In this document: positions 1 through 64,000 of the stretch, piece by piece
How the letters are laid out: each line of letters begins with the position of its first letter
Numbering within the stretch: position 1 is the stretch's first letter
Origin: Aureimonas jatrophae
GTDB lineage: Bacteria; Pseudomonadota; Alphaproteobacteria; Rhizobiales; Rhizobiaceae
NCBI RefSeq assembly: GCF_900104035.1
Contig: NZ_FNIT01000001.1
Span: forward strand, 310,001 to 374,000
DNA length: 64,000 nt
Direction: 5' to 3'
The notes under the pieces: generated by a model
Database searches by the model: none
Told to the model about the DNA's origin: nothing
The model's input: the letters and a program-made list of their open reading frames with translations, nothing else
Position numbers and translations under genes: made by a program

Positions 1-712
1 GCGACTTGCCGACGTCCTTGCCGAGCGCGGCGAGGAAGGTGTTCGCCATGCCGCCGCCGATCACGAGGCAGTCGACCTTGGCGACGAGGTTCTGGAGAAG
101 GTCGATCTTGGTCGAGACCTTCGCGCCGCCGACGATCGCGATCACCGGCTTCTCCGGGCGTCCGAGACCCTTCTCCAGCGCCTCCAGCTCGGCCTGCATG
201 GTGCGGCCGGCATAGGCGGGAAGGTGATGGGCCAGACCCTCGGTCGAGGCATGGGCGCGGTGCGCCGCCGAAAAGGCGTCGTTGACGTAGAGGTCGCCGA
301 GCGAGGCAAGCTGCGACACGAAGGTCTCGTCGTTCTGTTCCTCGCCCGCGTGGAAGCGCGTGTTCTCGAGGAGGAGGACGTCGCCGTCCGTCATGTTGGC
401 GACGATGCCCTCGGCCACCGGACCGACGCAGTCCTCGGCAAAGCCCACCGGCTTGCCGAGCTTCTCCGCCAGCGCCTCGCCGATCGGCCGCAGCGACTGC
501 GCGGGGTCGAGCTTGCCCTTCGGGCGACCGAAATGCGCCAGCAGGATGACGCGGCCACCCTTGTCGGCGATCTCGCGGATGGTCGGCAGTACGCGGTCGA
601 TGCGCGTGGCATCGGAAACGCGCCCGTCCTGGACCGGCACGTTGAGATCGACGCGGACGAGCACGCGCTTGCCCGAAACGTCGGCGTCGTCGAGGCTCTT
701 GAACGGATTCAT
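1..712 (-). CDS. pgk: Phosphoglycerate kinase, 3' part outside window
   Basis: Cytosolic glycolytic enzyme that moves phosphate between 1,3-bisphosphoglycerate and ADP. About 237 of the usual ~400 residues are present, covering the N-domain; the nucleotide-binding C-domain lies beyond the window edge. Visible family blocks are RVDLNVP at residues 20-26, GRPKG at 62-66, LLENTRFH at 114-121 and GGAKVSTK at 195-202. The ATG at 712 gives the expected short leader before RVDLNVP. It follows gap on the same strand after 94 bp, so the two are probably co-transcribed. Incomplete only because of the window boundary; no lesion is seen. Confidence 0.97.
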
Positions 713-806
713 GGGACGGGCTCCGAGGGGAGGGCCGCCCCGATGGCGGCCGGGGAACGAGACGGGAAGGGCGGGATGCCGTCGCACCCCACCCTTGCTG
801 CAGGAA

Positions 807-1820
807 TTACCGGGCGTTGTGCATCGCCAGCGCGGTGTCCGACATGCGGTTCGAGAAGCCCCACTCGTTGTCGTACCACGAGAGGATGCGCACGAAGTTG
901 CCGCCCAGAACCTTGGTCTGGTCCATGGCGAAGACCGAGGAGTGAGGGTCGTGGTTGAAGTCGTGGGACACGTTCGGGTCGAGCGTGTAGCCGAGGATGC
1001 CCTTCAGCGGGCCGTCGGCCGCCGCCTTGATGGCGTTCTGGATCTCTTCCACGGTGGTGTTGCGCTTGGCCGTGAACTTGAAGTCCACGACCGAGACGTT
1101 GGGCGTCGGCACGCGGATCGACGAGCCGTCGAGCTTGCCCTTGAGCTGGGGCAGCACGAGGCCGATCGCCTTGGCCGCGCCGGTCGAGGTCGGGATCATC
1201 GACAGGGCCGCCGCGCGGGCGCGGTAGAGGTCCTTGTGCATCGTGTCGAGCGTCGGCTGGTCGCCCGTGTAGGAATGGATCGTCGTCATGAAGCCGGTCT
1301 CGATGCCGACCGTCTCGTCGAGGATCTTGGCAACCGGCGCGAGGCAGTTCGTCGTGCACGAGGCGTTGGAGACGATCTTGTCGTCCGCCGTTAGCGTGTC
1401 GTGGTTGACGCCATAGACGATCGTCTTCTCGTTCTCGGCCTTGGTGAGAGGGCCGGAGATCAGGACCTTCTTGGCGCCCGCCTCGAGGTGGGCGGAGGCC
1501 TTGGCCGGGTCGGTGAAGATGCCGGTGCACTCGAAGGCGATGTCGATGCCCATCTCGCCCCAGGGCAGGTTCTTCGGGTCGCGCTCGGCGGTCACGCGCA
1601 TCGGGCCGCGGCCGACGTCGATCGTGTCGCCCTGCACCGTCACCGTGCCGGGGAAGCGGCCGTGCACCGAGTCATAGCGGATGAGGTGGGCGTTGGTCTC
1701 GACCGGGCCGAGGTCGTTGATCGCCACCACCTCGATGTCGGTGCGGCCCGACTCGACGATGGCGCGAAGCACGTTGCGGCCGATCCGGCCAAATCCGTTG
1801 ATCGCGACGCGAACTGCCAT
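807..1820 (-). CDS. gap: Type I glyceraldehyde-3-phosphate dehydrogenase
   Basis: Oxidises and phosphorylates glyceraldehyde-3-phosphate to 1,3-bisphosphoglycerate in central carbon metabolism. The 337-residue product has the normal family length. It shows the Rossmann start [10 protein letters not shown] at residues 7-16, an Asp in VVAINDLG (36) that suggests NAD preference, the catalytic cysteine at 155 in [11 protein letters not shown], and the downstream HSYTGDQ block. The ATG at 1820 begins exactly at MAVRVAING; the frame stays open upstream but without family similarity. It heads the gap-pgk pair. In many rhizobia tkt lies directly upstream; here the next gene upstream is the divergent DUF4164 gene. 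Confidence 0.98.
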
Positions 1821-2146
1821 GGGAACTCTCCTAGCGATCCGGTCGGGACGACCGGCACGGGTGGGGTTTAACGCGCTCGGGCAGCGCGCAAAGGGGCGGA
1901 AGTCGGGATCGGAACGTCGGGTCGCGGCACGCAAACAGCCCCTCGAAGGTCCGGGAAGCGCATCCGATGGGAGCGGCGCGCCGCGCGGCGGCCCTCGCTT
2001 GACCCCAGGAGGCGAGGCTTGTCAACGCCGCCCTGCAAGCCGCCTTTTCCTCCTAGGCCAGTCGCGTTAAAGCGATAGATGAGGATCGCGTCCCAAACCG
2101 GGGCGGGGCGCGCTTCCCCGAGGGGACGGCTGGAAGAGGGGACGGC
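1821..2146. promoter_or_regulatory. Divergent intergenic region, gap / DUF4164
   Basis: A 326-bp gap between divergent genes that must hold promoters for both sides. On the minus strand a TTGACA hexamer is present (complement of 2020-2025), a plausible -35 for gap about 200 bp upstream of its ATG, but no convincing -10 follows at 17 bp. No tkt remnant, RNA structure or repeat was recognised here. The promoter assignment is inference. Confidence 0.35.
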
Positions 2147-2422
2147 ATGACGCGCGACCGCCTGGACGAGGCCACGCTGCGCCTGCAGCGCTCGATCGAG
2201 CGACTGGAGCGGGCCGCCGAGGCGCGTGTCGTGCGCCAGGAAGTGGCCGACGGCGCCGAGGAGGAGGTGCAGCGCATGACCGCCGACCGTTCGCGCCTGG
2301 CCGCCGAACTCGACACCGCGCTGACGCGTGCCGAACGGCTCGAAGGCGCCAACCGCGAGGTTTCGCGCCGGCTCGTGACCGCGATGGAGGCGATTCGCGA
2401 CGTCCTCTCCCGACGCGCCTGA
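2147..2422 (+). CDS. DUF4164-type small coiled-coil protein
   Basis: A 91-residue highly charged protein, helical almost throughout with heptad-like spacing and no membrane segment or signal. Small coiled-coil proteins annotated DUF4164 are typically found just upstream of zapA in Rhizobiales, and this one has that position: 24 bp separate its stop from the zapA start. Context suggests a role with the division apparatus, but no function is established. The ATG at 2147 follows the purine-rich stretch ggaagagggg. The family name rests on context and character rather than on a sequence search. Confidence 0.75.
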   Translation: MTRDRLDEATLRLQRSIERLERAAEARVVRQEVADGAEEEVQRMTADRSRLAAELDTALTRAERLEGANREVSRRLVTAMEAIRDVLSRRA

Positions 2423-2446
2423 TCCCGCCGCCAGAAAGTCCGACCC

Positions 2447-2812
2447 ATGCCCCAGATCGTCGTCACCATCGATGCCAAGACCTACCGCATGGCCTGCGCC
2501 GAGGGCGAGGAAGCGCATCTCGTCGAGCTGGCTGCCCAGATGGACGGCCGCATCAACGAGCTGCGCGGCTCGTTCGGCGAGATCGGGGACCAGCGCCTGG
2601 CGATCATGGCCGGCATCATGGCAAGCGACGAGCTGTCCGATGCCCAGGCGCGCATCGCCGGTCTCGAGGCGGAACTGGCGGAGGCCCGCGAGCGTGAACG
2701 CGAGATGTCGCGCGGCGGCGAGGCCGGCGACCGGCGCCTTGCCGAACACCTGAACGGCGTCTCCGACGTTCTCGACGAGATCAGCGCGAAGCTCGAGGAC
2801 TACCGCCGCTAG
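2447..2812 (+). CDS. zapA: Cell division protein ZapA
   Basis: FtsZ-ring associated protein that cross-links FtsZ filaments at midcell. The 121-residue product begins with the typical ZapA globular head (PQIVVTIDAKTYRMACAEGE, then a run on maintaining LAAQMDGRIN), followed by a helical C-terminal tail ending in SAKLEDYRR. Length is normal for the alphaproteobacterial form. It is the second gene of the DUF4164-zapA pair. In many proteobacteria 6S RNA and the formyl-THF cyclo-ligase follow zapA directly; here an SDR gene sits in between. Confidence 0.92.
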   Translation: MPQIVVTIDAKTYRMACAEGEEAHLVELAAQMDGRINELRGSFGEIGDQRLAIMAGIMASDELSDAQARIAGLEAELAEAREREREMSRGGEAGDRRLAEHLNGVSDVLDEISAKLEDYRR

Positions 2813-2970
2813 CCGGTCGCCCCTCCCGACCGCGCGTCCCGTGCCCGGCGGTTCGGCCCGTTCCGTCGACGGGACGGGATTTCGCCGGTTGACCGGGACG
2901 CCCGCCGCGCCACCTGCGACGCATCCGTCGAGGCCGGTGCCGTCCGGCCTTGTATCCGTCGAGGTCCCCC

Positions 2971-3762
2971 ATGGCATCTTCCTCCCGCGCGCTCGTGACC
3001 GGGGCTTCGGCCGGCATAGGGCGAAGCTACGCGGAGCATCTGGCGCGGACGGGTTGCGCCCTGGTTCTCGTCGCGCGCCGCCGCGACAGGCTGGACGATC
3101 TGGCGGCCGAGCTTCGGGCCGCGCACGGTGTCGAGGTCGAGGTGCTGCCGGCCGATCTCGGCGATCCGGTCGGCGTGGCGGCGGTGGCCGAGCGCCTCGG
3201 TGCCTCGCCTCCGGTCGATCTCCTGGTCAACAACGCCGGCTATGCGGCCAGAGGCATGGTCGCCGAACTGGATCCCGCCGCACTCGCCGACATGATTCAG
3301 GTCAACGTCGTGGCGCTGGCCCAGCTCTCGCACGCCGCCATGAAGGCCATGCGCGCGGCGGGGCGTGGGCGGATCATCAACGTCTCCTCCGGGACGGTCT
3401 TCGCCAATCTTCCGGGCAATGCCGGCTATGGCGCGACCAAGAACTTCGTGACGGCCTTCACGCGCACCCTGCAGGTCGAGGCGGAGGGGACCGGTGTCGA
3501 GGTCCAGCTCCTGATCCCGGGCGTGATCGCCACCGATTTTCATACGGTCGCGGGCAACGATCTCTCGCGTTTTCCGCCCGAGCGCGTCATGCAGGCCGAC
3601 GACCTCGTGGTCGCCTCGCTGCGCGCCCTGGATATGGGCGAGTCCGTGTGCATTCCCTCGCTGCCGGACGTGTCGACCTGGGACCGCTATGGGGAGGCGG
3701 AGGCCGCGTGCTGGGCGAACGTCTCGCGCGACAAGCCGGCCGCGCGATACCATGGCGCCTGA
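2971..3762 (+). CDS. Short-chain dehydrogenase/reductase (SDR)
   Basis: A 263-residue classical SDR, a cytosolic NAD(P)-dependent oxidoreductase of unknown substrate. Visible motifs are the cofactor loop TGASAGIG at residues 9-16, NNAG near 90, the catalytic Ser in NVSSGTVF, and the YGATK catalytic pair. The basic run VARRRDRL after strand two suggests NADP(H) use. ATG 2971 was chosen because the family fold starts at once; an in-frame ATG at 2950 would add seven residues. It stands 158 bp after zapA and just before the 6S RNA, splitting an otherwise conserved neighbourhood. Nothing nearby names its substrate. Confidence 0.88.
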   Translation: MASSSRALVTGASAGIGRSYAEHLARTGCALVLVARRRDRLDDLAAELRAAHGVEVEVLPADLGDPVGVAAVAERLGASPPVDLLVNNAGYAARGMVAELDPAALADMIQVNVVALAQLSHAAMKAMRAAGRGRIINVSSGTVFANLPGNAGYGATKNFVTAFTRTLQVEAEGTGVEVQLLIPGVIATDFHTVAGNDLSRFPPERVMQADDLVVASLRALDMGESVCIPSLPDVSTWDRYGEAEAACWANVSRDKPAARYHGA

Positions 3763-3794
3763 GATCACTGGTCAGAGGCCTGCAACTCGCCTAT

Positions 3795-3970
3795 CTTCTG
3801 TCTCGGCGGACTGCGCGGCGCGACAGGGACGACTTATTCCCCGGGGCCTTACGCATCCCTGAGGGAGCTGTCCCTGACCCGGCCCCTGGGCCGGGACACA
3901 CGGCGCCCACCTACTCTGTAGGTTCCCGGGATCGACTGTTTCCATCGGCCGAGGTGGTCCGCCGCTTGCT
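3795..3970 (+). ncRNA. ssrS: 6S RNA
   Basis: 6S RNA binds the housekeeping sigma-factor holoenzyme and acts as a promoter mimic. The gene was located by position, directly before the formyl-THF cyclo-ligase, and by structure. A closing stem pairs CGGCGGAC (3804-3811) with GTCCGCCG (3957-3964). A terminal hairpin CCCGGCCC-CT-GGGCCGGG spans 3878-3895. A small hairpin CCTAC-TCT-GTAGG (3910-3922) sits on the 3' side of the open bubble, as in alphaproteobacterial 6S RNAs. The ends are approximate. A covariance search with the 6S model would settle the boundaries. Confidence 0.83.
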
Positions 3971-4003
3971 TTCCCTACTCTATCCTTCTGCCGCCCGGTC
4001 CCG

Positions 4004-4600
4004 ATGAGCGACGGCGACATCGATGCCCGCAAACGCGCCCTGCGCGGCAAGGCCATGCGGCGCCGCGACGGGCTGGATCCGAGCGACCGCTCGCTCGACG
4101 CGCTGGCGATCACGCGGCACGTCCTGGCGTTCCTGCCGGACGACGGGAGCCCGGTCGCGGCCTATCTCGCGATCCGCTCCGAGGTCGACCCGGCCCTTCT
4201 GGTCTCGCTGCTCCGGCAGGCCGGACGATCGGTCGGCGTCCCTGCGATCGACGGCCATGAACTTCGCTTTCGGATCGTGCGCGACGACGGACCGCTGGAG
4301 CCGCAGGGCTTCGGCACCCGCGCGCCGGGAAGCGACGTCCCCGAGATCGTGCCATCCGTGATTCTCGTGCCGCTTCTGGCCTTCGATGCCGCGGGCCGCC
4401 GGCTCGGCTACGGGCGTGGCTTCTACGATCGCGCGATCGCGCGCGCCCGCGGGAACGGTCGGGTCCTGGCCGTCGGTCTCGCCTTTGCATCCCAGCTCGT
4501 GGAACATGTGCCGACCGACGAGCACGACCAGACGCTGGATGCCGTGGTTACGGAAAACGGAGTTCTGGTCCCCACCGCAGCGGTTTCTCCGTCGCGCTAG
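4004..4600 (+). CDS. 5-formyltetrahydrofolate cyclo-ligase
   Basis: ATP-dependent enzyme (MTHFS/YgfA family) that converts 5-formyl-THF to 5,10-methenyl-THF, a folate salvage step in the cytosol. The 198-residue protein shows an N-terminal Lys/Arg-rich helix ending in RRRDGLD, the central EVDPALL region, and the family signature GRRLGYGRGFYDR near residue 130, whose Gly-rich loop binds ATP. It lies immediately downstream of 6S RNA, the usual arrangement, which supports both calls. Its last 53 bases overlap the convergent lipoprotein gene. Confidence 0.95.
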   Translation: MSDGDIDARKRALRGKAMRRRDGLDPSDRSLDALAITRHVLAFLPDDGSPVAAYLAIRSEVDPALLVSLLRQAGRSVGVPAIDGHELRFRIVRDDGPLEPQGFGTRAPGSDVPEIVPSVILVPLLAFDAAGRRLGYGRGFYDRAIARARGNGRVLAVGLAFASQLVEHVPTDEHDQTLDAVVTENGVLVPTAAVSPSR

Positions 4601-5093
4601 CGATCACCCGCATCGAGGGTGCCGCGAGGATCTGCGTCCAGTATCGCGTGCCGCCGTCGCCGATCCGGGCGCCGGCAAAGCCGATCTCCGTGACGTTGGG
4701 GTTCAGGAGGTTGCGCCGGTGGCCGGGCGAGTTGATCCAGCCCTTCATCGCCGCCGCGTAGTCGGGATAGCCGCGTCCGATGTTCTCGGCGACCGTCCCC
4801 CAATGGTAGCCGGCCCGTTCCGCACGACTGGGCAGGGCACCGGCGACCGCATGGTCCATCCGGTCGGCGCGCGCCATGGCCTCGCTCTGGCGGGACGCGG
4901 CAAGATCGAGTTGCGCGTTCGTGCGCAGGGGCTTGAGGCCGTTCGCCTCCCGAAACGCGTTCACGGCGCGCAGGCCCTCGTCGCGCTCGATCGGAAGCGT
5001 TTGCACGAAGTTCGCCGGTGCCTTCGCATCGAAGGACAGGCAGCCCGCGAGTGCGAGCAGGGGCAGGACAGCGAGGACAGCAAGGCGCGGCAC
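4548..5093 (-). CDS. CAP/SCP-family lipoprotein
   Basis: A 181-residue secreted protein of the cysteine-rich secretory/PR-1 (CAP) superfamily. A GTG at 5093 gives a compact signal with lipobox LAGC at residues 14-17, so it is predicted to be a lipoprotein. The CAP domain shows FREANGLKPLRTNAQLDLAA, MDHAV, TVAENIGRGY and GWINSPGHRRNLLNPN, including the conserved His/Glu residues. An upstream ATG would place about 30 polar residues before the hydrophobic core and is less likely. The biochemical function of bacterial CAP proteins is mostly unknown. Its 3' end overlaps the convergent cyclo-ligase gene by 53 bp. Confidence 0.88.
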   Translation of the reverse strand: MPRLAVLAVLPLLALAGCLSFDAKAPANFVQTLPIERDEGLRAVNAFREANGLKPLRTNAQLDLAASRQSEAMARADRMDHAVAGALPSRAERAGYHWGTVAENIGRGYPDYAAAMKGWINSPGHRRNLLNPNVTEIGFAGARIGDGGTRYWTQILAAPSMRVIASATEKPLRWGPELRFP

Positions 5094-5186
5094 GTGAGAT
5101 CGGTCTTTCGGCGGGTCGAGCGCTCGAAGCCGAGGCGTCGGTGCCCTAGCTCCCCGCCCGACCATGCATGGGAAGGATACGCTGCG

Positions 5187-5816
5187 ATGATCGAACTCTT
5201 CACCTGGACGACGCCCAACGGCGAGAAGCCGATCATCATGCTCGAGGAATGCGAGCTCCCCTACGAGCTGCGCCTCCTCGACATCTCGACCGGCAAACAG
5301 AAGGAATCGGACTTTCTTGCGATCAATCCGAACGGGCGCATCCCGGCGATCCGGGACACGGAGACCGGACAGCGCGTGTTCGAAAGCGGTGCGATCCTGA
5401 TCCATCTCGCCGAGAAAAGCGGTCGCCTTCTCGCCAAAACCGGGCCCGACCAGGCGGAAGCCCTGTCCTGGACCTTCTTCCAGGCCGGCGGAACGGGACC
5501 GATGATCGGCCAGGTGCACTACTTCCGCAACGCCAAGGAACGCTCGGACTTCGCGATCCGGCGCTTCGAGACCGAGTCGCGCCGGCTGCTCGGCGTGCTC
5601 GACGCGCATCTCAAGGACCGGGAATGGCTCGCCGGCGACTACTCGATCGCCGACGTCATGAACTGGAGCTGGGCGGTATCAGGGCTGAAGGGACTGGAAG
5701 CGCGCGGCGACTTTCCGAACCTGTCCGCCTGGGCCGACAGGGTGGGCGCACGTCCCGCGGTGCGCCGCGCGCTCGACAAGCTCCAGAGCGCGAAGTCGGC
5801 CCTGCCCGCGTCCTGA
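5187..5816 (+). CDS. Glutathione S-transferase family protein (Nu-class-like)
   Basis: A 209-residue cytosolic GST. The N-terminal thioredoxin-like domain starts MIELFTWTTPNGEKP, where TPNG matches the Nu-class (YfcG/YghU) active-site loop; NGRIPAI carries the cis-Pro and FESGAILIHLAEK the glutathione-binding Glu-Ser pair. A helical C-terminal domain follows with the N-capping motif SIADVMNWSW. Nu-class enzymes act mainly as disulfide-bond reductases; that role is inferred. The gene stands alone between the CAP lipoprotein and the phosphodiesterase. Confidence 0.9.
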   Translation: MIELFTWTTPNGEKPIIMLEECELPYELRLLDISTGKQKESDFLAINPNGRIPAIRDTETGQRVFESGAILIHLAEKSGRLLAKTGPDQAEALSWTFFQAGGTGPMIGQVHYFRNAKERSDFAIRRFETESRRLLGVLDAHLKDREWLAGDYSIADVMNWSWAVSGLKGLEARGDFPNLSAWADRVGARPAVRRALDKLQSAKSALPAS

Positions 5817-5875
5817 CGGGACGTGCCTGAATCGCCCGGATATGCTGAAGACGGGCGAGACGAAAAGGAGAGAGC

Positions 5876-6700
5876 GTGCGCTTCCTGTTTTTGGGCGACA
5901 TGGTGGGCAGGTCGGGCCGAACCGCCGTGGCGGAGCGGTTGCCAAGCCTCGTCGAGGATTGGCGGCTCGACTTCGTGGTAGTGAACGGAGAGAACGCGGC
6001 CGGCGGCTTCGGCATCACCGAGGAGATCCTGGAGCGCACGCTCGAAGCGGGTGCCGACGTCGTGACGACCGGCAACCATGCGTTCGACCAGCGGGAAGCG
6101 CTGGCCTTCGCGCCCCGGCAGGAACGCTTCCTGAGACCGGCCAACTATCCGCCCGGGACGCCGGGACGCGGTTCCGGCCTGTTCGAGTCGCGCTCGGGCG
6201 CGCGCGTTCTTGTCGCCAACGTCATGGGTCGCGCCTTCATGCATCCCGAGCTGGACGACCCGTTTCGGGCGGCGGAAAGCATCATCTCCTCATGCCCCTT
6301 GGGCGAACAGGCCGACGCCATCGTCCTCGACTTCCACGCCGAGGCGACGAGCGAGAAGCAGAGCATGGGTCACTTCCTCGACGGGCGCGTGTCGGTCGTC
6401 GTCGGGACCCATACGCACGTGCCGACCGCCGATCACCAGATCCTCGCGAACGGTACGGCCTACCAATCCGATGCCGGCATGTGCGGCGACTACGACTCGT
6501 CGCTCGGCATGGACAAGGAGGAGCCGCTGAACCGCTTCCTCACCCGCGTGCCGCGCGGACGCTTCGAGGCGGCCGAGGGCCCGGCGACGATCTGTGGGCT
6601 GGCGGTGGAGATCTCCGACCGCACGGGCCTTGCCGAGCGTGTGGCGGCCGTGCGCCTGGGTCCGAGGCTCTCCGAGAGCGTCCCCGACTTCTGGCTCTGA
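5876..6700 (+). CDS. YmdB-family metallophosphoesterase (TIGR00282)
   Basis: A 274-residue calcineurin-like phosphoesterase of the YmdB/TIGR00282 family, whose characterised Bacillus member hydrolyses cyclic nucleotide and 2',3'-cyclic phosphate substrates. Metal-binding motifs are in place: FLGDMVGRSG at residues 4-13, VVNGENAAGG, TTGNHAFD and VVGTHTHVPTAD. Start is GTG at 5876, preceded by the strong ribosome site aaaaggagag. It commonly lies between the formyl-THF ligase and yebC in alphaproteobacteria, as here. Confidence 0.93.
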   Translation: MRFLFLGDMVGRSGRTAVAERLPSLVEDWRLDFVVVNGENAAGGFGITEEILERTLEAGADVVTTGNHAFDQREALAFAPRQERFLRPANYPPGTPGRGSGLFESRSGARVLVANVMGRAFMHPELDDPFRAAESIISSCPLGEQADAIVLDFHAEATSEKQSMGHFLDGRVSVVVGTHTHVPTADHQILANGTAYQSDAGMCGDYDSSLGMDKEEPLNRFLTRVPRGRFEAAEGPATICGLAVEISDRTGLAERVAAVRLGPRLSESVPDFWL

Positions 6701-6819
6701 ACTCCTCGAACCGCCTTATTCGCACGGCAGCGTCCCCGCGCGGCGGACGGGCAAACGGGGACGTCATGACGGATCGGACAACTCCTCGCGCAGATGGCGG
6801 CCGCCGAGCCGAGGCGGCG

Positions 6820-7029
6820 ATGCGGCATCTCCTGTGCGCGCTGGTCGCCCTCGTGTCCTTCGCGGTCTCGTCGCCGATGCCGCTGCGTCTGCCGCATGCT
6901 CAGGCCGCGGACCTGCGACGATCCTCGCTCATCCAACTGGACGATGACGAGGACCGCGAGATGCTGCTGGCATCGCTGGATGAGCTCGAGGGCGAGGACG
7001 ACGACGACCCGGAGGAGCCGAGCCGCTAG
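6820..7029 (+). CDS. Small secreted protein with acidic tail
   Basis: A 69-residue hypothetical protein. From ATG 6820, preceded by gagg at five bases, it has a typical signal peptide (MRHLLCALVALV, cleavage likely after HAQA). The mature part is only about 40 residues and ends in a strongly acidic run rich in Asp/Glu (LDDDEDREM, EGEDDDDPEE). An alternative ATG at 6766 would add 18 polar residues. It lies 119 bp downstream of the phosphodiesterase and its stop overlaps the convergent MBL gene by 4 bp. Not recognised; cation binding in the periplasm is only a guess from composition. Confidence 0.55.
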   Translation: MRHLLCALVALVSFAVSSPMPLRLPHAQAADLRRSSLIQLDDDEDREMLLASLDELEGEDDDDPEEPSR

Positions 7030-7829
7030 ACGCCCTGCAGGATGATCACGGTCGGCTGGCGCGGAAGCGTGCGCGCGGACAACTCGATCGAGCGTTCCGC
7101 CCGCCGTTCCACCGCGAAGTCCGGGATCTGCTCCAGGAACCGCTCGATTGGCGTGCGAAAGCGGTGCATCGGCAGGACGACCGAGGAGTGAAGGCGTTCG
7201 GCGATCTCGCCCATGCCCCGCTGGCTCATGGTCCACGATCCGTCGACCGGCACCATCAGGACGTCGAGCCGTCCGATCGCCGCGTAGTCCTCGTCGGTGA
7301 GCATGTGATGGAGGTGGCCGAGATGCCCGATGCAGAGGCCCGCCACCTCGACCACGAAGATCGAGTTTCCGTCCGCCTCGAAGGTTCCATAGCGGTTGAT
7401 GTCGGTCGGCACGTTGCGCACCAGGACATCGCCCACGGTCACGTTATGCTTGGCCGCGCCCCCGGCCGGGTTCCAGCCGCGCAGGACCGTTCCGATCGCG
7501 GGGTCGGGGTAGTCCGTGTAATGCGTGCCGTGCGCCTTGTTCATGGTCACGATGTCGGGAAGCGGACCCGGCCCGGCGTGGCCCGCATAGTCGGTCGCGA
7601 GACGGATTCCCTCCGGGCTCTCCACGACATAGGTCGCATGGGCGGCATAGGTGATGCGCACCGTGTCGCCGACCCGCGCCTGCGCCGCGCGCTGCGGCGG
7701 CGCGGCGCCGAGTTGGGCGAACCGGACGCCCGGAAGCCGGTCGGCGATCGCCAGACACGAGGAGACCCCCTCCTGCGCGAGGACCGGCGAGCCGGCGAGA
7801 ACCGCAAGGGCGGCGAGAACGAGGCGCAT
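7026..7829 (-). CDS. Secreted MBL-fold metallohydrolase
   Basis: A 267-residue protein with a signal peptide (cleavage near VLAQ) and a UlaG-like metallo-beta-lactamase fold. Recognisable parts are [13 protein letters not shown] (first strand), LATDYAGH, the metal-loop variant [11 protein letters not shown], the central [12 protein letters not shown] and the late [10 protein letters not shown] histidine. The canonical HxHxDH loop is altered to HGTHYTD, so metal occupancy and activity are uncertain. The substrate is unknown. It is convergent with the preceding small ORF and divergent from yebC. Confidence 0.82.
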
Positions 7830-8023
7830 CGGCGAGACCTTTCGGCATCGGAACCGGCATGAAGCCCGGAGCCGTCAGCCTTTCACGGACCGCGCGCCCG
7901 GCAAAGTCACCTTCCCGGGAGGCACGGACCCCTCCCGCCCTCCGCCCGCGTTGCTGGACGCGGCGGGGCCGGCCGCTTTATACAGCCCCACCTCACGAAC
8001 CCACCCGAACGAGAAGGTGTCCG

Positions 8024-8773
8024 ATGGCCGGTCATTCCCAATTCAAGAACATCATGCATCGCAAGGGCCGCCAGGACGCGGTCCGCTCCAAGATGTTCTC
8101 CAAGCTCGCGCGCGAGATCACCGTCGCCGCCAAGACCGGCATGGCCGATCCCGAGATGAACCCGCGCCTGCGGCTGGCGATCAACAACGCCAAGGCGCAG
8201 TCCATGCCCAAGGACAACATCCAGCGCGCCATCAACAAGGCGATCGGCGGCGATACGGAGAACTATGACGAGGTGCGCTACGAGGGGTACGGCCCCGGCG
8301 GCGTGGCCGTGATCGTCGAGGCGCTCACCGACAACCGCAATCGCACGGCGTCCAACGTCCGCTCCTACTTCACCAAGGCCGGCGGAGCGCTGGGCGAAAC
8401 CAACTCGGTCTCGTTTCTGTGGGACCGGGTCGGCGAGATCGTCTATCCCGCCAAGGCGGGGGACGCCGACACGGTGATGGAGGCCGCGATCGAGGCGGGT
8501 GCCGACGACGTCCAGTCCGACGAGGACGGTCACCGCATCATCACCGCGTTCGGCGACCTGAACGACGTCGCCGCGGCGCTGGAAAAGAGCCTCGGCGAGG
8601 CCGAGAGCGTCAAGATCATCTGGCGGCCGCAGACCGGCGCCCCGGTGGACGAGGACAAGGCCCAGTCGGTGCTGCGCCTCATCGCCAACCTCGAGGACGA
8701 CGACGACGTGCAGAACGTCTACGCCAACTTCGAGGTCGACGAAGAGGTCATGGCCAAGCTCTCGGCGGCCTGA
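8024..8773 (+). CDS. yebC: YebC/PmpR family protein
   Basis: A 249-residue member of the YebC family, cytosolic proteins described as transcriptional regulators and, in more recent work, as ribosome-associated factors for proline-rich translation. It begins with the invariant [19 protein letters not shown] and carries the later blocks [15 protein letters not shown] and NRTASNVR, then the acidic C-terminal domain. In alphaproteobacteria yebC commonly precedes ruvC; here a minus-strand Tad cluster separates them by 2.7 kb. ATG 8024 is clear, at the end of a 190-bp upstream gap. Confidence 0.97.
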
Positions 8774-8788
8774 CACGCCGCGGTCGCC

Positions 8789-9340
8789 TCAGCACGGAGC
8801 GGCGGCGACCGACTCGTTCTTGATAGGTCCGCCCGAGCGCGAGCGGATCGCCGAAAAGTTGGCCAGGGTCATCGCGGGCAGGCCCACGGAGGCGAAGAGC
8901 GGTGTCGCGAGCACCGTCGACTCGACGAAGAGGATCGTGTCGCCGTCAGCCACCAACGGCATCTTCGCGGTCGGTATCGTGGCGTCGATCATCTTGACGA
9001 GCGGCGAGGGCGCGTCCGACCAGCAGACCGTGAACTTCGTCCCCAGCCGTTTGATGCTGGTGACCCGAAACGTCGTGTCGCTGGCGGGATGACGCGTCAT
9101 GGCGACGAAGATCGAACGGTTGGTGCTGATCTTGCTGGTCGAGGTCGTGTCTTCACGCGACAGGATGTCGGCCGTCGTGAACGTCGCCTTCTCCGCGATG
9201 TGCGAGGCGCGGTAGAGTTCGAACAGCGTCACCGCGCCCAGAAGAAGCGTGACCAGCAAGGGCCCGATGATCGCGAACTCGATGGCCGCGACGCCGCGCT
9301 CGTCGGTCCGGTATGCGTGAGCCGCGGGAGCGATCCTCAT
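8789..9340 (-). CDS. TadE-like minor pilin protein
   Basis: A 183-residue membrane-anchored pseudopilin of the TadE family. A short basic cytoplasmic leader is followed by the signature DERGVAAIEFAIIGP and a long hydrophobic helix (residues ~20-45). The rest is an extracytoplasmic domain with a C-terminal Cys (AAAPC). It is the last gene of a three-gene minus-strand cluster; its ATG overlaps the upstream stop by four bases (ATGA), indicating translational coupling. The window holds no Tad secretion machinery (tadA/B/C, rcpA), so the core system must be elsewhere. Confidence 0.85.
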   Translation of the reverse strand: MRIAPAAHAYRTDERGVAAIEFAIIGPLLVTLLLGAVTLFELYRASHIAEKATFTTADILSREDTTSTSKISTNRSIFVAMTRHPASDTTFRVTSIKRLGTKFTVCWSDAPSPLVKMIDATIPTAKMPLVADGDTILFVESTVLATPLFASVGLPAMTLANFSAIRSRSGGPIKNESVAAAPC

Positions 9341-9861
9341 TTGTTTTTCTCGGGCTCCTTCTTGAACGCCGAGCTTGCGACGAGCCAGTAGCCGCCGAGC
9401 GCGTCCTTCGGCAGCGCCAGGGCAACGCCGATGAGCGGCGTGAGGGGGTCGGCGACCAGGCACGCCCGCACGAACAGCGTCGCCTGTTCGGTGCCGGTGG
9501 TATAGGCGCCGCTCTGGGCGACCGTGCTACCGCGATCGATGCATTTGGCTCCGGTCGACGGAATATCGGTCGCGGAGCTGACGGTCGTCATCTCCACCAG
9601 CATGGCGCTGGCACACGCGTGCACGACAAGCGTCATGTTGGCGCAGATCGCCGCCTTCATCGCGGCCTGGTCCGGCTTGGCGCCGATGCGGACCTGACGA
9701 ACGGCGATGTCGAGCGCGCGATCGAGGGCGGTCGACCGCACCATGATCCACCCGGTCTCGATGGTCGAGAAGACGAGCGCGAAGAATAGGGGGGCGATCA
9801 TCGCGAACTCGATCGCCGACACGCCGCTTCGATCCCGACCGAACCTGCGCAGGACACCCAT
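9337..9861 (-). CDS. TadE/TadF-like minor pilin protein
   Basis: A 174-residue TadE-type protein. Signature DRSGVSAIEFAMIAP with a following transmembrane helix at residues ~15-38, then ALDRALDIAVRQVRIG, the amphipathic segment normal in TadE. Cysteines near 92, 102, 127 and 154 may form disulfides outside the membrane. It sits between the vWA-containing TadG (3 bp upstream) and a second TadE with a 4-bp overlap, so all three are one operon. Confidence 0.86.
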   Translation of the reverse strand: MGVLRRFGRDRSGVSAIEFAMIAPLFFALVFSTIETGWIMVRSTALDRALDIAVRQVRIGAKPDQAAMKAAICANMTLVVHACASAMLVEMTTVSSATDIPSTGAKCIDRGSTVAQSGAYTTGTEQATLFVRACLVADPLTPLIGVALALPKDALGGYWLVASSAFKKEPEKNK

Positions 9862-9864
9862 GGT

Positions 9865-11271
9865 CTACTTCGTGATCCGGAGTTGCTGCATCTGAGCCGC
9901 GATCGACTGGAAGGCCGCCGACATGTCGAGGCCATCGACCTTGTAGGCGTAGGCCGGCTTCGAAGCGCAGGCGGCGATGTTGGCGGCGATCTCCGCGGAA
10001 ACCTTGAAGGCGATCGTGAAGATCGTGATGCCCTCCTGCTTCGTGTAGTCGCAGACCTTCTTGTAGAAGCCCTTGGCTTCGGCCTCGGTGAAGGCGTTGA
10101 AGCGGCCAACATAGTCGTTCGTCGTTGTCGCGTAGGCCTTCTTGTTGGCGTCGTTCCCGCTGATGTTTCGGGTCGTGACACTCCACCGCGAGTCCGGATT
10201 GACGTTTGCGTCCGTGGGTCTGGGCTGGAAGCCGATCTGGCCATCCGTCATCAGGACGATGAACTTCAGCGTATCCTTGTCGTTGAAGTCCGCTGGGCGG
10301 GCCGAAAAGCTGGCTGGGATCGGCGCGTAGCCCTTGGTGCGGATGGACTGGAGCGTCGAGCGCATCGACGGGTTGAGCAGGAGTTCCGCCCATTTCATTC
10401 CGTATGCCGTCCCGGTCCCATCATAGGGTTGCAAGGCATCCATCCTCGCCTTCAGCGTCGCGAGGTCGTTCGTCATGTAACTGATGGTGGGCAGCGTCGG
10501 ACACCACCAGGGCTGCTTACCGGACGCGCTGATGTTGTAGTAGCTGAAATGCGGTGCCTGATCGCGATCGTAGAAGCTCGGCGTCCCGGACGAGAAGTCG
10601 CCGGATGTCATCTCGACGCACCAGCTACTGTTGTGCTGTTTACGCCCGTAAGGCAGCAGGCGGTTGTTATAAGCGGCGCTCGTGATGTACTCGAACACAT
10701 CCTTGCCGACGTTCACCTGACCGGCGAAGGGGATGATGTTCACCGAGGTGGTCGGGCGCGAATCCTCCTTCAGAACGACATCCAGGAAGCTCTTCGCCGC
10801 CGGTCGCAGCTGCGTCATGCCGCCGTTGTCCAGCATGGATCCCGAGATATCGAGAACGAGCGAGAGCTCGACGTTGCTGCGCGACTCTTCGGCGGTCGAC
10901 GACGCGTTGATCGTGAGATCGTCGATATCGGCGAGCTTCAGGAAGGTCGTCTCGTAGGCGATCGACGCCGAGGCCGTGATTACGCGCTTGTTGAGCGTCT
11001 TCTGCTCCGCCACGGTGAGCGTGGCCGTGTCGCCGTTCGGCACGCTCTTCAGAAACGAGCGTACGACCGCCGTCGGATCTGCGGTCTGGTTCAGCGAAGC
11101 CGCCGCAAGGACGCCGCGGTCGAGCGCGTCCTGCAAGGCGATCCGCCCCCGTTCGTGCACCACGAGATCCACGGCGCCGCCCGAGATGAGCACGAGGACC
11201 GGCAGGAGCAGCGCGGTCACGATGGGGATGCTGGCGCGATGATCGCGCAGGAAACGGGAGGACGGCCGCAT
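9865..11271 (-). CDS. TadG-like protein with von Willebrand A domain
   Basis: A 468-residue TadG-type pilus protein. The N-terminus has the TadG anchor (HRASIPIVTALLLPVLVLIS) then VDLVVHERGRIALQDALDRG. A von Willebrand factor A domain follows, with MIDAS residues DISGS at 141-145 and the downstream TDGQ block. The large insert between them is Tyr/Asn/Trp-rich with paired Cys. TadG with vWA domains is known in Tad/Flp loci and is thought to act in surface adhesion. Base composition in the middle is visibly lower in G+C than flanking genes. First gene of the minus-strand cluster, divergent from ruvC. Confidence 0.88.
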   Translation of the reverse strand: MRPSSRFLRDHRASIPIVTALLLPVLVLISGGAVDLVVHERGRIALQDALDRGVLAAASLNQTADPTAVVRSFLKSVPNGDTATLTVAEQKTLNKRVITASASIAYETTFLKLADIDDLTINASSTAEESRSNVELSLVLDISGSMLDNGGMTQLRPAAKSFLDVVLKEDSRPTTSVNIIPFAGQVNVGKDVFEYITSAAYNNRLLPYGRKQHNSSWCVEMTSGDFSSGTPSFYDRDQAPHFSYYNISASGKQPWWCPTLPTISYMTNDLATLKARMDALQPYDGTGTAYGMKWAELLLNPSMRSTLQSIRTKGYAPIPASFSARPADFNDKDTLKFIVLMTDGQIGFQPRPTDANVNPDSRWSVTTRNISGNDANKKAYATTTNDYVGRFNAFTEAEAKGFYKKVCDYTKQEGITIFTIAFKVSAEIAANIAACASKPAYAYKVDGLDMSAAFQSIAAQMQQLRITK

Positions 11272-11470
11272 GACGCCTTCGCGCAGGAGGTGAGCGACTA
11301 TCTTGCGCGCGATGTCCTACAATTTCCTGACTGAATTCAGGACGATCGGCGACATCGCCGGATGCGTCGCGTCTGGCCATCTCGCAACCATGTCCACGGT
11401 CCGTTTTCTGTTCGTTCACGCTTCGTCTTCTAACACGGTCACCCATGCGTTAAGGACGAACGGAGAAGGC
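11272..11470. promoter_or_regulatory. Divergent tadG / ruvC promoter region
   Basis: A 199-bp divergent gap. It contains a hairpin-forming dyad TCCTGA-CTGAAT-TCAGGA (11325-11342). It also contains GTTT-N7-GTTC (11403-11417), one mismatch from the alphaproteobacterial LexA site GTTC-N7-GTTC, about 54 bp before ruvC. SOS control of ruvCAB is known in relatives; the site here is degenerate and unproven. Confidence 0.35.
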
Positions 11471-11989
11471 ATGTATCAGGAGCGCGTCATTCGCATCATC
11501 GGCATCGATCCGGGGCTGCGGCGAACCGGATGGGGCGTCGTCGAGACCGTCGGCAACTCCCTGCGCTTCGTGGCGTCCGGCACCGTCACCTCGGAAGGCG
11601 ACGACGATCTCGCGTATCGCCTGCGGCAGCTGCACGACGGACTGCAGACCATCATGAGCGACTATCGCCCCCACGAGGCGGCCGTCGAGCAGACCTTCGT
11701 CAACAAGGATGCGGTCGCGACCCTGAAGCTCGGACAGGCGCGGGGCATCGCCATGCTGGTTCCCGCGCTGGCCGGACTGCCCGTTGCCGAATACGCGCCG
11801 AACGCCGTGAAGAAGGCGGTGATCGGCGTCGGCCACGGCGAGAAGCAGCAGATCCATATGATGGTGAAGGTCCTGATGCCCAAGGCGACCTTCAATACGA
11901 GCGATGCCGCGGACGCGCTCGCCATCGCCATCTGCCACGCCCATCACCGGCAGTCCGCGCAGGCACGCGCGGCCTTCGCCGGCCTCTAG
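11471..11989 (+). CDS. ruvC: Crossover junction endodeoxyribonuclease RuvC
   Basis: Resolves Holliday junctions by symmetric nicking, working with RuvAB. The 172-residue product has normal length. Acidic catalytic residues are visible: Asp13 in [14 protein letters not shown], Glu73 in [11 protein letters not shown], and the C-terminal pair in [16 protein letters not shown]. The ATG at 11471 follows ggagaaggc; the frame is open further upstream but without similarity. Normally ruvA follows directly; here a vapBC pair intervenes. Confidence 0.97.
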
Positions 11990-12021
11990 ATGTTCTGGAC
12001 TTGTTCCTGGTGGGGTGATAG

Positions 12022-12041
12022 GTAATACCGGTCGGTATTAC
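12022..12041. promoter_or_regulatory. Perfect inverted repeat, putative VapB operator
   Basis: GTAATACCG-GT-CGGTATTAC is a perfect 9-bp inverted repeat with a 2-bp centre, ending 8 bp before the antitoxin ATG. AbrB-fold antitoxins typically bind such dyads to autoregulate their operon. It may also overlap the ribosome-binding region, so binding or folding could affect antitoxin translation. Function is inferred from position and symmetry. Confidence 0.65.
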
Positions 12042-12049
12042 GGAGTTTC

Positions 12050-12310
12050 ATGGTGCGGTTGACCGAGAAGAGTCAGGTGACCATTCCCAAGGCCATCCGC
12101 GAGCGTCTGGGGATCGGGCCGGGCAGCGACGTGGACTTCGTGGAGGATTGCGGTGTGGTCCGCCTCGTGAAGCTCGATGGTGCCGAGCGCAAGCGCAGCG
12201 CCGTCGAGGAATGGTTGCGCACGACCTCGGGCAGCGGCAACGGCCGGATGCGGACCGACGAGATCATGGATGAGACGCGCGGACCCTTCGATGACCTCGA
12301 TCCTCGTTGA
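12050..12310 (+). CDS. AbrB/MazE-type antitoxin (VapB-like)
   Basis: An 86-residue antitoxin. The N-terminal swapped-hairpin DNA-binding domain reads VRLTEKSQVTIPKAIRERLG, the SpoVT/AbrB signature, followed by IGPGSDVDFVE. The C-terminal ~40 residues (EEWLRTTSG to ETRGPFDD) are the toxin-neutralising tail. It overlaps the PIN toxin gene by 20 bp and lies downstream of a perfect palindrome. The pair is inserted between ruvC and ruvA. Confidence 0.9.
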   Translation: MVRLTEKSQVTIPKAIRERLGIGPGSDVDFVEDCGVVRLVKLDGAERKRSAVEEWLRTTSGSGNGRMRTDEIMDETRGPFDDLDPR

Positions 12311-12710
12311 CGCGAACGTCTTGATCGACATCGTCCAGCCCGTTCCCGACCGCTTCTCGGTTTGGGGCGCGGCACGCTTGAACGAGTTGGCGCCCCACGC
12401 GCCCTTCGTCGTCAACGTCGAGGTCGCCGCCGAGCTCAGCTTTCAGTTCGACGCGGCGATGAAGCTCGAGCAAGCTTTGCCGACCCAGCTTTGGTTGCGC
12501 GAACCGGTGCCCTTCGAGGCCGCCTTCCTGGCCGGGCAGGCTCATCGCCGCTACCGCGAGCGCGGTGGGCGTCGCGAGCGCACCTTGCCGGACTTCCTGA
12601 TCGGGGCTCATGCGCAGGTCGCGGGCCACCGTCTCCTGACGCGCGACGGCGCACGATACCGCACATACTTTCCAGACCTCGACATCATCTGCCCGGAGAC
12701 GCATCCTTGA
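12291..12710 (+). CDS. PIN-domain toxin (VapC-like)
   Basis: A 139-residue PIN-domain ribonuclease, the toxin partner of the upstream AbrB-type protein. Acidic residues of the PIN active site are visible in [12 protein letters not shown] (Asp7), NVEVAAELS (Glu), [10 protein letters not shown] (Asp) and LLTRDGARY (Asp), followed by FPDLDII near the end. VapC-type toxins cleave RNA, often tRNA; the target here is unknown. Its TGA overlaps the TTG start of ruvA (TTGA), so ruvA translation is probably coupled to toxin translation. All catalytic positions look intact. Confidence 0.9.
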
Positions 12711-13324
12711 TCGGCAAGCTGAAGGGAACCGTGGACGAGGTCGGCGAGGACCACGTCGTTCTCGACGTGCACGGCGTCGGCTATCTCGCCTTCTGCGGCG
12801 CCAGAACGCTGCAGAACCTGCGCCCCGGCGAAGCCGCCGTCCTGTTCATCGAGACCTATGTGCGCGAGGACATGATCCGCCTCTACGGCTTTGCGACCGA
12901 GGCCGAGCGCGCGTGGTTCCGCCTGCTCCTCGTCGTCCAGCACGTCGGCACCAAGGTCGCGCTGAACGTCGTGGGCACGCTGTCGCCGGGCGATCTGGCG
13001 AGTGCCATCGCGCTGCAGGACAAGGCATCGATCGCGCGCGCGCCGGGCGTCGGGCCGAAGGTCGCCGCGCGCATCGTGGCCGAGCTGAAGGACAAGGCGC
13101 CCGCCTATTCCGGAGCCGCCTCGGCGGAGAGCTTCACGCTTCACCGCGACATCGGGGAGGGCGTCGCAACGGCGCCCGTCACGGATGCGGTGTCGGCGCT
13201 CGTCAATCTCGGCTATTCCCGCGACCAGGCGGCCAACGCGGTCGCCGTCGCGCTGCGCGAAGCCGGCGAGGACGCGCCCGCCACGCTTCTGATCCGGTCA
13301 GGGCTCAAGGTCCTCAGCCGTTGA
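12707..13324 (+). CDS. ruvA: Holliday junction branch migration protein RuvA
   Basis: Junction-binding subunit of the RuvAB branch migration motor. The 205-residue product starts (M)[14 protein letters not shown] with a TTG codon; no ATG or GTG fits the conserved start. OB-fold [10 protein letters not shown], tandem helix-hairpin-helix segments ([17 protein letters not shown] and [19 protein letters not shown]) and the RuvB-binding C-terminal domain ([14 protein letters not shown]) are all visible. The start overlaps the vapC stop by four bases. Downstream ruvB follows after 30 bp. Confidence 0.96.
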
Positions 13325-13354
13325 TCTCCTGTCTGAAGGTAAGGCCCTAAGTCC

Positions 13355-14401
13355 ATGAGCCAGCCCACACGCCTCCTGACGCCTGAGAAGCGGGGCGAGG
13401 ACGTCGACGCCTCACTGCGCCCGCAACGGCTCGACGAGTTCGTCGGCCAGGCCGCCGCGCGGGCCAACCTGAAGGTCTTCATCGAGGCCGCGAAGACACG
13501 CGGCGAAGCCCTTGATCACGTTCTCTTCGTGGGGCCGCCGGGCCTCGGCAAGACGACGCTGGCGCAGATCATGGCGAAAGAACTGGGCGTCAACTTCCGC
13601 TCGACCTCGGGTCCCGTGATCGCGAAGGCCGGCGACTTGGCCGCCCTCCTGACCAACCTCGAAGAGCGCGACGTCCTGTTTATCGACGAGATTCATCGCC
13701 TGTCACCGGCGGTGGAGGAGATTCTCTATCCCGCGATGGAGGACTTCCAGCTCGACCTCATCATCGGCGAGGGACCGGCGGCGCGCTCCGTGAAGATCGA
13801 CCTGTCGCGCTTCACGCTGGTCGCGGCGACCACCCGCATCGGGCTCCTGACGACACCGCTGCGCGATCGCTTCGGCATCCCGGTTCGATTGAACTTCTAC
13901 ACGGTCCCCGAGCTCGAACACATCGTGAAGCGTGGAGCGCGGCTCATGGACCTGCCCATGGGCGATGACGGTGCCAGCGAGATCGCGCGTCGGGCGCGGG
14001 GAACGCCGCGCATCGCGGGCCGGCTGCTGCGCCGGGTGCGCGACTTCGCGACCATGGCCGATGCACCGATCGTCGATCGCCGCATCGCGGACGAGGCGCT
14101 GACGCGCCTGGAAGTGGATTCTCTCGGCCTCGACCAGCTCGACCGGCGCTACCTCGACCTGATCGCGCTGAACTTCGGCGGCGGGCCGGTCGGTATCGAG
14201 ACGATCGCGGCCGCCTTGTCCGAGCCGCGCGATGCGATCGAGGACATCGTCGAGCCGTATCTGCTGCAACAGGGCTTCATTCAGCGGACGCCGCGCGGGC
14301 GCATGATGACCGCGCACGCCTTCAAGCATATCGGCATGGCGGTCCCGGGCGGCTGGCAGGGCGCGCAGGCGACCCTGTTCGAGGACGGCGAGGCGGATTA
14401 G
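13355..14401 (+). CDS. ruvB: Holliday junction helicase RuvB
   Basis: Hexameric AAA+ motor that drives branch migration with RuvA. The 348-residue product has Walker A GPPGLGKT at 60-67, Walker B FIDEIH ending near 114, sensor 1 in VAATTR, the arginine-finger region LRDRFGI, and the winged-helix C-terminal domain ([13 protein letters not shown]). Length is normal. It is the last gene of the ruvC-vapBC-ruvAB unit and its stop overlaps the convergent PAP2 gene by 4 bp. Confidence 0.98.
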
Positions 14402-14988
14402 CGCCGCCGCAGGGCGCCGGCCAGAAGCGCGCCGACGCCCAGCGACAGGCCGGCGCCCGCCAACCCGATCGCGGTGCCCGCGGCGAGATCCGATGGGTAA
14501 TGCTTGGCGCGCGGCAGCTGCACGAGCGAGGCGGCGGCCGCGAGCGCCAGCGCCGGCACGGCCATCGCCGGATGCCGCAGGGCGACAACGGTCGCCACCG
14601 CCACCGCGCCGGCGGTATGACCGGACGGGAAGGACCGCTCCCGTGGGTGCCGCGTCTCGCCCGTCTCCCGCTCGTAGCGCCCCTCGTCCAGAACGACGTA
14701 GGGGCGCACACGCCGGACGCGGTTCTTGATCCAACCCTTCGCCTGCGTCGCGATCGCGTGAGCAAGCAGCATCTGCAGGCCGGTCGCCAGAATGTCGCGA
14801 CGGCCACCGGCCAACCCGACGAGCGCCGTCGACGCGCAGAGCGCGGCGAGCTGCGGCTGGTCGGCCAGCTCGCTCATCCATCCGGCCCAGCGAACGAGAG
14901 GGCGATGGCGCTGTCGTCCGGCCGCCTCCGCCAGTTCGATATCCTGCTGTTCCAGGTCGGGGAGCGAGGGGTCGTGCGGATGCGTCAT
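14398..14988 (-). CDS. PAP2-family membrane phosphatase
   Basis: A 196-residue integral membrane protein of the PAP2 superfamily, which dephosphorylates lipid phosphates such as undecaprenyl or phosphatidyl phosphates at the membrane. Motif 1 is KNRVRRVRP (KX6RP), motif 2 FPSGHTAG, motif 3 [10 protein letters not shown]; the Arg usually six residues before the motif 3 His is a Gln here, though an Arg lies three before it. Four to five hydrophobic segments are visible after a polar ~30-residue leader. Convergent with ruvB. Substrate not predictable. Confidence 0.88.
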
Positions 14989-15097
14989 GGTCCGCCAAAG
15001 TCGCGTCGCGGCCAAGTGTTCCGAACCCGCGAGCACGGTTTCGCGATCGGGCCGAGGCTCTTCCGTCCCGAGCCTCGTCCGCGCTAGGACGCGCCCC

Positions 15098-15544
15098 ATG
15101 ATCGAGCAACTGTCCGGCCGCCTCACCGAGTTCGGCCACGTTCTTCCCGTGCGCGTCTACTTCGAGGACACCGACTTCTCGGGCGTCGTCTATCACGCGC
15201 GCTACCTGCACTTCCTGGAGCGCGGTCGCACCGACTACCTGCGCCTTCACGGGATCGGGCATCGCGAGCTCATGGACGGGGCGTTCGGCGAGCCCATGGC
15301 CTTCGCCGTCCGTCGCATGGAGATCGACTTCCTGCGACCGGCCCGGATCGATGACGTTCTGGAGGTTGAGACGCGAACCGCAACGCTGGGCGGAGCGAGG
15401 GTGGTGCTTGACCAGCGCATCCTGCGGAACGGCGAGATCCTGATCGAGGCGCGCGTGAAGGTTGCCGTCATCTCGCCGGAGGGGAAGCCGCGCCGCATGC
15501 CGAAGCGGGTCGCCGAGCGCCTCGGCGCGCCGGCGGAGGACTGA
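15098..15544 (+). CDS. ybgC: Tol-Pal-associated acyl-CoA thioesterase YbgC
   Basis: A 148-residue hot-dog-fold thioesterase that hydrolyses acyl-CoA. The signature VYFEDTDFSGVVYHARYL carries the catalytic Asp, and FLERGRTDYL follows. It is the usual first gene of the tol-pal cluster, 221 bp before tolQ here. A short dyad TCGTCG...CGACGA (15547-15563) ending in cttt directly follows the stop and may attenuate readthrough. ATG 15098 was chosen because an earlier in-frame start would lie within the promoter region of the divergent phosphatase. Confidence 0.94.
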   Translation: MIEQLSGRLTEFGHVLPVRVYFEDTDFSGVVYHARYLHFLERGRTDYLRLHGIGHRELMDGAFGEPMAFAVRRMEIDFLRPARIDDVLEVETRTATLGGARVVLDQRILRNGEILIEARVKVAVISPEGKPRRMPKRVAERLGAPAED

Positions 15545-15765
15545 AATCGTCGCCGCGCGACGACTTTGGCGCCCTGCGCAAACCTTTCGTTAACCCTAAC
15601 GGTGCTTCATACGAATCACCGGAAGTCCTTGTCGCGCCATTCTTTTACCGGAATGTCCGTGGAAAGGCGCGTCTGGACGGGGCGTCCTCCGCTTGCAGCG
15701 GAAGGACGGGAAGAGGCGGGGCCGGGTTCCCGCCGTGACCGCTTGATCGAGGGACACCGACAGAC
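15545..15765 (+). promoter_or_regulatory. ybgC-tolQ intergenic region
   Basis: A 221-bp gap before tolQ. It holds a weak hairpin just after ybgC and the sequence CGTTAACCCTAACGG near 15588-15602, which contains a TTAACC half-site resembling the short CtrA motif TTAACCAT. A tolQ promoter is expected here; no clear -35/-10 pair was identified. Confidence 0.3.
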
Positions 15766-16488
15766 ATGAACGACGTCGCCCAGACCGCGCTCGCCGCCAC
15801 CTCGCACGGCAGCGACATGTCGCTGATGGGGCTTTTCTGGCAGGCGGGCTTCGTCGTCAAGTTCGTGATGCTCGGCCTTCTCGCCGCGTCCGTCTGGACC
15901 TGGGCGATCATCTTCGACAAGGCTGCCCGCTACGGCCGCTTCCGCCGCCAGCTCAACCAGTTCGAGAACACGTTCTGGAGCGGGCAGTCGCTGGAAGAGC
16001 TCTACCACACGCTGTCGGACCGCAAGACGTCGGGCATGGGCGCGCTGTTCGTCGCCGCGATGCGCGAGTGGAAGAAGAGCTTCGAGAAGGGCGCCCGCTC
16101 GCCGATCGGCCTGCAGACGCGCATCGAGAAGGCCATGGATGTCACCATGGCGCGCGAGATGGAGGGCCTGGAGTCCCGTCTCGGCTTCCTGGCGACCGTC
16201 GGCTCGGCCGCGCCCTTTATCGGCCTGTTCGGCACGGTGGTCGGCATCATGACGTCGTTCCAATCGATCGCGGCCTCGGAGCAGACGAGCCTTGCGGTCG
16301 TTGCTCCCGGTATCGCCGAGGCGCTGCTGGCCACCGCGATCGGTCTCGTCGCGGCCATTCCCGCGGTGATCGCCTACAACAAGCTGTCGGCCGACGCCGG
16401 CAAGCTCGGCGGTCGCCTCGAGGCCTTCGCCGACGAATTCTCCGCCATCCTGTCGCGCCAGATCGACGAGAAGATCCCGGCCCGCTGA
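15766..16488 (+). CDS. tolQ: Tol-Pal protein TolQ
   Basis: Inner-membrane proton-channel subunit of the Tol-Pal envelope constriction system, homologous to ExbB/MotA. The 240-residue product has three membrane segments: one at ~20-45 (FVVKFVMLGLLAASVWTWAI), and two in the C-terminal half around GFLATVGSAAPFIGLFGTVVG and ALLATAIGLVAAIPAVIAYN. These contain the conserved GLFGTVVGIM and Thr/Pro residues of the channel. tolR follows after 40 bp. Confidence 0.97.
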   Translation: MNDVAQTALAATSHGSDMSLMGLFWQAGFVVKFVMLGLLAASVWTWAIIFDKAARYGRFRRQLNQFENTFWSGQSLEELYHTLSDRKTSGMGALFVAAMREWKKSFEKGARSPIGLQTRIEKAMDVTMAREMEGLESRLGFLATVGSAAPFIGLFGTVVGIMTSFQSIAASEQTSLAVVAPGIAEALLATAIGLVAAIPAVIAYNKLSADAGKLGGRLEAFADEFSAILSRQIDEKIPAR

Positions 16489-16528
16489 GGCGCCGGGACG
16501 AAGAGACGCGGTCGAGGGGGCCACACAC

Positions 16529-16984
<456 letters not shown>

Positions 16985-16994
16985 CGGCCGTCCC

Positions 16995-18116
16995 ATGAGA
17001 TCCGCCTCCGTCGCCTCCACCGTTCTCCATGCCGCGGTCCTGACCTGGGGCCTGTGGACGTTCGGCCAGCCCGAGCCGCTCGACATGGGCGGCGAGGCGC
17101 TGCCGGTTTCGCTCGTGCCGATCGAGGAGTTCAGCCAGGCGACGCTCGGCGCGGAGGATGCGCCGCTGGCCGAGACCTCGGCTCCGACGCCGACCAAGAC
17201 GCCCGAGAAGCTGCCGATGCCCGCCGAGAACGTCGGCGACAACGAGACCGATCTGCCGACGCCGCCCGCGCCCAAGCCCTCGCCGCGCGAGAGCGTGCAG
17301 ACGGCTGCCGCGGAGGCGCCGCCTCCGCCCCCGCCGCCGACCCCCACGGCCGCGCCGACGCCGCCCGAGCCGGCGCCCGCTCCCGAGCCGACGCCCGAGC
17401 CGCCCGTCGAGACGGCCAAGGCCGAACCGACGCCGGAACCCGCGCCGGCCGAGGAGACCGCTCCGATCGACGAGCTGTCCGAGATCATCGCCAAGGCGCC
17501 GCCGGTGCCCGAGCCGCCGCGCAACGTGCCGCGCCCCCAGGCCAAGCCGAAGCCGCCCGAGCCCGTGAAGGTCGCCGAGGCCAAGCCCGCCGAGCCCGCC
17601 AAGCCGACGCCGCCCGCCAAGACGACCGAGACCTCGCGCGAGAAGCCGACCGACAAGCCGAAGGACGCCAAGAAGCCGGCCACGCAGACGTCGGAGGACA
17701 AGTTCGACGCCGACGCCATCGCCGCGCTTCTGAACAAGCAGGAGTCGTCGGGCGGCGGTGCCAAGCGCTCGACCCAGCAGGCATCGCTCGGGCGCGACAA
17801 GGCGACCGGTGGCACGCTCAGCCAGAGCGAGATGGACGCGCTGCGCGGTCAGATCTCCAAGTGCTGGAACCCGCCGGCCGGCAATACCGACGCGGGCGGG
17901 TTCCGCGTGAAGATCTCCATGCAGCTTTCGCCGAACGGCGAGGTCGAGGGCATGCCGCAGATCGTGCAGGGCGGCGGCTCCACGGGCGCCGAGCGTGCGG
18001 CGGGCGAGGCGGCGGTGCGCGCGGTCCGTCGCTGCGCGCCGTATTCGCTGCCGGCCGAGAAGTACGACACCTGGGCCGAGGTCACCGTCAACTTCGATCC
18101 GAGCCAGATGTTCTGA
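16995..18116 (+). CDS. tolA: Tol-Pal protein TolA
   Basis: Periplasm-spanning protein linking TolQR to TolB/Pal and the outer membrane. The 373-residue product has one N-terminal membrane helix (ASTVLHAAVLTWGLWTF). A long Pro/Ala/Lys/Glu-rich stalk follows, with strings of Pro, so it is probably extended rather than the Ala/Lys helix of enterics. The C-terminal TonB-like domain begins near ISKCWNPPAG and ends with EVTVNFDPSQMF. Low-complexity DNA in the stalk gives long spurious open frames on all strands. Assigned from domain layout and gene order. Confidence 0.93.
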   Translation: MRSASVASTVLHAAVLTWGLWTFGQPEPLDMGGEALPVSLVPIEEFSQATLGAEDAPLAETSAPTPTKTPEKLPMPAENVGDNETDLPTPPAPKPSPRESVQTAAAEAPPPPPPPTPTAAPTPPEPAPAPEPTPEPPVETAKAEPTPEPAPAEETAPIDELSEIIAKAPPVPEPPRNVPRPQAKPKPPEPVKVAEAKPAEPAKPTPPAKTTETSREKPTDKPKDAKKPATQTSEDKFDADAIAALLNKQESSGGGAKRSTQQASLGRDKATGGTLSQSEMDALRGQISKCWNPPAGNTDAGGFRVKISMQLSPNGEVEGMPQIVQGGGSTGAERAAGEAAVRAVRRCAPYSLPAEKYDTWAEVTVNFDPSQMF

Positions 18117-18236
18117 TTCCTGCCCCGCCGGCGGCCTCGCGCCGCCGCATTCTTCTGATCACCATGCCCTCCGACGGACGCCCCGCCGGGGCCGGCCTTC
18201 CGGCCTCGCGCGTCCCCGGCCGAACGGGAACCCACC

Positions 18237-19535
18237 ATGACCAAGCTTTCCGCCCTCGTTCTGGCGCTTGCCGCCGCCGTTGCCCTGCCGGGTGTCTCGC
18301 CCGTGCGAGCCGCCGTCGAGATCGACGTGACGCAAGGCAACGTCCAGCCGCTGCCGATCGCGTTGCCCGCCTTCCAGTCGCGCGATGGCCTCGGTGCCAA
18401 GCTCATGGAGGTGGTGACGGCCGACCTGAAGCGCTCGGGCCTGTTCGCGCCGGTGAACCCGGCCGCCTTCATTCAGAAGGACCTCAGCCCTGACCAGACG
18501 CCGCGCTTTCAGGACTGGACCGTGATCAACGCGCAGGCCCTCGTGTCGGGCCGCGTGTCGCCCGAAGCCGACGGGCGCCTGCGCGTCGAGTTCCGCCTGT
18601 GGGACACGTTCGCCGGCCAGCAGCTCGACGGACAGCAGTTCTACGCCAGCCCCGACAACTGGCGCCGCATCGCCCACATCATCGCCGACGCGATCTACGA
18701 GCGCCTGACCGGCGAGAAGGGCTACTTCGACACGCGCGTCGTGTTCGTGGACGAGACCGGCACGAAGGACAAGCGCCGCAAGCGCCTGGCCATCATGGAC
18801 CAGGACGGGGCGAACGTGCGCTACCTCAGCCAGGGCAACGACCTCGTGCTGACGCCCCGCTTCTCGCCGAACCGGCAGGAGATCACCTACATGTCGTTCG
18901 GCCAGGGCGAGCCGCGCGTCTACCTCCTGCAACTCGAGACCGGGCAGCGCGAGGTGGTCGGCAACTTCCCCGGCATGACGTTCGCGCCGCGCTTCTCGCC
19001 GGACGGGTCGAAGGTGGTCATGAGCCTCCAGCAGGAGGGCAACGCCAACCTCTACGCCATGGACCTGCGCTCGCGCGCCACGACGCGCCTGACCTCGACC
19101 TCGGCGATCGACACGTCGCCCTCGTACTCGCCGGACGGCTCCAAGATCGTCTTCGAGAGCGATCGGGGCGGGCGACCGCAGATCTACGTCATGGGCGCCG
19201 ACGGCTCGGGCCAGACCCGCATCTCCTTCGGCCAGGGCAGCTACAACACGCCCGTCTGGAGCCCGCGCGGCGACCTCATCGCCTTCACCAAGCAGTCGGG
19301 CGGTCAGTTCCAGATCGGCGTCATGCGGCCCGATGGATCGGGGGAGCGCATCCTGACCTCGTCGTTCCACGCCGAGGGTCCGACCTGGGCGCCCAACGGC
19401 CGCGTCATCATGTTCTTCCGCGATCAGGGCGGCGGACCGCAGCTCTATTCGATCGACCTGACGGGCCGCAACGAGCAGCGTGTCGGCACGCCGAACTTCG
19501 GCTCCGATCCGGCCTGGTCGCCGTCGCTCGAATAG
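18237..19535 (+). CDS. tolB: Tol-Pal protein TolB
   Basis: Periplasmic beta-propeller that binds Pal and outer-membrane porins. The 432-residue product has a cleaved signal peptide (cleavage after SPVRA), an N-terminal alpha/beta domain ([13 protein letters not shown]), and a C-terminal propeller with repeated blades such as [46 protein letters not shown] and [11 protein letters not shown]. Length is normal. The 120-bp gap from tolA contains Gly/Pro-coding-like G+C-rich DNA and no clear promoter. Confidence 0.97.
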
Positions 19536-19552
19536 CGGTCCCGCTGTCCGCG

Positions 19553-19567
19553 TTTAGGGGCCGTTAA
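19553..19567 (+). promoter_or_regulatory. CtrA-like site upstream of pal
   Basis: TTTA-GGGGCCG-TTAA matches the CtrA consensus TTAA-N7-TTAA except for one base and lies about 57 bp before the pal ATG, between tolB and pal. ctrA is present in this window. Regulation of pal by CtrA here is a hypothesis; four-base half-sites arise by chance, though less often in DNA this rich in G+C. Confidence 0.35.
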
Positions 19568-19623
19568 CTCCGAACATGGTAAACGGGACCCATCGAAATT
19601 CCATCGAATGCAAGGAGACGGCC

Positions 19624-20172
19624 ATGCGCCGCATCGTGACTGGGGCCCACGGCCGGATCGCGCTCGCACTTGTTGCGGCGCTCTCGCTCTCGGCCTGCGC
19701 CAAGAAGAATAACGCGCTGCCCGACAACGCGGCAGGCCTCGGCCTCGGCGGGGCCGGCGGCATGGGCGGCGCCGGCGGCATGGGCGGCGCGGGCTCGGCG
19801 GCGCCGGGCACCACCCAGGACTTCACCGTCAACGTCGGCGACCGCATCTTCTTCGACACGGACTCGACCTCGATCCGCGCCGATGCGCAACAGACGCTCG
19901 CCCGCCAGGCCCAGTGGCTGAACCAGTACCCGCGCTACCAGATCGTGGTGGAGGGTCATGCCGACGAGCGCGGAACGCGCGAGTACAACCTCGCGCTTGG
20001 CGCCCGCCGGGCCGCCGCGACCCGCGACTACCTCGCGTCGCAGGGCGTGTCGTCGAACCGCATGCGCACCATCTCCTACGGCAAGGAGCGTCCGGTCGCC
20101 GTGTGCGACGACATTTCGTGCTGGTCGCAGAACCGCCGCGCGGTCACGGTGCTTTCCGGCGCCGGCTCCTGA
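19624..20172 (+). CDS. pal: Peptidoglycan-associated lipoprotein Pal
   Basis: Outer-membrane lipoprotein that anchors peptidoglycan through an OmpA-like domain and binds TolB. The 182-residue product has lipobox LSAC near residue 22. A flexible Gly-rich linker with the repeated unit GGAGGM follows, then the OmpA C-terminal domain with FFDTDSTSIRADA, VVEGHADERGTREYN and LALGARRAAATRDYL. The Asp and Arg that bind diaminopimelate are present. ATG 19624 was preferred over 19576, which would add 16 residues before the signal. Confidence 0.96.
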   Translation: MRRIVTGAHGRIALALVAALSLSACAKKNNALPDNAAGLGLGGAGGMGGAGGMGGAGSAAPGTTQDFTVNVGDRIFFDTDSTSIRADAQQTLARQAQWLNQYPRYQIVVEGHADERGTREYNLALGARRAAATRDYLASQGVSSNRMRTISYGKERPVAVCDDISCWSQNRRAVTVLSGAGS

Positions 20173-20225
20173 TCGGGCACCGGATACCGCACTGCGGCTT
20201 TTCGGTCACACAGATGCAGGTGAAG

Positions 20226-20245
20226 CGGCCCTTCGGGGCCGTTTT
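20226..20245 (+). terminator. Rho-independent terminator after pal
   Basis: CGGCCC-TTCG-GGGCCG followed by TTTT: a six-pair stem with a stable UUCG tetraloop about 55 bp after pal. It separates the tol-pal transcript from cpoB. Confidence 0.8.
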
Positions 20246-20398
20246 GCGTTTGTCGGTTGCCGCATGTGTTACGTCGGTCAAACTTTGGACGCCTTCGGTC
20301 CGTCCCTCTCCAACCCGACGCTTGCGACCGCAGCCGCCGCCGGGGAAGGGGTTTGGCCGGGACGCGGCGCCCTTGGCTCCCGAAGGTCGTATCCGCGC

Positions 20399-21388
20399 AT
20401 GGCCCAGTCCCGACTTCTGCTTCCGATCCTTGCCGTGGCTCTTGGTGCCACCGCCGCGCCGACGCATGCCATTGAACTGCCGTTCGGCTTCGGCGGGTCC
20501 GATCGCGCGGCCACGCAGCCGGCGCAGGCGGCGCCCGCGGTCCGCATGGCGCAGGCCGGCGACGGCGGGGTTCGGCTCTCCCAGGTCGAGGAAGAGATGC
20601 GGCGCCTGACCGGAAAGGTCGAGGAGCTGAGCTTCCTGGTGCTTCAGTTGCAGGAGCAGCTTCGCAAGACGCAGGAAGACAACGAGTTCCGCTTCCAGGA
20701 TCTGGAGAAGGGTTCGGGCGGCAGCGGCACGAACGCGTCCGCTCCCCAGCGCAAGACCGAGCTGACGCCGCCGGTCGCGCCCGCGACGCCCGAGACGACC
20801 GCGCCGGCGACCTCGTCGCGCGTCGCCTCGGTCGCCACGCCGAGCGCCAACGATGCCACGTCGCCGCGTGCCGCGGCACCCGCTGCCGCTCCGCAGACCG
20901 ACGAGATCGGCGCGCTTCTGAACGGCGCCGCCGTGTCGCAGCCGTTGCCCTCGACCGAGCCCAGCGTGCCGCCGTCCGACAAGGTCGCCTCGATCCGCAC
21001 CGAGGGACCGGTCGAACTCTACAGCCTCGGCTACAACTACATGCTGGCCGGCGACTACCATCTCGCCGAGACCACCTTCCGCCAGTACACCCAGACCTAT
21101 CCCAGCTCGTCGGATGCGCCGGACGCGCAGTACTGGCTGGGCGAGGCGCTCTACGCGCAGGCCAAGTATCGCGACGCCGCGGAGGTCTTCCTGAACGCCC
21201 AGAAGGCGCATCCCCAAGCCCCCAAGGCGCCGGAGATGATGCTGAAGCTCGGCATGTCGCTCGCCCGCCTCGACAATCGCGAGACGGCCTGCGTCACCTA
21301 CGGCGAGGTGTCGCGTCGCTATCCCGCGATGAGCGCCAACGTGAAGCGCAAGCTGCAGGCCGAGGAGAAGTCGGCCAGCTGCTCCTGA
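20399..21388 (+). CDS. cpoB: Cell division coordinator CpoB (YbgF)
   Basis: Periplasmic protein that coordinates outer-membrane constriction with peptidoglycan synthesis at division. The 329-residue product has a signal peptide (MAQSRLLLPILAVALG, cleavage near THA), an N-terminal coiled coil (LSQVEEEMRRLTGKVEELS), a long Thr/Ala/Pro-rich linker, and a C-terminal TPR region with YSLGYNYMLAGDYHLAETTF and PDAQYWLGEALYAQAKYRDA. It ends the tol-pal group. The 226-bp gap from pal carries the pal terminator. Confidence 0.93.
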   Translation: MAQSRLLLPILAVALGATAAPTHAIELPFGFGGSDRAATQPAQAAPAVRMAQAGDGGVRLSQVEEEMRRLTGKVEELSFLVLQLQEQLRKTQEDNEFRFQDLEKGSGGSGTNASAPQRKTELTPPVAPATPETTAPATSSRVASVATPSANDATSPRAAAPAAAPQTDEIGALLNGAAVSQPLPSTEPSVPPSDKVASIRTEGPVELYSLGYNYMLAGDYHLAETTFRQYTQTYPSSSDAPDAQYWLGEALYAQAKYRDAAEVFLNAQKAHPQAPKAPEMMLKLGMSLARLDNRETACVTYGEVSRRYPAMSANVKRKLQAEEKSASCS

Positions 21389-21420
21389 GGCACGCAAGGG
21401 CGGCGCCGACGCTTCCGCCC

Positions 21421-22698
21421 CTGACCGATGACATCCGGCGCAGCCTGGAGCGGACGGATGCGTCGCGCCGCCTGAAGCCCGGCCTGCTCGTCGCGGTGTC
21501 GGGCGGACCCGACTCGCTCGCCCTTCTGATCGCCGCGTCGCAACTGGCCGGTGATCGTCCGGTTCGAGCCGCGACCGTCGATCATGCGCTGCGACCTGGG
21601 TCGGATCGCGAGGCGGCGAGGGTGGCGGACTGGTGCTCCGAACTCGCGATTCCCCATCGAACGCTTGTCTGGCGCCATCCGGACCGGCCGCTCCGCAATC
21701 TCCAGGCGGAAGCGCGCGCCGCCCGATACGCGCTCCTGGCCGCCGAGGCGCGTCGCTGCGGCGCCGGCGTCGTTCTGACCGCCCACCACCGCCATGACCA
21801 GGCCGAGACGCATCTCCTTCTGCGGGCTCGCGGCGCGCGAGGCGGGGCGCTGGCGGCGATGCGCGTCTGGCGCGATCTGGAGCCGGGCGTCGTTGTGGTG
21901 CGCCCCTTTCTCGGTCGCGTTCCGGCCGATCTCGCGCTTTGGCCCGCCGACGCCGGTTGGCAACCGATCCTGGACCCGAGCAATCTCGACGGGCGGTTCG
22001 CGCGCGTCCGCCTGCGCAGCGCGATGTCGGACGACGAGCGCGCGGCGGCTCTCGCTGCCGCCGCCGACGCCGCCCGCCTGCGCGAGGCCGACGACCGGAA
22101 CCTTGCGGATCAACTCGGTACGCTCTCCGAGGCGGGACGTCTGAACGTCGACCTCGACGCCTCGATCGGAATGCCGGACGACTGGCACGGTCTCGGCGAC
22201 CGCGTTCTCGCGCGCGCCATCACCGTGGCTGGAGGCGCGTTGCATTCGCCGTCGCCCGACGCGCTCGACCGCCTTCGACACGCAGTGGCGCAGCAGGGTC
22301 GGGCCACGCTGAACGGCTGTGTCGCAGACGTCCGGCGCGGCCGGCTCCGCTTGTCGCGCGAGTTCGGACGCACGGGACTGCCGCAAGCGGTTGCGGGCGA
22401 CGACGGATTGGCGATCTTCGATCGGCGTTTTGTGGTCGGACCGCTTCCCGGGCAGAGTGTCGTGGAAGGCGATGGCGCGAATGTGAAGGCCCGCACGCAT
22501 CCCGCCGTCCGCGACCCAATGGGCGAACTGCGGCCGTTGCGGCTGGCCGCCGGACCGTTGCCGCGCGGATCCGCGCCGGAAGCGGCCTGCTGTGCGGGCT
22601 GGCGCCTCTGGGCCGACCTTCCGGGACCCATGCCGGTGGGGTTAACCCCACAGCCCCAAATTGCCGCAAACGGGACCTTGGCTGTTGGCAAGGTTTGA
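21421..22698 (+). CDS. tilS: tRNA(Ile)-lysidine synthase, start codon unusual
   Basis: N-type ATP pyrophosphatase that modifies the wobble cytidine of tRNA-Ile(CAU) to lysidine. The PP-loop SGGPDS and downstream blocks TVDHALRPGS, LVWRHPD and TAHHRHDQAETHLLLRARG are clear. From GTG 21496 the protein would begin inside the PP-loop strand (MSGGPDS), removing residues the fold needs. The frame continues upstream as LTDDIRRSLERT...LKPGLLVAVSGGPDS without any ATG, GTG or TTG. CTG 21421, 32 bp after cpoB, is proposed as the start (about 425 residues). Ribosome site is weak (aaggg, ~20 bp away). The C-terminal half is divergent, as common for TilS. Confidence 0.85.
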   Translation: MTDDIRRSLERTDASRRLKPGLLVAVSGGPDSLALLIAASQLAGDRPVRAATVDHALRPGSDREAARVADWCSELAIPHRTLVWRHPDRPLRNLQAEARAARYALLAAEARRCGAGVVLTAHHRHDQAETHLLLRARGARGGALAAMRVWRDLEPGVVVVRPFLGRVPADLALWPADAGWQPILDPSNLDGRFARVRLRSAMSDDERAAALAAAADAARLREADDRNLADQLGTLSEAGRLNVDLDASIGMPDDWHGLGDRVLARAITVAGGALHSPSPDALDRLRHAVAQQGRATLNGCVADVRRGRLRLSREFGRTGLPQAVAGDDGLAIFDRRFVVGPLPGQSVVEGDGANVKARTHPAVRDPMGELRPLRLAAGPLPRGSAPEAACCAGWRLWADLPGPMPVGLTPQPQIAANGTLAVGKV

Positions 22699-22781
22699 GC
22701 GGCCACCTATCTTCACGCCTGATGTCGTGGCGTCACCGCACGTCTCGTGCGTGAAGCCCCGGCGCTATCCCAGGACGGATA

Positions 22782-24719
<1,938 letters not shown>

Positions 24720-24747
24720 GGCGGCGGTCTTCCAGCGGAGTTGGGGG

Positions 24748-24778
24748 AGGGGCGGTGCCGCAAGGTTGCCGCCCCTTT
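24748..24778 (+). terminator. Terminator after ftsH
   Basis: AGGGGCGG...CCGCCCCT hairpin with a gcaa-type loop region and a short T-run (TTT), 30 bp after the ftsH stop. Stem contains a small internal mismatch (gtgcc/ggttgc). Confidence 0.7.
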
Positions 24779-24882
24779 CGCATGCGACCATCACGCTTCT
24801 CGTCGCTCTGCGGCAAGTCTTTACTCGCCGATGGTAGAATCGCCGGGATAAACGGAACGCTCGACAGTCAAGGAGACGCGCG

Positions 24883-26229
24883 ATGGCGAAGAGCTATTTC
24901 GGCACGGACGGCATTCGCGGACGGGCCAACCGTCATCCCATGACGCCCGAGATCGCCATGAAGGTCGGCATGGCCGCGGGGCTCGCCTTCCGTCGCGGCA
25001 ACTACCGCCATCGCGTCGTGATCGGCAAGGACACGCGCCTGTCGGGCTACATGCTGGAGCCCGCGCTCTGCGCCGGATTCACCGCCGTCGGCGTCGACGT
25101 CCTGATGCTCGGCCCGATCCCGACGCCCGCCGTCGCAATGCTGACGCGCTCCATGCGCGCCGATATCGGCGTGATGATCTCCGCCTCGCACAACCCGTTC
25201 GAGGACAACGGCATCAAGCTCTTCGGCCCGGACGGCTACAAGCTGTCCGACGAGGTCGAGACCGAGATCAACCGTCTGATCGACGAGGACCTGTCGAAGC
25301 GCCTCGCCGATGGGGCGCATCTCGGGCGCGCTCGGCGCTACGACGACGGCGGCCGTGACCGCTACGTCGAGTTCGCCAAGCGCACGCTGCCGCGCGACCT
25401 GACGCTGGACGGTGTGCGCGTCGCCATCGACTGCGCCAACGGTGCCGCGTACCGCGTGGCACCCGACGTCTTGTGGGAGCTGGGCGCCGACGTCGTGAAG
25501 CTCGGCGTCGAGCCGAACGGAACCAACATCAACCTGAACTGCGGCTCCACCAGTCCCGCGACGCTGTGCGCCAAGGTGCGCGAGGTGCGGGCCGATATCG
25601 GCATCGCGCTCGACGGCGACGCGGACCGGGTGCTGGTGGTGGACGAGCACGGCGAGGTCGTCGACGGCGACCAGATCATGGCCGTGATCGGCGAGGCCTG
25701 GGCGCAGGACGGGCGCCTCGCCGCCGGTGGCGTTGTCGCCACGATCATGTCGAACCTTGGCCTCGAGCGCTTCCTGAACGAGCGGCAGATCCAGCTGGCT
25801 CGCACGAAGGTCGGCGATCGCTACGTGGTCGAGCATATGCGCCAGCACGGCTACAACGTGGGCGGCGAGCAATCGGGGCACATCGTCCTGTCGGACTACG
25901 GCACGACCGGCGACGGTCTGGTCTCCGCGCTGCAGCTTCTGGCTCTCGTGCGCAAGGCGGGCGGTACGGTGTCGGAGGTGTGCCGCAAGTTCGAGCCGGT
26001 GCCGCAGGTTCTGAAGAACGTGCGCGTGGCGGGCGGCGAGCCGCTGGAGAACACGGCGGTGCGCGATGCGATCGACGCGGCTCTGGCGCAGCTCGGCACG
26101 AGCGGCCGGCTCGTGATCCGACCGAGCGGAACCGAACCGCTGATCCGCGTCATGGCAGAGGGCGACGATCCGCAACTCGTCAACACCGTGGTCGACGACA
26201 TCATCGGCGCACTGAAGCGCGCGGCCTGA
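24883..26229 (+). CDS. glmM: Phosphoglucosamine mutase
   Basis: Interconverts glucosamine-6-phosphate and glucosamine-1-phosphate on the way to UDP-N-acetylglucosamine for peptidoglycan and LPS. The 448-residue product begins with [12 protein letters not shown], has the phosphoserine loop in [14 protein letters not shown] (Ser102 region), the metal loop in LDGDADRVL, the sugar-binding GGEQSGHI, and the phosphate-binding [12 protein letters not shown]. Length is normal. It follows ftsH, the usual arrangement. Confidence 0.98.
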
Positions 26230-26365
26230 CGGCGGGCGTTTCGTCTCCGCGAAGCATCCGGGAAGAGGGCAGGGCCAGTAAACCGACCATTAATCATTAA
26301 TCTTTAGATTTGCTCGTATCGCGGGACCCAAGCCGCGCGATCGTGCAAATCTGGAGATCTCAGCA

Positions 26366-27196
26366 ATGGCTCGGCTTGCCTTCGGCCTCTTGGCCTCGGC
26401 CCTGTTTCTGCCCACCCTTTCGCAGGCTGCGGACATCATCGAACCGATCCCGGTCGTTGAGCCCGCGCCCTACAGCGGCTGGTACATCCGCGGTGATGTC
26501 GGCTACGTCTTCGAGTCCAAGACCGATGGTCACTGGGCGTTCTACAACCAGTTCCCAGGCGTCGAGGGCATCGACGACTACTACCGCTACGACGAGCTCC
26601 GGCTCGACTCGACGGCCAGCTTCGGCGCCGGCGTCGGCTATCGCTTCTCGGACATGTTCCGTGTGGACGCGACGGTCGACTACTTCCGCACCGACGTGAA
26701 CGGCAAGACCAAGTGCCCGCTCATGATCAAGACCGACTACGCGCACGGTCTCGGGCCCTTCGACGAGTGCGACTACTACAACAAGTCCGAGGCCGACGTC
26801 TGGACGATCATGGCGAACGCCTATGTCGACCTGCCGACCTTCGGCATCGTCACGCCCTACCTCGGCGCCGGTATCGGCACCGCCTATGTCGGCTATGACG
26901 ACGTCAAGACGCAGGAGAAGTGCCCGACCTGCAAGCCCGGCTACGTGCCCTATACCAGCACCAGCACCGGCGCCGACGACTGGCGCTTCGCGACCTCGCT
27001 GATGGCCGGCGCGAGCGTGGACCTGACGCAGAGCCTCGCGCTCGACGTCGGCTACCGCTACACGAAGATCTACGAAGGCGACGCCTGGGACTACGACTCG
27101 GCCGACAAGTCCTTCGGGGCGGTCGGCGTCCAGACCAAGGACAACGGCTTCGACATCCACGCGATCCGCGCGGGTCTGCGCTACTCGTTCTTCTGA
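26366..27196 (+). CDS. Outer-membrane beta-barrel protein (Omp25-like)
   Basis: A 276-residue predicted outer-membrane barrel. A signal peptide ends near SQAAD, then SGWYIRGDVGYVFES opens the barrel. Alternating strands such as DSTASFGAGVGYRFSDMFRVDATVDYF and SLALDVGYRYTKI follow, and it ends in an aromatic (LRYSFF). Two loop regions carry Cys pairs (KCPLMI...DECDYY and EKCPTCKPG), unusual for this family and suggestive of disulfide-braced loops. Upstream is an AT-rich stretch with a tandem CATTAAT repeat (26288-26301). A paralogue lies directly downstream. Confidence 0.87.
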   Translation: MARLAFGLLASALFLPTLSQAADIIEPIPVVEPAPYSGWYIRGDVGYVFESKTDGHWAFYNQFPGVEGIDDYYRYDELRLDSTASFGAGVGYRFSDMFRVDATVDYFRTDVNGKTKCPLMIKTDYAHGLGPFDECDYYNKSEADVWTIMANAYVDLPTFGIVTPYLGAGIGTAYVGYDDVKTQEKCPTCKPGYVPYTSTSTGADDWRFATSLMAGASVDLTQSLALDVGYRYTKIYEGDAWDYDSADKSFGAVGVQTKDNGFDIHAIRAGLRYSFF

Positions 27197-27228
27197 TCCG
27201 AACCGCTTCGCGTTCGAATACGACCGGG

Positions 27229-27257
27229 AAGGGCCGCTCCGAAAGGGGCGGCCCTTC
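27229..27257 (+). terminator. Terminator after first omp gene
   Basis: AAGGGCCGCTCC-GAAA-GGGGCGGCCCTT: a 12-pair stem with a GNRA tetraloop, followed only by CTTG. It lies 32 bp after the stop and should end the first omp transcript. Confidence 0.8.
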
Positions 27258-27379
27258 TTGCGTCCGGGCACAAGCTCCGCACCATAGCTCGCCCCTAGGG
27301 TCCGGCGACCGATCCCCCCGATAGCATCCGCCCGCCGGCCGCCACGCCGGCAAAGGCGGGTGAAGCCGAGGCCGCCCGC

Positions 27380-28144
27380 ATGACCCTCCGAAGCCTTCTG
27401 ACCGTCTCCGTTGCGGTCCTGATACCCGTCGTCGGCCATGCCGCGGATGTGGACCTTCTGGCGAGCGCACCGGAGGTCGAACTGGCCGAGACGCGCTCGG
27501 GCTTCTACCTGCGCGGCGACGTTTTCTACGACGTTTCGAGCGATCTCGACGGCACCCGTGCGATTGCGCAAGGCAACGCCCTCGCCACCGGCCCCCTGCG
27601 CGGCGAGTTGGAGGAGGGGGCGAGCTTCGGCCTCGGGCTCGGCTATCGGTTCACCGATATGCTGCGCGCCGACCTGACCGTCGGCTATGGCGAGCGCGAC
27701 GTCGCCACGAACGCCTTTGCGGTTCCGGGCTGCGGTTCGATCTGTCTGGCGCGCGACGCGGGCTCCGCGCATAGCTGGAACGTTCTGGCCAGCGCGTATC
27801 TGGACCTCGGCACGGTTGCGGGCTTCACGCCCTATGTCGGTGCCGGGCTCGGCGCGGTTCGCATCGACTACGACGACATAGCCCTGACCACCTGCGGCCT
27901 GACCGGCTGCCAAGCCATCGACGCAGAGGGCGAGCGTGACTGGCGCTTCGCCTACGCGCTCGACGCGGGCGTCGCCTACGACCTGACCGAGGCGCTGACG
28001 CTCGACCTCGGATACCGCTATCTCGACACCGAAGGCGGACAGGCGTGGAGCGTCCGCTCGTCCGGTGGCGCGATGGTCGCCGTCTCCGACGACGGACCGG
28101 ATCAGCACGCGCTCCGCATCGGGCTGCGCTACCGCTTTCAGTGA
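27380..28144 (+). CDS. Outer-membrane beta-barrel protein, paralogue
   Basis: A 254-residue predicted barrel similar in layout to the preceding gene. Signal peptide ends near GHAAD; RSGFYLRGDVFYDVSSD is the first strand; FGLGLGYRFTDMLRADLTVGYGERD and LTLDLGYRYLDTE are later strands; it ends LRYRFQ. Two loop Cys pairs appear (CGSIC and CGLTGC) in places comparable to those in the upstream protein. The pair probably arose by duplication with divergence. Porin, adhesin or structural role cannot be told apart. Confidence 0.85.
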   Translation: MTLRSLLTVSVAVLIPVVGHAADVDLLASAPEVELAETRSGFYLRGDVFYDVSSDLDGTRAIAQGNALATGPLRGELEEGASFGLGLGYRFTDMLRADLTVGYGERDVATNAFAVPGCGSICLARDAGSAHSWNVLASAYLDLGTVAGFTPYVGAGLGAVRIDYDDIALTTCGLTGCQAIDAEGERDWRFAYALDAGVAYDLTEALTLDLGYRYLDTEGGQAWSVRSSGGAMVAVSDDGPDQHALRIGLRYRFQ

Positions 28145-28216
28145 TGCGACCCGTCGCGCGGCGGAACCCGAGCTCCCTCAGATTGTCGCTTGACGCGGCT
28201 CCCGCTTCCGGCCTAT

Positions 28217-28272
28217 CGCCGTCAGCGGGACACGCCTCCCCAACGAGGCGCTTCTATCTGTAAGGGTAGCTT
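28217..28272 (+). ncRNA. serC RNA motif (leader of serC)
   Basis: The leader contains the hairpin CGCCTC-CCCAAC-GAGGCG (28233-28250) flanked by GTCAGCGGGACA and CTTCTATCTGTAAGGG, ending a few bases before the serC ATG. This matches my recollection of the serC RNA motif, a conserved alphaproteobacterial structure found in front of serC-serA operons. Its ligand or mechanism is not established to my knowledge. Boundaries are approximate; a covariance search with the serC model would decide. Confidence 0.72.
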
Positions 28273-28275
28273 CAG

Positions 28276-29451
28276 ATGGCCAATGCCGCCAAGCCGGACC
28301 TGCGTCCGGCCGACCCCCGCTTTTCCTCCGGCCCCTGCGCCAAGCGTCCCGGCTGGACGCTGAGCGCCCTGAGCGATGCACCGCTCGGCCGCTCGCATCG
28401 CGCCAAGCTCGGCAAATCGAAGCTGGCTCAGGCGATCGAGGACACCCGCGAGATCCTCCAGGTTCCCGCCGACTACCGCATCGGCATCGTTCCGGCCTCC
28501 GACACGGGCGCCGTGGAGATGGCCATGTGGTCGCTGCTCGGCGCGCGCCCCGTCGACATGGTCGCCTGGGAGAGCTTCGGTTCGGGCTGGGTGACCGACG
28601 CGGTGAAGCAGCTGAAGCTCGAGAACGCTCGCGTTCTGGAAGCCGGCTACGGCGAGATCGTCGACTTCGCCGATGTGAACTTCGACCACGACGTCGTCTT
28701 CACGTGGAACGGCACCACGTCCGGCGTACGCGTTCCCAACGGCGACGCCATTCCGGCCGACCGCCAGGGCCTGACGATCTGCGACGCCACCTCGGCCGCC
28801 TTCGCCCAGGACCTTCCCTACGACAAGCTCGATGTCGTCACCTTCTCCTGGCAGAAGGTGATGGGCGGCGAGGCGGCCCACGGCATGCTGATCCTCAGCC
28901 CGCGCGCGGTGGAGCGGCTTCTTACCTACAAGCCGGCGTGGCCTCTGCCGAAGATCTTCCGCCTCACCTCGGGCGGCAAGCTGATCGAGGGCATCTTCAA
29001 GGGCGAGACGATCAACACGCCCTCGATGCTCTGCGTCGAGGACTATCTGGACGCGCTCAACTGGGGCAAGCGCATCGGCGGCCTCGAAGCCCTCAAGGCG
29101 CGGGCCGACGCGAACCTTGCGGTGATCGAGCGCTTCGTCGACGAGAACAGCTGGATCGGCTTCCTGGCCAAGGATCCGGCCACGCGCTCCAACACGTCGG
29201 TCTGCCTCCAGTTCACCGATCCCGCGCTCGTCAACCTGCCGCGTGAGGCGCAGGACGCCTTCGCCAAGGGCGTGGCCACCCTCTTGGAGAAGGAGGGCGT
29301 CGCTCTCGACATCGGCAGCTACCGCGATGCGCCTCCGGGCCTGCGCATCTGGTGCGGCGCGACCGTGGAGACCGCCGCGGTCGAGGCGTTGATGCCGTGG
29401 ATCAGCTACGCTTACCAGGCGCAGAAGGCCGCGCTCGCGCAGGCCGCCTGA
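28276..29451 (+). CDS. serC: Phosphoserine aminotransferase
   Basis: PLP enzyme converting 3-phosphohydroxypyruvate to phosphoserine in serine synthesis; also used in pyridoxine synthesis. The 391-residue product belongs to the alphaproteobacterial subtype. Visible features are [18 protein letters not shown] at the start, GRSHR, and the PLP lysine at 194 in [15 protein letters not shown]. It is preceded by the serC RNA motif and followed 13 bp later by alaE, then serA. Confidence 0.97.
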
Positions 29452-29464
29452 GGGCGAGCGGCTT

Positions 29465-29917
29465 GTGCCGGTGTCGGTCGGAACACGCAGCTTCCTGGCC
29501 GACACGCTGGCGCTGATCCTCTTCTTCACGCTGACGAGCGGCCTGAACGAGCGTTTCGTCGTCGGAATGGAGTGGAGCGAGGTGCTGGTGTCCCGGTCGA
29601 TCGGCGCGGCGCTCATGGTGCCGACGGCCCGGCCCTACGGGCTCTGGCGCGAGTGGTTTCTCGCTCGGGTCCGCCCCGAGGGACGGGTCGGCACGGTGCT
29701 CGCCGATTGTGCGGCGCTGCTTCTGTTCCAGGTGCCCATCTACCTCGCGATCGTTCTCGTCAGCGGCGCGGACCTTGTGTCCGCGCTGCGAGGCTCCGCC
29801 AGCTTCGCGGTGCTGATGCTGGTTCTCGGCCGCCCCTACGGCCTCTGGCTCGAATGGGTCCGCCGCCGGTTCGGCCTCGAGGGGCCGGGCCGCAGGCCCA
29901 TGTCGCTCGGCGGCTGA
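29465..29917 (+). CDS. alaE: L-alanine exporter AlaE-like protein
   Basis: A 150-residue membrane protein with about four hydrophobic helices resembling AlaE, an inner-membrane exporter of L-alanine in E. coli. Shared traits include ADTLALILFFTLTSGLNERFV near the start, RSIGAALMVPTARPYGLWRE, ADCAALLLFQVPIYLAIVLV and the second LGRPYGLWLEW. A GTG at 29465, 13 bp after serC, is the start. Its place between serC and serA suggests co-expression with serine synthesis, which is unusual; transport of serine or another small amino acid is possible. Confidence 0.85.
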   Translation: MPVSVGTRSFLADTLALILFFTLTSGLNERFVVGMEWSEVLVSRSIGAALMVPTARPYGLWREWFLARVRPEGRVGTVLADCAALLLFQVPIYLAIVLVSGADLVSALRGSASFAVLMLVLGRPYGLWLEWVRRRFGLEGPGRRPMSLGG

Positions 29918-30005
29918 CTGCCGATCCGCGCGTCGCCCCCGGGCGTCGCGACTCTCATCTCGCTGTTCCGGGAGCCGTCGCTCCCCATCCTTCCAGGAGG
30001 CCTGC

Positions 30006-31598
30006 ATGGCACCCCGCGTTCTCGTTTCCGACAAGCTGTCCCCGACCGCCGTCCAGATCTTCAAGGACGGTGGCTGCGAGGTCGACTACCTCCCGGATCT
30101 CGGCAAGGACAAGGACCAGCTTCTCGCCGTCATCGACCAGTATGACGGTCTGGCGATCCGCTCGGCCACCAAGGTCACCGAAAAGGTGATCGAGGCGGCG
30201 TCGCGCCTGAAGGTGATCGGCCGCGCCGGTATCGGCGTCGACAACGTCGACATCCCGGCAGCCTCGCGCCGCGGCATCATCGTGATGAACACGCCCTTCG
30301 GCAACTCGATCACGACCGCCGAGCATGCGGTGGCCATGATGTTCGCGGTCGCGCGCCAGCTGCCCGCAGCCGACCAGTCCACCCAGGCTGGAAAGTGGGA
30401 GAAGAACCGCTTCATGGGCGTCGAGATCACCGGCAAGGTGCTCGGCGTCGTCGGCTGCGGCAATATCGGGTCGATCGTGGCGACGCGCGGCGTCGGTCTC
30501 AAGATGAAGGTGATCGGCTTCGATCCCTTCCTCAGCCCCGAGCGTGCCGCGCAGCTCGGCATCGAGAAGGTCGAGCTCGACGAGCTCTTCCGCCGTGCCG
30601 ACTTCATCACGCTGCACACGCCGCTCACCGACAAGACGCGCAACATCATCGACGCCAAGGCGATCGCGACCATGAAGCGGGGCGTGCGCATCATCAACTG
30701 CGCGCGCGGCGGCCTGATCGTCGAGGCGGACCTCGCCGAGGCCATCAAGTCCGGCCATGTGGCGGGCGCGGGTATCGACGTGTTCGAGACCGAGCCTGCG
30801 ACCGACTCGCCGCTCTTCGGGCTCGAGAACGTCGTCTGCACGCCGCATCTCGGCGCCTCAACCACCGAGGCGCAGGAGAACGTCGCGCTCCAGGTCGCCG
30901 AGCAGATGGCGGACTACCTCGTGAAGGGCGCCGTCTCCAACGCCCTCAACATGCCCTCGATCACCGCCGAAGAGGCGCCGATCCTCACGCCCTACGTCAA
31001 GCTCGCCGAGATCCTCGGCTCGTTCGCCGGCCAGCTGACGGAAGAGGCGATCGATGCGGTCGAGATCCTCTACGATGGCGCGCCGGGCTCGATGAATACG
31101 AGGGCCCTCACGGCTGCGGCGCTCGCCGGCCTTCTCAAGGCGCAGGTCCAGACCGTCAACATGGTCTCGGCCCCGCTCATGGCCAAGGAGCGCGGCATCG
31201 CCGTGTCCGAGGTGCGTCGCGACAAGTCGGGCGTCTTCGACGGCTACATCAAGGTCACCGTCACCACCAAGAAGCAGACCCGCTCGGTGGCCGGCACGAC
31301 CTTCTCGGACGGCAAGCCGCGCTTCATCCAGATCAAGGGCATCAACATGGAGGCCGATGTCGGCCGCTACATGCTCTACACCGCCAACAAGGACGTTCCC
31401 GGCGTCATCGGCCAGATCGGCACGGCCTTCGGAAAGGCTGGCATCAACATCGCGAACTTCCATCTCGGCCGTGACGAGCAGGGCGGCAGCGCGATCGCGA
31501 TCATCTACCTCGACGAGCCGCTGAGCGAGACCTTCCTCGACGAGTTGCGCGGCCTGAACGCGATCGGCCAGGCGAAGATGCTGACCTTCGACGTCTGA
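30006..31598 (+). CDS. serA: D-3-phosphoglycerate dehydrogenase
   Basis: NAD-dependent first enzyme of serine synthesis. The 530-residue long form has the catalytic/nucleotide domain with GVVGCGNIGSI (GCGNIG at 150-155), the catalytic Arg in INCARGG and the His in CTPHLGAST. An intervening domain follows, then a C-terminal ACT domain (ADVGRYMLYTANKDVPGVIG) that in relatives binds serine as feedback inhibitor. Ribosome site ccaggaggcc precedes ATG 30006. It is followed by a strong terminator. Confidence 0.98.
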   Translation: MAPRVLVSDKLSPTAVQIFKDGGCEVDYLPDLGKDKDQLLAVIDQYDGLAIRSATKVTEKVIEAASRLKVIGRAGIGVDNVDIPAASRRGIIVMNTPFGNSITTAEHAVAMMFAVARQLPAADQSTQAGKWEKNRFMGVEITGKVLGVVGCGNIGSIVATRGVGLKMKVIGFDPFLSPERAAQLGIEKVELDELFRRADFITLHTPLTDKTRNIIDAKAIATMKRGVRIINCARGGLIVEADLAEAIKSGHVAGAGIDVFETEPATDSPLFGLENVVCTPHLGASTTEAQENVALQVAEQMADYLVKGAVSNALNMPSITAEEAPILTPYVKLAEILGSFAGQLTEEAIDAVEILYDGAPGSMNTRALTAAALAGLLKAQVQTVNMVSAPLMAKERGIAVSEVRRDKSGVFDGYIKVTVTTKKQTRSVAGTTFSDGKPRFIQIKGINMEADVGRYMLYTANKDVPGVIGQIGTAFGKAGINIANFHLGRDEQGGSAIAIIYLDEPLSETFLDELRGLNAIGQAKMLTFDV

Positions 31599-31624
31599 TC
31601 GCACGCCAAGGCCATACGACACGA

Positions 31625-31660
31625 CGAAAGGGCGGGACCCGGCCGGGTCCCGCCCTTTCG
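31625..31660. terminator. Bidirectional terminator, serA / DMT gene
   Basis: A perfect 16-pair stem, CGAAAGGGCGGGACCC with GGGTCCCGCCCTTTCG, closed by a GGCC loop. It lies between convergent genes and carries A- and T-tracts at its base, so it can end transcripts from both sides. Confidence 0.9.
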
Positions 31661-31664
31661 CGCG

Positions 31665-32603
31665 TCAGGCGGCGTCCTGGCTGACCGGGGTCTTCGGGTG
31701 GCTGGCGATCCGCTCAGAGCGTTTGCCGCGCTCTGCGAGCACGATGCCGGCGAACACCAGCGCAAGGGCCGCGAGGTGATAGGGAAAAAGCGGCTCGCCC
31801 AAGAGCAGGACGGCGAGAAGCGCGGCGAAGATCGGCGTCGCGTTGGTGAAGAGGTTCGCCCGGTTGGCGCCGATCATTTCGATGCCGCGGATGTAGAGCG
31901 CCTGCGAGACGATCGATGGCATGACGGCCGAGAACACGACGAGCGACCACCCCTGCGCATCGGGCCAGCGCGTCGCGCCGAACGCGCTCTCGACTGCGAG
32001 CAGAGGCAATGATGCCACAAAGGCGACGACGCACAGGGCGAGGAGGTTGCTGCTCCAATGCACCGGCGGGCGGCGCGTCACGATCACCGTGTAGAGCCCG
32101 AAGATGCCGACCGCGACCAGCGCGAGGACGTCGCCCCGGTTGAGCACGAGGTGCAGGAGCGTCGACGGCTCGCCGTGCGCCGTCGTCACCAGAACGCCTA
32201 TCAGTGTGAGTGCGAAGCCGGCCAGTTGCAGGCTCGTCACCCTCGCGCGGAACAGAAGAAAGCTGCCGGCGAACACGAACAACGGCATGGCCGCCTGCAC
32301 GATCGCGACGTGGATCGTGGATGTGAACTGGAGGGCGAGGTAGAACAGGGCGTTGAAGCCCGTGAACCCGGCGGTTCCCAGGAACAGGTAGAGCCGCTTG
32401 TGCTGGCGGATCCGCGCCCAGTCCCGCTCCAGATGGGGCCGAGCGATCGGCAGCAGCAGCAGTCCGGCGATGAGCCAGCGCAGCATGGTCAGCACCATCG
32501 GCGAGACATGACCGACCGCGAGTTTTCCGGCGACCGCGTTCGCGCCCCAGATCAGGGCCGTGAAGGTGAGGACGGCGTAGGGATGGGTCACGAAGCGCTT
32601 CAT
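31665..32603 (-). CDS. EamA-family (DMT) transporter
   Basis: A 312-residue inner-membrane protein with ten predicted helices in two EamA repeats, the drug/metabolite transporter superfamily. First repeat opens YAVLTFTALIWGANAVAGKLA; second repeat contains VALVAVGIFGLYTVIV and GEPLFPYHLAALALVFAGIVLAERG. Substrate is unknown; relatives export amino acids, purines or other metabolites. It is convergent with serA and divergent from purA. Confidence 0.9.
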   Translation of the reverse strand: MKRFVTHPYAVLTFTALIWGANAVAGKLAVGHVSPMVLTMLRWLIAGLLLLPIARPHLERDWARIRQHKRLYLFLGTAGFTGFNALFYLALQFTSTIHVAIVQAAMPLFVFAGSFLLFRARVTSLQLAGFALTLIGVLVTTAHGEPSTLLHLVLNRGDVLALVAVGIFGLYTVIVTRRPPVHWSSNLLALCVVAFVASLPLLAVESAFGATRWPDAQGWSLVVFSAVMPSIVSQALYIRGIEMIGANRANLFTNATPIFAALLAVLLLGEPLFPYHLAALALVFAGIVLAERGKRSERIASHPKTPVSQDAA

Positions 32604-32823
32604 TCGCCTCCCTTAGGGCCCGGACCGCGTTTCCGGCAACAGCCCTTGTGTGCAAGCGCCCACAAATCGCCGGATGCCTCTCGCGCCGGTGGCGCGCTCC
32701 CCCTATAGTCCGCCCGTTTTGAGGGTCGGCGCGAGGCGCTCCGGCCGGTCTTGGCGCGTGCGCGCGGGACCCGAGGCATTCGCAAAGCCGGCCTTCTGTC
32801 TGCCGGCGCGCCAAGGAGTAGGC

Positions 32824-34119
<1,296 letters not shown>

Positions 34120-34366
34120 TGAAAACTTGACCAAAGACACGGTATTCGTCTGGACTTGAAGGCCGGGTGCGGGACGCCCGGATCGCGAACGACCAAAGCC
34201 TGCCGCGCCTCCGGCGCGGCATCCCGGCGTCCTGGCAGGACAGCCACGGTCCGGTTCGCCGGGCGGTGCCGGGCGGCCAGGAACCCGTGGCAGGACGGGC
34301 GACGTTCGCGACACCGGACCCTCAGTCGATGCCACGTCGCTTCACGACCAGTGAGTGCCCCAATCC
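34120..34366 (+). promoter_or_regulatory. Intergenic region purA / large membrane protein
   Basis: A 247-bp gap. Just after the purA stop, TTAATGAAAACTTGA gives TTAA-N7-TTGA, one base off the CtrA consensus; it overlaps the purA stop codon, so chance similarity is likely. The rest is G+C-rich with no convincing hairpin terminator or promoter. Confidence 0.25.
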
Positions 34367-36136
34367 ATGGCGAACCTGACCGCCGTTCTGCGCAAGACGA
34401 TCGACGGCCTTCCCAACGCGACGCCCCAATTGCGGGCCAAGGTCTACGAGAAGGCGCGTTCGGCGATCACGCGCCAGATCCAGGCTGCCAATCCGCCGCT
34501 CGAGCCCCATGTGGCCGAGGCGCGCTATCGCGTTCTTGAAGACGCGATCCGCGAGACCGAGGCGCATTACGGCGGTGGCGACGAGGACAACGCGCCTCCG
34601 CCCGCGGAGGAACCTGCCGCGCCGATCGCGGTCCGCGACGAGGAACCACCACCTGCACCTCCGCCTGCGCCAAGGCCGGTCGAGCGCCAGCCTGAACGCG
34701 CGGCCTTCCCGCGCGTCACGCCGACCATGCGCCCTGCCGCGCCGGCCGACACGACCCTAGACGTGCCGCCGCGTGGCGATCAACCGGCGCAAGCCGTCGA
34801 GCCTGCGCGTCGCTTCGAGCGCGACCCCGCGGTCGCTGCGCCGAGCGCGGTGTCGGCGCGCGCGCCCTCGCGCGAGGCGTTCGGGGCGGGCGAGGACCGC
34901 GTGGGCGAGATCGGTCCCGCTCCGCTCGAGGAGGCGCCGCGCCGCACCGCGCCACCGCCGCCACGGGCTGGGACGTTGCGTCCGGCGCGCGACGAACCGC
35001 GCGGCGAGGACGGCGCGCCCTATAGCGGCCTGTTCGCGGGCATCCCGGAGGCCGACCTCGAGGGACCTCGCCGGGCGAAGCGTCGCAGCGCCTCGAGCTC
35101 CGGTTCCCGGCGACCGGCTCTTGTCGCCGGCAGCGCGCTGGCGGTGATAGCGGCGCTTGGCGCCGCGGCGTTCTTCTACGGCGACCAGATCCGCGACGTC
35201 CTGACCGGATCGGGGACCTCGCAGGTTGCCTCGGTCCCTGCACCCACCGCGACCACCGACGGCGGAGAGGCACCCGCCGATACGGGCGGAGAAGCGCCCG
35301 CGACCGCTGCGCCGCCGAGTGGCACCGTGACCGACACGGCTCCCGCCGCACCGGTGACCGGAGGCGCGCGGCCCCGCCAGTTCACGCAGCGACTTCTGCC
35401 CGACGGAAACGAGGTCGACGAAGGGCCCGGGACGAGCGTCGCCAATGCGTTCGAGGAGGGCACCGACGTCGCGGCCGCATCCCCGGCGGAACCGGCCCCC
35501 ACGACGCCGGAATCGACGCCCGCACCCGCTGCCCCCACAACATCGGCGCCGGCGACACCGCCCGCGACGGCTTCCAACGAGACCGTGCCCGTCGGCCAGC
35601 GCGCCGTGTTCTACGAAGAGCGCGCGACGAACCGCGAGGGCTCGCAGCAGAACGGCAACGTGGTCTGGAGCCTTGTCAGCGAGCCGCCCGCCGATGGTCA
35701 GCCCGCCGAGCCGGCGATCCGCGGCGTCGTGGACGTGCCGCAGGACAATCTGAAGATGACGCTCACGATCCGGCGCAACGCTGACGCGACGCTGCCGGCC
35801 AGCCACGTGATCGAGATCATGTTCGACACGCCCGCCGACTTCCCGGGTGGCGAGGTCGCCAACGTGCAGCGGCTGGCGCTGAAGCCCACGGAACAGGCGC
35901 GCGGCGAACCCTTGATCGGTGTCGCCGGCAAGATATCGCCGGGCTTCTTCATCATCGCCCTGAACGATCTGCCGCAGGCGATCCAGAGCAATCTCGGTCT
36001 GCTGGGGCGCGAGCAGTGGATCGACATCCCGCTCGCCTACGAGAGCGGGCAACGGGCGTTGATGTCGGTCGAGAAGGGATTGCCGGGCGAACGCGTCTTC
36101 AAGCAGGCGCTCGACGCCTGGGCCGCCAAGACCTAG
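34367..36136 (+). CDS. Large single-pass membrane protein of unknown function
   Basis: A 589-residue protein not recognised by function. Residues 1-70 are a soluble helical module (LTAVLRKTIDGLPNATPQLR, then a segment ending RETEAHYGG). Residues ~70-245 are Pro/Arg/Ala-rich and probably disordered. One membrane helix spans about 248-268 ([20 protein letters not shown]). A second Thr/Ala/Pro-rich stretch follows, then a compact C-terminal domain of ~190 residues (QRAVFYEERATNREG to ALDAWAAKT) with beta-sandwich-like spacing. The layout suggests a cytoplasmic N-terminus and periplasmic C-terminal domain. GTG 34355 could add four residues. Confidence 0.8.
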   Translation: MANLTAVLRKTIDGLPNATPQLRAKVYEKARSAITRQIQAANPPLEPHVAEARYRVLEDAIRETEAHYGGGDEDNAPPPAEEPAAPIAVRDEEPPPAPPPAPRPVERQPERAAFPRVTPTMRPAAPADTTLDVPPRGDQPAQAVEPARRFERDPAVAAPSAVSARAPSREAFGAGEDRVGEIGPAPLEEAPRRTAPPPPRAGTLRPARDEPRGEDGAPYSGLFAGIPEADLEGPRRAKRRSASSSGSRRPALVAGSALAVIAALGAAAFFYGDQIRDVLTGSGTSQVASVPAPTATTDGGEAPADTGGEAPATAAPPSGTVTDTAPAAPVTGGARPRQFTQRLLPDGNEVDEGPGTSVANAFEEGTDVAAASPAEPAPTTPESTPAPAAPTTSAPATPPATASNETVPVGQRAVFYEERATNREGSQQNGNVVWSLVSEPPADGQPAEPAIRGVVDVPQDNLKMTLTIRRNADATLPASHVIEIMFDTPADFPGGEVANVQRLALKPTEQARGEPLIGVAGKISPGFFIIALNDLPQAIQSNLGLLGREQWIDIPLAYESGQRALMSVEKGLPGERVFKQALDAWAAKT

Positions 36137-36166
36137 GGCGTTCCGGCGCAGGGGGCTCGCAAGTAA

Positions 36167-36200
36167 AAAGGGCCGGCCTCCTCGCGGAAGCCGGCCCTTT
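36167..36200. terminator. Bidirectional terminator before rpoH
   Basis: AAAGGGCCGGC (36167-36177) pairs perfectly with GCCGGCCCTTT (36190-36200) across a 12-base loop. A- and T-tracts flank it, so it can serve both the upstream plus-strand gene and rpoH on the minus strand. Confidence 0.87.
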
Positions 36201-36223
36201 CTGGTTTCAGTGTCGGTGGCCGA

Positions 36224-37135
36224 TCAGGCGTGGGCGTCCTCGACCACGCGCAGCGCGCGCCGGGCCGCTTCGGCCGTGTCCTGCACCGCCTTCTGCACCT
36301 TCTCGAAAGCGCGCACCTCGATCTGGCGCACGCGCTCGCGGCTGATGTCGAACTCGCCCGACAACGCTTCCAGCGTCAGCGGGTCCTCGGCCAGACGCCG
36401 CGCCTCGAAGATGCGCCGCTCGCGGTCGTTCAGAACGTCCATCGCCTGATGCAGCATGCCGCGCCGCTGGGCCAGCTCGTCCTGCTCGACCAGGATCTGC
36501 TCCTGGTTCTCGGACTGGTCGACCAACCAGTCCTGCCACTCGCCGGACTCGCCCTCGGTCGCACGGATCGGAGCGTTCAACGACGCGTCGCCCGAGAGGC
36601 GGCGGTTCATCGAGACGACCTCTTCCTCGGACACGCCGAGCTGCGTCGCGATCTGGTTGACCTGATCCGGGCGCAGGTCGCCCTCGTCGAGCGCCTGAAT
36701 GCGGCTCTTCATCTTGCGCAGATTGAAGAACAACCGCTTCTGGTTCGCGGTCGTGCCCATCTTCACGAGGCTCCACGAGCGCAGGATGTACTCCTGGATC
36801 GAGGCCTTGATCCACCACATGGCATAGGTCGCCAGACGGAAGCCCCGCTCCGGATCGAAGCGCTTGACCGCCTGCATCAGGCCGACGTTGCCCTCCGACA
36901 CGACCTCGCCGATCGGCAGACCATAGCCGCGATAGCCCATGGCGATCTTGGCGACGAGGCGCAGGTGGCTGGTCACGAGTCGATGGGCGGCGTCGCGGTC
37001 GTCATGCTCTGCGTAGCGCTTGGCGAGCATGTATTCTTCTTGCGGCTCCAGCATGGGGAACCGCCGGATCTCGTCGAGGTAGCGGCTGAGGCCGCCTTCT
37101 CCTGCTGCGATGCTGGGAAGATTGGCTTTCGCCAT
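36224..37135 (-). CDS. rpoH: RNA polymerase sigma factor RpoH (sigma-32)
   Basis: Heat-shock sigma factor. The 303-residue product starts MAKANLPSIAAGEGGLSRYL and has region 2 (LRLVAKIAMGYRGYGLPIGE, FDPERGFRLATYAMWWIKASIQEYI) and the RpoH box QKRLFFNLRKMK. Region 4 (LSGEFDISRERVRQIEVRAFEKV) binds the -35 element. Ribosome site aggagaaggagg precedes the ATG. FtsH, encoded in the same window, degrades RpoH in relatives. Many alphaproteobacteria have two rpoH genes; which paralogue this is cannot be told. Confidence 0.97.
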   Translation of the reverse strand: MAKANLPSIAAGEGGLSRYLDEIRRFPMLEPQEEYMLAKRYAEHDDRDAAHRLVTSHLRLVAKIAMGYRGYGLPIGEVVSEGNVGLMQAVKRFDPERGFRLATYAMWWIKASIQEYILRSWSLVKMGTTANQKRLFFNLRKMKSRIQALDEGDLRPDQVNQIATQLGVSEEEVVSMNRRLSGDASLNAPIRATEGESGEWQDWLVDQSENQEQILVEQDELAQRRGMLHQAMDVLNDRERRIFEARRLAEDPLTLEALSGEFDISRERVRQIEVRAFEKVQKAVQDTAEAARRALRVVEDAHA

Positions 37136-37335
37136 ACTCCGCACCCTCCTTCTCCTGTGTCCGACCGCCCGCAAGCCGGCCCGGTCGAAGGCGGTGCGCA
37201 GAACCGCGCCCAATCCGCCCGAACAAACATATGGGTACGCACGTGTGGTTTCGCACGGCTTCGCGCTCGCGAACGAGGTTACAAATCGTTCACGTAGTCG
37301 GCTCGATCGGACGGCGTTGGCTGCGATCGGCGATG

Positions 37336-38388
37336 TTATTCGGCGCTTGAACGGCGCAACGCTTCGCAGAGTTCCCGCATGTCGTCTGGCAACTCGCTCT
37401 CGAACAGCATCGTCTCGCCGGTCGCGGGGTGCTCGAAGCCGAGACGGAAGGCGTGAAGCGCCTGCCTCCCGAAGCGCTCGACGGCCTCGCCGACCAGTCC
37501 CAGCTTGCGCGCCTTGGAACGGAAGTGCGCGCCGTAGACGTCGTCGCCGACCAGCGGATGGCCGATATGGGACAGGTGGACCCGGATCTGGTGCGTACGG
37601 CCGGTTTCCAGCGTGCAAGCGACGAGCGAGGCTTGTTCGCCGAGCCGTTCGACGACCTCGTAACGCGTTACCGCGTGGCGGGCGTCCGGTCGCCCTTCGG
37701 GTACGACGCTCCGCTTGGTTCGATCGGAGTTCGACCGCCCGAGCGGCGCATCGATCACGCCTACCGGGCGGGGGAGGGTTCCCCAGACCACGGCCAGATA
37801 AGCGCGCTCCATGCGGCCGTCGCGTCCGTGCGCCGCGAACTGCTCGGCCAGCGAGCGGTGGGCGAGATCGGTCTTGGCGACCACCATGACGCCGCTCGTA
37901 TCCTTGTCGAGCCGGTGAACGATACCGGGACGGCGCACGCCGTTGATGCCGGACAGCGAGTCGCCGCAGTGGTGCAGCAGCGCGTTGACCAGCGTGCCGG
38001 TCCAGTTGCCGGGCGCCGGATGCACCACGAGGCCTGCCGGCTTGTCGACGACGATCAGCTCCGCGTCCTCGAAGAGGACCGTGAGCGGGATATCCTCGGC
38101 CGCTGGCTCCGGCGCCTCGGGCATGGGCACCGCGAGCCGGACGCTTTCGCCGGACCGCACGCGCCGCTTGGGCTCGGCGACGCTCACATCATCGACGCTC
38201 GCATGGCCGCGCTCGATAAGGCTCTGGACGCGCGAGCGCGACAGCTGACCGCCGAGCTTGGCGGCGATGAACTGATCCAGCCGCGCGCCGGCATCCTCGG
38301 GCTCGACCCGCAACGCCACGATCTCGTCCTCGCCCGCCTCGAACGCGCTTGCCGGGGCGTCCTGCGTGCCTGTACCAAGCGCCGGAAT
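37336..38388 (-). CDS. rluD: Ribosomal large subunit pseudouridine synthase RluD, possible ATT start
   Basis: Makes pseudouridines in helix 69 of 23S rRNA. The product shows an S4-like RNA-binding domain (ARLDQFIAAKLGGQLSRSRVQ), then the catalytic domain with ELIVVDKPAGLVVHPAPGN and the active-site Asp in GIVHRLDKDTSG, and ETGRTHQIRVHL. The best ribosome site, AAGGAG (complement of 38396-38401), sits seven bases before an ATT codon at 38388, giving 350 residues. No ATG, GTG or TTG lies nearby in frame. A GTG at 38319 is the first canonical option (about 327 residues, still before the S4 domain), preceded by gagg. Confidence 0.9.
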   Translation of the reverse strand: MPALGTGTQDAPASAFEAGEDEIVALRVEPEDAGARLDQFIAAKLGGQLSRSRVQSLIERGHASVDDVSVAEPKRRVRSGESVRLAVPMPEAPEPAAEDIPLTVLFEDAELIVVDKPAGLVVHPAPGNWTGTLVNALLHHCGDSLSGINGVRRPGIVHRLDKDTSGVMVVAKTDLAHRSLAEQFAAHGRDGRMERAYLAVVWGTLPRPVGVIDAPLGRSNSDRTKRSVVPEGRPDARHAVTRYEVVERLGEQASLVACTLETGRTHQIRVHLSHIGHPLVGDDVYGAHFRSKARKLGLVGEAVERFGRQALHAFRLGFEHPATGETMLFESELPDDMRELCEALRRSSAE

Positions 38389-38415
38389 GACGGTTCTCCT
38401 TGAGAAAGACGGCGA

Positions 38416-38781
38416 ATGACGCAAACGGATGGGGCCGACGAGCCGCTCGACCCGGCCCTGGAAAAGGTCCGCCGCAAGATGATCCGGCTTCTCGCCGTCT
38501 CGATCGCGGTCCTGATGGTCGGGCTTATCGCGGTTCTGAGCGCGGTTGTCTATCGCGCGGGGCGCGACGGCGAGGAGACCGCAGACGGCGCACCCGCGAC
38601 CCCGGCCGAGGCCGTGCTGAGCGTGCCGATGGGCGCGCGCATCACGGCGACGGCCGGCCTCTCGCGCGACCGGGCGATGGTCGTGGTGGAAACGGCGGAC
38701 GGTCGGCAGGAGATCCTCGTCCTCGACGCAGCCAGCGGTGGCCTCGTTTCCCGGACACGCCTGCAGGCCGCGCAACCCTGA
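38416..38781 (+). CDS. Small single-pass membrane protein (DUF6476-like)
   Basis: A 121-residue protein with a polar ~22-residue cytoplasmic leader, one membrane helix (MIRLLAVSIAVLMVGLIAVLSAVVY) and a ~70-residue extracytoplasmic domain (VPMGARITATAGLSRDRAMVVVE...EILVLDAASGG). It resembles proteins annotated DUF6476 found divergent from rluD in alphaproteobacteria, but I could not check this. Function unknown. It shares a gap of only 27 bp with rluD if the latter starts at ATT. Confidence 0.75.
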   Translation: MTQTDGADEPLDPALEKVRRKMIRLLAVSIAVLMVGLIAVLSAVVYRAGRDGEETADGAPATPAEAVLSVPMGARITATAGLSRDRAMVVVETADGRQEILVLDAASGGLVSRTRLQAAQP

Positions 38782-38851
38782 ACGCGCCCCGCGCCGCAAA
38801 AAGGCCCTTGCCAGGGCGAGGCGGCGCGGCTATGTACCCAACCACTGGCAC

Positions 38852-38926
38852 GCGCCCATCGTCTAGCGGTTAGGACGGCGCCCTCTCACGGCGCAAACAG
38901 GGGTTCGATTCCCCTTGGGCGTACCA
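38852..38926 (+). tRNA. tRNA-Glu (anticodon CTC)
   Basis: A 75-base tRNA including encoded CCA. The acceptor stem GCGCCCA pairs with TGGGCGT; the D arm is GTCTAGCGGTTAGGAC. The anticodon stem GCGCC/GGCGC holds loop CTCTCAC with anticodon CTC, decoding GAG. T-arm AGGGGTTCGATTCCCCT is normal. It borders the AT-rich segment that starts the second Tad cluster. Confidence 0.97.
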
Positions 38927-39027
38927 GTTTCCCCTTCATATCGTTCATCGTTTCATTCGGCGCTGCGGCGTGTGTGCGGTGTTTCGATATCTATGTAAAT
39001 GATAGGCCTGTTCGACAGCGACCGCCT

Positions 39028-40059
39028 TTATTGCACGAGCCGAGCGTTCTCTTCGCCGGTTGCAATCAACTCGGGGCATTTGATGATTACGCGGATGTCG
39101 TCATAGTCCTTATCGCTCTCGTGCTTCTTGTCTCCGGGAGGGCGATCCTCCCACCCGTAGTACATGTAGTGACCAGGAGAGCAGGCTCGTTCATCAAAAG
39201 TTGGCGTCCTGTTCTTCCCTTCCGGCAATACGCCGCCCTTGCTCTTAACTTCACAGGCTTTCAACGAGGGACATAATACAGTTTCGAGTATCAGTTCACC
39301 GTCAAGATTGTATACCTCAGCGCCTTTTTCGTTTAGGGTCGTGTCAGTAAAGTAAGAGTATTTGCTATTGTTTCCCTTATCCCAATTATTCTTATTTGTC
39401 CTTGCATCGCGGGCGTTGTAAAGTTGAAAACTTAAACGTTCGCCAGGCCGGCACTCAGGCATCTTCGCATCATACTTCGTGCCGCCATTGTCTGATATTG
39501 CAGTCATTTGACTGCGACCCTTGTTCGGCGCAGAAACACCTGTTGGATCAAAACAATAGGCGTACACGCGGTTGTAGTCGCCAGCCTCGGGATCAAGCGA
39601 GCTTAACTCTGGCGGCTTGTAGACGTACTTCAGCCCGATGTAGCGCGCGACGGACTGGGTGCCGACCGGCATCGTCGTTCCGGCGCCTGGTATGATTTGC
39701 GAGAGCGTGAGGGCGAGAGGAAGGATCGCCTCGACGGTGTAGTCGGTCGCGCTGGTCCACCGGCCCGTGAACGTCGCCTGACCCATCGCGCTGTTGGCGA
39801 TTGCGTCCGCCTTGAGGCTGGCCAGCATCGCGGCACTGTCGGCCGCAGGCCCATGCGAGGCCACCGCCAAGGCCATGGCGTCGGCCCGTGTTTGCAGGTG
39901 CGTTCTCGCATTCACGGCGCGCGAGTAGTCCAGGGCCAGCCCCGACAGGCCGAACAGCGGGACGGCCATCAGGGCCGTCAGAAGCGCGAAGTTGCCGCGC
40001 TGGTCCCGCGCGAACCGCCGCAGGGTGCGCGTATCGAGCCTGTCTAGCAATCGTCGCAT
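39028..40059 (-). CDS. TadG-like pilus protein with divergent C-terminal half
   Basis: A 343-residue TadG-type protein. The N-terminal anchor reads DQRGNFALLTALMAVPLFGLSGLALDYS, followed by ARTHLQTRADAMALAVASHG. No von Willebrand MIDAS motif is visible. From about residue 150 onward the protein becomes Lys/Asn/Tyr/Asp-rich with six or more Cys, and its DNA is strongly AT-rich compared with the N-terminal half and the rest of the window. The extracytoplasmic part may therefore be imported. Last gene of a three-gene operon overlapping its neighbour by 16 bp. Confidence 0.83.
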   Translation of the reverse strand: MRRLLDRLDTRTLRRFARDQRGNFALLTALMAVPLFGLSGLALDYSRAVNARTHLQTRADAMALAVASHGPAADSAAMLASLKADAIANSAMGQATFTGRWTSATDYTVEAILPLALTLSQIIPGAGTTMPVGTQSVARYIGLKYVYKPPELSSLDPEAGDYNRVYAYCFDPTGVSAPNKGRSQMTAISDNGGTKYDAKMPECRPGERLSFQLYNARDARTNKNNWDKGNNSKYSYFTDTTLNEKGAEVYNLDGELILETVLCPSLKACEVKSKGGVLPEGKNRTPTFDERACSPGHYMYYGWEDRPPGDKKHESDKDYDDIRVIIKCPELIATGEENARLVQ

Positions 40060-40601
40060 CGGACACCTGTCTTGCTTCGAGCCCGAAAGGTCGCGACCTG
40101 GGCCATATCGATCGGTTTCGTGAAGCCGTAGCCGCCGAGCGGCTGGTAGGCGTAACGCGCGGTGGTGACGACGATGAAGGCGTCCTTCAACGAGGCGAAG
40201 TCGGAACCGAGCGTGAAGGGAGAGTTGCGGGCGGGCGCGGGTGCGTTGCGCGCGAAACTCCAGACGACCTTCGCCTGACCGCTCGGCGCGATATCGATGC
40301 CGACGACCGACAGCCCGAGCGCGGTGACATCATAAGGCCGCATGATGTCGCGCGCGACATTCGCCAGCCCCTCCAGCTCCGACTTGGTGACGGCATTGTT
40401 GTGGGTCGCGAGATCCGACACGGTGCCGGCGGTATCGACGAGCTTGCGATGCAGCGTCACGGCCAGCGTCGCTTCCGTTCCGCCCATGTACAGGATCAGG
40501 AGCATCGGCGCGATCAGCGCGAATTCGAGGGCCGCGACGCCGCGTCGGTCCGCGGCAAGGCGGCGAAGGGTCGGAAGAAGATCGGCGAGGCGCGGCTTCA
40601 T
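40044..40601 (-). CDS. TadE-like minor pilin protein
   Basis: A 185-residue TadE-type protein: basic leader LPTLRRLAADRRGVAALEF, then a membrane helix (ALIAPMLLILYMGGTEATLAVTL), then the amphipathic KLVDTAGTVSDLATHNN and an extracytoplasmic domain ending in two close Cys (GVRCDDC). It overlaps both neighbours (1 bp and 16 bp), so the three genes form one translationally linked operon. Confidence 0.86.
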   Translation of the reverse strand: MKPRLADLLPTLRRLAADRRGVAALEFALIAPMLLILYMGGTEATLAVTLHRKLVDTAGTVSDLATHNNAVTKSELEGLANVARDIMRPYDVTALGLSVVGIDIAPSGQAKVVWSFARNAPAPARNSPFTLGSDFASLKDAFIVVTTARYAYQPLGGYGFTKPIDMAQVATFRARSKTGVRCDDC

Positions 40602-41164
40602 CAGAAACGCTCCCCCCGGAACGCCGTCGTCGAGGACAGGAGGTAATGACCGTTGTCGAGACCCGCGAGCGATCGGCGGAACAGGTCCGTGACGAGCGGC
40701 CATTCGTAGTAGACACGCACGATGTTGATGGAACCGGACCCGCCGGGCGCGAACTGGAAGCCGCTGGCGTCGAAGACGCCGTTGTCGCCGGCGGTGGCGG
40801 GCGGAATGGCGGCAAACGTGGCGTAGGAGCGAACGTCGTATCGCAGCTTGTCACAGGTCAGCAGGAAGCCGACATGCTCGCACAGGTGCTTCTGGAACAC
40901 CGCCTGTTGCCCGGTTCGGACCGTCCCGAGGCGAAGGTCGCGCGAAACGCTCTCGACGCCGCGCTGAAGCGTGACCTCACCGAGAAACACGAGCGAGGTC
41001 TCGAGGATCGCCAGAACGATCAGGAAGAAGGGCAGGGCCAGCAGGCCGAACTCGACCGCCGTCGCGCCGCTGTTGTTCTTCCTCCACAGGTGGAGCGAAC
41101 GACGGAGACGGCGGTTCGCAGGCCCTCGGTGCCGCTCGCGCGTCGTCAGCGTGGCCGGTGGCAT
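40601..41164 (-). CDS. TadE-like minor pilin protein
   Basis: A 187-residue TadE-type protein and first gene of the second Tad cluster. The signature NNSGATAVEFGLLALPFFLIVLAILETSLVFLG carries the conserved Glu after the membrane-proximal Ala-Val; VTLQRGVESVSRDLRLG follows. Two Cys (HLCEHVG and LTCDKLR) lie in the extracytoplasmic part. The stop and the next ATG share one base (TGATG). ATG 41164 was chosen over 41218 because the earlier start adds a non-family leader. Confidence 0.86.
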   Translation of the reverse strand: MPPATLTTRERHRGPANRRLRRSLHLWRKNNSGATAVEFGLLALPFFLIVLAILETSLVFLGEVTLQRGVESVSRDLRLGTVRTGQQAVFQKHLCEHVGFLLTCDKLRYDVRSYATFAAIPPATAGDNGVFDASGFQFAPGGSGSINIVRVYYEWPLVTDLFRRSLAGLDNGHYLLSSTTAFRGERF

Positions 41165-41294
41165 GCGAGCGTCTCCCTCCGCGATAACAGAAGGATGGCA
41201 TACGAATGTTAAGCACAACCTGCGCGATTACGAAGAAAAAGAGCGGTCCGGTGCCGCAAGGCCGATTGTCCACCGCTTTTCAGCCGGTCCTGAC

Positions 41295-42131
41295 GTGGTC
41301 GTGACCGGGTTTGGCGACGCTGGACATCCGATCCGGATCGACGACCCGAACGACCCCCGGATCGAGCCGTATCGCATGGTGCGCGAGCGGGATCTCACCG
41401 GTCGTGGCGGCCTGATCGCGGAAGGAACGGTCGTGCTCGACCAGCTCCTGCGCTCGAGACGATTTCGGCCGCGATCGCTTCTCGTGCTGCCCGCGCGACT
41501 GGACGGCCTGTCCGAGCGCCTGGCGCGCCTGCCGCGCGACGTCCCGGTCTATGTCGCCGAGTCCGCGGTCTTCGATCGCATCGCGGGCTTTCCCGTGCAT
41601 CGGGGCGTGCTTGCCTATGCGGAGCGCCACGAGGAGGCGAGCGATCCCCTGTCCGGCCTCCGAGAGGCGGCGGAGGGCGGCGGAACCGTGGTGGTCGCCT
41701 GCGGTCTATCGAATCATGACAACATGGGAGCGCTGTTTCGCAACGCGTCGGTCTTTGGCGCCGCCGCGGTGCTGCTCGACGATCGGTGTTGCGATCCGCT
41801 CTACCGAAAGGCGATTCGCGTCTCGGTCGGCACCGTGCTGACGTTGCCCTTCGTGCGCCTGGGCTCGGCCGGCGAGATTTGGCGCTCTCTTGAGGAACTG
41901 GGCTTCGAGGCGCTGGCGCTTTCGCCCGCGGGAACGAGCGATCTTCGGGATCTGCGCAGCGGCCCGCCGCGCGCCCTATTCCTGGGAACCGAGGGCGAGG
42001 GACTCGGCGAGGCGTTCCTGCGCCGTCACCGCTCGCTGCGCGTCGCCATGGCGAGCGGTCTCGATAGCCTCAACGTCGCGACCTGCGCCGCGATCGTCCT
42101 GCACCGTCTTTACGAGCTGCGGAACCCTTAG
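41295..42131 (+). CDS. TrmH/SpoU-family RNA methyltransferase
   Basis: A 278-residue SPOUT methyltransferase that 2'-O-methylates tRNA or rRNA. An N-terminal substrate-binding part (PRIEPYRMVRERDLTGRGGLIAEG) precedes the knot domain with motif 1 LSNHDNMGALFRNA, motif 2 LFLGTEGEGL and motif 3 MASGLDSLNVATCAAIVL. GTG 41295 is the first start before the N-terminal family region; ATG 41376 would cut it. The last 62 bases overlap the convergent coiled-coil gene. Target nucleotide unknown. Confidence 0.9.
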   Translation: MVVTGFGDAGHPIRIDDPNDPRIEPYRMVRERDLTGRGGLIAEGTVVLDQLLRSRRFRPRSLLVLPARLDGLSERLARLPRDVPVYVAESAVFDRIAGFPVHRGVLAYAERHEEASDPLSGLREAAEGGGTVVVACGLSNHDNMGALFRNASVFGAAAVLLDDRCCDPLYRKAIRVSVGTVLTLPFVRLGSAGEIWRSLEELGFEALALSPAGTSDLRDLRSGPPRALFLGTEGEGLGEAFLRRHRSLRVAMASGLDSLNVATCAAIVLHRLYELRNP

Positions 42132-43113
42132 GGGATGTCTCGTCCGCGGCCGGCGATGGTTCCGGCACGGATGCGGACGGCGCGTCCCCTTGCGCAGCGA
42201 GCGCCCGGACGCGGGCGGCGAGCGACGGGGGCGCACCGGCCTCCGGCTCGTCCGCCGCGTCAGGGGCGAGAATGCCGGCGATGGGCGAGGTCGGTCCCTC
42301 GGCATCGACCTGCCGGCGCAGGATACGTGCCGCGAGATCGCTGATGCGCTCGCGGATCTCGGCATTCTCCGCGCGGGTCGCCGGCGCCCTGGCGCCGACG
42401 CCAGCGGCAATGGCGGCGCGCAGGCGCTCGCCGCCGGTCAGCGGCGTGGCGGTCGCCGGTTCCGGCGCTGGCGTCGTCGGCTGCGCCGCTTCCGGCTCGA
42501 TGGCCGGCCTGCTCGGCGCGGTCGGCTGCGCACCGTCGACGACCGGGAGTACCGCAGGGTCGGCCGCCGGGCGCTCCAGCTCCGCAAGCCGCCGCTCGAG
42601 ATGACCGAGACGGTCCTGCATCGCGGCCAACCGTTCCTGCCCCGCCGCGTGGCGTCCGTGCAGCGCTTCCAACTCGCTGCCGCGCCGCTCGAAGGCCTCG
42701 CCGAGAGCCTGGCGATCGCGCGCGATGTCGTCGCGCTCCAGGCGCGTCGCCGCGAGCGTCTGCTCGATCGCCTCGAAGCGCGCTCCGACCTCGGCGAGGT
42801 CCCGCTCGAGTTCCGCCTGGCGCGCGCGCAGCGTGCCGTTCTCGAGAACGATGCGGCCGGCTTCCGCGCGCTCCGTCGTCGCACGACCGAGGGCCTCGGT
42901 GGCGCGCATCTCCTCGCGACGCAGATCGAACGCGGCGCGTGCGCGCACGGCATCGATTTCGCCCTGCATCTCGCGCACGTTCGCCGGGATCTCCGCATCG
43001 AAGCGGCGCCGCGCGAGGCGCTGCGCCTTGTGCCAGAGAAACGGGGCGAACAGGAGGGCGATCAGCGCCGCAGCCATGAAGCCGAGCGCAAAGACGAGCA
43101 GCGTCCCGATCAT
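42070..43113 (-). CDS. Membrane-anchored coiled-coil protein
   Basis: A 347-residue protein of unknown function. One N-terminal membrane helix (LLVFALGFMAAALIALLFAPFL) is followed by a coiled coil of about 150 residues (roughly 30-185) rich in Glu/Arg/Ala with heptad spacing. The C-terminal ~150 residues are Pro/Ala/Arg-rich and end in a strongly basic tail (GAGRSRRRSRR), which could bind nucleic acid or anionic surfaces. Its 3' end overlaps the convergent methyltransferase gene by 62 bp. The codon pattern is strong. Confidence 0.8.
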   Translation of the reverse strand: MIGTLLVFALGFMAAALIALLFAPFLWHKAQRLARRRFDAEIPANVREMQGEIDAVRARAAFDLRREEMRATEALGRATTERAEAGRIVLENGTLRARQAELERDLAEVGARFEAIEQTLAATRLERDDIARDRQALGEAFERRGSELEALHGRHAAGQERLAAMQDRLGHLERRLAELERPAADPAVLPVVDGAQPTAPSRPAIEPEAAQPTTPAPEPATATPLTGGERLRAAIAAGVGARAPATRAENAEIRERISDLAARILRRQVDAEGPTSPIAGILAPDAADEPEAGAPPSLAARVRALAAQGDAPSASVPEPSPAADETSPKGSAARKDGAGRSRRRSRR

Positions 43114-43314
43114 GCGAGAATCCGATCAGGAATGGAGCCGGTCGCGAGGCGCACGCCGGTGTGCCGTCGCCCGTTCGGAGCGTCGACCAGCGGCAAGGGG
43201 AGGGGAAGAGCAGCGCGCAAGAGCGACCCGGCAAGGTTGCGTGGGTTCGCTCTTACCGGAGAACGGCCCGCGCTGCCAAGCGAGGCGCAGACGGGAACGG
43301 CGGGCGAGGTCCCG

Positions 43315-43905
43315 TCAGAACGGGTTCCAGGTCGCCTGCGGGCTGAACTTCAGGTAGCCGAGGTTCACGCCGAGCCGCGCGCCGAGCCCGGTGCGGATCG
43401 GGGCCAGCGAGATCGAGTCCTTCTGGAGAAGCGTCATGCCGAGCCCGCCCACCAGATACGCGCTTCCCGAGAAGCCCACGAAGCGCCCGTAGATGGCCTC
43501 GGTCGAGGGGAGGTTGTAGACGAGCATCATCGTGCGCGCGCCGTCGCCGCCTGCGTCGAAGCCGATCGAGGGCCCCTGCCAGTAGACGCGGTGCTCGCCC
43601 GCGTTCTTGGTGAACAACGTTCCCTCGCCGTAGCGCAGACCGCCGATAAAGGCGCCCGAGCCCTCCTCGCCGAGAATGTAGCCGTTCGGCAGTCCGCGCT
43701 CCTGAAAGGCCTTCTCGACCACCGTGGCGAGCCCGCCCGCCGTCGCGCCGAAGAAGCGATGCCCCTCCGTCACGATCTCGGCCATCGTGTAGCCGGACGC
43801 CTGCTGCGCCTGCGCGGCCACGGGAGCCAGGGCAGCCGGCGCGACGCTCGCCAGCGCAAGCGCGGTCAGGGCGAGGCGGCGGAGGAGGGGGCGCATGGAG
43901 ATCAT
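43315..43905 (-). CDS. eipA: DUF1134 envelope integrity protein EipA-like
   Basis: A 196-residue secreted protein of the DUF1134 family. The characterised member, EipA of Brucella, is a periplasmic beta-barrel protein needed for envelope integrity and controlled by CtrA. A signal peptide is visible (cleavage near VAAQAQQ). Family blocks are TMAEIVTEGHRFFGATAGGLA, GYILGEEGSGAFIGGLRYGEG, VYWQGPSIGFDAGGDG and LGYLKFSPQATWNPF. It is divergent from chpT, which fits the known link with the CtrA pathway. Confidence 0.92.
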   Translation of the reverse strand: MISMRPLLRRLALTALALASVAPAALAPVAAQAQQASGYTMAEIVTEGHRFFGATAGGLATVVEKAFQERGLPNGYILGEEGSGAFIGGLRYGEGTLFTKNAGEHRVYWQGPSIGFDAGGDGARTMMLVYNLPSTEAIYGRFVGFSGSAYLVGGLGMTLLQKDSISLAPIRTGLGARLGVNLGYLKFSPQATWNPF

Positions 43906-44109
43906 CGGCGGTGGGTCCCGGAAGATCGGATCGGATCGCGGCCCGCGCGATGGCGGGCGATGTGTCCCCAGCTTGCCGCAAGCTTGGTTTCCGAAGTGCT
44001 AACGTCGTGTTCGTCCGTTCCGCGCGAAGGCGATGCAGCGGTGCACTCGCTGGCATGCGCGTCGTCGTGTTAGGGCGGATCCATCCGGCTCTCACGCAAC
44101 GGACCGACC
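43906..44109. promoter_or_regulatory. Divergent eipA / chpT promoter region
   Basis: A 204-bp divergent gap containing the dyad AGCTTGC-C-GCAAGCT at 43970-43984, near the middle. No TTAA-N7-TTAA CtrA site was found. Promoters for both genes are expected here but not resolved. Confidence 0.3.
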
Positions 44110-44745
44110 ATGCATCAGCTGCCCGAACTTTCCGCCCCGGATCTCGCCTCGCTGCTCGCCAGCCGGTTGTGTCACGATGCGGTGTCGCCGGTCGGCGCGA
44201 TCCGCACGGGCCTCGAGATGCTGGACGAAGACCCGCAGGACGCCGAGGCGATGAACCTGACGCGCGAATCAACCGCGCGGGCCGTCGCCAAGCTGCAATT
44301 CCTGCGCATCGCCTTCGGAGCCTCGGGCTCGGCGACCTCTCCGATCGACCTGGGCGACGCGCGCTCGCTGTCGGAAGGTTGGATGTCGTTCGAGCGCGCG
44401 AACCTCACCTGGGAAGGCGAACGCGCCTTCGTGCCCAAGAACGTCGCCAAGCTGATCATGAACCTCGTGCTGGTCGCCAACGCCTCGGTGCCGCGCGGTC
44501 CGAGCGTCGAGGTTCGCATCGAGGCGATCGAGCCCGATCCTCGCATCGTCGTGGTGGCACGCGGGAAGCCGCTGCGCGTACCTGTGGCCTTCCGCCAGCT
44601 CGTGTCGGGCGAGGCGATGGAGGGGCCGGTCGATGCGCAGAGCGTGCAGCTCTACTACACGCTCCTGCTGGCGAACCTGGCGGGTCTCACGGTGTCCCTC
44701 GACCAGGACGAGGCGAGCGCGACCTTCACCGCCGCGAAGGCCTGA
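44110..44745 (+). CDS. chpT: Histidine phosphotransferase ChpT
   Basis: Carries phosphate from the hybrid kinase CckA to CtrA and CpdR in the alphaproteobacterial cell-cycle relay. The 211-residue product shows the phosphorylated His22 in LASRLCHDAVSPVGAIRTG, an Asp/Glu-rich helix-turn after it, and a degenerate ATPase-like C-terminal domain (NVAKLIMNLVLVANASVPRG). Length fits. It is followed 124 bp later by a pseudo-receiver and then convergent ctrA. Confidence 0.93.
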   Translation: MHQLPELSAPDLASLLASRLCHDAVSPVGAIRTGLEMLDEDPQDAEAMNLTRESTARAVAKLQFLRIAFGASGSATSPIDLGDARSLSEGWMSFERANLTWEGERAFVPKNVAKLIMNLVLVANASVPRGPSVEVRIEAIEPDPRIVVVARGKPLRVPVAFRQLVSGEAMEGPVDAQSVQLYYTLLLANLAGLTVSLDQDEASATFTAAKA

Positions 44746-44869
44746 GAAAAATTTGAAAGGTTTGCACAGGTTTTCGTTAGCCTCGTTCGGAAACGCGGCG
44801 TCAGGAACCCGCTGCTAAGGTCGTCTTCGTGATCCGGCATCCGGCCGGACAGCTCGAAAGACGACCGCC

Positions 44870-45247
44870 ATGCCACTTTGCCTGATCATCGACGAGTCGG
44901 AGATCGTCGTGAAGGTCGCCGCGCGCATCCTGTCGGGCATCGACATGGACGCGGTTGGAGCCTCCACCGCGAGCGCGGGGCTTGCGCTTCTCCCCGGGCG
45001 GGAGAAGGAGCTCGAGCTCGTCATTCTCTCCGGCGCGCTGCCGGACTCCACCGTCGAAGCCAACGTGCGGGCCCTGCGCGCCGCGCCGGCCACCGCGCAG
45101 GTGCCGATCCTCGTGTCGGTGGTCGAGACCAACCTGGGCCTGATGACCCGTGCCAAGCGGGCCGGGGCGAGCGGCTTCGTGTTCCGTCCCTTCGACCGCG
45201 CCTCGCTGCTCGCCTGGGTGGATCGCCACCTGACGGTCGCGGCCTGA
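44870..45247 (+). CDS. Single-domain response regulator, apparently non-phosphorylatable
   Basis: A 125-residue stand-alone receiver fold. The acidic pocket (LIIDES, residues 5-10) and the helix/strand pattern of CheY proteins are visible, but the phospho-acceptor Asp is replaced by Ser54 (LVILSGALPD) and the conserved Lys by Arg106 (GFVFRPFD). It therefore looks like a pseudo-receiver, acting by protein contact rather than by phosphorylation. Its position between chpT and ctrA suggests a role in that relay, possibly as an adaptor; this is inference. Both substitutions are unambiguous in the DNA. Confidence 0.87.
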   Translation: MPLCLIIDESEIVVKVAARILSGIDMDAVGASTASAGLALLPGREKELELVILSGALPDSTVEANVRALRAAPATAQVPILVSVVETNLGLMTRAKRAGASGFVFRPFDRASLLAWVDRHLTVAA

Positions 45248-45268
45248 CGCACGCGCCGCGACGAAAAA

Positions 45269-45286
45269 GGGGCGCTCGCGCGCCCC
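45269..45286 (-). terminator. Terminator for ctrA
   Basis: GGGGCGC-TCGC-GCGCCCC with an AAAAA tract on its left flank. In the ctrA direction this is a stem followed by TTTTT, a good intrinsic terminator 28 bp after the ctrA stop. It may also act weakly on the pseudo-receiver transcript. Confidence 0.82.
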
Positions 45287-45314
45287 GTCTCGTCCTGTTC
45301 CGTCGCGCTCGTCG

Positions 45315-46010
45315 TCAGGCGGCGCGCGTATCGGCTTCCGGCTCGCGCAGCACGTAGCCGCGGCCCCAAACCGTCTCGATGTAGTTCTTGCCTTCCGTCG
45401 CGGTCGCGAGCTTCTTGCGCAGCTTGCAGATGAAGACGTCGATGATCTTCAGCTCCGGCTCGTCCATGCCGCCGTAGAGATGGTTCAGGAACATCTCCTT
45501 GGTGAGCGTCGTGCCCTTGCGCAGGCTCAGAAGCTCGAGCATCGCGTATTCCTTGCCCGTCAGGTGAACGCGCTGGCCGTTGACCTCCACGGTCTTGGCA
45601 TCGAGGTTCACCGTCAGGTCGCCGGTCACGATCACCGACTGGGCGTGGCCCTTCGAGCGACGGACGATGGCGTGGATACGGGCGACCAGCTCGTCCTTGT
45701 GGAACGGCTTGGTCATGTAGTCGTCCGCGCCGAAGCCGAGGCCGCGCACCTTGTCCTCGATGCCGGCCATGCCGGAGAGGATCAGGATCGGGGTCTTGAC
45801 CTTCGATATGCGCAGCGTGCGCAGAACCTCGTAGCCCGACATGTCGGGCAGGTTCAGGTCCAGGAGGATGATGTCGTAGTCGTAGAGCTTGCCGAGGTCG
45901 ACGCCCTCCTCGCCGAGGTCGGTCGTGTAGACGTTGAAGCTCTCGGACTTGAGCATCAGCTCGATGCTCTGCGCGACGGCGCTGTCATCCTCGATCAAAA
46001 GAACGCGCAT
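45315..46010 (-). CDS. ctrA: Cell-cycle response regulator CtrA
   Basis: OmpR-family master regulator that controls division, flagella, pili, methylation and replication genes in alphaproteobacteria. The 231-residue product starts [19 protein letters not shown], has phospho-acceptor Asp51 in [15 protein letters not shown], a Lys in [10 protein letters not shown], and a winged-helix C-terminus ([40 protein letters not shown]). The ATG at 46010 follows AAGGA at about ten bases. Upstream lies an exact TTAACCAT on its own strand, consistent with autoregulation. Confidence 0.98.
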
Positions 46011-46097
46011 CCGTGTGATCCTTCGCGTCAGCCCAACCGGCCCTTGGGCCGACGAGGTTGGAGTAAGTGTGGTGCCTGAGCGTGAGGATGGCGGTGA

Positions 46098-46105
46098 ATG
46101 GTTAA
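46098..46105 (-). promoter_or_regulatory. CtrA half-site TTAACCAT upstream of ctrA
   Basis: Read on the minus strand this is TTAACCAT, the short CtrA recognition motif described for Caulobacter, 88 bp upstream of the ctrA ATG. ctrA is autoregulated in relatives. Binding here is inferred. Confidence 0.5.
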
Positions 46106-46213
46106 CAACCCCTTCTCTCCCAGGGTCTCGATCAATCAAAAATTTCGACCCGCGGCGAGAATGCGTTAGCCAGTGTCGAAACATGCGGAGACGGGGCTCG
46201 ATGGGCCCCGTTC

Positions 46214-46230
46214 GGCCGGTTTAACCGGCC
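46214..46230. repeat. 17-bp palindrome between ctrA and fliJ
   Basis: GGCCGGTT-T-AACCGGCC is a perfect 8-bp dyad with a 1-bp centre. It lacks a T-run, so an operator is as likely as a structure. It also contains TTTAACC, close to a CtrA half-site. Confidence 0.5.
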
Positions 46231-46376
46231 CTCAATCCTTTCCGCCGATCTTGGACGGTGCGCTTGTACAGGTTGCAGAGCACTAGCTGCCGAGCCTTGC
46301 CTGAAACCGCAGGCGCACTGCCGAAGCCGGGGTCTCATGAGCGCGAAACCCTATGAAACAAGGGATTATCCCATTC

Positions 46377-46745
46377 ATGTCGAAGCGTGAGAACCTCCTG
46401 CGCCTGGCGCGCTTCAAGGTGACGGAGAAGCGCCGACAGGTGGACCAGCTCCAGCTGATGATGGCTGAGTTCGAGCGCATGGCGACCGAGCTCGACGTGC
46501 AGATCAACAACGAGGAGAAGCGCTCGGGCATCACCGACACGACGCACTTCGCCTACCCGACCTTCGCCAAGGCGGCGCGCGCGCGGCGCGACAACCTGGT
46601 GAACTCCGTCGGCGATCTGCGCATCCAAATGAATGCGGCCCGAATCAGCCTCGAGGAGGCGGAAGCCGAGCTGTCCAACGCCGAGAAGCTGGAGCAGCGC
46701 GACAACGGCGCGGAGATCGAGCGGCGCGGCAGCGCCGTCGCCTGA
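46377..46745 (+). CDS. fliJ: Flagellar export protein FliJ-like (rhizobial type)
   Basis: A 122-residue, entirely helical, highly charged protein. The start KRENLLRLARFKVTEKRRQV and the block ITDTTHFAYPTFAKAARARRDNL match the FliJ-type coiled-coil protein that lies next to ctrA in Rhizobiales. FliJ works with the FliI ATPase in flagellar type III export. ATG 46377 was preferred over 46353 because AAGGGA precedes it. No other flagellar gene lies in this window, so the assignment depends on sequence character and context. Confidence 0.82.
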   Translation: MSKRENLLRLARFKVTEKRRQVDQLQLMMAEFERMATELDVQINNEEKRSGITDTTHFAYPTFAKAARARRDNLVNSVGDLRIQMNAARISLEEAEAELSNAEKLEQRDNGAEIERRGSAVA

Positions 46746-46774
46746 TCCGCCGCCGCTTCGCGAAGGCCCATCCA

Positions 46775-46809
46775 GGCCCGGCGCCCTTCACGGGGCGGCC
46801 GGGCCTTTT
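46775..46809 (+). terminator. Terminator after fliJ
   Basis: GGCCCGGCGCCC pairs with GGGCGGCCGGGCC across a TTCAC loop, with one unpaired base, and ends in TTTTC. It lies about 30 bp after the fliJ stop. Confidence 0.82.
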
Positions 46810-46836
46810 CGTTGGCGGCTTAGCCACGCGGACGGC

Positions 46837-46861
46837 ACAAAAAAACCGGCGCAGGCGCCGG
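46837..46861 (-). terminator. Terminator after sciP
   Basis: CCGGCGC-AG-GCGCCGG with a run of eight A on its left flank. In the sciP direction this is a 7-pair stem followed by TTTTTTT, a good intrinsic terminator. Confidence 0.82.
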
Positions 46862-46913
46862 TCTTCGTCGATGTCGCGGGAAGGGGAGCGGGCGAGATCC
46901 TCGCCCGGCGGTC

Positions 46914-47204
46914 CTAATGCAGGTCCGTCTTCTTGCGATACTCCTGGATCTGCGTCGTGCGCAGCCCGGCCAGGCCGTGGCTGTCGATCGACATCTGCCA
47001 GGACAGGAACTCCTCGACGGTCAGCGTATAGCGCGAGCACGCTTCGTCGAGGCTGAGCAGCCCGCCACGAACCGCGGCCACCACCTCGGCCTTGCGGCGA
47101 ATGACCCAGCGCCGCGTATTGGTCGGCGGCAGGTCGTTGATCGTCAGCGGACTGCCGTCGGGTCCGATGACGTATTTCACTCGTGGTCTCACCTGATCGG
47201 TCAT
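46914..47204 (-). CDS. sciP: CtrA inhibitor SciP (DUF1153)
   Basis: A 96-residue DUF1153 protein. In Caulobacter SciP binds CtrA at target promoters and blocks activation in G1/swarmer cells. The sequence is highly typical: VKYVIGPDGSPLTINDLPP, then NTRRWVIRRKAEVVAAVRGG, and LSLDEACSRYTLTVEEFLSW. The ATG at 47204 gives the canonical MTDQVRPRVK; earlier in-frame ATG at 47225 is less likely. It faces fliJ across two terminators. Presence beside ctrA and chpT makes a compact cell-cycle module. Confidence 0.95.
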   Translation of the reverse strand: MTDQVRPRVKYVIGPDGSPLTINDLPPTNTRRWVIRRKAEVVAAVRGGLLSLDEACSRYTLTVEEFLSWQMSIDSHGLAGLRTTQIQEYRKKTDLH

Positions 47205-47458
47205 TGAACTCTCAAACATCCGCAAGGACCTAATCGCCAGGGAACCCTAGACTTCTGCATCTAAAAATTCCGCTAAGCCCCTAGAAAGAATTCGATAACA
47301 GGTTGAAGCAAGTTTCTCTTCGCCACGCCCGTGCCGCATTTGCGAGCGACGTCGGGCCGGGATTCGAGAGACTCCCCAACGACTTGGCATCGGCCCGTCC
47401 GCTTCGCTAAACAGCTGGGACCCGCGCGCCACGCCCGCCGACATCCGCGAGACCTGCC
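47205..47458. promoter_or_regulatory. Divergent sciP / mnmA region
   Basis: A 254-bp divergent gap with an AT-rich part (CTAAAAATTCCGCTAAG near 47260-47276) on the sciP side. Two GANTC sites, GATTC at 47361-47365 and GACTC at 47370-47374, lie closer to mnmA. GANTC is the target of the cell-cycle methylase CcrM in this lineage. Function unproven. Confidence 0.4.
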
Positions 47459-48613
47459 GTGACCAACAGCCTGGACCTGCCGAAAGCCCCCGCCGACACG
47501 CGCGTCGTCGTCGCCATGTCGGGCGGGGTCGACTCGTCGGTCACCGCGGCGATCCTCAAGGCGGAGGGCTACGACGTCGTCGGCATCACCCTGCAGCTCT
47601 ACGACGGCGGCGCGCAGCCCCGCCGCGCCGGTGCCTGTTGCGCGGGTCAGGACATCGCCGATGCCCGGCGCACCGCGGAAATCATCGGCATCCCGCACTA
47701 CGTGCTCGACTACGAGCAGCGCTTCCGCGAATCGGTGATCGATCCCTTCGCCGCAAGCTATCTGGCCGGCGAAACGCCCGTGCCCTGCATCGCCTGCAAT
47801 CAGACCGTGAAGTTCCGGGATCTGCTCGCTACCGCCCGCGACCTGGGCGCCGACGCGCTGGCGACCGGCCACTACATCCTGTCGCGGCCGAACGGCGCGC
47901 ACCGCTCGCTCCACCGCCCGGCCGATCTCGACCGGGACCAGAGTTACTTCCTGTACGGCACGACGCAGGAGCAGCTCGACTTCCTGCGATTTCCGCTCGG
48001 CCCGCTACCCAAGAGCGAGACGCGCGAGATCGCCCGCCTGCACGGGCTCGAGGTCGCGGCCAAGCCCGACAGCCAGGACATCTGCTTCGTCGCCAACGGC
48101 CGCTATTCCGACGTCATCGCGAAGCTGCGACCGGAGGCCAACGAACCGGGCGACATCCGCCACCTCGACGGCCGGCACCTCGGCCGGCACGACGGCATCA
48201 TGGGCTTCACGGTCGGGCAGCGCCGCGGCCTCGGCGTCGCCTCCGGCGAGCCGCTCTACGTCGTGGCGATCGAGGCCGCGACCCGAACGGTGCGCGTGGG
48301 TCCCCGCGAGGCGCTCGCGACGCGCCGTCTGGCGCTGCGCGACGTGAACTGGCTGGGCGACGCGCCGCTCGCGCCCGGTTCCGGGCAGGAGGTCTTCGTG
48401 AAGGTCCGGTCCACGCGTCCGCCCGCGCCGGCCGTCCTGCGCATGACGCCGGACGGCGAGGTCGAGGTCGAACTGTCGGGCGCGGAAAGCGGCGTGTCGC
48501 CGGGCCAGGCCTGCGTCGTCTACGACGGGGAGGGGGCGGGCGCCCGCGTCTTCGGCGGCGGCGTCATCGCCCGCACGAGCCTGACCGAGGCGCTCGCGAG
48601 CGTCGCCGCCTGA
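47459..48613 (+). CDS. mnmA: tRNA-specific 2-thiouridylase MnmA
   Basis: Adds sulfur to U34 of tRNA-Glu, -Gln and -Lys. The 384-residue product has the PP-loop [10 protein letters not shown] at 20-29, the substrate loop around [14 protein letters not shown], the nucleophile Cys110 in [14 protein letters not shown], and the second Cys in [12 protein letters not shown]. The C-terminal beta-barrel domain is present. Start is GTG at 47459. Length is normal. It is followed after 3 bp by a convergent oxidoreductase gene. Confidence 0.97.
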
Positions 48614-48616
48614 TCA

Positions 48617-49564
48617 TCAACCGCGCGGCGAGGCCTGCGACAGGATCCGAACGGTCTCGACCGCCTCGGCCGCACCGGTGCGCACCGGCTTGCCGGTCGC
48701 GATCGCGCGCAGGAAGTCCCTCAGTTCCCGGTCGAGCGGCAGGCCGGGCTCGGTCTCCAGATACTCGGGATCGGCATGGCGGAAGCCGAAGCTCGATCCG
48801 TCGCGCCAGACCTCGTGCGCGTGGAAGGCCAGCTTGCGTCCCTCCGCTTCCAGATCGTCGAAGACCAGCATCCCCTTCGTGCCGACGGCCGTGAAGCGGC
48901 GGTCGCGATAGGCCGAAACGCGCGAGACGCGGATCGACCCCGTCAGCCCGTCGCCGAAGTCGAGCGCGATCTCGGCCTCGTCGGTCTCGTCGCTGAGCAC
49001 CGTGCGTCGCAGCGTCTCGATCGATTCGGGCGGCCGGCCCGCGACTTGGAGAACCAGCGAAAGGTCGTGCGGCGCGAGGTCCCACACCGCATCCATGCCG
49101 AGGAAGCGCCCGAGGCCGAGGCGGGTCGACACGATGTGGCGCAAGGTGCCGATCCGTCCCTCGCGCACCAGCGCGTCGAGCCGCTCGAACACCGGATGGA
49201 AGCGCAGAACGTGGCCGACCATGAGGTGACGCCCGGTCTCGCGCGCGACCGCGGCCGTCGCCTCCGCATCGGCCGGGTCGAGCGCGATGGGCTTCTCGAC
49301 GAGGACGTGCTTGCCCGCTCGCAGGGCGCGGCGGGCGGTCTCGCCGTGCAGGCGAGGGGGCATGGCGAGGACGAGGCCGTGGATCGAGGCATCGGCGAGC
49401 AACTCGTCGAGGCTTCGCGCCGGAACGCCGAAGCGCGACGCGAAATCGCTCGCGCGCGCCGCGTCGGCGTCGGCCACGGCGGCGAGCGCGCCGATCTCCG
49501 CCAGCGTGCGCACATGGTTGCGACCCCATTGGCCACAGCCGACCACAGCGATGCGAATGCTCAT
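48617..49564 (-). CDS. Gfo/Idh/MocA-family oxidoreductase
   Basis: A 315-residue NAD(P)-dependent sugar or sugar-nucleotide dehydrogenase. The Rossmann motif is IAVVGCGQWGRNHVRTL at 5-21; the family EKP motif appears in LVEKPIALDPADAEA; VGHVLRFHPVFE follows, then the C-terminal mixed domain. Substrate unknown; relatives make sugar components of polysaccharides. It stands between convergent mnmA and the effector gene and does not appear to be part of an operon. Confidence 0.9.
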   Translation of the reverse strand: MSIRIAVVGCGQWGRNHVRTLAEIGALAAVADADAARASDFASRFGVPARSLDELLADASIHGLVLAMPPRLHGETARRALRAGKHVLVEKPIALDPADAEATAAVARETGRHLMVGHVLRFHPVFERLDALVREGRIGTLRHIVSTRLGLGRFLGMDAVWDLAPHDLSLVLQVAGRPPESIETLRRTVLSDETDEAEIALDFGDGLTGSIRVSRVSAYRDRRFTAVGTKGMLVFDDLEAEGRKLAFHAHEVWRDGSSFGFRHADPEYLETEPGLPLDRELRDFLRAIATGKPVRTGAAEAVETVRILSQASPRG

Positions 49565-49695
49565 GACGATCCGGCAGAAGGAGTGCGGTTCCTGCGCTCC
49601 CTAGCGCCGCGCGGCTCCCGGCGCAACGAAGACGGGCAGGGTCGCCGCGACCATGTCCGCCTGTTCATCACGCATACCGTCGAGTCTATGTAGCC

Positions 49696-50514
49696 TCAGC
49701 CGACGCCGAGGTGCTCCAGCGTGTTCACGATGGCGTCGTGACGTTCCAGGGCGAGCTCGGCTCGGATCTCGCTGATCGCCGTCTGCGTGTCGCCACCGTT
49801 CTCGACGACGCGTTCCGCGAACCGCTGCATTTCGGGACTCGGGTTGGATCCGCTGACGTTCACGGTCTCGACCTTGAAGCCCCGCGCTTCCAGTTCCGAC
49901 TGGACGCTGCCACGCAGCGACAGGGCGAGGAAGCCGAGGTCGTTGACCCGCCCGCCAGCTCTCTGCTCGTCGACCGTCAGATCGTCGACCCGCCCCTTGT
50001 CCAGATCGGTGAGCGCCATGACGGCGGAGGAGCCGGACTGCGTCAGCGCTTCGCCGAACTCCGGGTTCTTTTGGAACGTCGTATGGAGGCGCAGGAGCTG
50101 CATGTCGGACATGTTCTGGAACTCGTGCCGGAACATCTGACCCGACTCCTGGGTCATGCCGTCCCGGCCGGCGTCCAGCGTGCAATGACCATGGTCGAGC
50201 AGTTGCGACAGGGATCCGAGGACGCTCAACGTGTCCGGCTCGCGCTTCGTCATGGCATGCATCACGGCGCGCGTGGCGTCGTCCGCATTGTTGACCTGCT
50301 GCGGCTCGGGCGTGCTCACGCGCATGCCGACCAGGGGTTCGAAGAAGTGCTGCACCTCCAGCCATGCGGTCTTGAGAGCGCTGGTCGCGCGCGGCTGCGC
50401 GGGGGCTGCGGCAACGGTATGACCGTTGAACTGGCCCTGCGCGCCCCCGACAGTCTGCTGCGCGATGGTCTGGATGCTCTGCGCGCTGTGCGCGCTGCCG
50501 ATCGTATGGGACAT
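49696..50514 (-). CDS. Putative type III secretion effector
   Basis: A 272-residue protein without signal peptide or membrane helix. The first ~45 residues are Ser/Gln/Thr/Ala/Gly-rich and nearly uncharged (MSHTIGSAHSAQSIQTIAQQ), typical of type III secretion signals. The remainder is helical and acidic, with NADDATRAVMHAM, HEFQNMSDMQLLRLHTTF and a C-terminal RHDAIVNTLEHLG. The gene 11 bp upstream encodes a CesT-type chaperone, the usual partner of a secreted effector. No catalytic motif was recognised. No secretion apparatus is in the window. The chaperone is interrupted, so this effector may be decaying. Confidence 0.6.
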   Translation of the reverse strand: MSHTIGSAHSAQSIQTIAQQTVGGAQGQFNGHTVAAAPAQPRATSALKTAWLEVQHFFEPLVGMRVSTPEPQQVNNADDATRAVMHAMTKREPDTLSVLGSLSQLLDHGHCTLDAGRDGMTQESGQMFRHEFQNMSDMQLLRLHTTFQKNPEFGEALTQSGSSAVMALTDLDKGRVDDLTVDEQRAGGRVNDLGFLALSLRGSVQSELEARGFKVETVNVSGSNPSPEMQRFAERVVENGGDTQTAISEIRAELALERHDAIVNTLEHLGVG

Positions 50515-50525
50515 GGCGACCTCCC

Positions 50526-50978
50526 TCAGACGCGCATCATGGAATGGTCGGCAAAGGCTTCCTGCGACCGGCCACCCCCTGCGGAAGCACCGGACTTGAG
50601 CTTCTCGGTCCAGGCTCCGACCCGCGCGATGAAGTCCTCCAGCGCGTCCGTGAACTCGGCATACCCGAGGTGGCGCTCGTCCAATCGGCGCAGGAGCACG
50701 ACCTCGCCGAGATCGCGATCCACGGCCAGGACCGCGGCGCCCGTATCGCGACCGAACAGGTTGCTCGACAGCAGTTGCTCGTAGATCGCCTCGCGGCCGC
50801 TGGCCGGAAGAACGCCGACCGCACTGTGCAGGAATACGGTCCCGGTCTGCGCCGCCGGAGCTCCGATGTCGACGCTAACGCGGCCGTCGAAGACGAGGCG
50901 GCAGCTGCGCGTCTCGTCCACTTTCAGTGCAAGGCCCGTCTACCGGGTGAACTGCTCCAGAATCTCTTCGATACGCAT
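50526..50978 (-). pseudogene. CesT-type secretion chaperone interrupted by amber codon
   Basis: The ATG at 50978 has an excellent ribosome site (ggaggag) and starts MRIEEILEQFTR, then meets TAG (complement of 50940-50942) as codon 13. The same frame continues TGLALKVDETRSCRLVFDGRV, the normal second part of CesT-type chaperone N-termini. Then come ILYEQLLSSNLFG-like residues (YEQLLSSNLFGRDTG), VLAVDRDLGEVVLLRRLDE and FTDALEDFIARVG. Overall length with the amber codon read through would be ~150 residues, normal for the family. A GTG at 50921 could restart translation (131 residues) without the first helix. Either a pseudogene, or a shortened protein. Confidence 0.8.
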
Positions 50979-51114
50979 TCGGCTCTCCTCCGCCGCATCA
51001 CCTCAAGCGGCGATGGAAGATGGCCGATGGCGCAGCGTCTCGTTGTCCTGCTCGAGACAGACCGGGGACGAGATCCGACCGCACTTCAAAATTCTTAAGT
51101 GATCGAGGGTTGCT

Positions 51115-51191
51115 TGGTAGCAGTGGGCAGATTTGAACCGCCGACCTCCGGGTTATGAATCCGGCGCTCTCACCAACTGAGCTACACTGCC
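51115..51191 (-). tRNA. tRNA-Met (anticodon CAT, elongator type)
   Basis: A 77-base tRNA with encoded CCA on the minus strand. Acceptor GGCAGTG pairs with CACTGCT; D arm GTAGCTCAGTTGGTGAGAGC; anticodon loop TTCATAA with CAT; T-arm GGCGGTTCAAATCTGCC. It lacks the three consecutive G-C pairs of the initiator anticodon stem, so it is the elongator form. It lies 136 bp from the interrupted chaperone, a typical place for acquired DNA. Confidence 0.96.
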
Positions 51192-51293
51192 AAGCCAAAG
51201 CAGAGGCGTCCGAGACAAGGGGTGCCCGCCGGACGTCTCAGCGGTATAAGGATCGGGCCTTCCCGCTGTCAAGACGCCGACGGGCCGAGCCCG

Positions 51294-51902
51294 TTGGCGA
51301 CACCGATTTTTCCGGAGACGGTTCTGAACCTGTCCACAGACCTCCACTGGCTCGCCGCCGACCCGGTGACGCTCGCTCGCAACCTCGTCGGTGCGACCTT
51401 CACGGTCGACGGCGTTGGCGGTCGCATTGTCGAGACCGAAGCCTATCGACGCGACGACCCGGCCTCGCACTCGTTTCGCGGCGAGACCCCGCGCAACCGC
51501 ACGATGTTCGGTCCCGTCGGCTGCGCCTACGTGTATCGCTCCTACGGCATCCACTGGTGCTTCAACGTCGTCTGCCACGAAGGCGAGCCGGGAAGTGCGG
51601 TGCTCCTGCGCGCGCTGGAGCCGACCGAGGGGCTGGAGCGCATGGCGGCGCGGCGCGGCACCGCGAACCCGCGTCTCCTGTGCGCGGGGCCGGGACGGCT
51701 GTGCCAGGCGCTCGGAATCGACAGCTCCCTCGACGGCCGGCCACTCGATCGGCCGCCCTTCCGCCTCGAGCCGGCGAATGCCGCGGTTCGCCTTCTGGAA
51801 GGGCCGCGAATCGGAATCACCAAGGGGGTCGAGGCGGTCTGGCGTTTCGGCGAGGCCGGGTCGCCGTTTCTCAGCCGCCGCTTCCTGTCGGCCGGATCGT
51901 AA
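51294..51902 (+). CDS. DNA-3-methyladenine glycosylase (AAG/MPG type)
   Basis: Base-excision repair enzyme that removes alkylated purines. The ~202-residue product shows LARNLVGATFTVDGVGG, the catalytic Glu in RIVETEAYRRDDPASHSFRG, RNRTMFGPVGCAYVYRSYGIHW, and GPGRLCQALGI. TTG 51294 is the suggested start; no ATG lies before the conserved LARNLVG in frame, and a GTG at 51222 sits almost against the tRNA. The start is therefore uncertain, the function is not. Confidence 0.92.
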   Translation: MATPIFPETVLNLSTDLHWLAADPVTLARNLVGATFTVDGVGGRIVETEAYRRDDPASHSFRGETPRNRTMFGPVGCAYVYRSYGIHWCFNVVCHEGEPGSAVLLRALEPTEGLERMAARRGTANPRLLCAGPGRLCQALGIDSSLDGRPLDRPPFRLEPANAAVRLLEGPRIGITKGVEAVWRFGEAGSPFLSRRFLSAGS

Positions 51903-51993
51903 GCCCGACGAAGCGCCGTCGTCCGCAAAGCGCTGGAGGCGGCGTGCCGGCGGGTGTATGCGCGGCCCAACGCCTTTGTCCGCCGAGCCTTTC

Positions 51994-52947
51994 ATGACCA
52001 GCATCGCCCCCGCCCGTCGTTCGACCTCCGGTGCCCTGGCTGGCGTCGGCTTCATGCTGCTCGGCGTGTTCCTGTTCGCCAGCAACGACGCCATGGGGAA
52101 ATGGCTGGTGGGCAGCTATGCGGTCGGGCAGATCCTGCTGGTCCGTTCCATCTCGGCGCTGGCCGTGCTGGTGCCGTTCTGGCGACGCGAGGGCTGGCGC
52201 CGGTTGGTGCGCCCGCCGCGCCTGCGCCTGCAGATCGCCCGTGCGGTCTGTTCGGCGCTGGAGGTCGGGCTGTTCTATTGGGCGTTGAGCTCGATGTCGC
52301 TCGCCACCGTGATGACCTTCTATCTCGCCGGGCCGATCTACGTCACCGCGCTGGGCGCCCTGTTGCTTGGCGAGCGGGTCGGATGGGTGCGCTGGAGCGC
52401 CGTGCTCGTGGGCTTTGCCGGTGTGCTGGTCGCGCTCGGGCCGGGCATCGCCGAGGCCGGGCCCGCCGCGCTGATCGCGATCGCCGGCTCCTTCGCCTAT
52501 GCCGTGCTGATCATCACGACGCGCATTCTCGTGCCGTCGGGCGAGGTCACGCTGATCACGTGGCAAACCGCTTCGGCGCTCGTGTTCGGCCTCGTGCTGA
52601 CGCCGATCGTCGGCTGGACCCCGCCGTCCGCCTTTGACTGGATCTTCCTTCTCCTGCTCGGCCTCGTGTCGATGACCGCGCATGTCTGCGTGAACCGCTC
52701 GCTGCTGCTCGCGCCCGCCAGCACGGTCGTGCCCTACCAGTACACGCTGATCGTCTGGGCCATCATCTTCGGCGCCGTGTTCTTCGGCGAGCAGCCTACG
52801 CCGGCGCTGCTTCTGGGCGCGGTGCTGATCACGGGATCGGGTGTGTTCATCTTTCTGCGCGAGCAGCGGCTCGGCCGCGAGGCGGCCTCGGTGGCGGCCG
52901 CGCCGCCGGAGGTCGCGGTCGGGGGTGATCCGTCCGGACGGTCCTGA
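51994..52947 (+). CDS. EamA-family (DMT) transporter
   Basis: A 317-residue inner-membrane protein with ten predicted helices in two EamA repeats. First repeat: GFMLLGVFLFASNDAMGKWLV; second: ALIAIAGSFAYAVLIITTRIL and LLLGAVLITGSGVFIFLREQ. The C-terminal 30 residues are polar. Not closely similar to the other DMT protein in this window. Substrate unknown. It is separated by a hairpin from the convergent barrel gene. Confidence 0.9.
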   Translation: MTSIAPARRSTSGALAGVGFMLLGVFLFASNDAMGKWLVGSYAVGQILLVRSISALAVLVPFWRREGWRRLVRPPRLRLQIARAVCSALEVGLFYWALSSMSLATVMTFYLAGPIYVTALGALLLGERVGWVRWSAVLVGFAGVLVALGPGIAEAGPAALIAIAGSFAYAVLIITTRILVPSGEVTLITWQTASALVFGLVLTPIVGWTPPSAFDWIFLLLLGLVSMTAHVCVNRSLLLAPASTVVPYQYTLIVWAIIFGAVFFGEQPTPALLLGAVLITGSGVFIFLREQRLGREAASVAAAPPEVAVGGDPSGRS

Positions 52948-52954
52948 AACGGGC

Positions 52955-52989
52955 GCGAAGGCGGAGCCGGGCAGGGGCTCCGCCTTCGC
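52955..52989. terminator. 14-bp hairpin between convergent genes
   Basis: GCGAAGGCGGAGCC (52955-52968) pairs perfectly with GGCTCCGCCTTCGC (52976-52989) across seven bases. There is no T-run, so it may stop transcription weakly or need Rho, or serve to stabilise RNA ends. Confidence 0.6.
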
Positions 52990-53069
52990 TGGGCGGGTTC
53001 GGCAGCAGGACAGGAGCGCCGAAGCCCGCTTGCGGCGGCGCCGGCCAGGCATGGCCGGCGCGATGCGGC

Positions 53070-54314
53070 TCAGTTGAAGCGGTAGGAGACCTTGCCCCAC
53101 ACGGTGTGGAAGTCGAAGTCCTCGTCGGTGCGCGTCGTCAGCGTCGAGCCGTTGGCGAGCGGCGTGACGAAGGCGCGGTCGTCGGAGCCGAGGTCGGTGT
53201 AGAGATACTCCAGGCCGATCAGCAGATTGTCCGTGACAGCGTAGTCCGTGCCTGCGCCCACGGCATAGCCGACGCGCGTGTCGTCGTCCGAGCCCGCGGC
53301 CAGGAAGGGCGTCGCGACGAACGAGGTCTCGATCTTGCCAAAGGCGACGCCGCCCGTTCCGTAGACGAAGAAGCGGTCGAGGCCCGCGCCCGCCTTCAGG
53401 CGCACCGTCGCCAGATAGTCGAGCTCCTGGCGGATGCCGACCGTGTCGAGCCCGTCGGCAATGCCGCCGCCCTTGGTGATGTCGACATAGGACAGGTCGG
53501 CCACCGCGCCGACGACGAACGTGTTCCCACCGAGCGCGCCGAGCGCGTAGTTGTAGCCGATGTGGCCGCCGCCGGCGAAGCTGTCGTCCTCGTCGGAGTA
53601 GTTCTGGGTCGTCGGTCCGAACGTGTAGGCGTAGTTCTGATCGGGAACGCCGGGCGTGCCGGGCGTTGCGGGAACCAGCGGCGTGCCTGGCGTGGCCGGG
53701 ACTTCCGGTGTTCCGGGAACCGCGGGCGTGCCAGGGGTGCCGGGAGTGGCGGGGGTTCCTGGCGTTCCGGGCACGGCCGGCGTGACGACCACCGCGACCT
53801 CGACGGCCTGCCCGAACGTGATGGCCTGGCCGGAGGCGGCCAGCGTCCGGGACAGCTCGGCCGCCGGAACGTTCAGGCGGCTGGTGCCGTCCGGATAGAT
53901 CACGGCGCAGGAACCGGCGCCGGCCGCGCCGGCGGCTGCGGCCGTGCAGGAATATTCAAGCGTTCCGAAGACGGCCGGAATGCCGGGCGTTCCCGGTGTG
54001 GCCGGCGTTCCGGGCGTGCCCGGGATCGCCGGGGTGCCCGGCGTGGCCGGGGTGCCGGGCGTGCCCGGTGTGGCGGGGATCTCGGGCGTGCCGGGCGTGG
54101 CCGCGATGCCGGGAACGAAGACGAAGCTCGACGGAGCATTCGACGAGCCGTTGTTGAACGATCCGCCGGCCTGTCCGCCGACGTAGAGGCCGGTCCACGA
54201 GAAGGCCGGCACGAAGGCGACCGGCGGCTCGGGCGGGGGATAGTCGACGATGTCGGCGGCGAGGGCCGAACCGGCGATGGTCGAGGCGGCAAGGGCGAGG
54301 GCCAGTTTCTGCAT
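53070..54314 (-). CDS. Outer-membrane barrel with Gly/Ala-Thr-Pro triplet repeats
   Basis: A 414-residue predicted outer-membrane protein. After a signal peptide (cleavage near SALAAD) comes the barrel opener [20 protein letters not shown]. Residues 68-113 and 179-224 are two blocks of xTP triplets (GTP, ATP, with EIP, AIP, LVP variants). Between them lies a 65-residue segment with two Cys (123 and 136). Residues ~230-414 return to an Omp25-like barrel: [50 protein letters not shown], terminal VSYRFN. The blocks fall in what should be the first external loop, so they may project from the cell. Last gene of the hfa-like cluster, 152 bp downstream of the HfaD-like gene. Confidence 0.85.
53643..53780 (-). 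repeat. Second xTP triplet-repeat block
   Basis: Codes residues 179-224 of the barrel protein: runs of PGTP and PATP triplets with AVP, EVP and LVP variants. The DNA is a degenerate array of roughly nine-base units; the complementary strand reads as GVPGVAG-like sequence, which is not a gene. Confidence 0.8.
53976..54113 (-). repeat. First xTP triplet-repeat block
   Basis: Codes residues 68-113 of the same protein, again GTP/ATP triplets with EIP, AIP and GIP variants. Exactly the same length as the second block (46 residues), which suggests duplication or selection for length. Confidence 0.8.
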
Positions 54315-54466
54315 GGCGTCGGCTCCAGGGTTCGAGGTCTGCCCGACGTCGTGGCGAAGCGTCGGCTTGAGGGCGTGCGGAAGCCGCCGCCGAAGGGCGG
54401 GTCGAGGGCGGCGACGATGACCGGTGGAAGGGGACGGGCCCTCGGCCCGCCCCCGACCTGTCTGCC

Positions 54467-55288
54467 TTACTCCGGCAGGTTGAGCGCCGAGCCGTCGAAG
54501 CCCAGCGAGATCGTGCCGGTGTTGACGGCGCCGACGACCGTCGTACCGATGCCGGCGAGGTCCATGTTGTTGGCGACCGCGGTGACCGAGCCGAGGATCG
54601 TGCCACCGTTGAACGCGCGGTTCGCGGCATAGACGTCGGCCAGCGGGCCGGACGACAGGGCCTCGGTCGCGGCCGTGATCGTCGTGGACGGACCCTGGAA
54701 GTCCACCGAGTTCACCGAGCTCGCCGCGGAGGACGAGGCGGTGTTGGTCGTGCTGGCGGCCGAGGACGCGCTGCCCGAGATGGTCGTGGCGAGGCTGCCC
54801 GTGCTGGCGGTCGTGCTGTTGCTGGCGCGCAGGGCGCTGTTCTGCACGGCGCTCGCGATGTCGCCCGTGTTCACCGCGCCGACGACGACGGTCTCGATCG
54901 CGGCCGAGCTGGCGATCTCGCCGGCGGTCGCCGCACGGGTCGCCACCGAGCCGAGGTCGATGCCGAGGCCGACTTCCGCCGCGCCCGACAGCGAGAGAAG
55001 CGGCGGCAGGACGCTGATGGCGCCCGACGCGGCACCCTGGACGCCGACGTTGATCGCGCCGAGATCGACCTCGGTCGCGGTGTCCAGACCGGCCTGGCCG
55101 AGCGTCACCGCACCGTTGATGGTGCCGATGTTGATCGAGTCGTTGACCCAGTTGCCGTTTGCGAACGTCGCCTGCAGACCGACGAGATTGTCGCCGATCA
55201 CCGCGCCGAGCGACTGCGCCTGAGCGCCGCCGATCGAAGCCAGACCCATGACCAGCGCCGAGGCGCCGATTGTGAAGAGGGACTTCAT
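54467..55288 (-). CDS. Secreted repeat protein, HfaD-like candidate
   Basis: A 273-residue secreted protein with signal peptide (cleavage after GAQAQ). The mature protein is rich in Ala, Ser, Thr, Val and Gly, almost without Lys or aromatic residues. A GxxNxG motif recurs: IGTING (54-59), LGAINVG (76-82), and VGAVNTG twice (136-142 and 252-258), separated by a Ser/Thr/Ala linker around 150-195. This looks like a beta-rich fibre or adhesin. Position downstream of hfaB fits HfaD, the outer-membrane holdfast anchor partner, but identity is not proven. Confidence 0.6.
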   Translation of the reverse strand: MKSLFTIGASALVMGLASIGGAQAQSLGAVIGDNLVGLQATFANGNWVNDSINIGTINGAVTLGQAGLDTATEVDLGAINVGVQGAASGAISVLPPLLSLSGAAEVGLGIDLGSVATRAATAGEIASSAAIETVVVGAVNTGDIASAVQNSALRASNSTTASTGSLATTISGSASSAASTTNTASSSAASSVNSVDFQGPSTTITAATEALSSGPLADVYAANRAFNGGTILGSVTAVANNMDLAGIGTTVVGAVNTGTISLGFDGSALNLPE

Positions 55289-55414
55289 TTGTTAACTCCA
55301 GCTCGTTGCCTGGGGTTTGCCGGCTCCCTGTCGGCGGTCCCCTTGGGTTGGACAGGTCGTTCACGAGAGCCCTGTCGATCGGCGGAGCGGTTCCAGCGCT
55401 CCGCCGAATTTCCG

Positions 55415-56506
55415 TCATTGCGTCAGGATGGCCTGCGCCTTGGCCTGATCGCTGAGTTCGGTTTCCGCCTTGCCGCCGCCAGCACCCGGGAAGGCGCCGC
55501 TCGACCCGGCATAGGGTTTCTCGGTGCGCACGGCGGCCGGCGTCGTGGCGGGCGCGGCAGCCTTCACACCCATCTGCACGCCCGGCAGCGCGGCGGGCGT
55601 GGGGCCGGCGGCCGGCGCGGGCTTGGCGCCGGGCGGCTGCGCGCCGACGGCACGCGCGGCGCTCTTCGCCTTTTCCAGAGCCGCCACGGCCTCGGCCGTC
55701 TTGGTGTGGTCGATGTAGCCGTGCGCCCGATCCACGAAGCTGCGGCACTCCGCGAAGTTCTCGGCCTTCATGACCTGCGTCAGCAGCTCGAAGGTCGCGA
55801 GGTTCAGCATCTGCCGGAGCGCGAAGTGGATCGCCTCGCGCTCGCGCCCGCCGAAGTCGACATTGGTCAGCTGGTCGCCGATGAAGCGCCCGACGCCAAT
55901 GCCGGCTTCCGACGAGAAGATCTGCTTCTGGAGCGGGACGTTCGCGACGATCAGGCCGCTGTTGGCGTCGGTCATCGCAAGATCGAGCCCGATCAGGATG
56001 CGGTTCTGCCGGTAGCGCGCACCGATGCCGGCGACCTCGACCTCCGCTCCCGAGCCGGGAATGAAGTCCAGCGAGTTGATCGAGCCCGTGATGTAGAAGT
56101 TCGACGGGATCTGCCGCGACAGGTCGCGCACGCGCCACTCGGCCTCCGTGGTCGCCACGCGCGGATCGCGGCGGTTCACCACGGTCGCGCCCGCCCGGAA
56201 CAGGGCGGACTGGATCATGTCGCCCGCGCCCTGACTGACGAACTTGCCGACGCCACCGTCCGTGAAGCTCTCCTTGCCGGTCTGGTCCAGCACCGCGCCG
56301 ACCGAGAAGACGAGCTGGCGCGCGATGCGCCCGTTCAGGCAGATCAGCGCCTTGTCGAAGGGCGTGACGATGTCGCTGATCGGCGGACCCTGGACCAGCT
56401 TGGCGTTGCTGGTCGAGCTCGCCACGCCCGGCGCGGCGGCGCAGCCGAACAGCGAGGCGGCCGACAGAATGGCCGCAAGCGTGCGCGCAAGGGGGCGAAG
56501 ACGCAT
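55415..56506 (-). CDS. hfaB: CsgG/HfaB-family lipoprotein
   Basis: A 363-residue lipoprotein (lipobox LFGC, Cys22) of the CsgG/HfaB family. CsgG forms the curli export pore; HfaB in Caulobacter secretes HfaA and HfaD to anchor the holdfast. Family segments visible are VTPFDKALICLNGRIA, GAGDMIQSALFRAGATVVNR, NFYITGSINSLDFIPGSG, RYRQNRILIGLDLAMTDANSG, IGRFIGD-like GVGRFIGDQLTN and AIHFALRQMLNLATFELL. A Pro/Ala-rich C-terminal extension of ~80 residues follows. Ten bases after hfaA, so probably one operon. Confidence 0.85.
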   Translation of the reverse strand: MRLRPLARTLAAILSAASLFGCAAAPGVASSTSNAKLVQGPPISDIVTPFDKALICLNGRIARQLVFSVGAVLDQTGKESFTDGGVGKFVSQGAGDMIQSALFRAGATVVNRRDPRVATTEAEWRVRDLSRQIPSNFYITGSINSLDFIPGSGAEVEVAGIGARYRQNRILIGLDLAMTDANSGLIVANVPLQKQIFSSEAGIGVGRFIGDQLTNVDFGGREREAIHFALRQMLNLATFELLTQVMKAENFAECRSFVDRAHGYIDHTKTAEAVAALEKAKSAARAVGAQPPGAKPAPAAGPTPAALPGVQMGVKAAAPATTPAAVRTEKPYAGSSGAFPGAGGGKAETELSDQAKAQAILTQ

Positions 56507-56516
56507 GACGCCTCGC

Positions 56517-56969
56517 TCAGTTGCAGGTGGGCTGACCGCCGGGCAAGGTCGCGTCGATCGAGACGCGTCCGTCCTGGCAACCGTGCGATTGGGCCTCGTT
56601 GCTGGTTGCGACGTTGATGTTGCCGCGGCCCGAGATATCGATGTTGTTGGTGGAGTTGTTCACGGCGCCGATCGCCGTGGTCTGCTGCCCGATCTCGTTC
56701 CGCTCGTTGTTGGTCTGCGTGCCGATCTCGTCGCCGTAGTGCACATTGTTGAACGAGGTGATCTGCGTCTTGCCGAGCGACTCGTAGTAGCCCTCCTCGT
56801 TTTTGCGCAGGACATCGGTCTGCAGGAGGCGCAGGTTCTTGTCGGCGGTCGAGGCGAAGCCGTAGTTGCCGTTCCAGTCCGACTGGGGGCTGACGGTGCT
56901 TTGCGCCCAGGCTGCAGGCGCACACAAGAGCACGGCGAGCACGCCCGCCGCCTGGCATGGTCTGATCAT
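56517..56969 (-). CDS. hfaA: HfaA-like secreted fibre protein
   Basis: A 150-residue secreted protein with signal peptide (cleavage near AWAQ). The mature part is Asn/Gln/Thr/Ser-rich with curlin-like character: TSFNNVHYGDEIGTQTNNE, IGQQTTAIGAVNNSTNN, and DISGRGNINVATSNEAQSH, then a Cys pair near the end (GCQDG, PTCN). In Caulobacter HfaA is the small polymerising protein exported by HfaB. Gene order hfaA-hfaB-hfaD is the same here. Upstream are two dyads that may be operators. Confidence 0.72.
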   Translation of the reverse strand: MIRPCQAAGVLAVLLCAPAAWAQSTVSPQSDWNGNYGFASTADKNLRLLQTDVLRKNEEGYYESLGKTQITSFNNVHYGDEIGTQTNNERNEIGQQTTAIGAVNNSTNNIDISGRGNINVATSNEAQSHGCQDGRVSIDATLPGGQPTCN

Positions 56970-57267
56970 GTCGGTTCCCCCTGCGGTCGTGCTGTCGCCC
57001 GCCGATACGCTGCCGGCGACCCATGGAGCCGCGTGACGGAAACGACCTCGCCGAAAGGTCGAACGCCCCGTCGCCGATCATATGCCCACACCCGGCCCGA
57101 TCGTCGCAACTCATAATTGCGCGAATGGTTGACGTCGCAACCAAACTGTTGCCACCTCAACACAACCATGGCGCGCGTACAACAGCGAGGGAACGGCAGC
57201 GCCGTTCTCCCCGCGTCTCCAGCCTCGCGTATGCTTCGCCGTCGCAACGGATGGACCAGGACGCGCC
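56970..57267. promoter_or_regulatory. Divergent hfaA / DUF2793 regulatory region
   Basis: A 298-bp divergent gap. It holds two GTTG-N6-CAAC dyads 20 bp apart (57128-57161) and an AT-rich spot (CATAATTGC near 57112-57120) that may be a -10 element for the hfaA side. No TTAA-N7-TTAA CtrA site was found. Confidence 0.45.
57128..57161. promoter_or_regulatory. Tandem GTTG-N6-CAAC dyads
   Basis: GTTG-ACGTCG-CAAC at 57128-57141 and GTTG-CCACCT-CAAC at 57148-57161. Their starts are exactly 20 bp apart, two helical turns, so a regulator could bind both on one DNA face. Position is about 160-190 bp upstream of hfaA. The regulator is unknown. Confidence 0.45.
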
Positions 57268-58119
57268 ATGGACGAGACACCCCGACTGAACCTGCCCTTT
57301 CTGCTGGCCCAGCAGGCGCAGAAGCATCTGACCCACAACGAGGCGCTACGTCTTCTGGACGTCCTTGTGCAAACGGCCGTGCACTCGATGCGTACGGCCG
57401 CCGAGCCGGACGCCGCCGAAGAGGGCGACCTCTTCATTCTGCCGCCCGACCGCACCGGCGCCCGCTGGGAAGAGATGGCACCCGGCTCGCTCGCGCTGTT
57501 CGAGAACGGTGGCTTCGTCGCCATCCGCCCCGTGCTCGGTCAGGTTGCATACGTGCTCGACGAGCGCCGTCTTGTGATCTTCGACGGTGCAACCTGGAGC
57601 GGCGACGCCTTCGCGGCGCGCGACCTGCCGAGCCTCGGCATCAACGCCGCGCCGTCCTCCGCCAACCGCCTGACCGTCGCGACCGACGTTGAGCTGCTGA
57701 CCCACGACGACCGAACGCCCGGAACCGGGGATGCCCGCAAGGTCGTCAATAAGGCGGCGAGCGCGCGCACCGCCTCGCTCGTGTTCCAGACCGCTTGGTC
57801 GGGGCGCGCGGAGCTGGGCCTGACCGGCGACGACGACCTGCAGTTCCGCGTCTCGGCCGACGGCGCGAGCTTTCGCACCGCGTTGCGCGCCGCGCGTGCG
57901 AGCGGCTTCGTGGCATTGGCGGGTGGGCACGAGCCGGCCTGCGCGCTGGACGTCGCGGGACCTGTCAGGGTCGGCGCCTATGCGCGCGCCGCGCTTCCCT
58001 CCGCCGCGAGTGGCGCCGGGCAGGTGATCTTCGTGCCGGACGAGGCGGGCGGCGCGACGCTCGCCTTTTCGGACGGCACGCGCTGGCGACGCGTCGGCGA
58101 CCGCGCCGTGGTCGCTTGA
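57268..58119 (+). CDS. DUF2793-domain protein
   Basis: A 283-residue protein with the DUF2793 domain at its start (TPRLNLPFLLAQQAQKHLTHNEAL, AAEEGDLFILPPDRTGARWEE). This domain is common in alphaproteobacterial phage and gene-transfer-agent tail genes. The C-terminal part (GDARKVVNKAASARTASLVFQ to ALRAARASGFVALAGG) looks like a phage tail fibre beta-structure. No other phage gene is nearby, so it is probably a chromosomal relic or a domesticated surface protein. No signal peptide. Confidence 0.82.
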   Translation: MDETPRLNLPFLLAQQAQKHLTHNEALRLLDVLVQTAVHSMRTAAEPDAAEEGDLFILPPDRTGARWEEMAPGSLALFENGGFVAIRPVLGQVAYVLDERRLVIFDGATWSGDAFAARDLPSLGINAAPSSANRLTVATDVELLTHDDRTPGTGDARKVVNKAASARTASLVFQTAWSGRAELGLTGDDDLQFRVSADGASFRTALRAARASGFVALAGGHEPACALDVAGPVRVGAYARAALPSAASGAGQVIFVPDEAGGATLAFSDGTRWRRVGDRAVVA

Positions 58120-58182
58120 GCGGGCTGGACGGCGCGGGTCCCCCTCTGCGACAAGCCGGCCGCGCGGCAGGGAGATGGATGC

Positions 58183-59304
58183 ATGGATGCGATCTGGACG
58201 CTGGGCCTGATGACCGGAACGGTGCTCGACGGCGAGATCGACATCGCCCTCCTGCGCTCGGACGGCGAGCGCATCGCCGAGTTCGGCCCGGCGCGGCTCG
58301 CGAGCTACCCGCGCGACCTGCGCCCGCTGCTGCGCGAGACCTTCGAAGCGGCAGCCCGGTGGAACTTCGAGGGACCAGAGCCCACCATCTTCGCCGAGGC
58401 CGAGCGCGCGCTGACGCTCGGTCAGGCCGAGGCCGTGGCACGCTTCCTCGCGGAGGAGGGCGTCGATCGGTCTGCGGTCGCGGCGGTCGGCTTCCATGGC
58501 CAGACCGTCCTGCACCGACGTCGCGAGCCGGCGCGGCTCGGCGCGACGCGTCAGCTCGGCGACGGCGCGCTGATGGCGCGAGAGCTCGGCATCCCGGTCG
58601 TCTTCGACTTCCGCTCGGCCGATGTCGCCGCCGGCGGCCAGGGCGCGCCGCTTGCCCCCGTCTATCACGCCGCGCTGCTGCGCCACGCCGGGGCCGGGCC
58701 CGACACGGCGATCCTCAACCTTGGAGGCGTCGGCAACATCACCTGGGCCGACGAGAGCGGCGGACTCCACGCCTTCGATACCGGTCCCGCGAACGCTCCG
58801 CTCAACGATTGGGTGCGCGCTCATACCGGTGAGGAGATGGACTGGGACGGGCGTCTCGGCGCCGTCGGTCGCGTGGACGAGGAGCGCCTCGCCGGCCTCC
58901 TCGATCATCCCTATCTCGCCGCGCCCTATCCGAAGTCCCTCGACCGCAACGATTTCACCAGCCGCATGGCGGACGGTCTGTCGCTGGAGGACGGCGCCGC
59001 GCTTCTCACCGCCTTCACGGCGGCCAGCGTCGCGCGCGGCCTCGAGCGCCTGCCTGGCCGGCCGCGCCGGCTCGCGCTGTCCGGCGGCGGGCGGCGCAAC
59101 CCGACCCTGTCGCGCATGATCGCGGAGCGCTGCGGCGTCGAGGTCGTGGACGCCGACCGTCTCGGCCTGCGAGGCGACGCCGTGGAGGCGGAATGCTTCG
59201 CGTTTCTGGCCGCGCGCGTTCTGCGCGGCCTGCCGCTCGGCTTCCCCGGCACGACCGGTGTGCCTGTTCCAACACCGGGCGGACGGATCGCCCGGCCCGA
59301 CTGA
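58183..59304 (+). CDS. anmK: Anhydro-N-acetylmuramic acid kinase
   Basis: Phosphorylates 1,6-anhydro-MurNAc released by peptidoglycan turnover, giving MurNAc-6-phosphate for recycling. The 373-residue product has the ATP/substrate-binding start [61 protein letters not shown], the [10 protein letters not shown] loop and the [15 protein letters not shown] region. Normal length. It is followed by the pao genes after 105 bp, with no functional link apparent. Confidence 0.95.
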
Positions 59305-59409
59305 GGCGCTTTTCCACGCGACAAACTGCCGGCCGCCGTTCCCTCATTGGACCTGCGCACTAGCTGCCAACCCCTGTTTGGAATGGTTTCAGGGAACGGC
59401 GGTACGCCC

Positions 59410-59910
59410 ATGCAACTGACGATCAACGGGACCGAGCACGCGCTCGACATCGATCCGAGGACCACCCTGCTCGACGCGCTGCGCGAGCATCTCGCCCTCA
59501 CGGGCTCCAAGAAGGGCTGCGATCACGGCCAATGCGGCGCCTGCACGGTGCTGGTCAACGGAAGGCGTATCAACAGCTGCCTCAGCCTCGCGGTGATGCA
59601 CGAGGGCGACGAGATCACCACGATCGAGGGCCTCGGCACCCCGGATCACCTGCACCCGATGCAGGAAAGCTTCGTGCATCACGACGGCTACCAGTGCGGC
59701 TATTGCACGCCGGGCCAGATCGTGTCGGCGGTCGGCATGCTGGGCGAGGCGCGCGATAATTGGCCGAGCGCGGTGACCGAGAGCCTCGAGGGCGGCTCGG
59801 AACTCACCGACGCCGAAATTTCCGAGCGCATGAGCGGCAATATCTGCCGCTGCTCGGCCTACCCCAACATCGTGCGGGCGATCCGCGGCGCGGAAGGAGA
59901 TGCACGATGA
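59410..59910 (+). CDS. Molybdenum hydroxylase 2Fe-2S subunit (PaoA-type)
   Basis: Small electron-transfer subunit of a xanthine-oxidase-family enzyme. The 166-residue product has both 2Fe-2S clusters: ferredoxin-like [22 protein letters not shown] split as CDHGQCGAC plus INSC, and the helical CGYCTPGQI with CRCSAYPNI. Unlike E. coli PaoA it has no Tat leader, so the enzyme is predicted cytosolic. An upstream in-frame start at 59347 would only add a non-Tat, non-family leader. Its stop overlaps the ATG of the next gene (ATGA). Confidence 0.95.
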
Positions 59911-60893
59911 GGCCCTTCGACTACAGCCGCGCCGCGAGCGAGGCGGAAGCCGCCAAGGCCGTCGCGGCCAACTCCGCCGCCAAGTTCATCGCGGGCGGCA
60001 CGAACCTCCTCGACCTCATGAAGCTGCAGGTCGAGACGCCTCGCGCGCTGGTCGACATCAACCGCCTGCCGTTGAAGACGATCGAGGCGGCGGGCGAGGG
60101 CCTTCGCATCGGCACGCTCGTGACGAACTCGGATCTGGCCGCCGACGAGCGCGTGCGACGCGACTACGGCGTCCTGTCGCGCGCGATCCTGGCCGGCGCG
60201 TCCGGCCAGCTGCGCAACAAGGCGACCACCGGCGGCAACCTTCTTCAGCGCACGCGCTGCGGCTACTTCTACGAGACCAACGCGCGCTGCAACAAGCGCG
60301 AGCCGGGCTCGGGCTGTGACGGACGCGAGGGCTTCAACCGCATCCTCGCCATCCTCGGAACGTCCGAAAGCTGCATCGCGACCCACCCGTCCGACATGGC
60401 GGTCGCCATGCGCGTCCTCGACGCGGTGGTCGAGACTGTGAAGGCCGACGGCTCGACGCGCGAGATCAAGATCGCGGACCTCCACAAGAAGCCGGTCAAC
60501 ACGCCCCATATCGAGACGCACCTGACGGACGGCGAGCTGATCACGGCGGTGCGCCTGCCCGCGCCCATCGGCGGCAAGCACCTCTACCGCAAGGTGCGCG
60601 ACCGCGCATCCTATGCCTTCGCGCTCGTCTCGGTCGCTGCCGTGGTGCGGATGGACGAGGGGCGCATGGCCGAGGTCCGGCTCGGGTTCGGTGGTATCGG
60701 AACGGTTCCGTGGCGCTCGGCCGAGGTCGAGGCGAGCCTCAAGGGCCGGGCGCCCGACGAGGCGCTCTTCGCGAAGGCCGCCGACATTCTCCTCGCCGAT
60801 GCCAAGGGCTTTGGCGACAACGACTTCAAGATCGACCTGATGCGGCGGACCCTGCCGGCCGTCCTGGCGGAAGCGGTGAGCGGAGACGCGTGA
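59907..60893 (+). CDS. Molybdenum hydroxylase FAD subunit (PaoB-type)
   Basis: The FAD-binding subunit. The 328-residue product shows [15 protein letters not shown], the FAD-binding [21 protein letters not shown], and the extra Cys set in [20 protein letters not shown], then GCDGREG. This set is the additional 4Fe-4S cluster site found in PaoB-type, not standard xanthine-dehydrogenase, subunits. Ends share overlaps with both neighbours (ATGA and TGATG), so the three genes are translated together. Confidence 0.95.
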
Positions 60894-63142
60894 TGGACAC
60901 CACCCAGAACCTCACCATGAACAAGCCGGTCGGCGAGACGCGCCTCGACCGAGGCGTGCAGAACGTGCTCGGCAAGGGCGTCGACCGCTACGAGGGGCCG
61001 CTCAAGGTCTCGGGGCAGGCGACCTATGCCTACGAGCACAAGGTCGGGCAGCGCGTCGCCTACGGCTACATCGTCACGTCCGGCATCGGCTCGGGCAAGA
61101 TCAAGCGCATCGACACGATGGCGGCACTCTCGACGGCGGGCGTCCTCCATGTCGTGACCGACACCAAGACCGCGCCCCGCGCCTCGGCCGATCCGAGCGA
61201 TCCCGCGCCCACGCCGATCAACGGCGAGATCACCCACTTCGGCCAGCCTGTCGCGATGGTCGTGGCCGAGACGTTCGAGATCGCGCGCGACGCAGCCAAG
61301 CTCGTCGAGATCGAGGTCGAGCCGCGCGAGGGTCGCTACTCCATCTTCCGGGAGCGCGAGAACGCTATCGACCCCGGCAAGCAGACCATGGACTCCAACA
61401 CGCTGAAGGGGAACTTCCCGAAGGCGTTCGAGGAGGCCGAGGTCACGTTCGACGCGACCTACACGACGCCCTCGCAAAGCTCGTCCGCCATGGAGCCGCA
61501 CGCCGCGATCGCGGAGTGGACCGACGGCAAGCTGACGCTGCACGGCTGCTACCAGCTCGTCTCCACCAACGTGCAGCAGCTCGCCAAGGCGCTCGGCATC
61601 TCCACCAAGGACGTGCGCATCATCGTGCCCTATGTCGGCGGCGGCTTCGGCTCCAAGCTCGGCATCGGGCCGGAGTCCGTCTTCGCCTCGATGGCCGCGC
61701 GCGAGATCGGCCGGCCCGTCAAGGTCGCGCTGACCCGTCAGCAGGTCTACCAGGCGACCTCGCGGCGCTCCGACACGATCCAGCGTGTCCGCCTCGGCGC
61801 ACGCCGCGACGGCACGATCACCGCGATCGCGCACGACACGATCACCACCAACACGCCGGGCGACGACTTCTTCGAGCCGGCCGGCATCTCGACCGTGTTC
61901 CTGTATGCCGGCGAGAACCGGCAGGTGACGCATCGCAAGGCGGACGTGAACATCCTTCTGTCCTCGTCCATGCGCGCGCCCGGCGAGGCGGTCGGCATGC
62001 TCGCGCTCGAGAACGCGATGGACGAGATGGCGGAGAAGCTGGATCTCGACCCGATCGAGTTCCGCCGCCGCAACGAGCCGAAGGAGGACCCGCAGACGGG
62101 GCTGCCCTTCTCGTCGCGCCGCCTCGTCGAGTGCATGCAGGTGGGCGCCGAGCGCTTCGGCTGGTCCCAGCGCAACAAGGTGCCCGCCCAGCGCCGCGAG
62201 GGCGAATGGTTGATCGGGATGGGCATGGCGTCCGCCTCGCGCAAGAACATGACCCAGCAGTCCTCGGCCCGCGTCACCTTGCTCAGCAACGGCACGGCGC
62301 TGATCGAGACCGACATGACCGACATCGGCACGGGCACCTACACGATCCTGCAGCAGATTGCGGGCGAGATGCTGGGCCTGCCGCTCGACAAGATCGCGGT
62401 CACGCTGGGCGACTCGGCGTTGCCGTCCGCGTCGGGCTCGGGCGGCTCGTGGGGCGCGAACTCCTCGGGCTCGTCGGTCTATGCGGCCTGCCAGGGCATC
62501 GTCGAGGCGCTGGCCAAGAAGCTCGGCGTCTCGGCCGACGACCTGACGCTCAAGGATGGCACCGCGATCGGCGCCAACCGCCAGGTTCCCCTGCACGAAC
62601 TCCTCGCCGGCGAGCCCATCGCCGTGACCGGGACGTTCAAGCCGGGCTCGACCTCCAACAACACGCATCAGGCGAGCTACGGCGCGCACTTCTGCGAGGT
62701 GGCGGTAAACGCGGTAACCGGCGAGACGCGCGTTCGCCGTCTCCTGACGGTCGCCACCGCCGGGCGCATCCTCAACGAGAAGACCGCGACCTCGCAGTGC
62801 TACGGCGGGCAGATCTTCGGCATCGGCACGGCCTTGACCGAGGAGCTGGTCGTCGATGAGCGCACGGGTCTCATGGTGAACCACGATCTCGCCGAGTACC
62901 ACGTCCCGGTGAATGCCGACGTGCCGGACCTCGACGTCCTGATCCTAGAGGACCGCGACGCCGCCGCGAGCCCGCTCGCGGGCAAGGGTATCGGCGAGTT
63001 GGCCATTGCCGGCGTCGGGGCGGCGATCACGAACGCGATCTACAACGCCTGCGGCGTGCGTGTGCGCGACTACCCGATGACGCTCGACAAGGTGCTGGCC
63101 GGCCTGCCGCGCGAGCCCGCGCAGCGCATGGCGGCGGAGTAG
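60893..63142 (+). CDS. Molybdenum hydroxylase large subunit (PaoC-type)
   Basis: The molybdopterin-binding catalytic subunit of an aldehyde/xanthine-oxidase-type enzyme. The 749-residue product shows VDRYEGPLKVSGQATYAYEH, GGGFGSKLGIGPESVFASMA, the substrate loop around RAPGEAVGMLALENAMDEMA, and GSGGSWGANSSGSSVYAACQ. The catalytic Glu is in GKGIGELAIAGVGAAITNAI. PaoABC in E. coli oxidises aromatic aldehydes; here the substrate is inferred only from family. The cytosine-dinucleotide cofactor loader paoD/xdhC is not visible nearby. Confidence 0.95.
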   Translation: MDTTQNLTMNKPVGETRLDRGVQNVLGKGVDRYEGPLKVSGQATYAYEHKVGQRVAYGYIVTSGIGSGKIKRIDTMAALSTAGVLHVVTDTKTAPRASADPSDPAPTPINGEITHFGQPVAMVVAETFEIARDAAKLVEIEVEPREGRYSIFRERENAIDPGKQTMDSNTLKGNFPKAFEEAEVTFDATYTTPSQSSSAMEPHAAIAEWTDGKLTLHGCYQLVSTNVQQLAKALGISTKDVRIIVPYVGGGFGSKLGIGPESVFASMAAREIGRPVKVALTRQQVYQATSRRSDTIQRVRLGARRDGTITAIAHDTITTNTPGDDFFEPAGISTVFLYAGENRQVTHRKADVNILLSSSMRAPGEAVGMLALENAMDEMAEKLDLDPIEFRRRNEPKEDPQTGLPFSSRRLVECMQVGAERFGWSQRNKVPAQRREGEWLIGMGMASASRKNMTQQSSARVTLLSNGTALIETDMTDIGTGTYTILQQIAGEMLGLPLDKIAVTLGDSALPSASGSGGSWGANSSGSSVYAACQGIVEALAKKLGVSADDLTLKDGTAIGANRQVPLHELLAGEPIAVTGTFKPGSTSNNTHQASYGAHFCEVAVNAVTGETRVRRLLTVATAGRILNEKTATSQCYGGQIFGIGTALTEELVVDERTGLMVNHDLAEYHVPVNADVPDLDVLILEDRDAAASPLAGKGIGELAIAGVGAAITNAIYNACGVRVRDYPMTLDKVLAGLPREPAQRMAAE

Positions 63143-63163
63143 CCGTCACGCTGAAAGGAAAGG

Positions 63164-63192
63164 AAGGCCGGACCGAGAGGTCCGGCCTTTTT
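63164..63192. terminator. Terminator between pao operon and sugar kinase
   Basis: AAGGCCGGACC-GAGA-GGTCCGGCCTT followed by TTT: an 11-pair perfect stem with a GNRA-like loop. It overlaps the end of the convergent kinase gene and can serve both sides. Confidence 0.9.
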
Positions 63193-64000
63193 CAGGCCGC
63201 GAGCGGTCCGGCGCTCCAGTGTGTGCGCGGGTCGTCCACGATCGCGCCGTAGCCGCCGATCACCAGGCCCGCCATGCGATGCCCGGCCCGCGCCGCGGCA
63301 TCGAGATCGCCGCCCTGGAGAAGGGTCGCCAGCGCCGCGCCGTCGAAACTGTCGCCGGCCGCCGTCGTGTCGACGATCGGGCCCGGCAGGGCGGGGGCGT
63401 CCACCTCGCGCAGGCCCGCATCGTCGAGAAGGATCGCCGCGCCGCCGCCGCGCTTCACGATCGCGGCCTTGGCCCCGAACTCCAGGAGGCGCCGCGCGGC
63501 AGCCTCCGCCGTTTCCTCGCCGAACAGGGCGTGCTCGTCGTCGAGCCCCGGCATGGTAAGCGTCGCCACGGCATGGCCCGCCCGGATTGCCCGTCGGGCG
63601 GTCGCGACATCGCTCCACAGGCGCGGCCGGTAGTTGCCGTCGAAGCCGACGAGCTTGCCGGCCTGCCGCATGCGCCGCGCCAGGCCGAGCAGTCGCTCGC
63701 GACCCTCGGGCGACAGGATCGCGAGCGAGATCCCTGAGAAGAACAGCGCGTCGCAGGCTTCGACCGACGCCTCGACATCCTTGTGGGCGCGCTCGGCGAA
63801 CAGGCGCCGCGCGGCAGCGGCCGACCGCCAGTAGCTGAACGACCGCTCGCCCGCGTCGTCGCGCGAGATGGCGTAGATCCCGGTGGTCTCGCCGGCGCTC
63901 ACCTCGATCAAGTCCGTCGCGATGCCGTGGGCCGCGCAGAAGGCGGGGATCTCCCGGCCGAACGGATCGTCGCCGACCCGCGTCACGTAGCCGACCGACA
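63192..64000 (-). CDS. kdgK: PfkB-family kinase, probable 2-keto-3-deoxygluconate kinase, 5' end outside window
   Basis: The C-terminal ~270 residues of a PfkB/ribokinase-family sugar kinase. Visible are VTRVGDDPFGREIP near the truncated start, a substrate/acid segment TTGIYAISRDDAGERSFSYWRS, DGNYRPRLW, VKRGGGAAILL and the catalytic loop DTTAAGDSFDGA, whose Asp is the general base. The combination of YWRSxxAA and DGNYRPRLW is typical of 2-dehydro-3-deoxygluconokinase (KdgK), which feeds the Entner-Doudoroff pathway. The N-terminal ~30-40 residues lie beyond the window. Confidence 0.9.
   Translation of the reverse strand, partial: SVGYVTRVGDDPFGREIPAFCAAHGIATDLIEVSAGETTGIYAISRDDAGERSFSYWRSAAAARRLFAERAHKDVEASVEACDALFFSGISLAILSPEGRERLLGLARRMRQAGKLVGFDGNYRPRLWSDVATARRAIRAGHAVATLTMPGLDDEHALFGEETAEAAARRLLEFGAKAAIVKRGGGAAILLDDAGLREVDAPALPGPIVDTTAAGDSFDGAALATLLQGGDLDAAARAGHRMAGLVIGGYGAIVDDPRTHWSAGPLAA

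Follow-up and report, generated by a model that had tools for sequence, protein, structure and literature searches.

A CsgG-family gene cluster of Aureimonas with a probable role in the export of two small proteins across the outer membrane

The locus and its secreted proteins

Within the 64,000-nucleotide stretch of Aureimonas jatrophae DNA analysed here (the window), four minus-strand genes, denoted A, B, D and O, form a single cluster (Table 1). The first-pass annotation had placed all four at these positions, as a small secreted Asn-rich protein, a CsgG/HfaB lipoprotein, a Gly-Val-Asn repeat protein and a barrel with two xTP blocks, and its outline of the locus has held. The complete set is present in 10 of 21 Aureimonas genomes, two of them with the genes split over two contigs, and because of this recurrence it is not a product of chance.

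Table 1. Genes and noncoding elements of the cluster, numbered by position in the window
Feature	Position	Strand	Description
Gene A	56517-56969	-	150 aa, Asn-rich, signal peptide by eye
Gene B	55415-56506	-	363 aa, CsgG/HfaB-family lipoprotein, lipobox SLFGC by eye
B-D intercistronic leader	55289-55414	-	Conserved hairpins
Gene D	54467-55288	-	273 aa, repeat protein, signal peptide by eye
Gene O	53070-54314	-	414 aa, Omp25/OmpA-type outer-membrane barrel
Palindrome CGCAATTATGAGTTGCG, conserved	57105-57121	-	Upstream of A; candidate operator

Gene B, the sole CsgG-family match found in the genome, carries a Pfam CsgG domain (PF03783; 6.5e-12, 45.6 bits against a gathering score of 20.8), and its Ala/Pro-rich C-terminal tail ends in AKAQAIL-TQ. 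By analogy with the rest of its family, B may be predicted to form an oligomeric export pore in the outer membrane.

The two secreted proteins are built around related repeat units. Gene A combines a conserved N-terminal segment (W..Y.F, a helix, then YY...GkT) with one T.IGavN.sT..I.i.G..N unit and two cysteines, Cys 131 and Cys 149, that are kept in its 12 nearest relatives. Gene D consists of two units with the family consensus NxAxNxGxIDASV...TTAxGAVNTGxI; the repeat reported at first pass is real, although its motif is properly GAVNT, occurring twice and starting at residues 133 and 249, and the NxGxIDASV-type pattern of the other half-unit matches once in the window's D, at residue 53. 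Of 70 D proteins counted (75 less those of the window and locus L021 and three truncated at the end of a contig), 57 carry a strict form of the GAVNT motif two or more times, compared to an expectation of 0.15 under shuffling, and the other half-unit averages 1.44 per protein against 0.03 expected. A and D have a unit in common, which hhalign aligns over 24 columns with a score of 36.6, compared to a decoy maximum of 11.9. The two AlphaFold models are of low overall confidence (means 56.3 and 62.4); that of A consists of one confident helix followed by disorder, and that of D forms a strand-turn-strand at every half-unit (block pLDDT about 61-81) and found no match in structure searches of the PDB. 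Neither protein exceeds the cut-off of any Pfam family or matches Pfam curlin, and plasmid searches returned only Pacificitalea for A and nothing for D.

The B-D leader contains the hairpins GGCGGAGCG/CGCTCCGCC and GACAGG/CCTGTC; a candidate long-range pairing within it was dropped because one of its base pairs does not hold in 4 of 9 sequences. A search of positions 52500-57600 against Rfam yielded no match. The D-O gap ranges from 87 to 828 nt across eight genomes, so that the cluster need not be one transcript in every genome. In two of the eight the gap exceeds 600 nt, and predicted GC-rich hairpins follow D, so that O may have a transcript of its own.

The A-B-D module and the Caulobacter holdfast anchor

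The A-B-D module extends across the clade of B and is seen in Rhodobacterales, Acinetobacter, Betaproteobacteria, Desulforhopalus and Nitrospinaceae. Counting profile hits restricted to the neighbourhood of B, A is present in all 82 loci, directly upstream of B in 81 and downstream in one, with its end falling -129 to +15 nt from the start of the B match in 81 of the 82, and D follows B in 75 of 76 testable loci.

As pointed out at first pass, this order mirrors hfaA-hfaB-hfaD of Caulobacter, with the positions upstream and downstream of B occupied correspondingly, and HfaB is thought, in one published account, to export HfaA and HfaD (PMC6707917). The two systems further share a CsgG-family pore, predicted in the present case, and two secreted partners bearing a TAIGn- or GAVN-type unit. 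However, B scores only 93.9 bits (E 9e-27) against the NCBIfam HfaB model NF037935, whose cut-off of 300 bits is passed by 19 of 385 genomes of the class and by the Caulobacter control, and in a tree it lies outside the clade of cut-off-passing HfaB proteins, the two groups being separate with support of 99 each. The designation as holdfast anchor genes is thus not supported, B falling in a separate clade with proteins of Rhodobacterales, Acinetobacter and others, an outcome that the first-pass annotation itself had named as counting against it. Further differences from the Caulobacter system are a conserved N-terminal segment peculiar to A, the C-terminal Cys that most A proteins carry, and the barrel added in Hyphomicrobiales.

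The profile comparisons proposed at first pass came out mixed: B missed the HfaB cut-off, and A was placed near HfaA and the C-terminal unit of D near that of HfaD, both weakly. Nine of the 11 best matches to the HfaA profile among 6,647 frames are A genes, only one of them below E 0.05; conversely, the A profile reaches only 2 of 13 HfaA proteins from cut-off-passing loci (E 0.04 and 0.42). The hhalign probabilities are 4% for A with HfaA, about 1% for mature D with HfaD and 0.3% for mature D with HfaA. The HfaD profile does not pick out the D genes, and the HfaD and D profiles gave mixed hits when run against each other's gene sets, a result given no weight here. An apparent D-HfaD match of 91.6% was rejected after falling to 1.1% upon removal of the signal peptides, and for this reason only the C-terminal register is used, in which the C-terminus of HfaD aligns, with a weak score, with the last unit of D. 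Taken at the level of sequence, these weak links suggest that A-B-D is a sister family of Caulobacter hfaABD rather than hfaABD itself.

The barrel gene and the cassette site in Aureimonas

Like Omp25/OmpA-like barrels in general, O carries the barrel domain (OMP_b-brl, PF13505; 9.4e-12, 45.9 bits against a gathering score of 28.7) and the usual C-terminal strand. Its first two strands are separated by an insert of 189 residues with 22 TP dipeptides, compared to about 20 (counted by eye), 35 and 50 residues in three paralogues from the same genome. Within the insert, two Pro-Thr arms, which contain the xTP blocks seen at first pass (residues 70-113 and 175-224), flank a small module with two cysteines, Cys 123 and Cys 136; two insert cysteines are retained by all 11 aligned barrels and also in Nitratireductor.

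A barrel follows D in all nine testable Hyphomicrobiales loci, which span three families, and in none of 71 loci elsewhere, of which 58 extend 1 kb or more past D. Aureimonas genomes commonly hold Omp25-like paralogues. Barrels of the cluster type (at least 56% identity) are present in all 10 cluster-bearing genomes and in no other genome of the genus, the remaining 11 holding only paralogues of at most 51% identity. The usual site of the cassette in this genus, the junction between EamA and DUF2793 genes, is filled by the whole cassette including the barrel in seven genomes (in two, over two contigs) and empty in three; in two Aureimonas genomes the site holds a different arrangement, A'-B'-giant-D'. 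The cassette is gained or lost as a block, barrel included. O looks like a lineage-specific later add-on to A-B-D in Hyphomicrobiales, and the first-pass suggestion of an "extended or different surface-fibre export system" was apt on both counts, the system being different in family and extended by a barrel gene.

A proposed export unit and its alternatives

From the observed gene order, co-occurrence, CsgG domain, repeat units and gain or loss en bloc, we infer that A-B-D belongs to the CsgG superfamily as a small secretion unit complete in itself and a sister to hfaABD, which exports A and D to an anchor or fibre and to which O has been added as a docking or spacing partner (probability roughly 0.6). 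CsgG-type export of A and D that builds a surface anchor or fibre is the most likely function. B would reside in the outer membrane as a lipoprotein pore; A and D would travel through the Sec system and then across B unfolded, and would assemble outside the cell into a beta-rich anchor or fibre, possibly adhesive. In such an assembly, D would be a two-unit structural piece, and A a short single-unit partner serving as cap, nucleator or anchor. The long Pro-Thr arms of O may hold a small, putatively disulfide-bonded module off the surface, from which it could dock or space the A/D material.

That the locus is instead a true hfaABD ortholog, one that tethers a polysaccharide at the cell pole of Aureimonas and to which the barrel contributes an additional anchor component, is improbable. 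The gene order, the significant match to the HfaB model, the weak A-HfaA and D-HfaD links and four polysaccharide-export (Poly_export) proteins in the genome are consistent with it; against it weigh the shortfall in bits and separate clade of B, the predominance of Acinetobacter and Rhodobacterales among the 80 loci found, and the absence of all four Poly_export matches from the window's contig. Less probable still is a curli-type exporter, with B serving curlin-repeat proteins encoded elsewhere, in favour of which stand the curlin-repeat matches on another contig (C10) of a genome devoid of any second CsgG match. The likeness to E. coli curli, CsgG with CsgA/B, includes the CsgG domain and short secreted proteins, rich in Asn/Gly, whose passage may be unfolded, but no CsgE or CsgF match was found in the genome, no curlin repeat lies beside B, whose constant neighbours are A and D, themselves under all Pfam cut-offs, and B is distant from the solved CsgG (phmmer E 0.014). 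Furthermore, 4 of the 10 cluster-bearing genomes of the genus contain curlin repeats, as do 4 of the 11 cluster-free genomes, three of these last four without a B match.

A rather unlikely but weightier objection concerns O, which could be an unrelated Omp25-type porin that moved next door to an A-B-D unit that works alone. The confinement of the barrel to Hyphomicrobiales, the variable D-O gaps, the hairpins after D and the frequency of Omp25-like paralogues in the genus would all fit a bystander. The unbroken D-barrel adjacency across three families, the retention of both insert cysteines and the joint gain or loss of barrel and cassette argue for a partner.

Many CsgG-family proteins are known outside curli systems, and few have an explanation; for the Pfam CsgG model, Dueholm et al. 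(2012) give 171/601 and regard the unspecific hits as probable paralogs within a larger family (PMC3521004). Island G19 of A. baumannii likewise harbors a three-gene operon of the CsgG family in Acinetobacter, although its products are described as hypothetical lipoproteins, all three of them, with one resembling CsgG (PMC3224125); A and D, by contrast, have what look like ordinary signal peptides. For one large group of non-curli CsgG proteins, constant partners and a role open to experiment can now be named, and A-B-D suggests a link between the worlds of curli and the holdfast anchor. More tentatively, A-B-D may constitute a class of surface fibre or anchor, exported by a CsgG-type pore, that is widespread but has so far gone unrecognised, that occurs in three phyla, often in Acinetobacter and Rhodobacterales, and that behaves as an exchangeable cassette, its Aureimonas slot standing empty or taken by an alternative system, and to which Hyphomicrobiales would have added a dedicated outer-membrane barrel for docking, equipped with a Pro-Thr arm. 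For surface attachment, a natural comparison is offered by the Aureimonas strains in which the slot is empty, filled or swapped.

A conserved gene cluster and its relatives

The four-gene cluster that the first-pass annotation likened to the Caulobacter holdfast anchor genes hfaABD lies exactly where it was placed, and encodes an Asn-rich secreted protein (A), a CsgG/HfaB lipoprotein (B), a repeat protein (D), and an outer-membrane barrel (O), with intergenic gaps of 10 nt (A-B), 126 nt (B-D), and 152 nt (D-O). B carries a CsgG domain (Pfam, 6.5e-12) and, by eye, a lipobox, and O is an OMP_b-brl barrel (Pfam, 9.4e-12); A has no family match in Pfam or NCBIfam, and the sole match of D in either is a sub-threshold DUF378. 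Elsewhere in the window, a CesT-family gene and its neighbor (49696-50921) possibly form a chaperone-and-substrate pair.

Coordinates of the features discussed
Feature	Location	Strand	Remark
A-B-D-O cluster	window 53070-56969	-	
B-D leader with hairpins	window 55289-55414	-	conserved in nine Aureimonas
Palindrome CGCAATTATGAGTTGCG	window 57105-57121		upstream of A; core conserved in 10 Aureimonas
CesT-family type III secretion chaperone	window 50526-50921	-	2.7e-13
272-aa protein without Pfam match	window 49696-50514	-	adjoins CesT-family gene
A'-B'-giant D' set, two other Aureimonas genomes	L186 2235-7957; L187 1925-6908		orientation opposite to A-B-D-O
Curlin-repeat matches, own genome	L185, C10:298493-299674		without CsgE or CsgF
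HfaB-like set, Variovorax plasmid	L025 7505-14185		

A search seeded with ten aligned B proteins gave 84 relatives; the best 80 of these, which include two loci from some genomes and several MAGs, comprise Aureimonas (8), Nitratireductor (1), Pararhizobium (1), Rhodobacterales (30), Moraxellaceae (30, of which 29 Acinetobacter), Betaproteobacteria (4), Desulforhopalus (1), Nitrospinaceae (2), and others (3); the window and a Pacificitalea plasmid bring the set to 82 loci. Counted as neighbors passing E 1e-3 with profiles iterated under a position limit, rather than as blind discoveries, A lies directly upstream of B in 81 of the 82, its end falling between -129 and +15 nt relative to the B match, and D lies downstream in 75. 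The exception for A is Desulforhopalus, where it sits just downstream of B; in six of the seven loci missing D the contig runs no more than 133 nt past B, and the seventh, a Nitrospinaceae MAG, has no D-profile match despite 1.8 kb beyond B. A-B-D is a real conserved unit. No description of this operon appeared among the matches listed by literature searches of open PubMed Central papers, PMC6707917, PMC3521004, PMC5362036, PMC3483291, PMC3224125, PMC12822426, PMC12844561, and PMC8446060 included.

The consensus of 52 D proteins comprises two units, each NxAxNxGxIDASV followed by TTAxGAVNTGxI, with N53, G137, N227, and G253 (window numbering) invariant; two or more copies of the strict GAVNT motif are present in 57 of 70 D proteins, against an expected 0.15. 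An AlphaFold model built with the D alignment predicts a strand-turn-strand per half-unit (block pLDDT about 61-81, whole mean 56.3). Among 57 A proteins, W32 and G101 are invariant and C149 is kept in 90% or more; in the A model (whole mean 62.4), the mature part shows a single confident helix, at residues 41-58, and is disordered after it. A and D have a T.IGavNT unit in common.

Relationship to hfaABD

B scores 93.9 bits on the NCBIfam HfaB equivalog model, whose cut-off of 300 is passed in 19 of the 385 genomes of the class compared and by the Caulobacter control; HfaB here denotes such cut-off-passing proteins, presumed to belong to Caulobacterales. In a quick-method tree of 69 B-type proteins with long branches flagged (32 of them drawn from the 82 A-B-D loci; rows from loci L051 and L058 and two from L092 dropped), B falls apart from the HfaB proteins: the A-B-D proteins form one group and 17 HfaB proteins another, each with support 99, and E. 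coli CsgG and other HfaB-like groups fall outside both. Two other Aureimonas genomes have a different B', which the tree places with Variovorax and four loci from Alphaproteobacteria (support 98).

The companions of B were compared by profile. Run on 3,782 open frames of HfaB-type loci, the A profile mostly ranks A-position genes highest; of the 13 HfaA proteins at loci that pass the cut-off it reaches only two (E 0.04 and 0.42), and it matches A-position proteins at B'-group loci at E 2e-5 to 1.7. Against 6,647 frames, A genes supply nine of the 11 best matches of the HfaA profile, one under E 0.05. By hhalign, A and HfaA score 16.7 with a probability of 4%, against up to 12.7 and 0.2% for column-shuffled decoys; mature D and mature HfaD align over 44 columns, in register at the C-terminus of both, scoring 22.9 where decoys reach at most 11.6, with a probability of only 1%, and mature D reaches 0.3% with HfaA. 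We read these comparisons as distant kinship, suggestive rather than proven. The proposed likeness holds in part: A-B-D is best read as a sister of hfaABD and not as hfaABD itself.

The barrel gene and the EamA-DUF2793 slot

O bears an insert of 189 residues between its first strand (residue 54) and its second (244), presumably an outside loop by the family's usual topology, in which two arms, containing 22 TP dipeptides, flank a module that bears Cys 123 and Cys 136. Three of four same-genome barrels have about 20, 35, and 50 residues at this site; the fourth is more distant. All 11 aligned barrels, ten from Aureimonas and one from Pararhizobium (its arms acidic rather than Pro-Thr-rich), retain two Cys in the insert, as does the shorter insert of Nitratireductor. 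A barrel follows D in all nine testable Hyphomicrobiales loci, two further loci ending inside B, and in none of 71 loci outside the order, 58 of which extend at least 1 kb past D. Barrels at least 56% identical occur in 10 of 21 genus genomes, and these are the same 10 that have B; in the remaining 11, only paralogues of at most 51% identity are present.

The strongest argument for counting O in the unit is that the cassette, with its barrel, is present or absent as a block. Setting aside six of 21 genomes (five without a DUF2793 match, one with a 44% match only), EamA directly adjoins the DUF2793 gene in three Aureimonas genomes, the window and four other genomes have the whole cassette in between, and two more have it there over two contigs. 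A adjoins DUF2793 in two genomes, EamA not being found within the stretch examined; one carries the cassette at another site, and two hold the A'-B'-giant D' (about 1,280 aa) set in the slot. O appears to be a Hyphomicrobiales extension of A-B-D.

Candidate control elements and putative function

The B-D spacer (116-136 nt) is conserved across nine Aureimonas, and 98.7% of cells pair in its two hairpins, against at most 42.5% when slid. Both-sided changes are confined to two neighboring pairs and may reflect a single event; their count is not above shuffles (337 of 500 reach the same number); the leader matches no Rfam family. Upstream of A, all 10 aligned genomes share a palindrome of the type GCA..T....GTTGC, one letter off in two, and a related pattern has three copies in the own genome, one upstream of A and two elsewhere.

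Curlin repeats occur in eight of 21 genus genomes, with no link to the A-B-D-O cluster. On the Variovorax plasmid, an HfaB-like gene has a small gene upstream and is accompanied by a 1,566-aa protein with an S-layer family annotation, and EAL-domain genes flank the set on both sides. Vibrio and Photobacterium plasmids (L022, L023) have small unnamed genes after a CsgG/HfaB gene, which make up a further uncharacterised CsgG-type unit. Several alphaproteobacterial loci (L087-L092) pair an HfaB-like gene with Asn-rich proteins ending TAVGNN..I.V, with LuxR-type regulators nearby (by eye).

For A-B-D, the best reading, by analogy, is that its products would be exported and assembled after the CsgG and HfaB model, and a putative role in adhesion is plausible.
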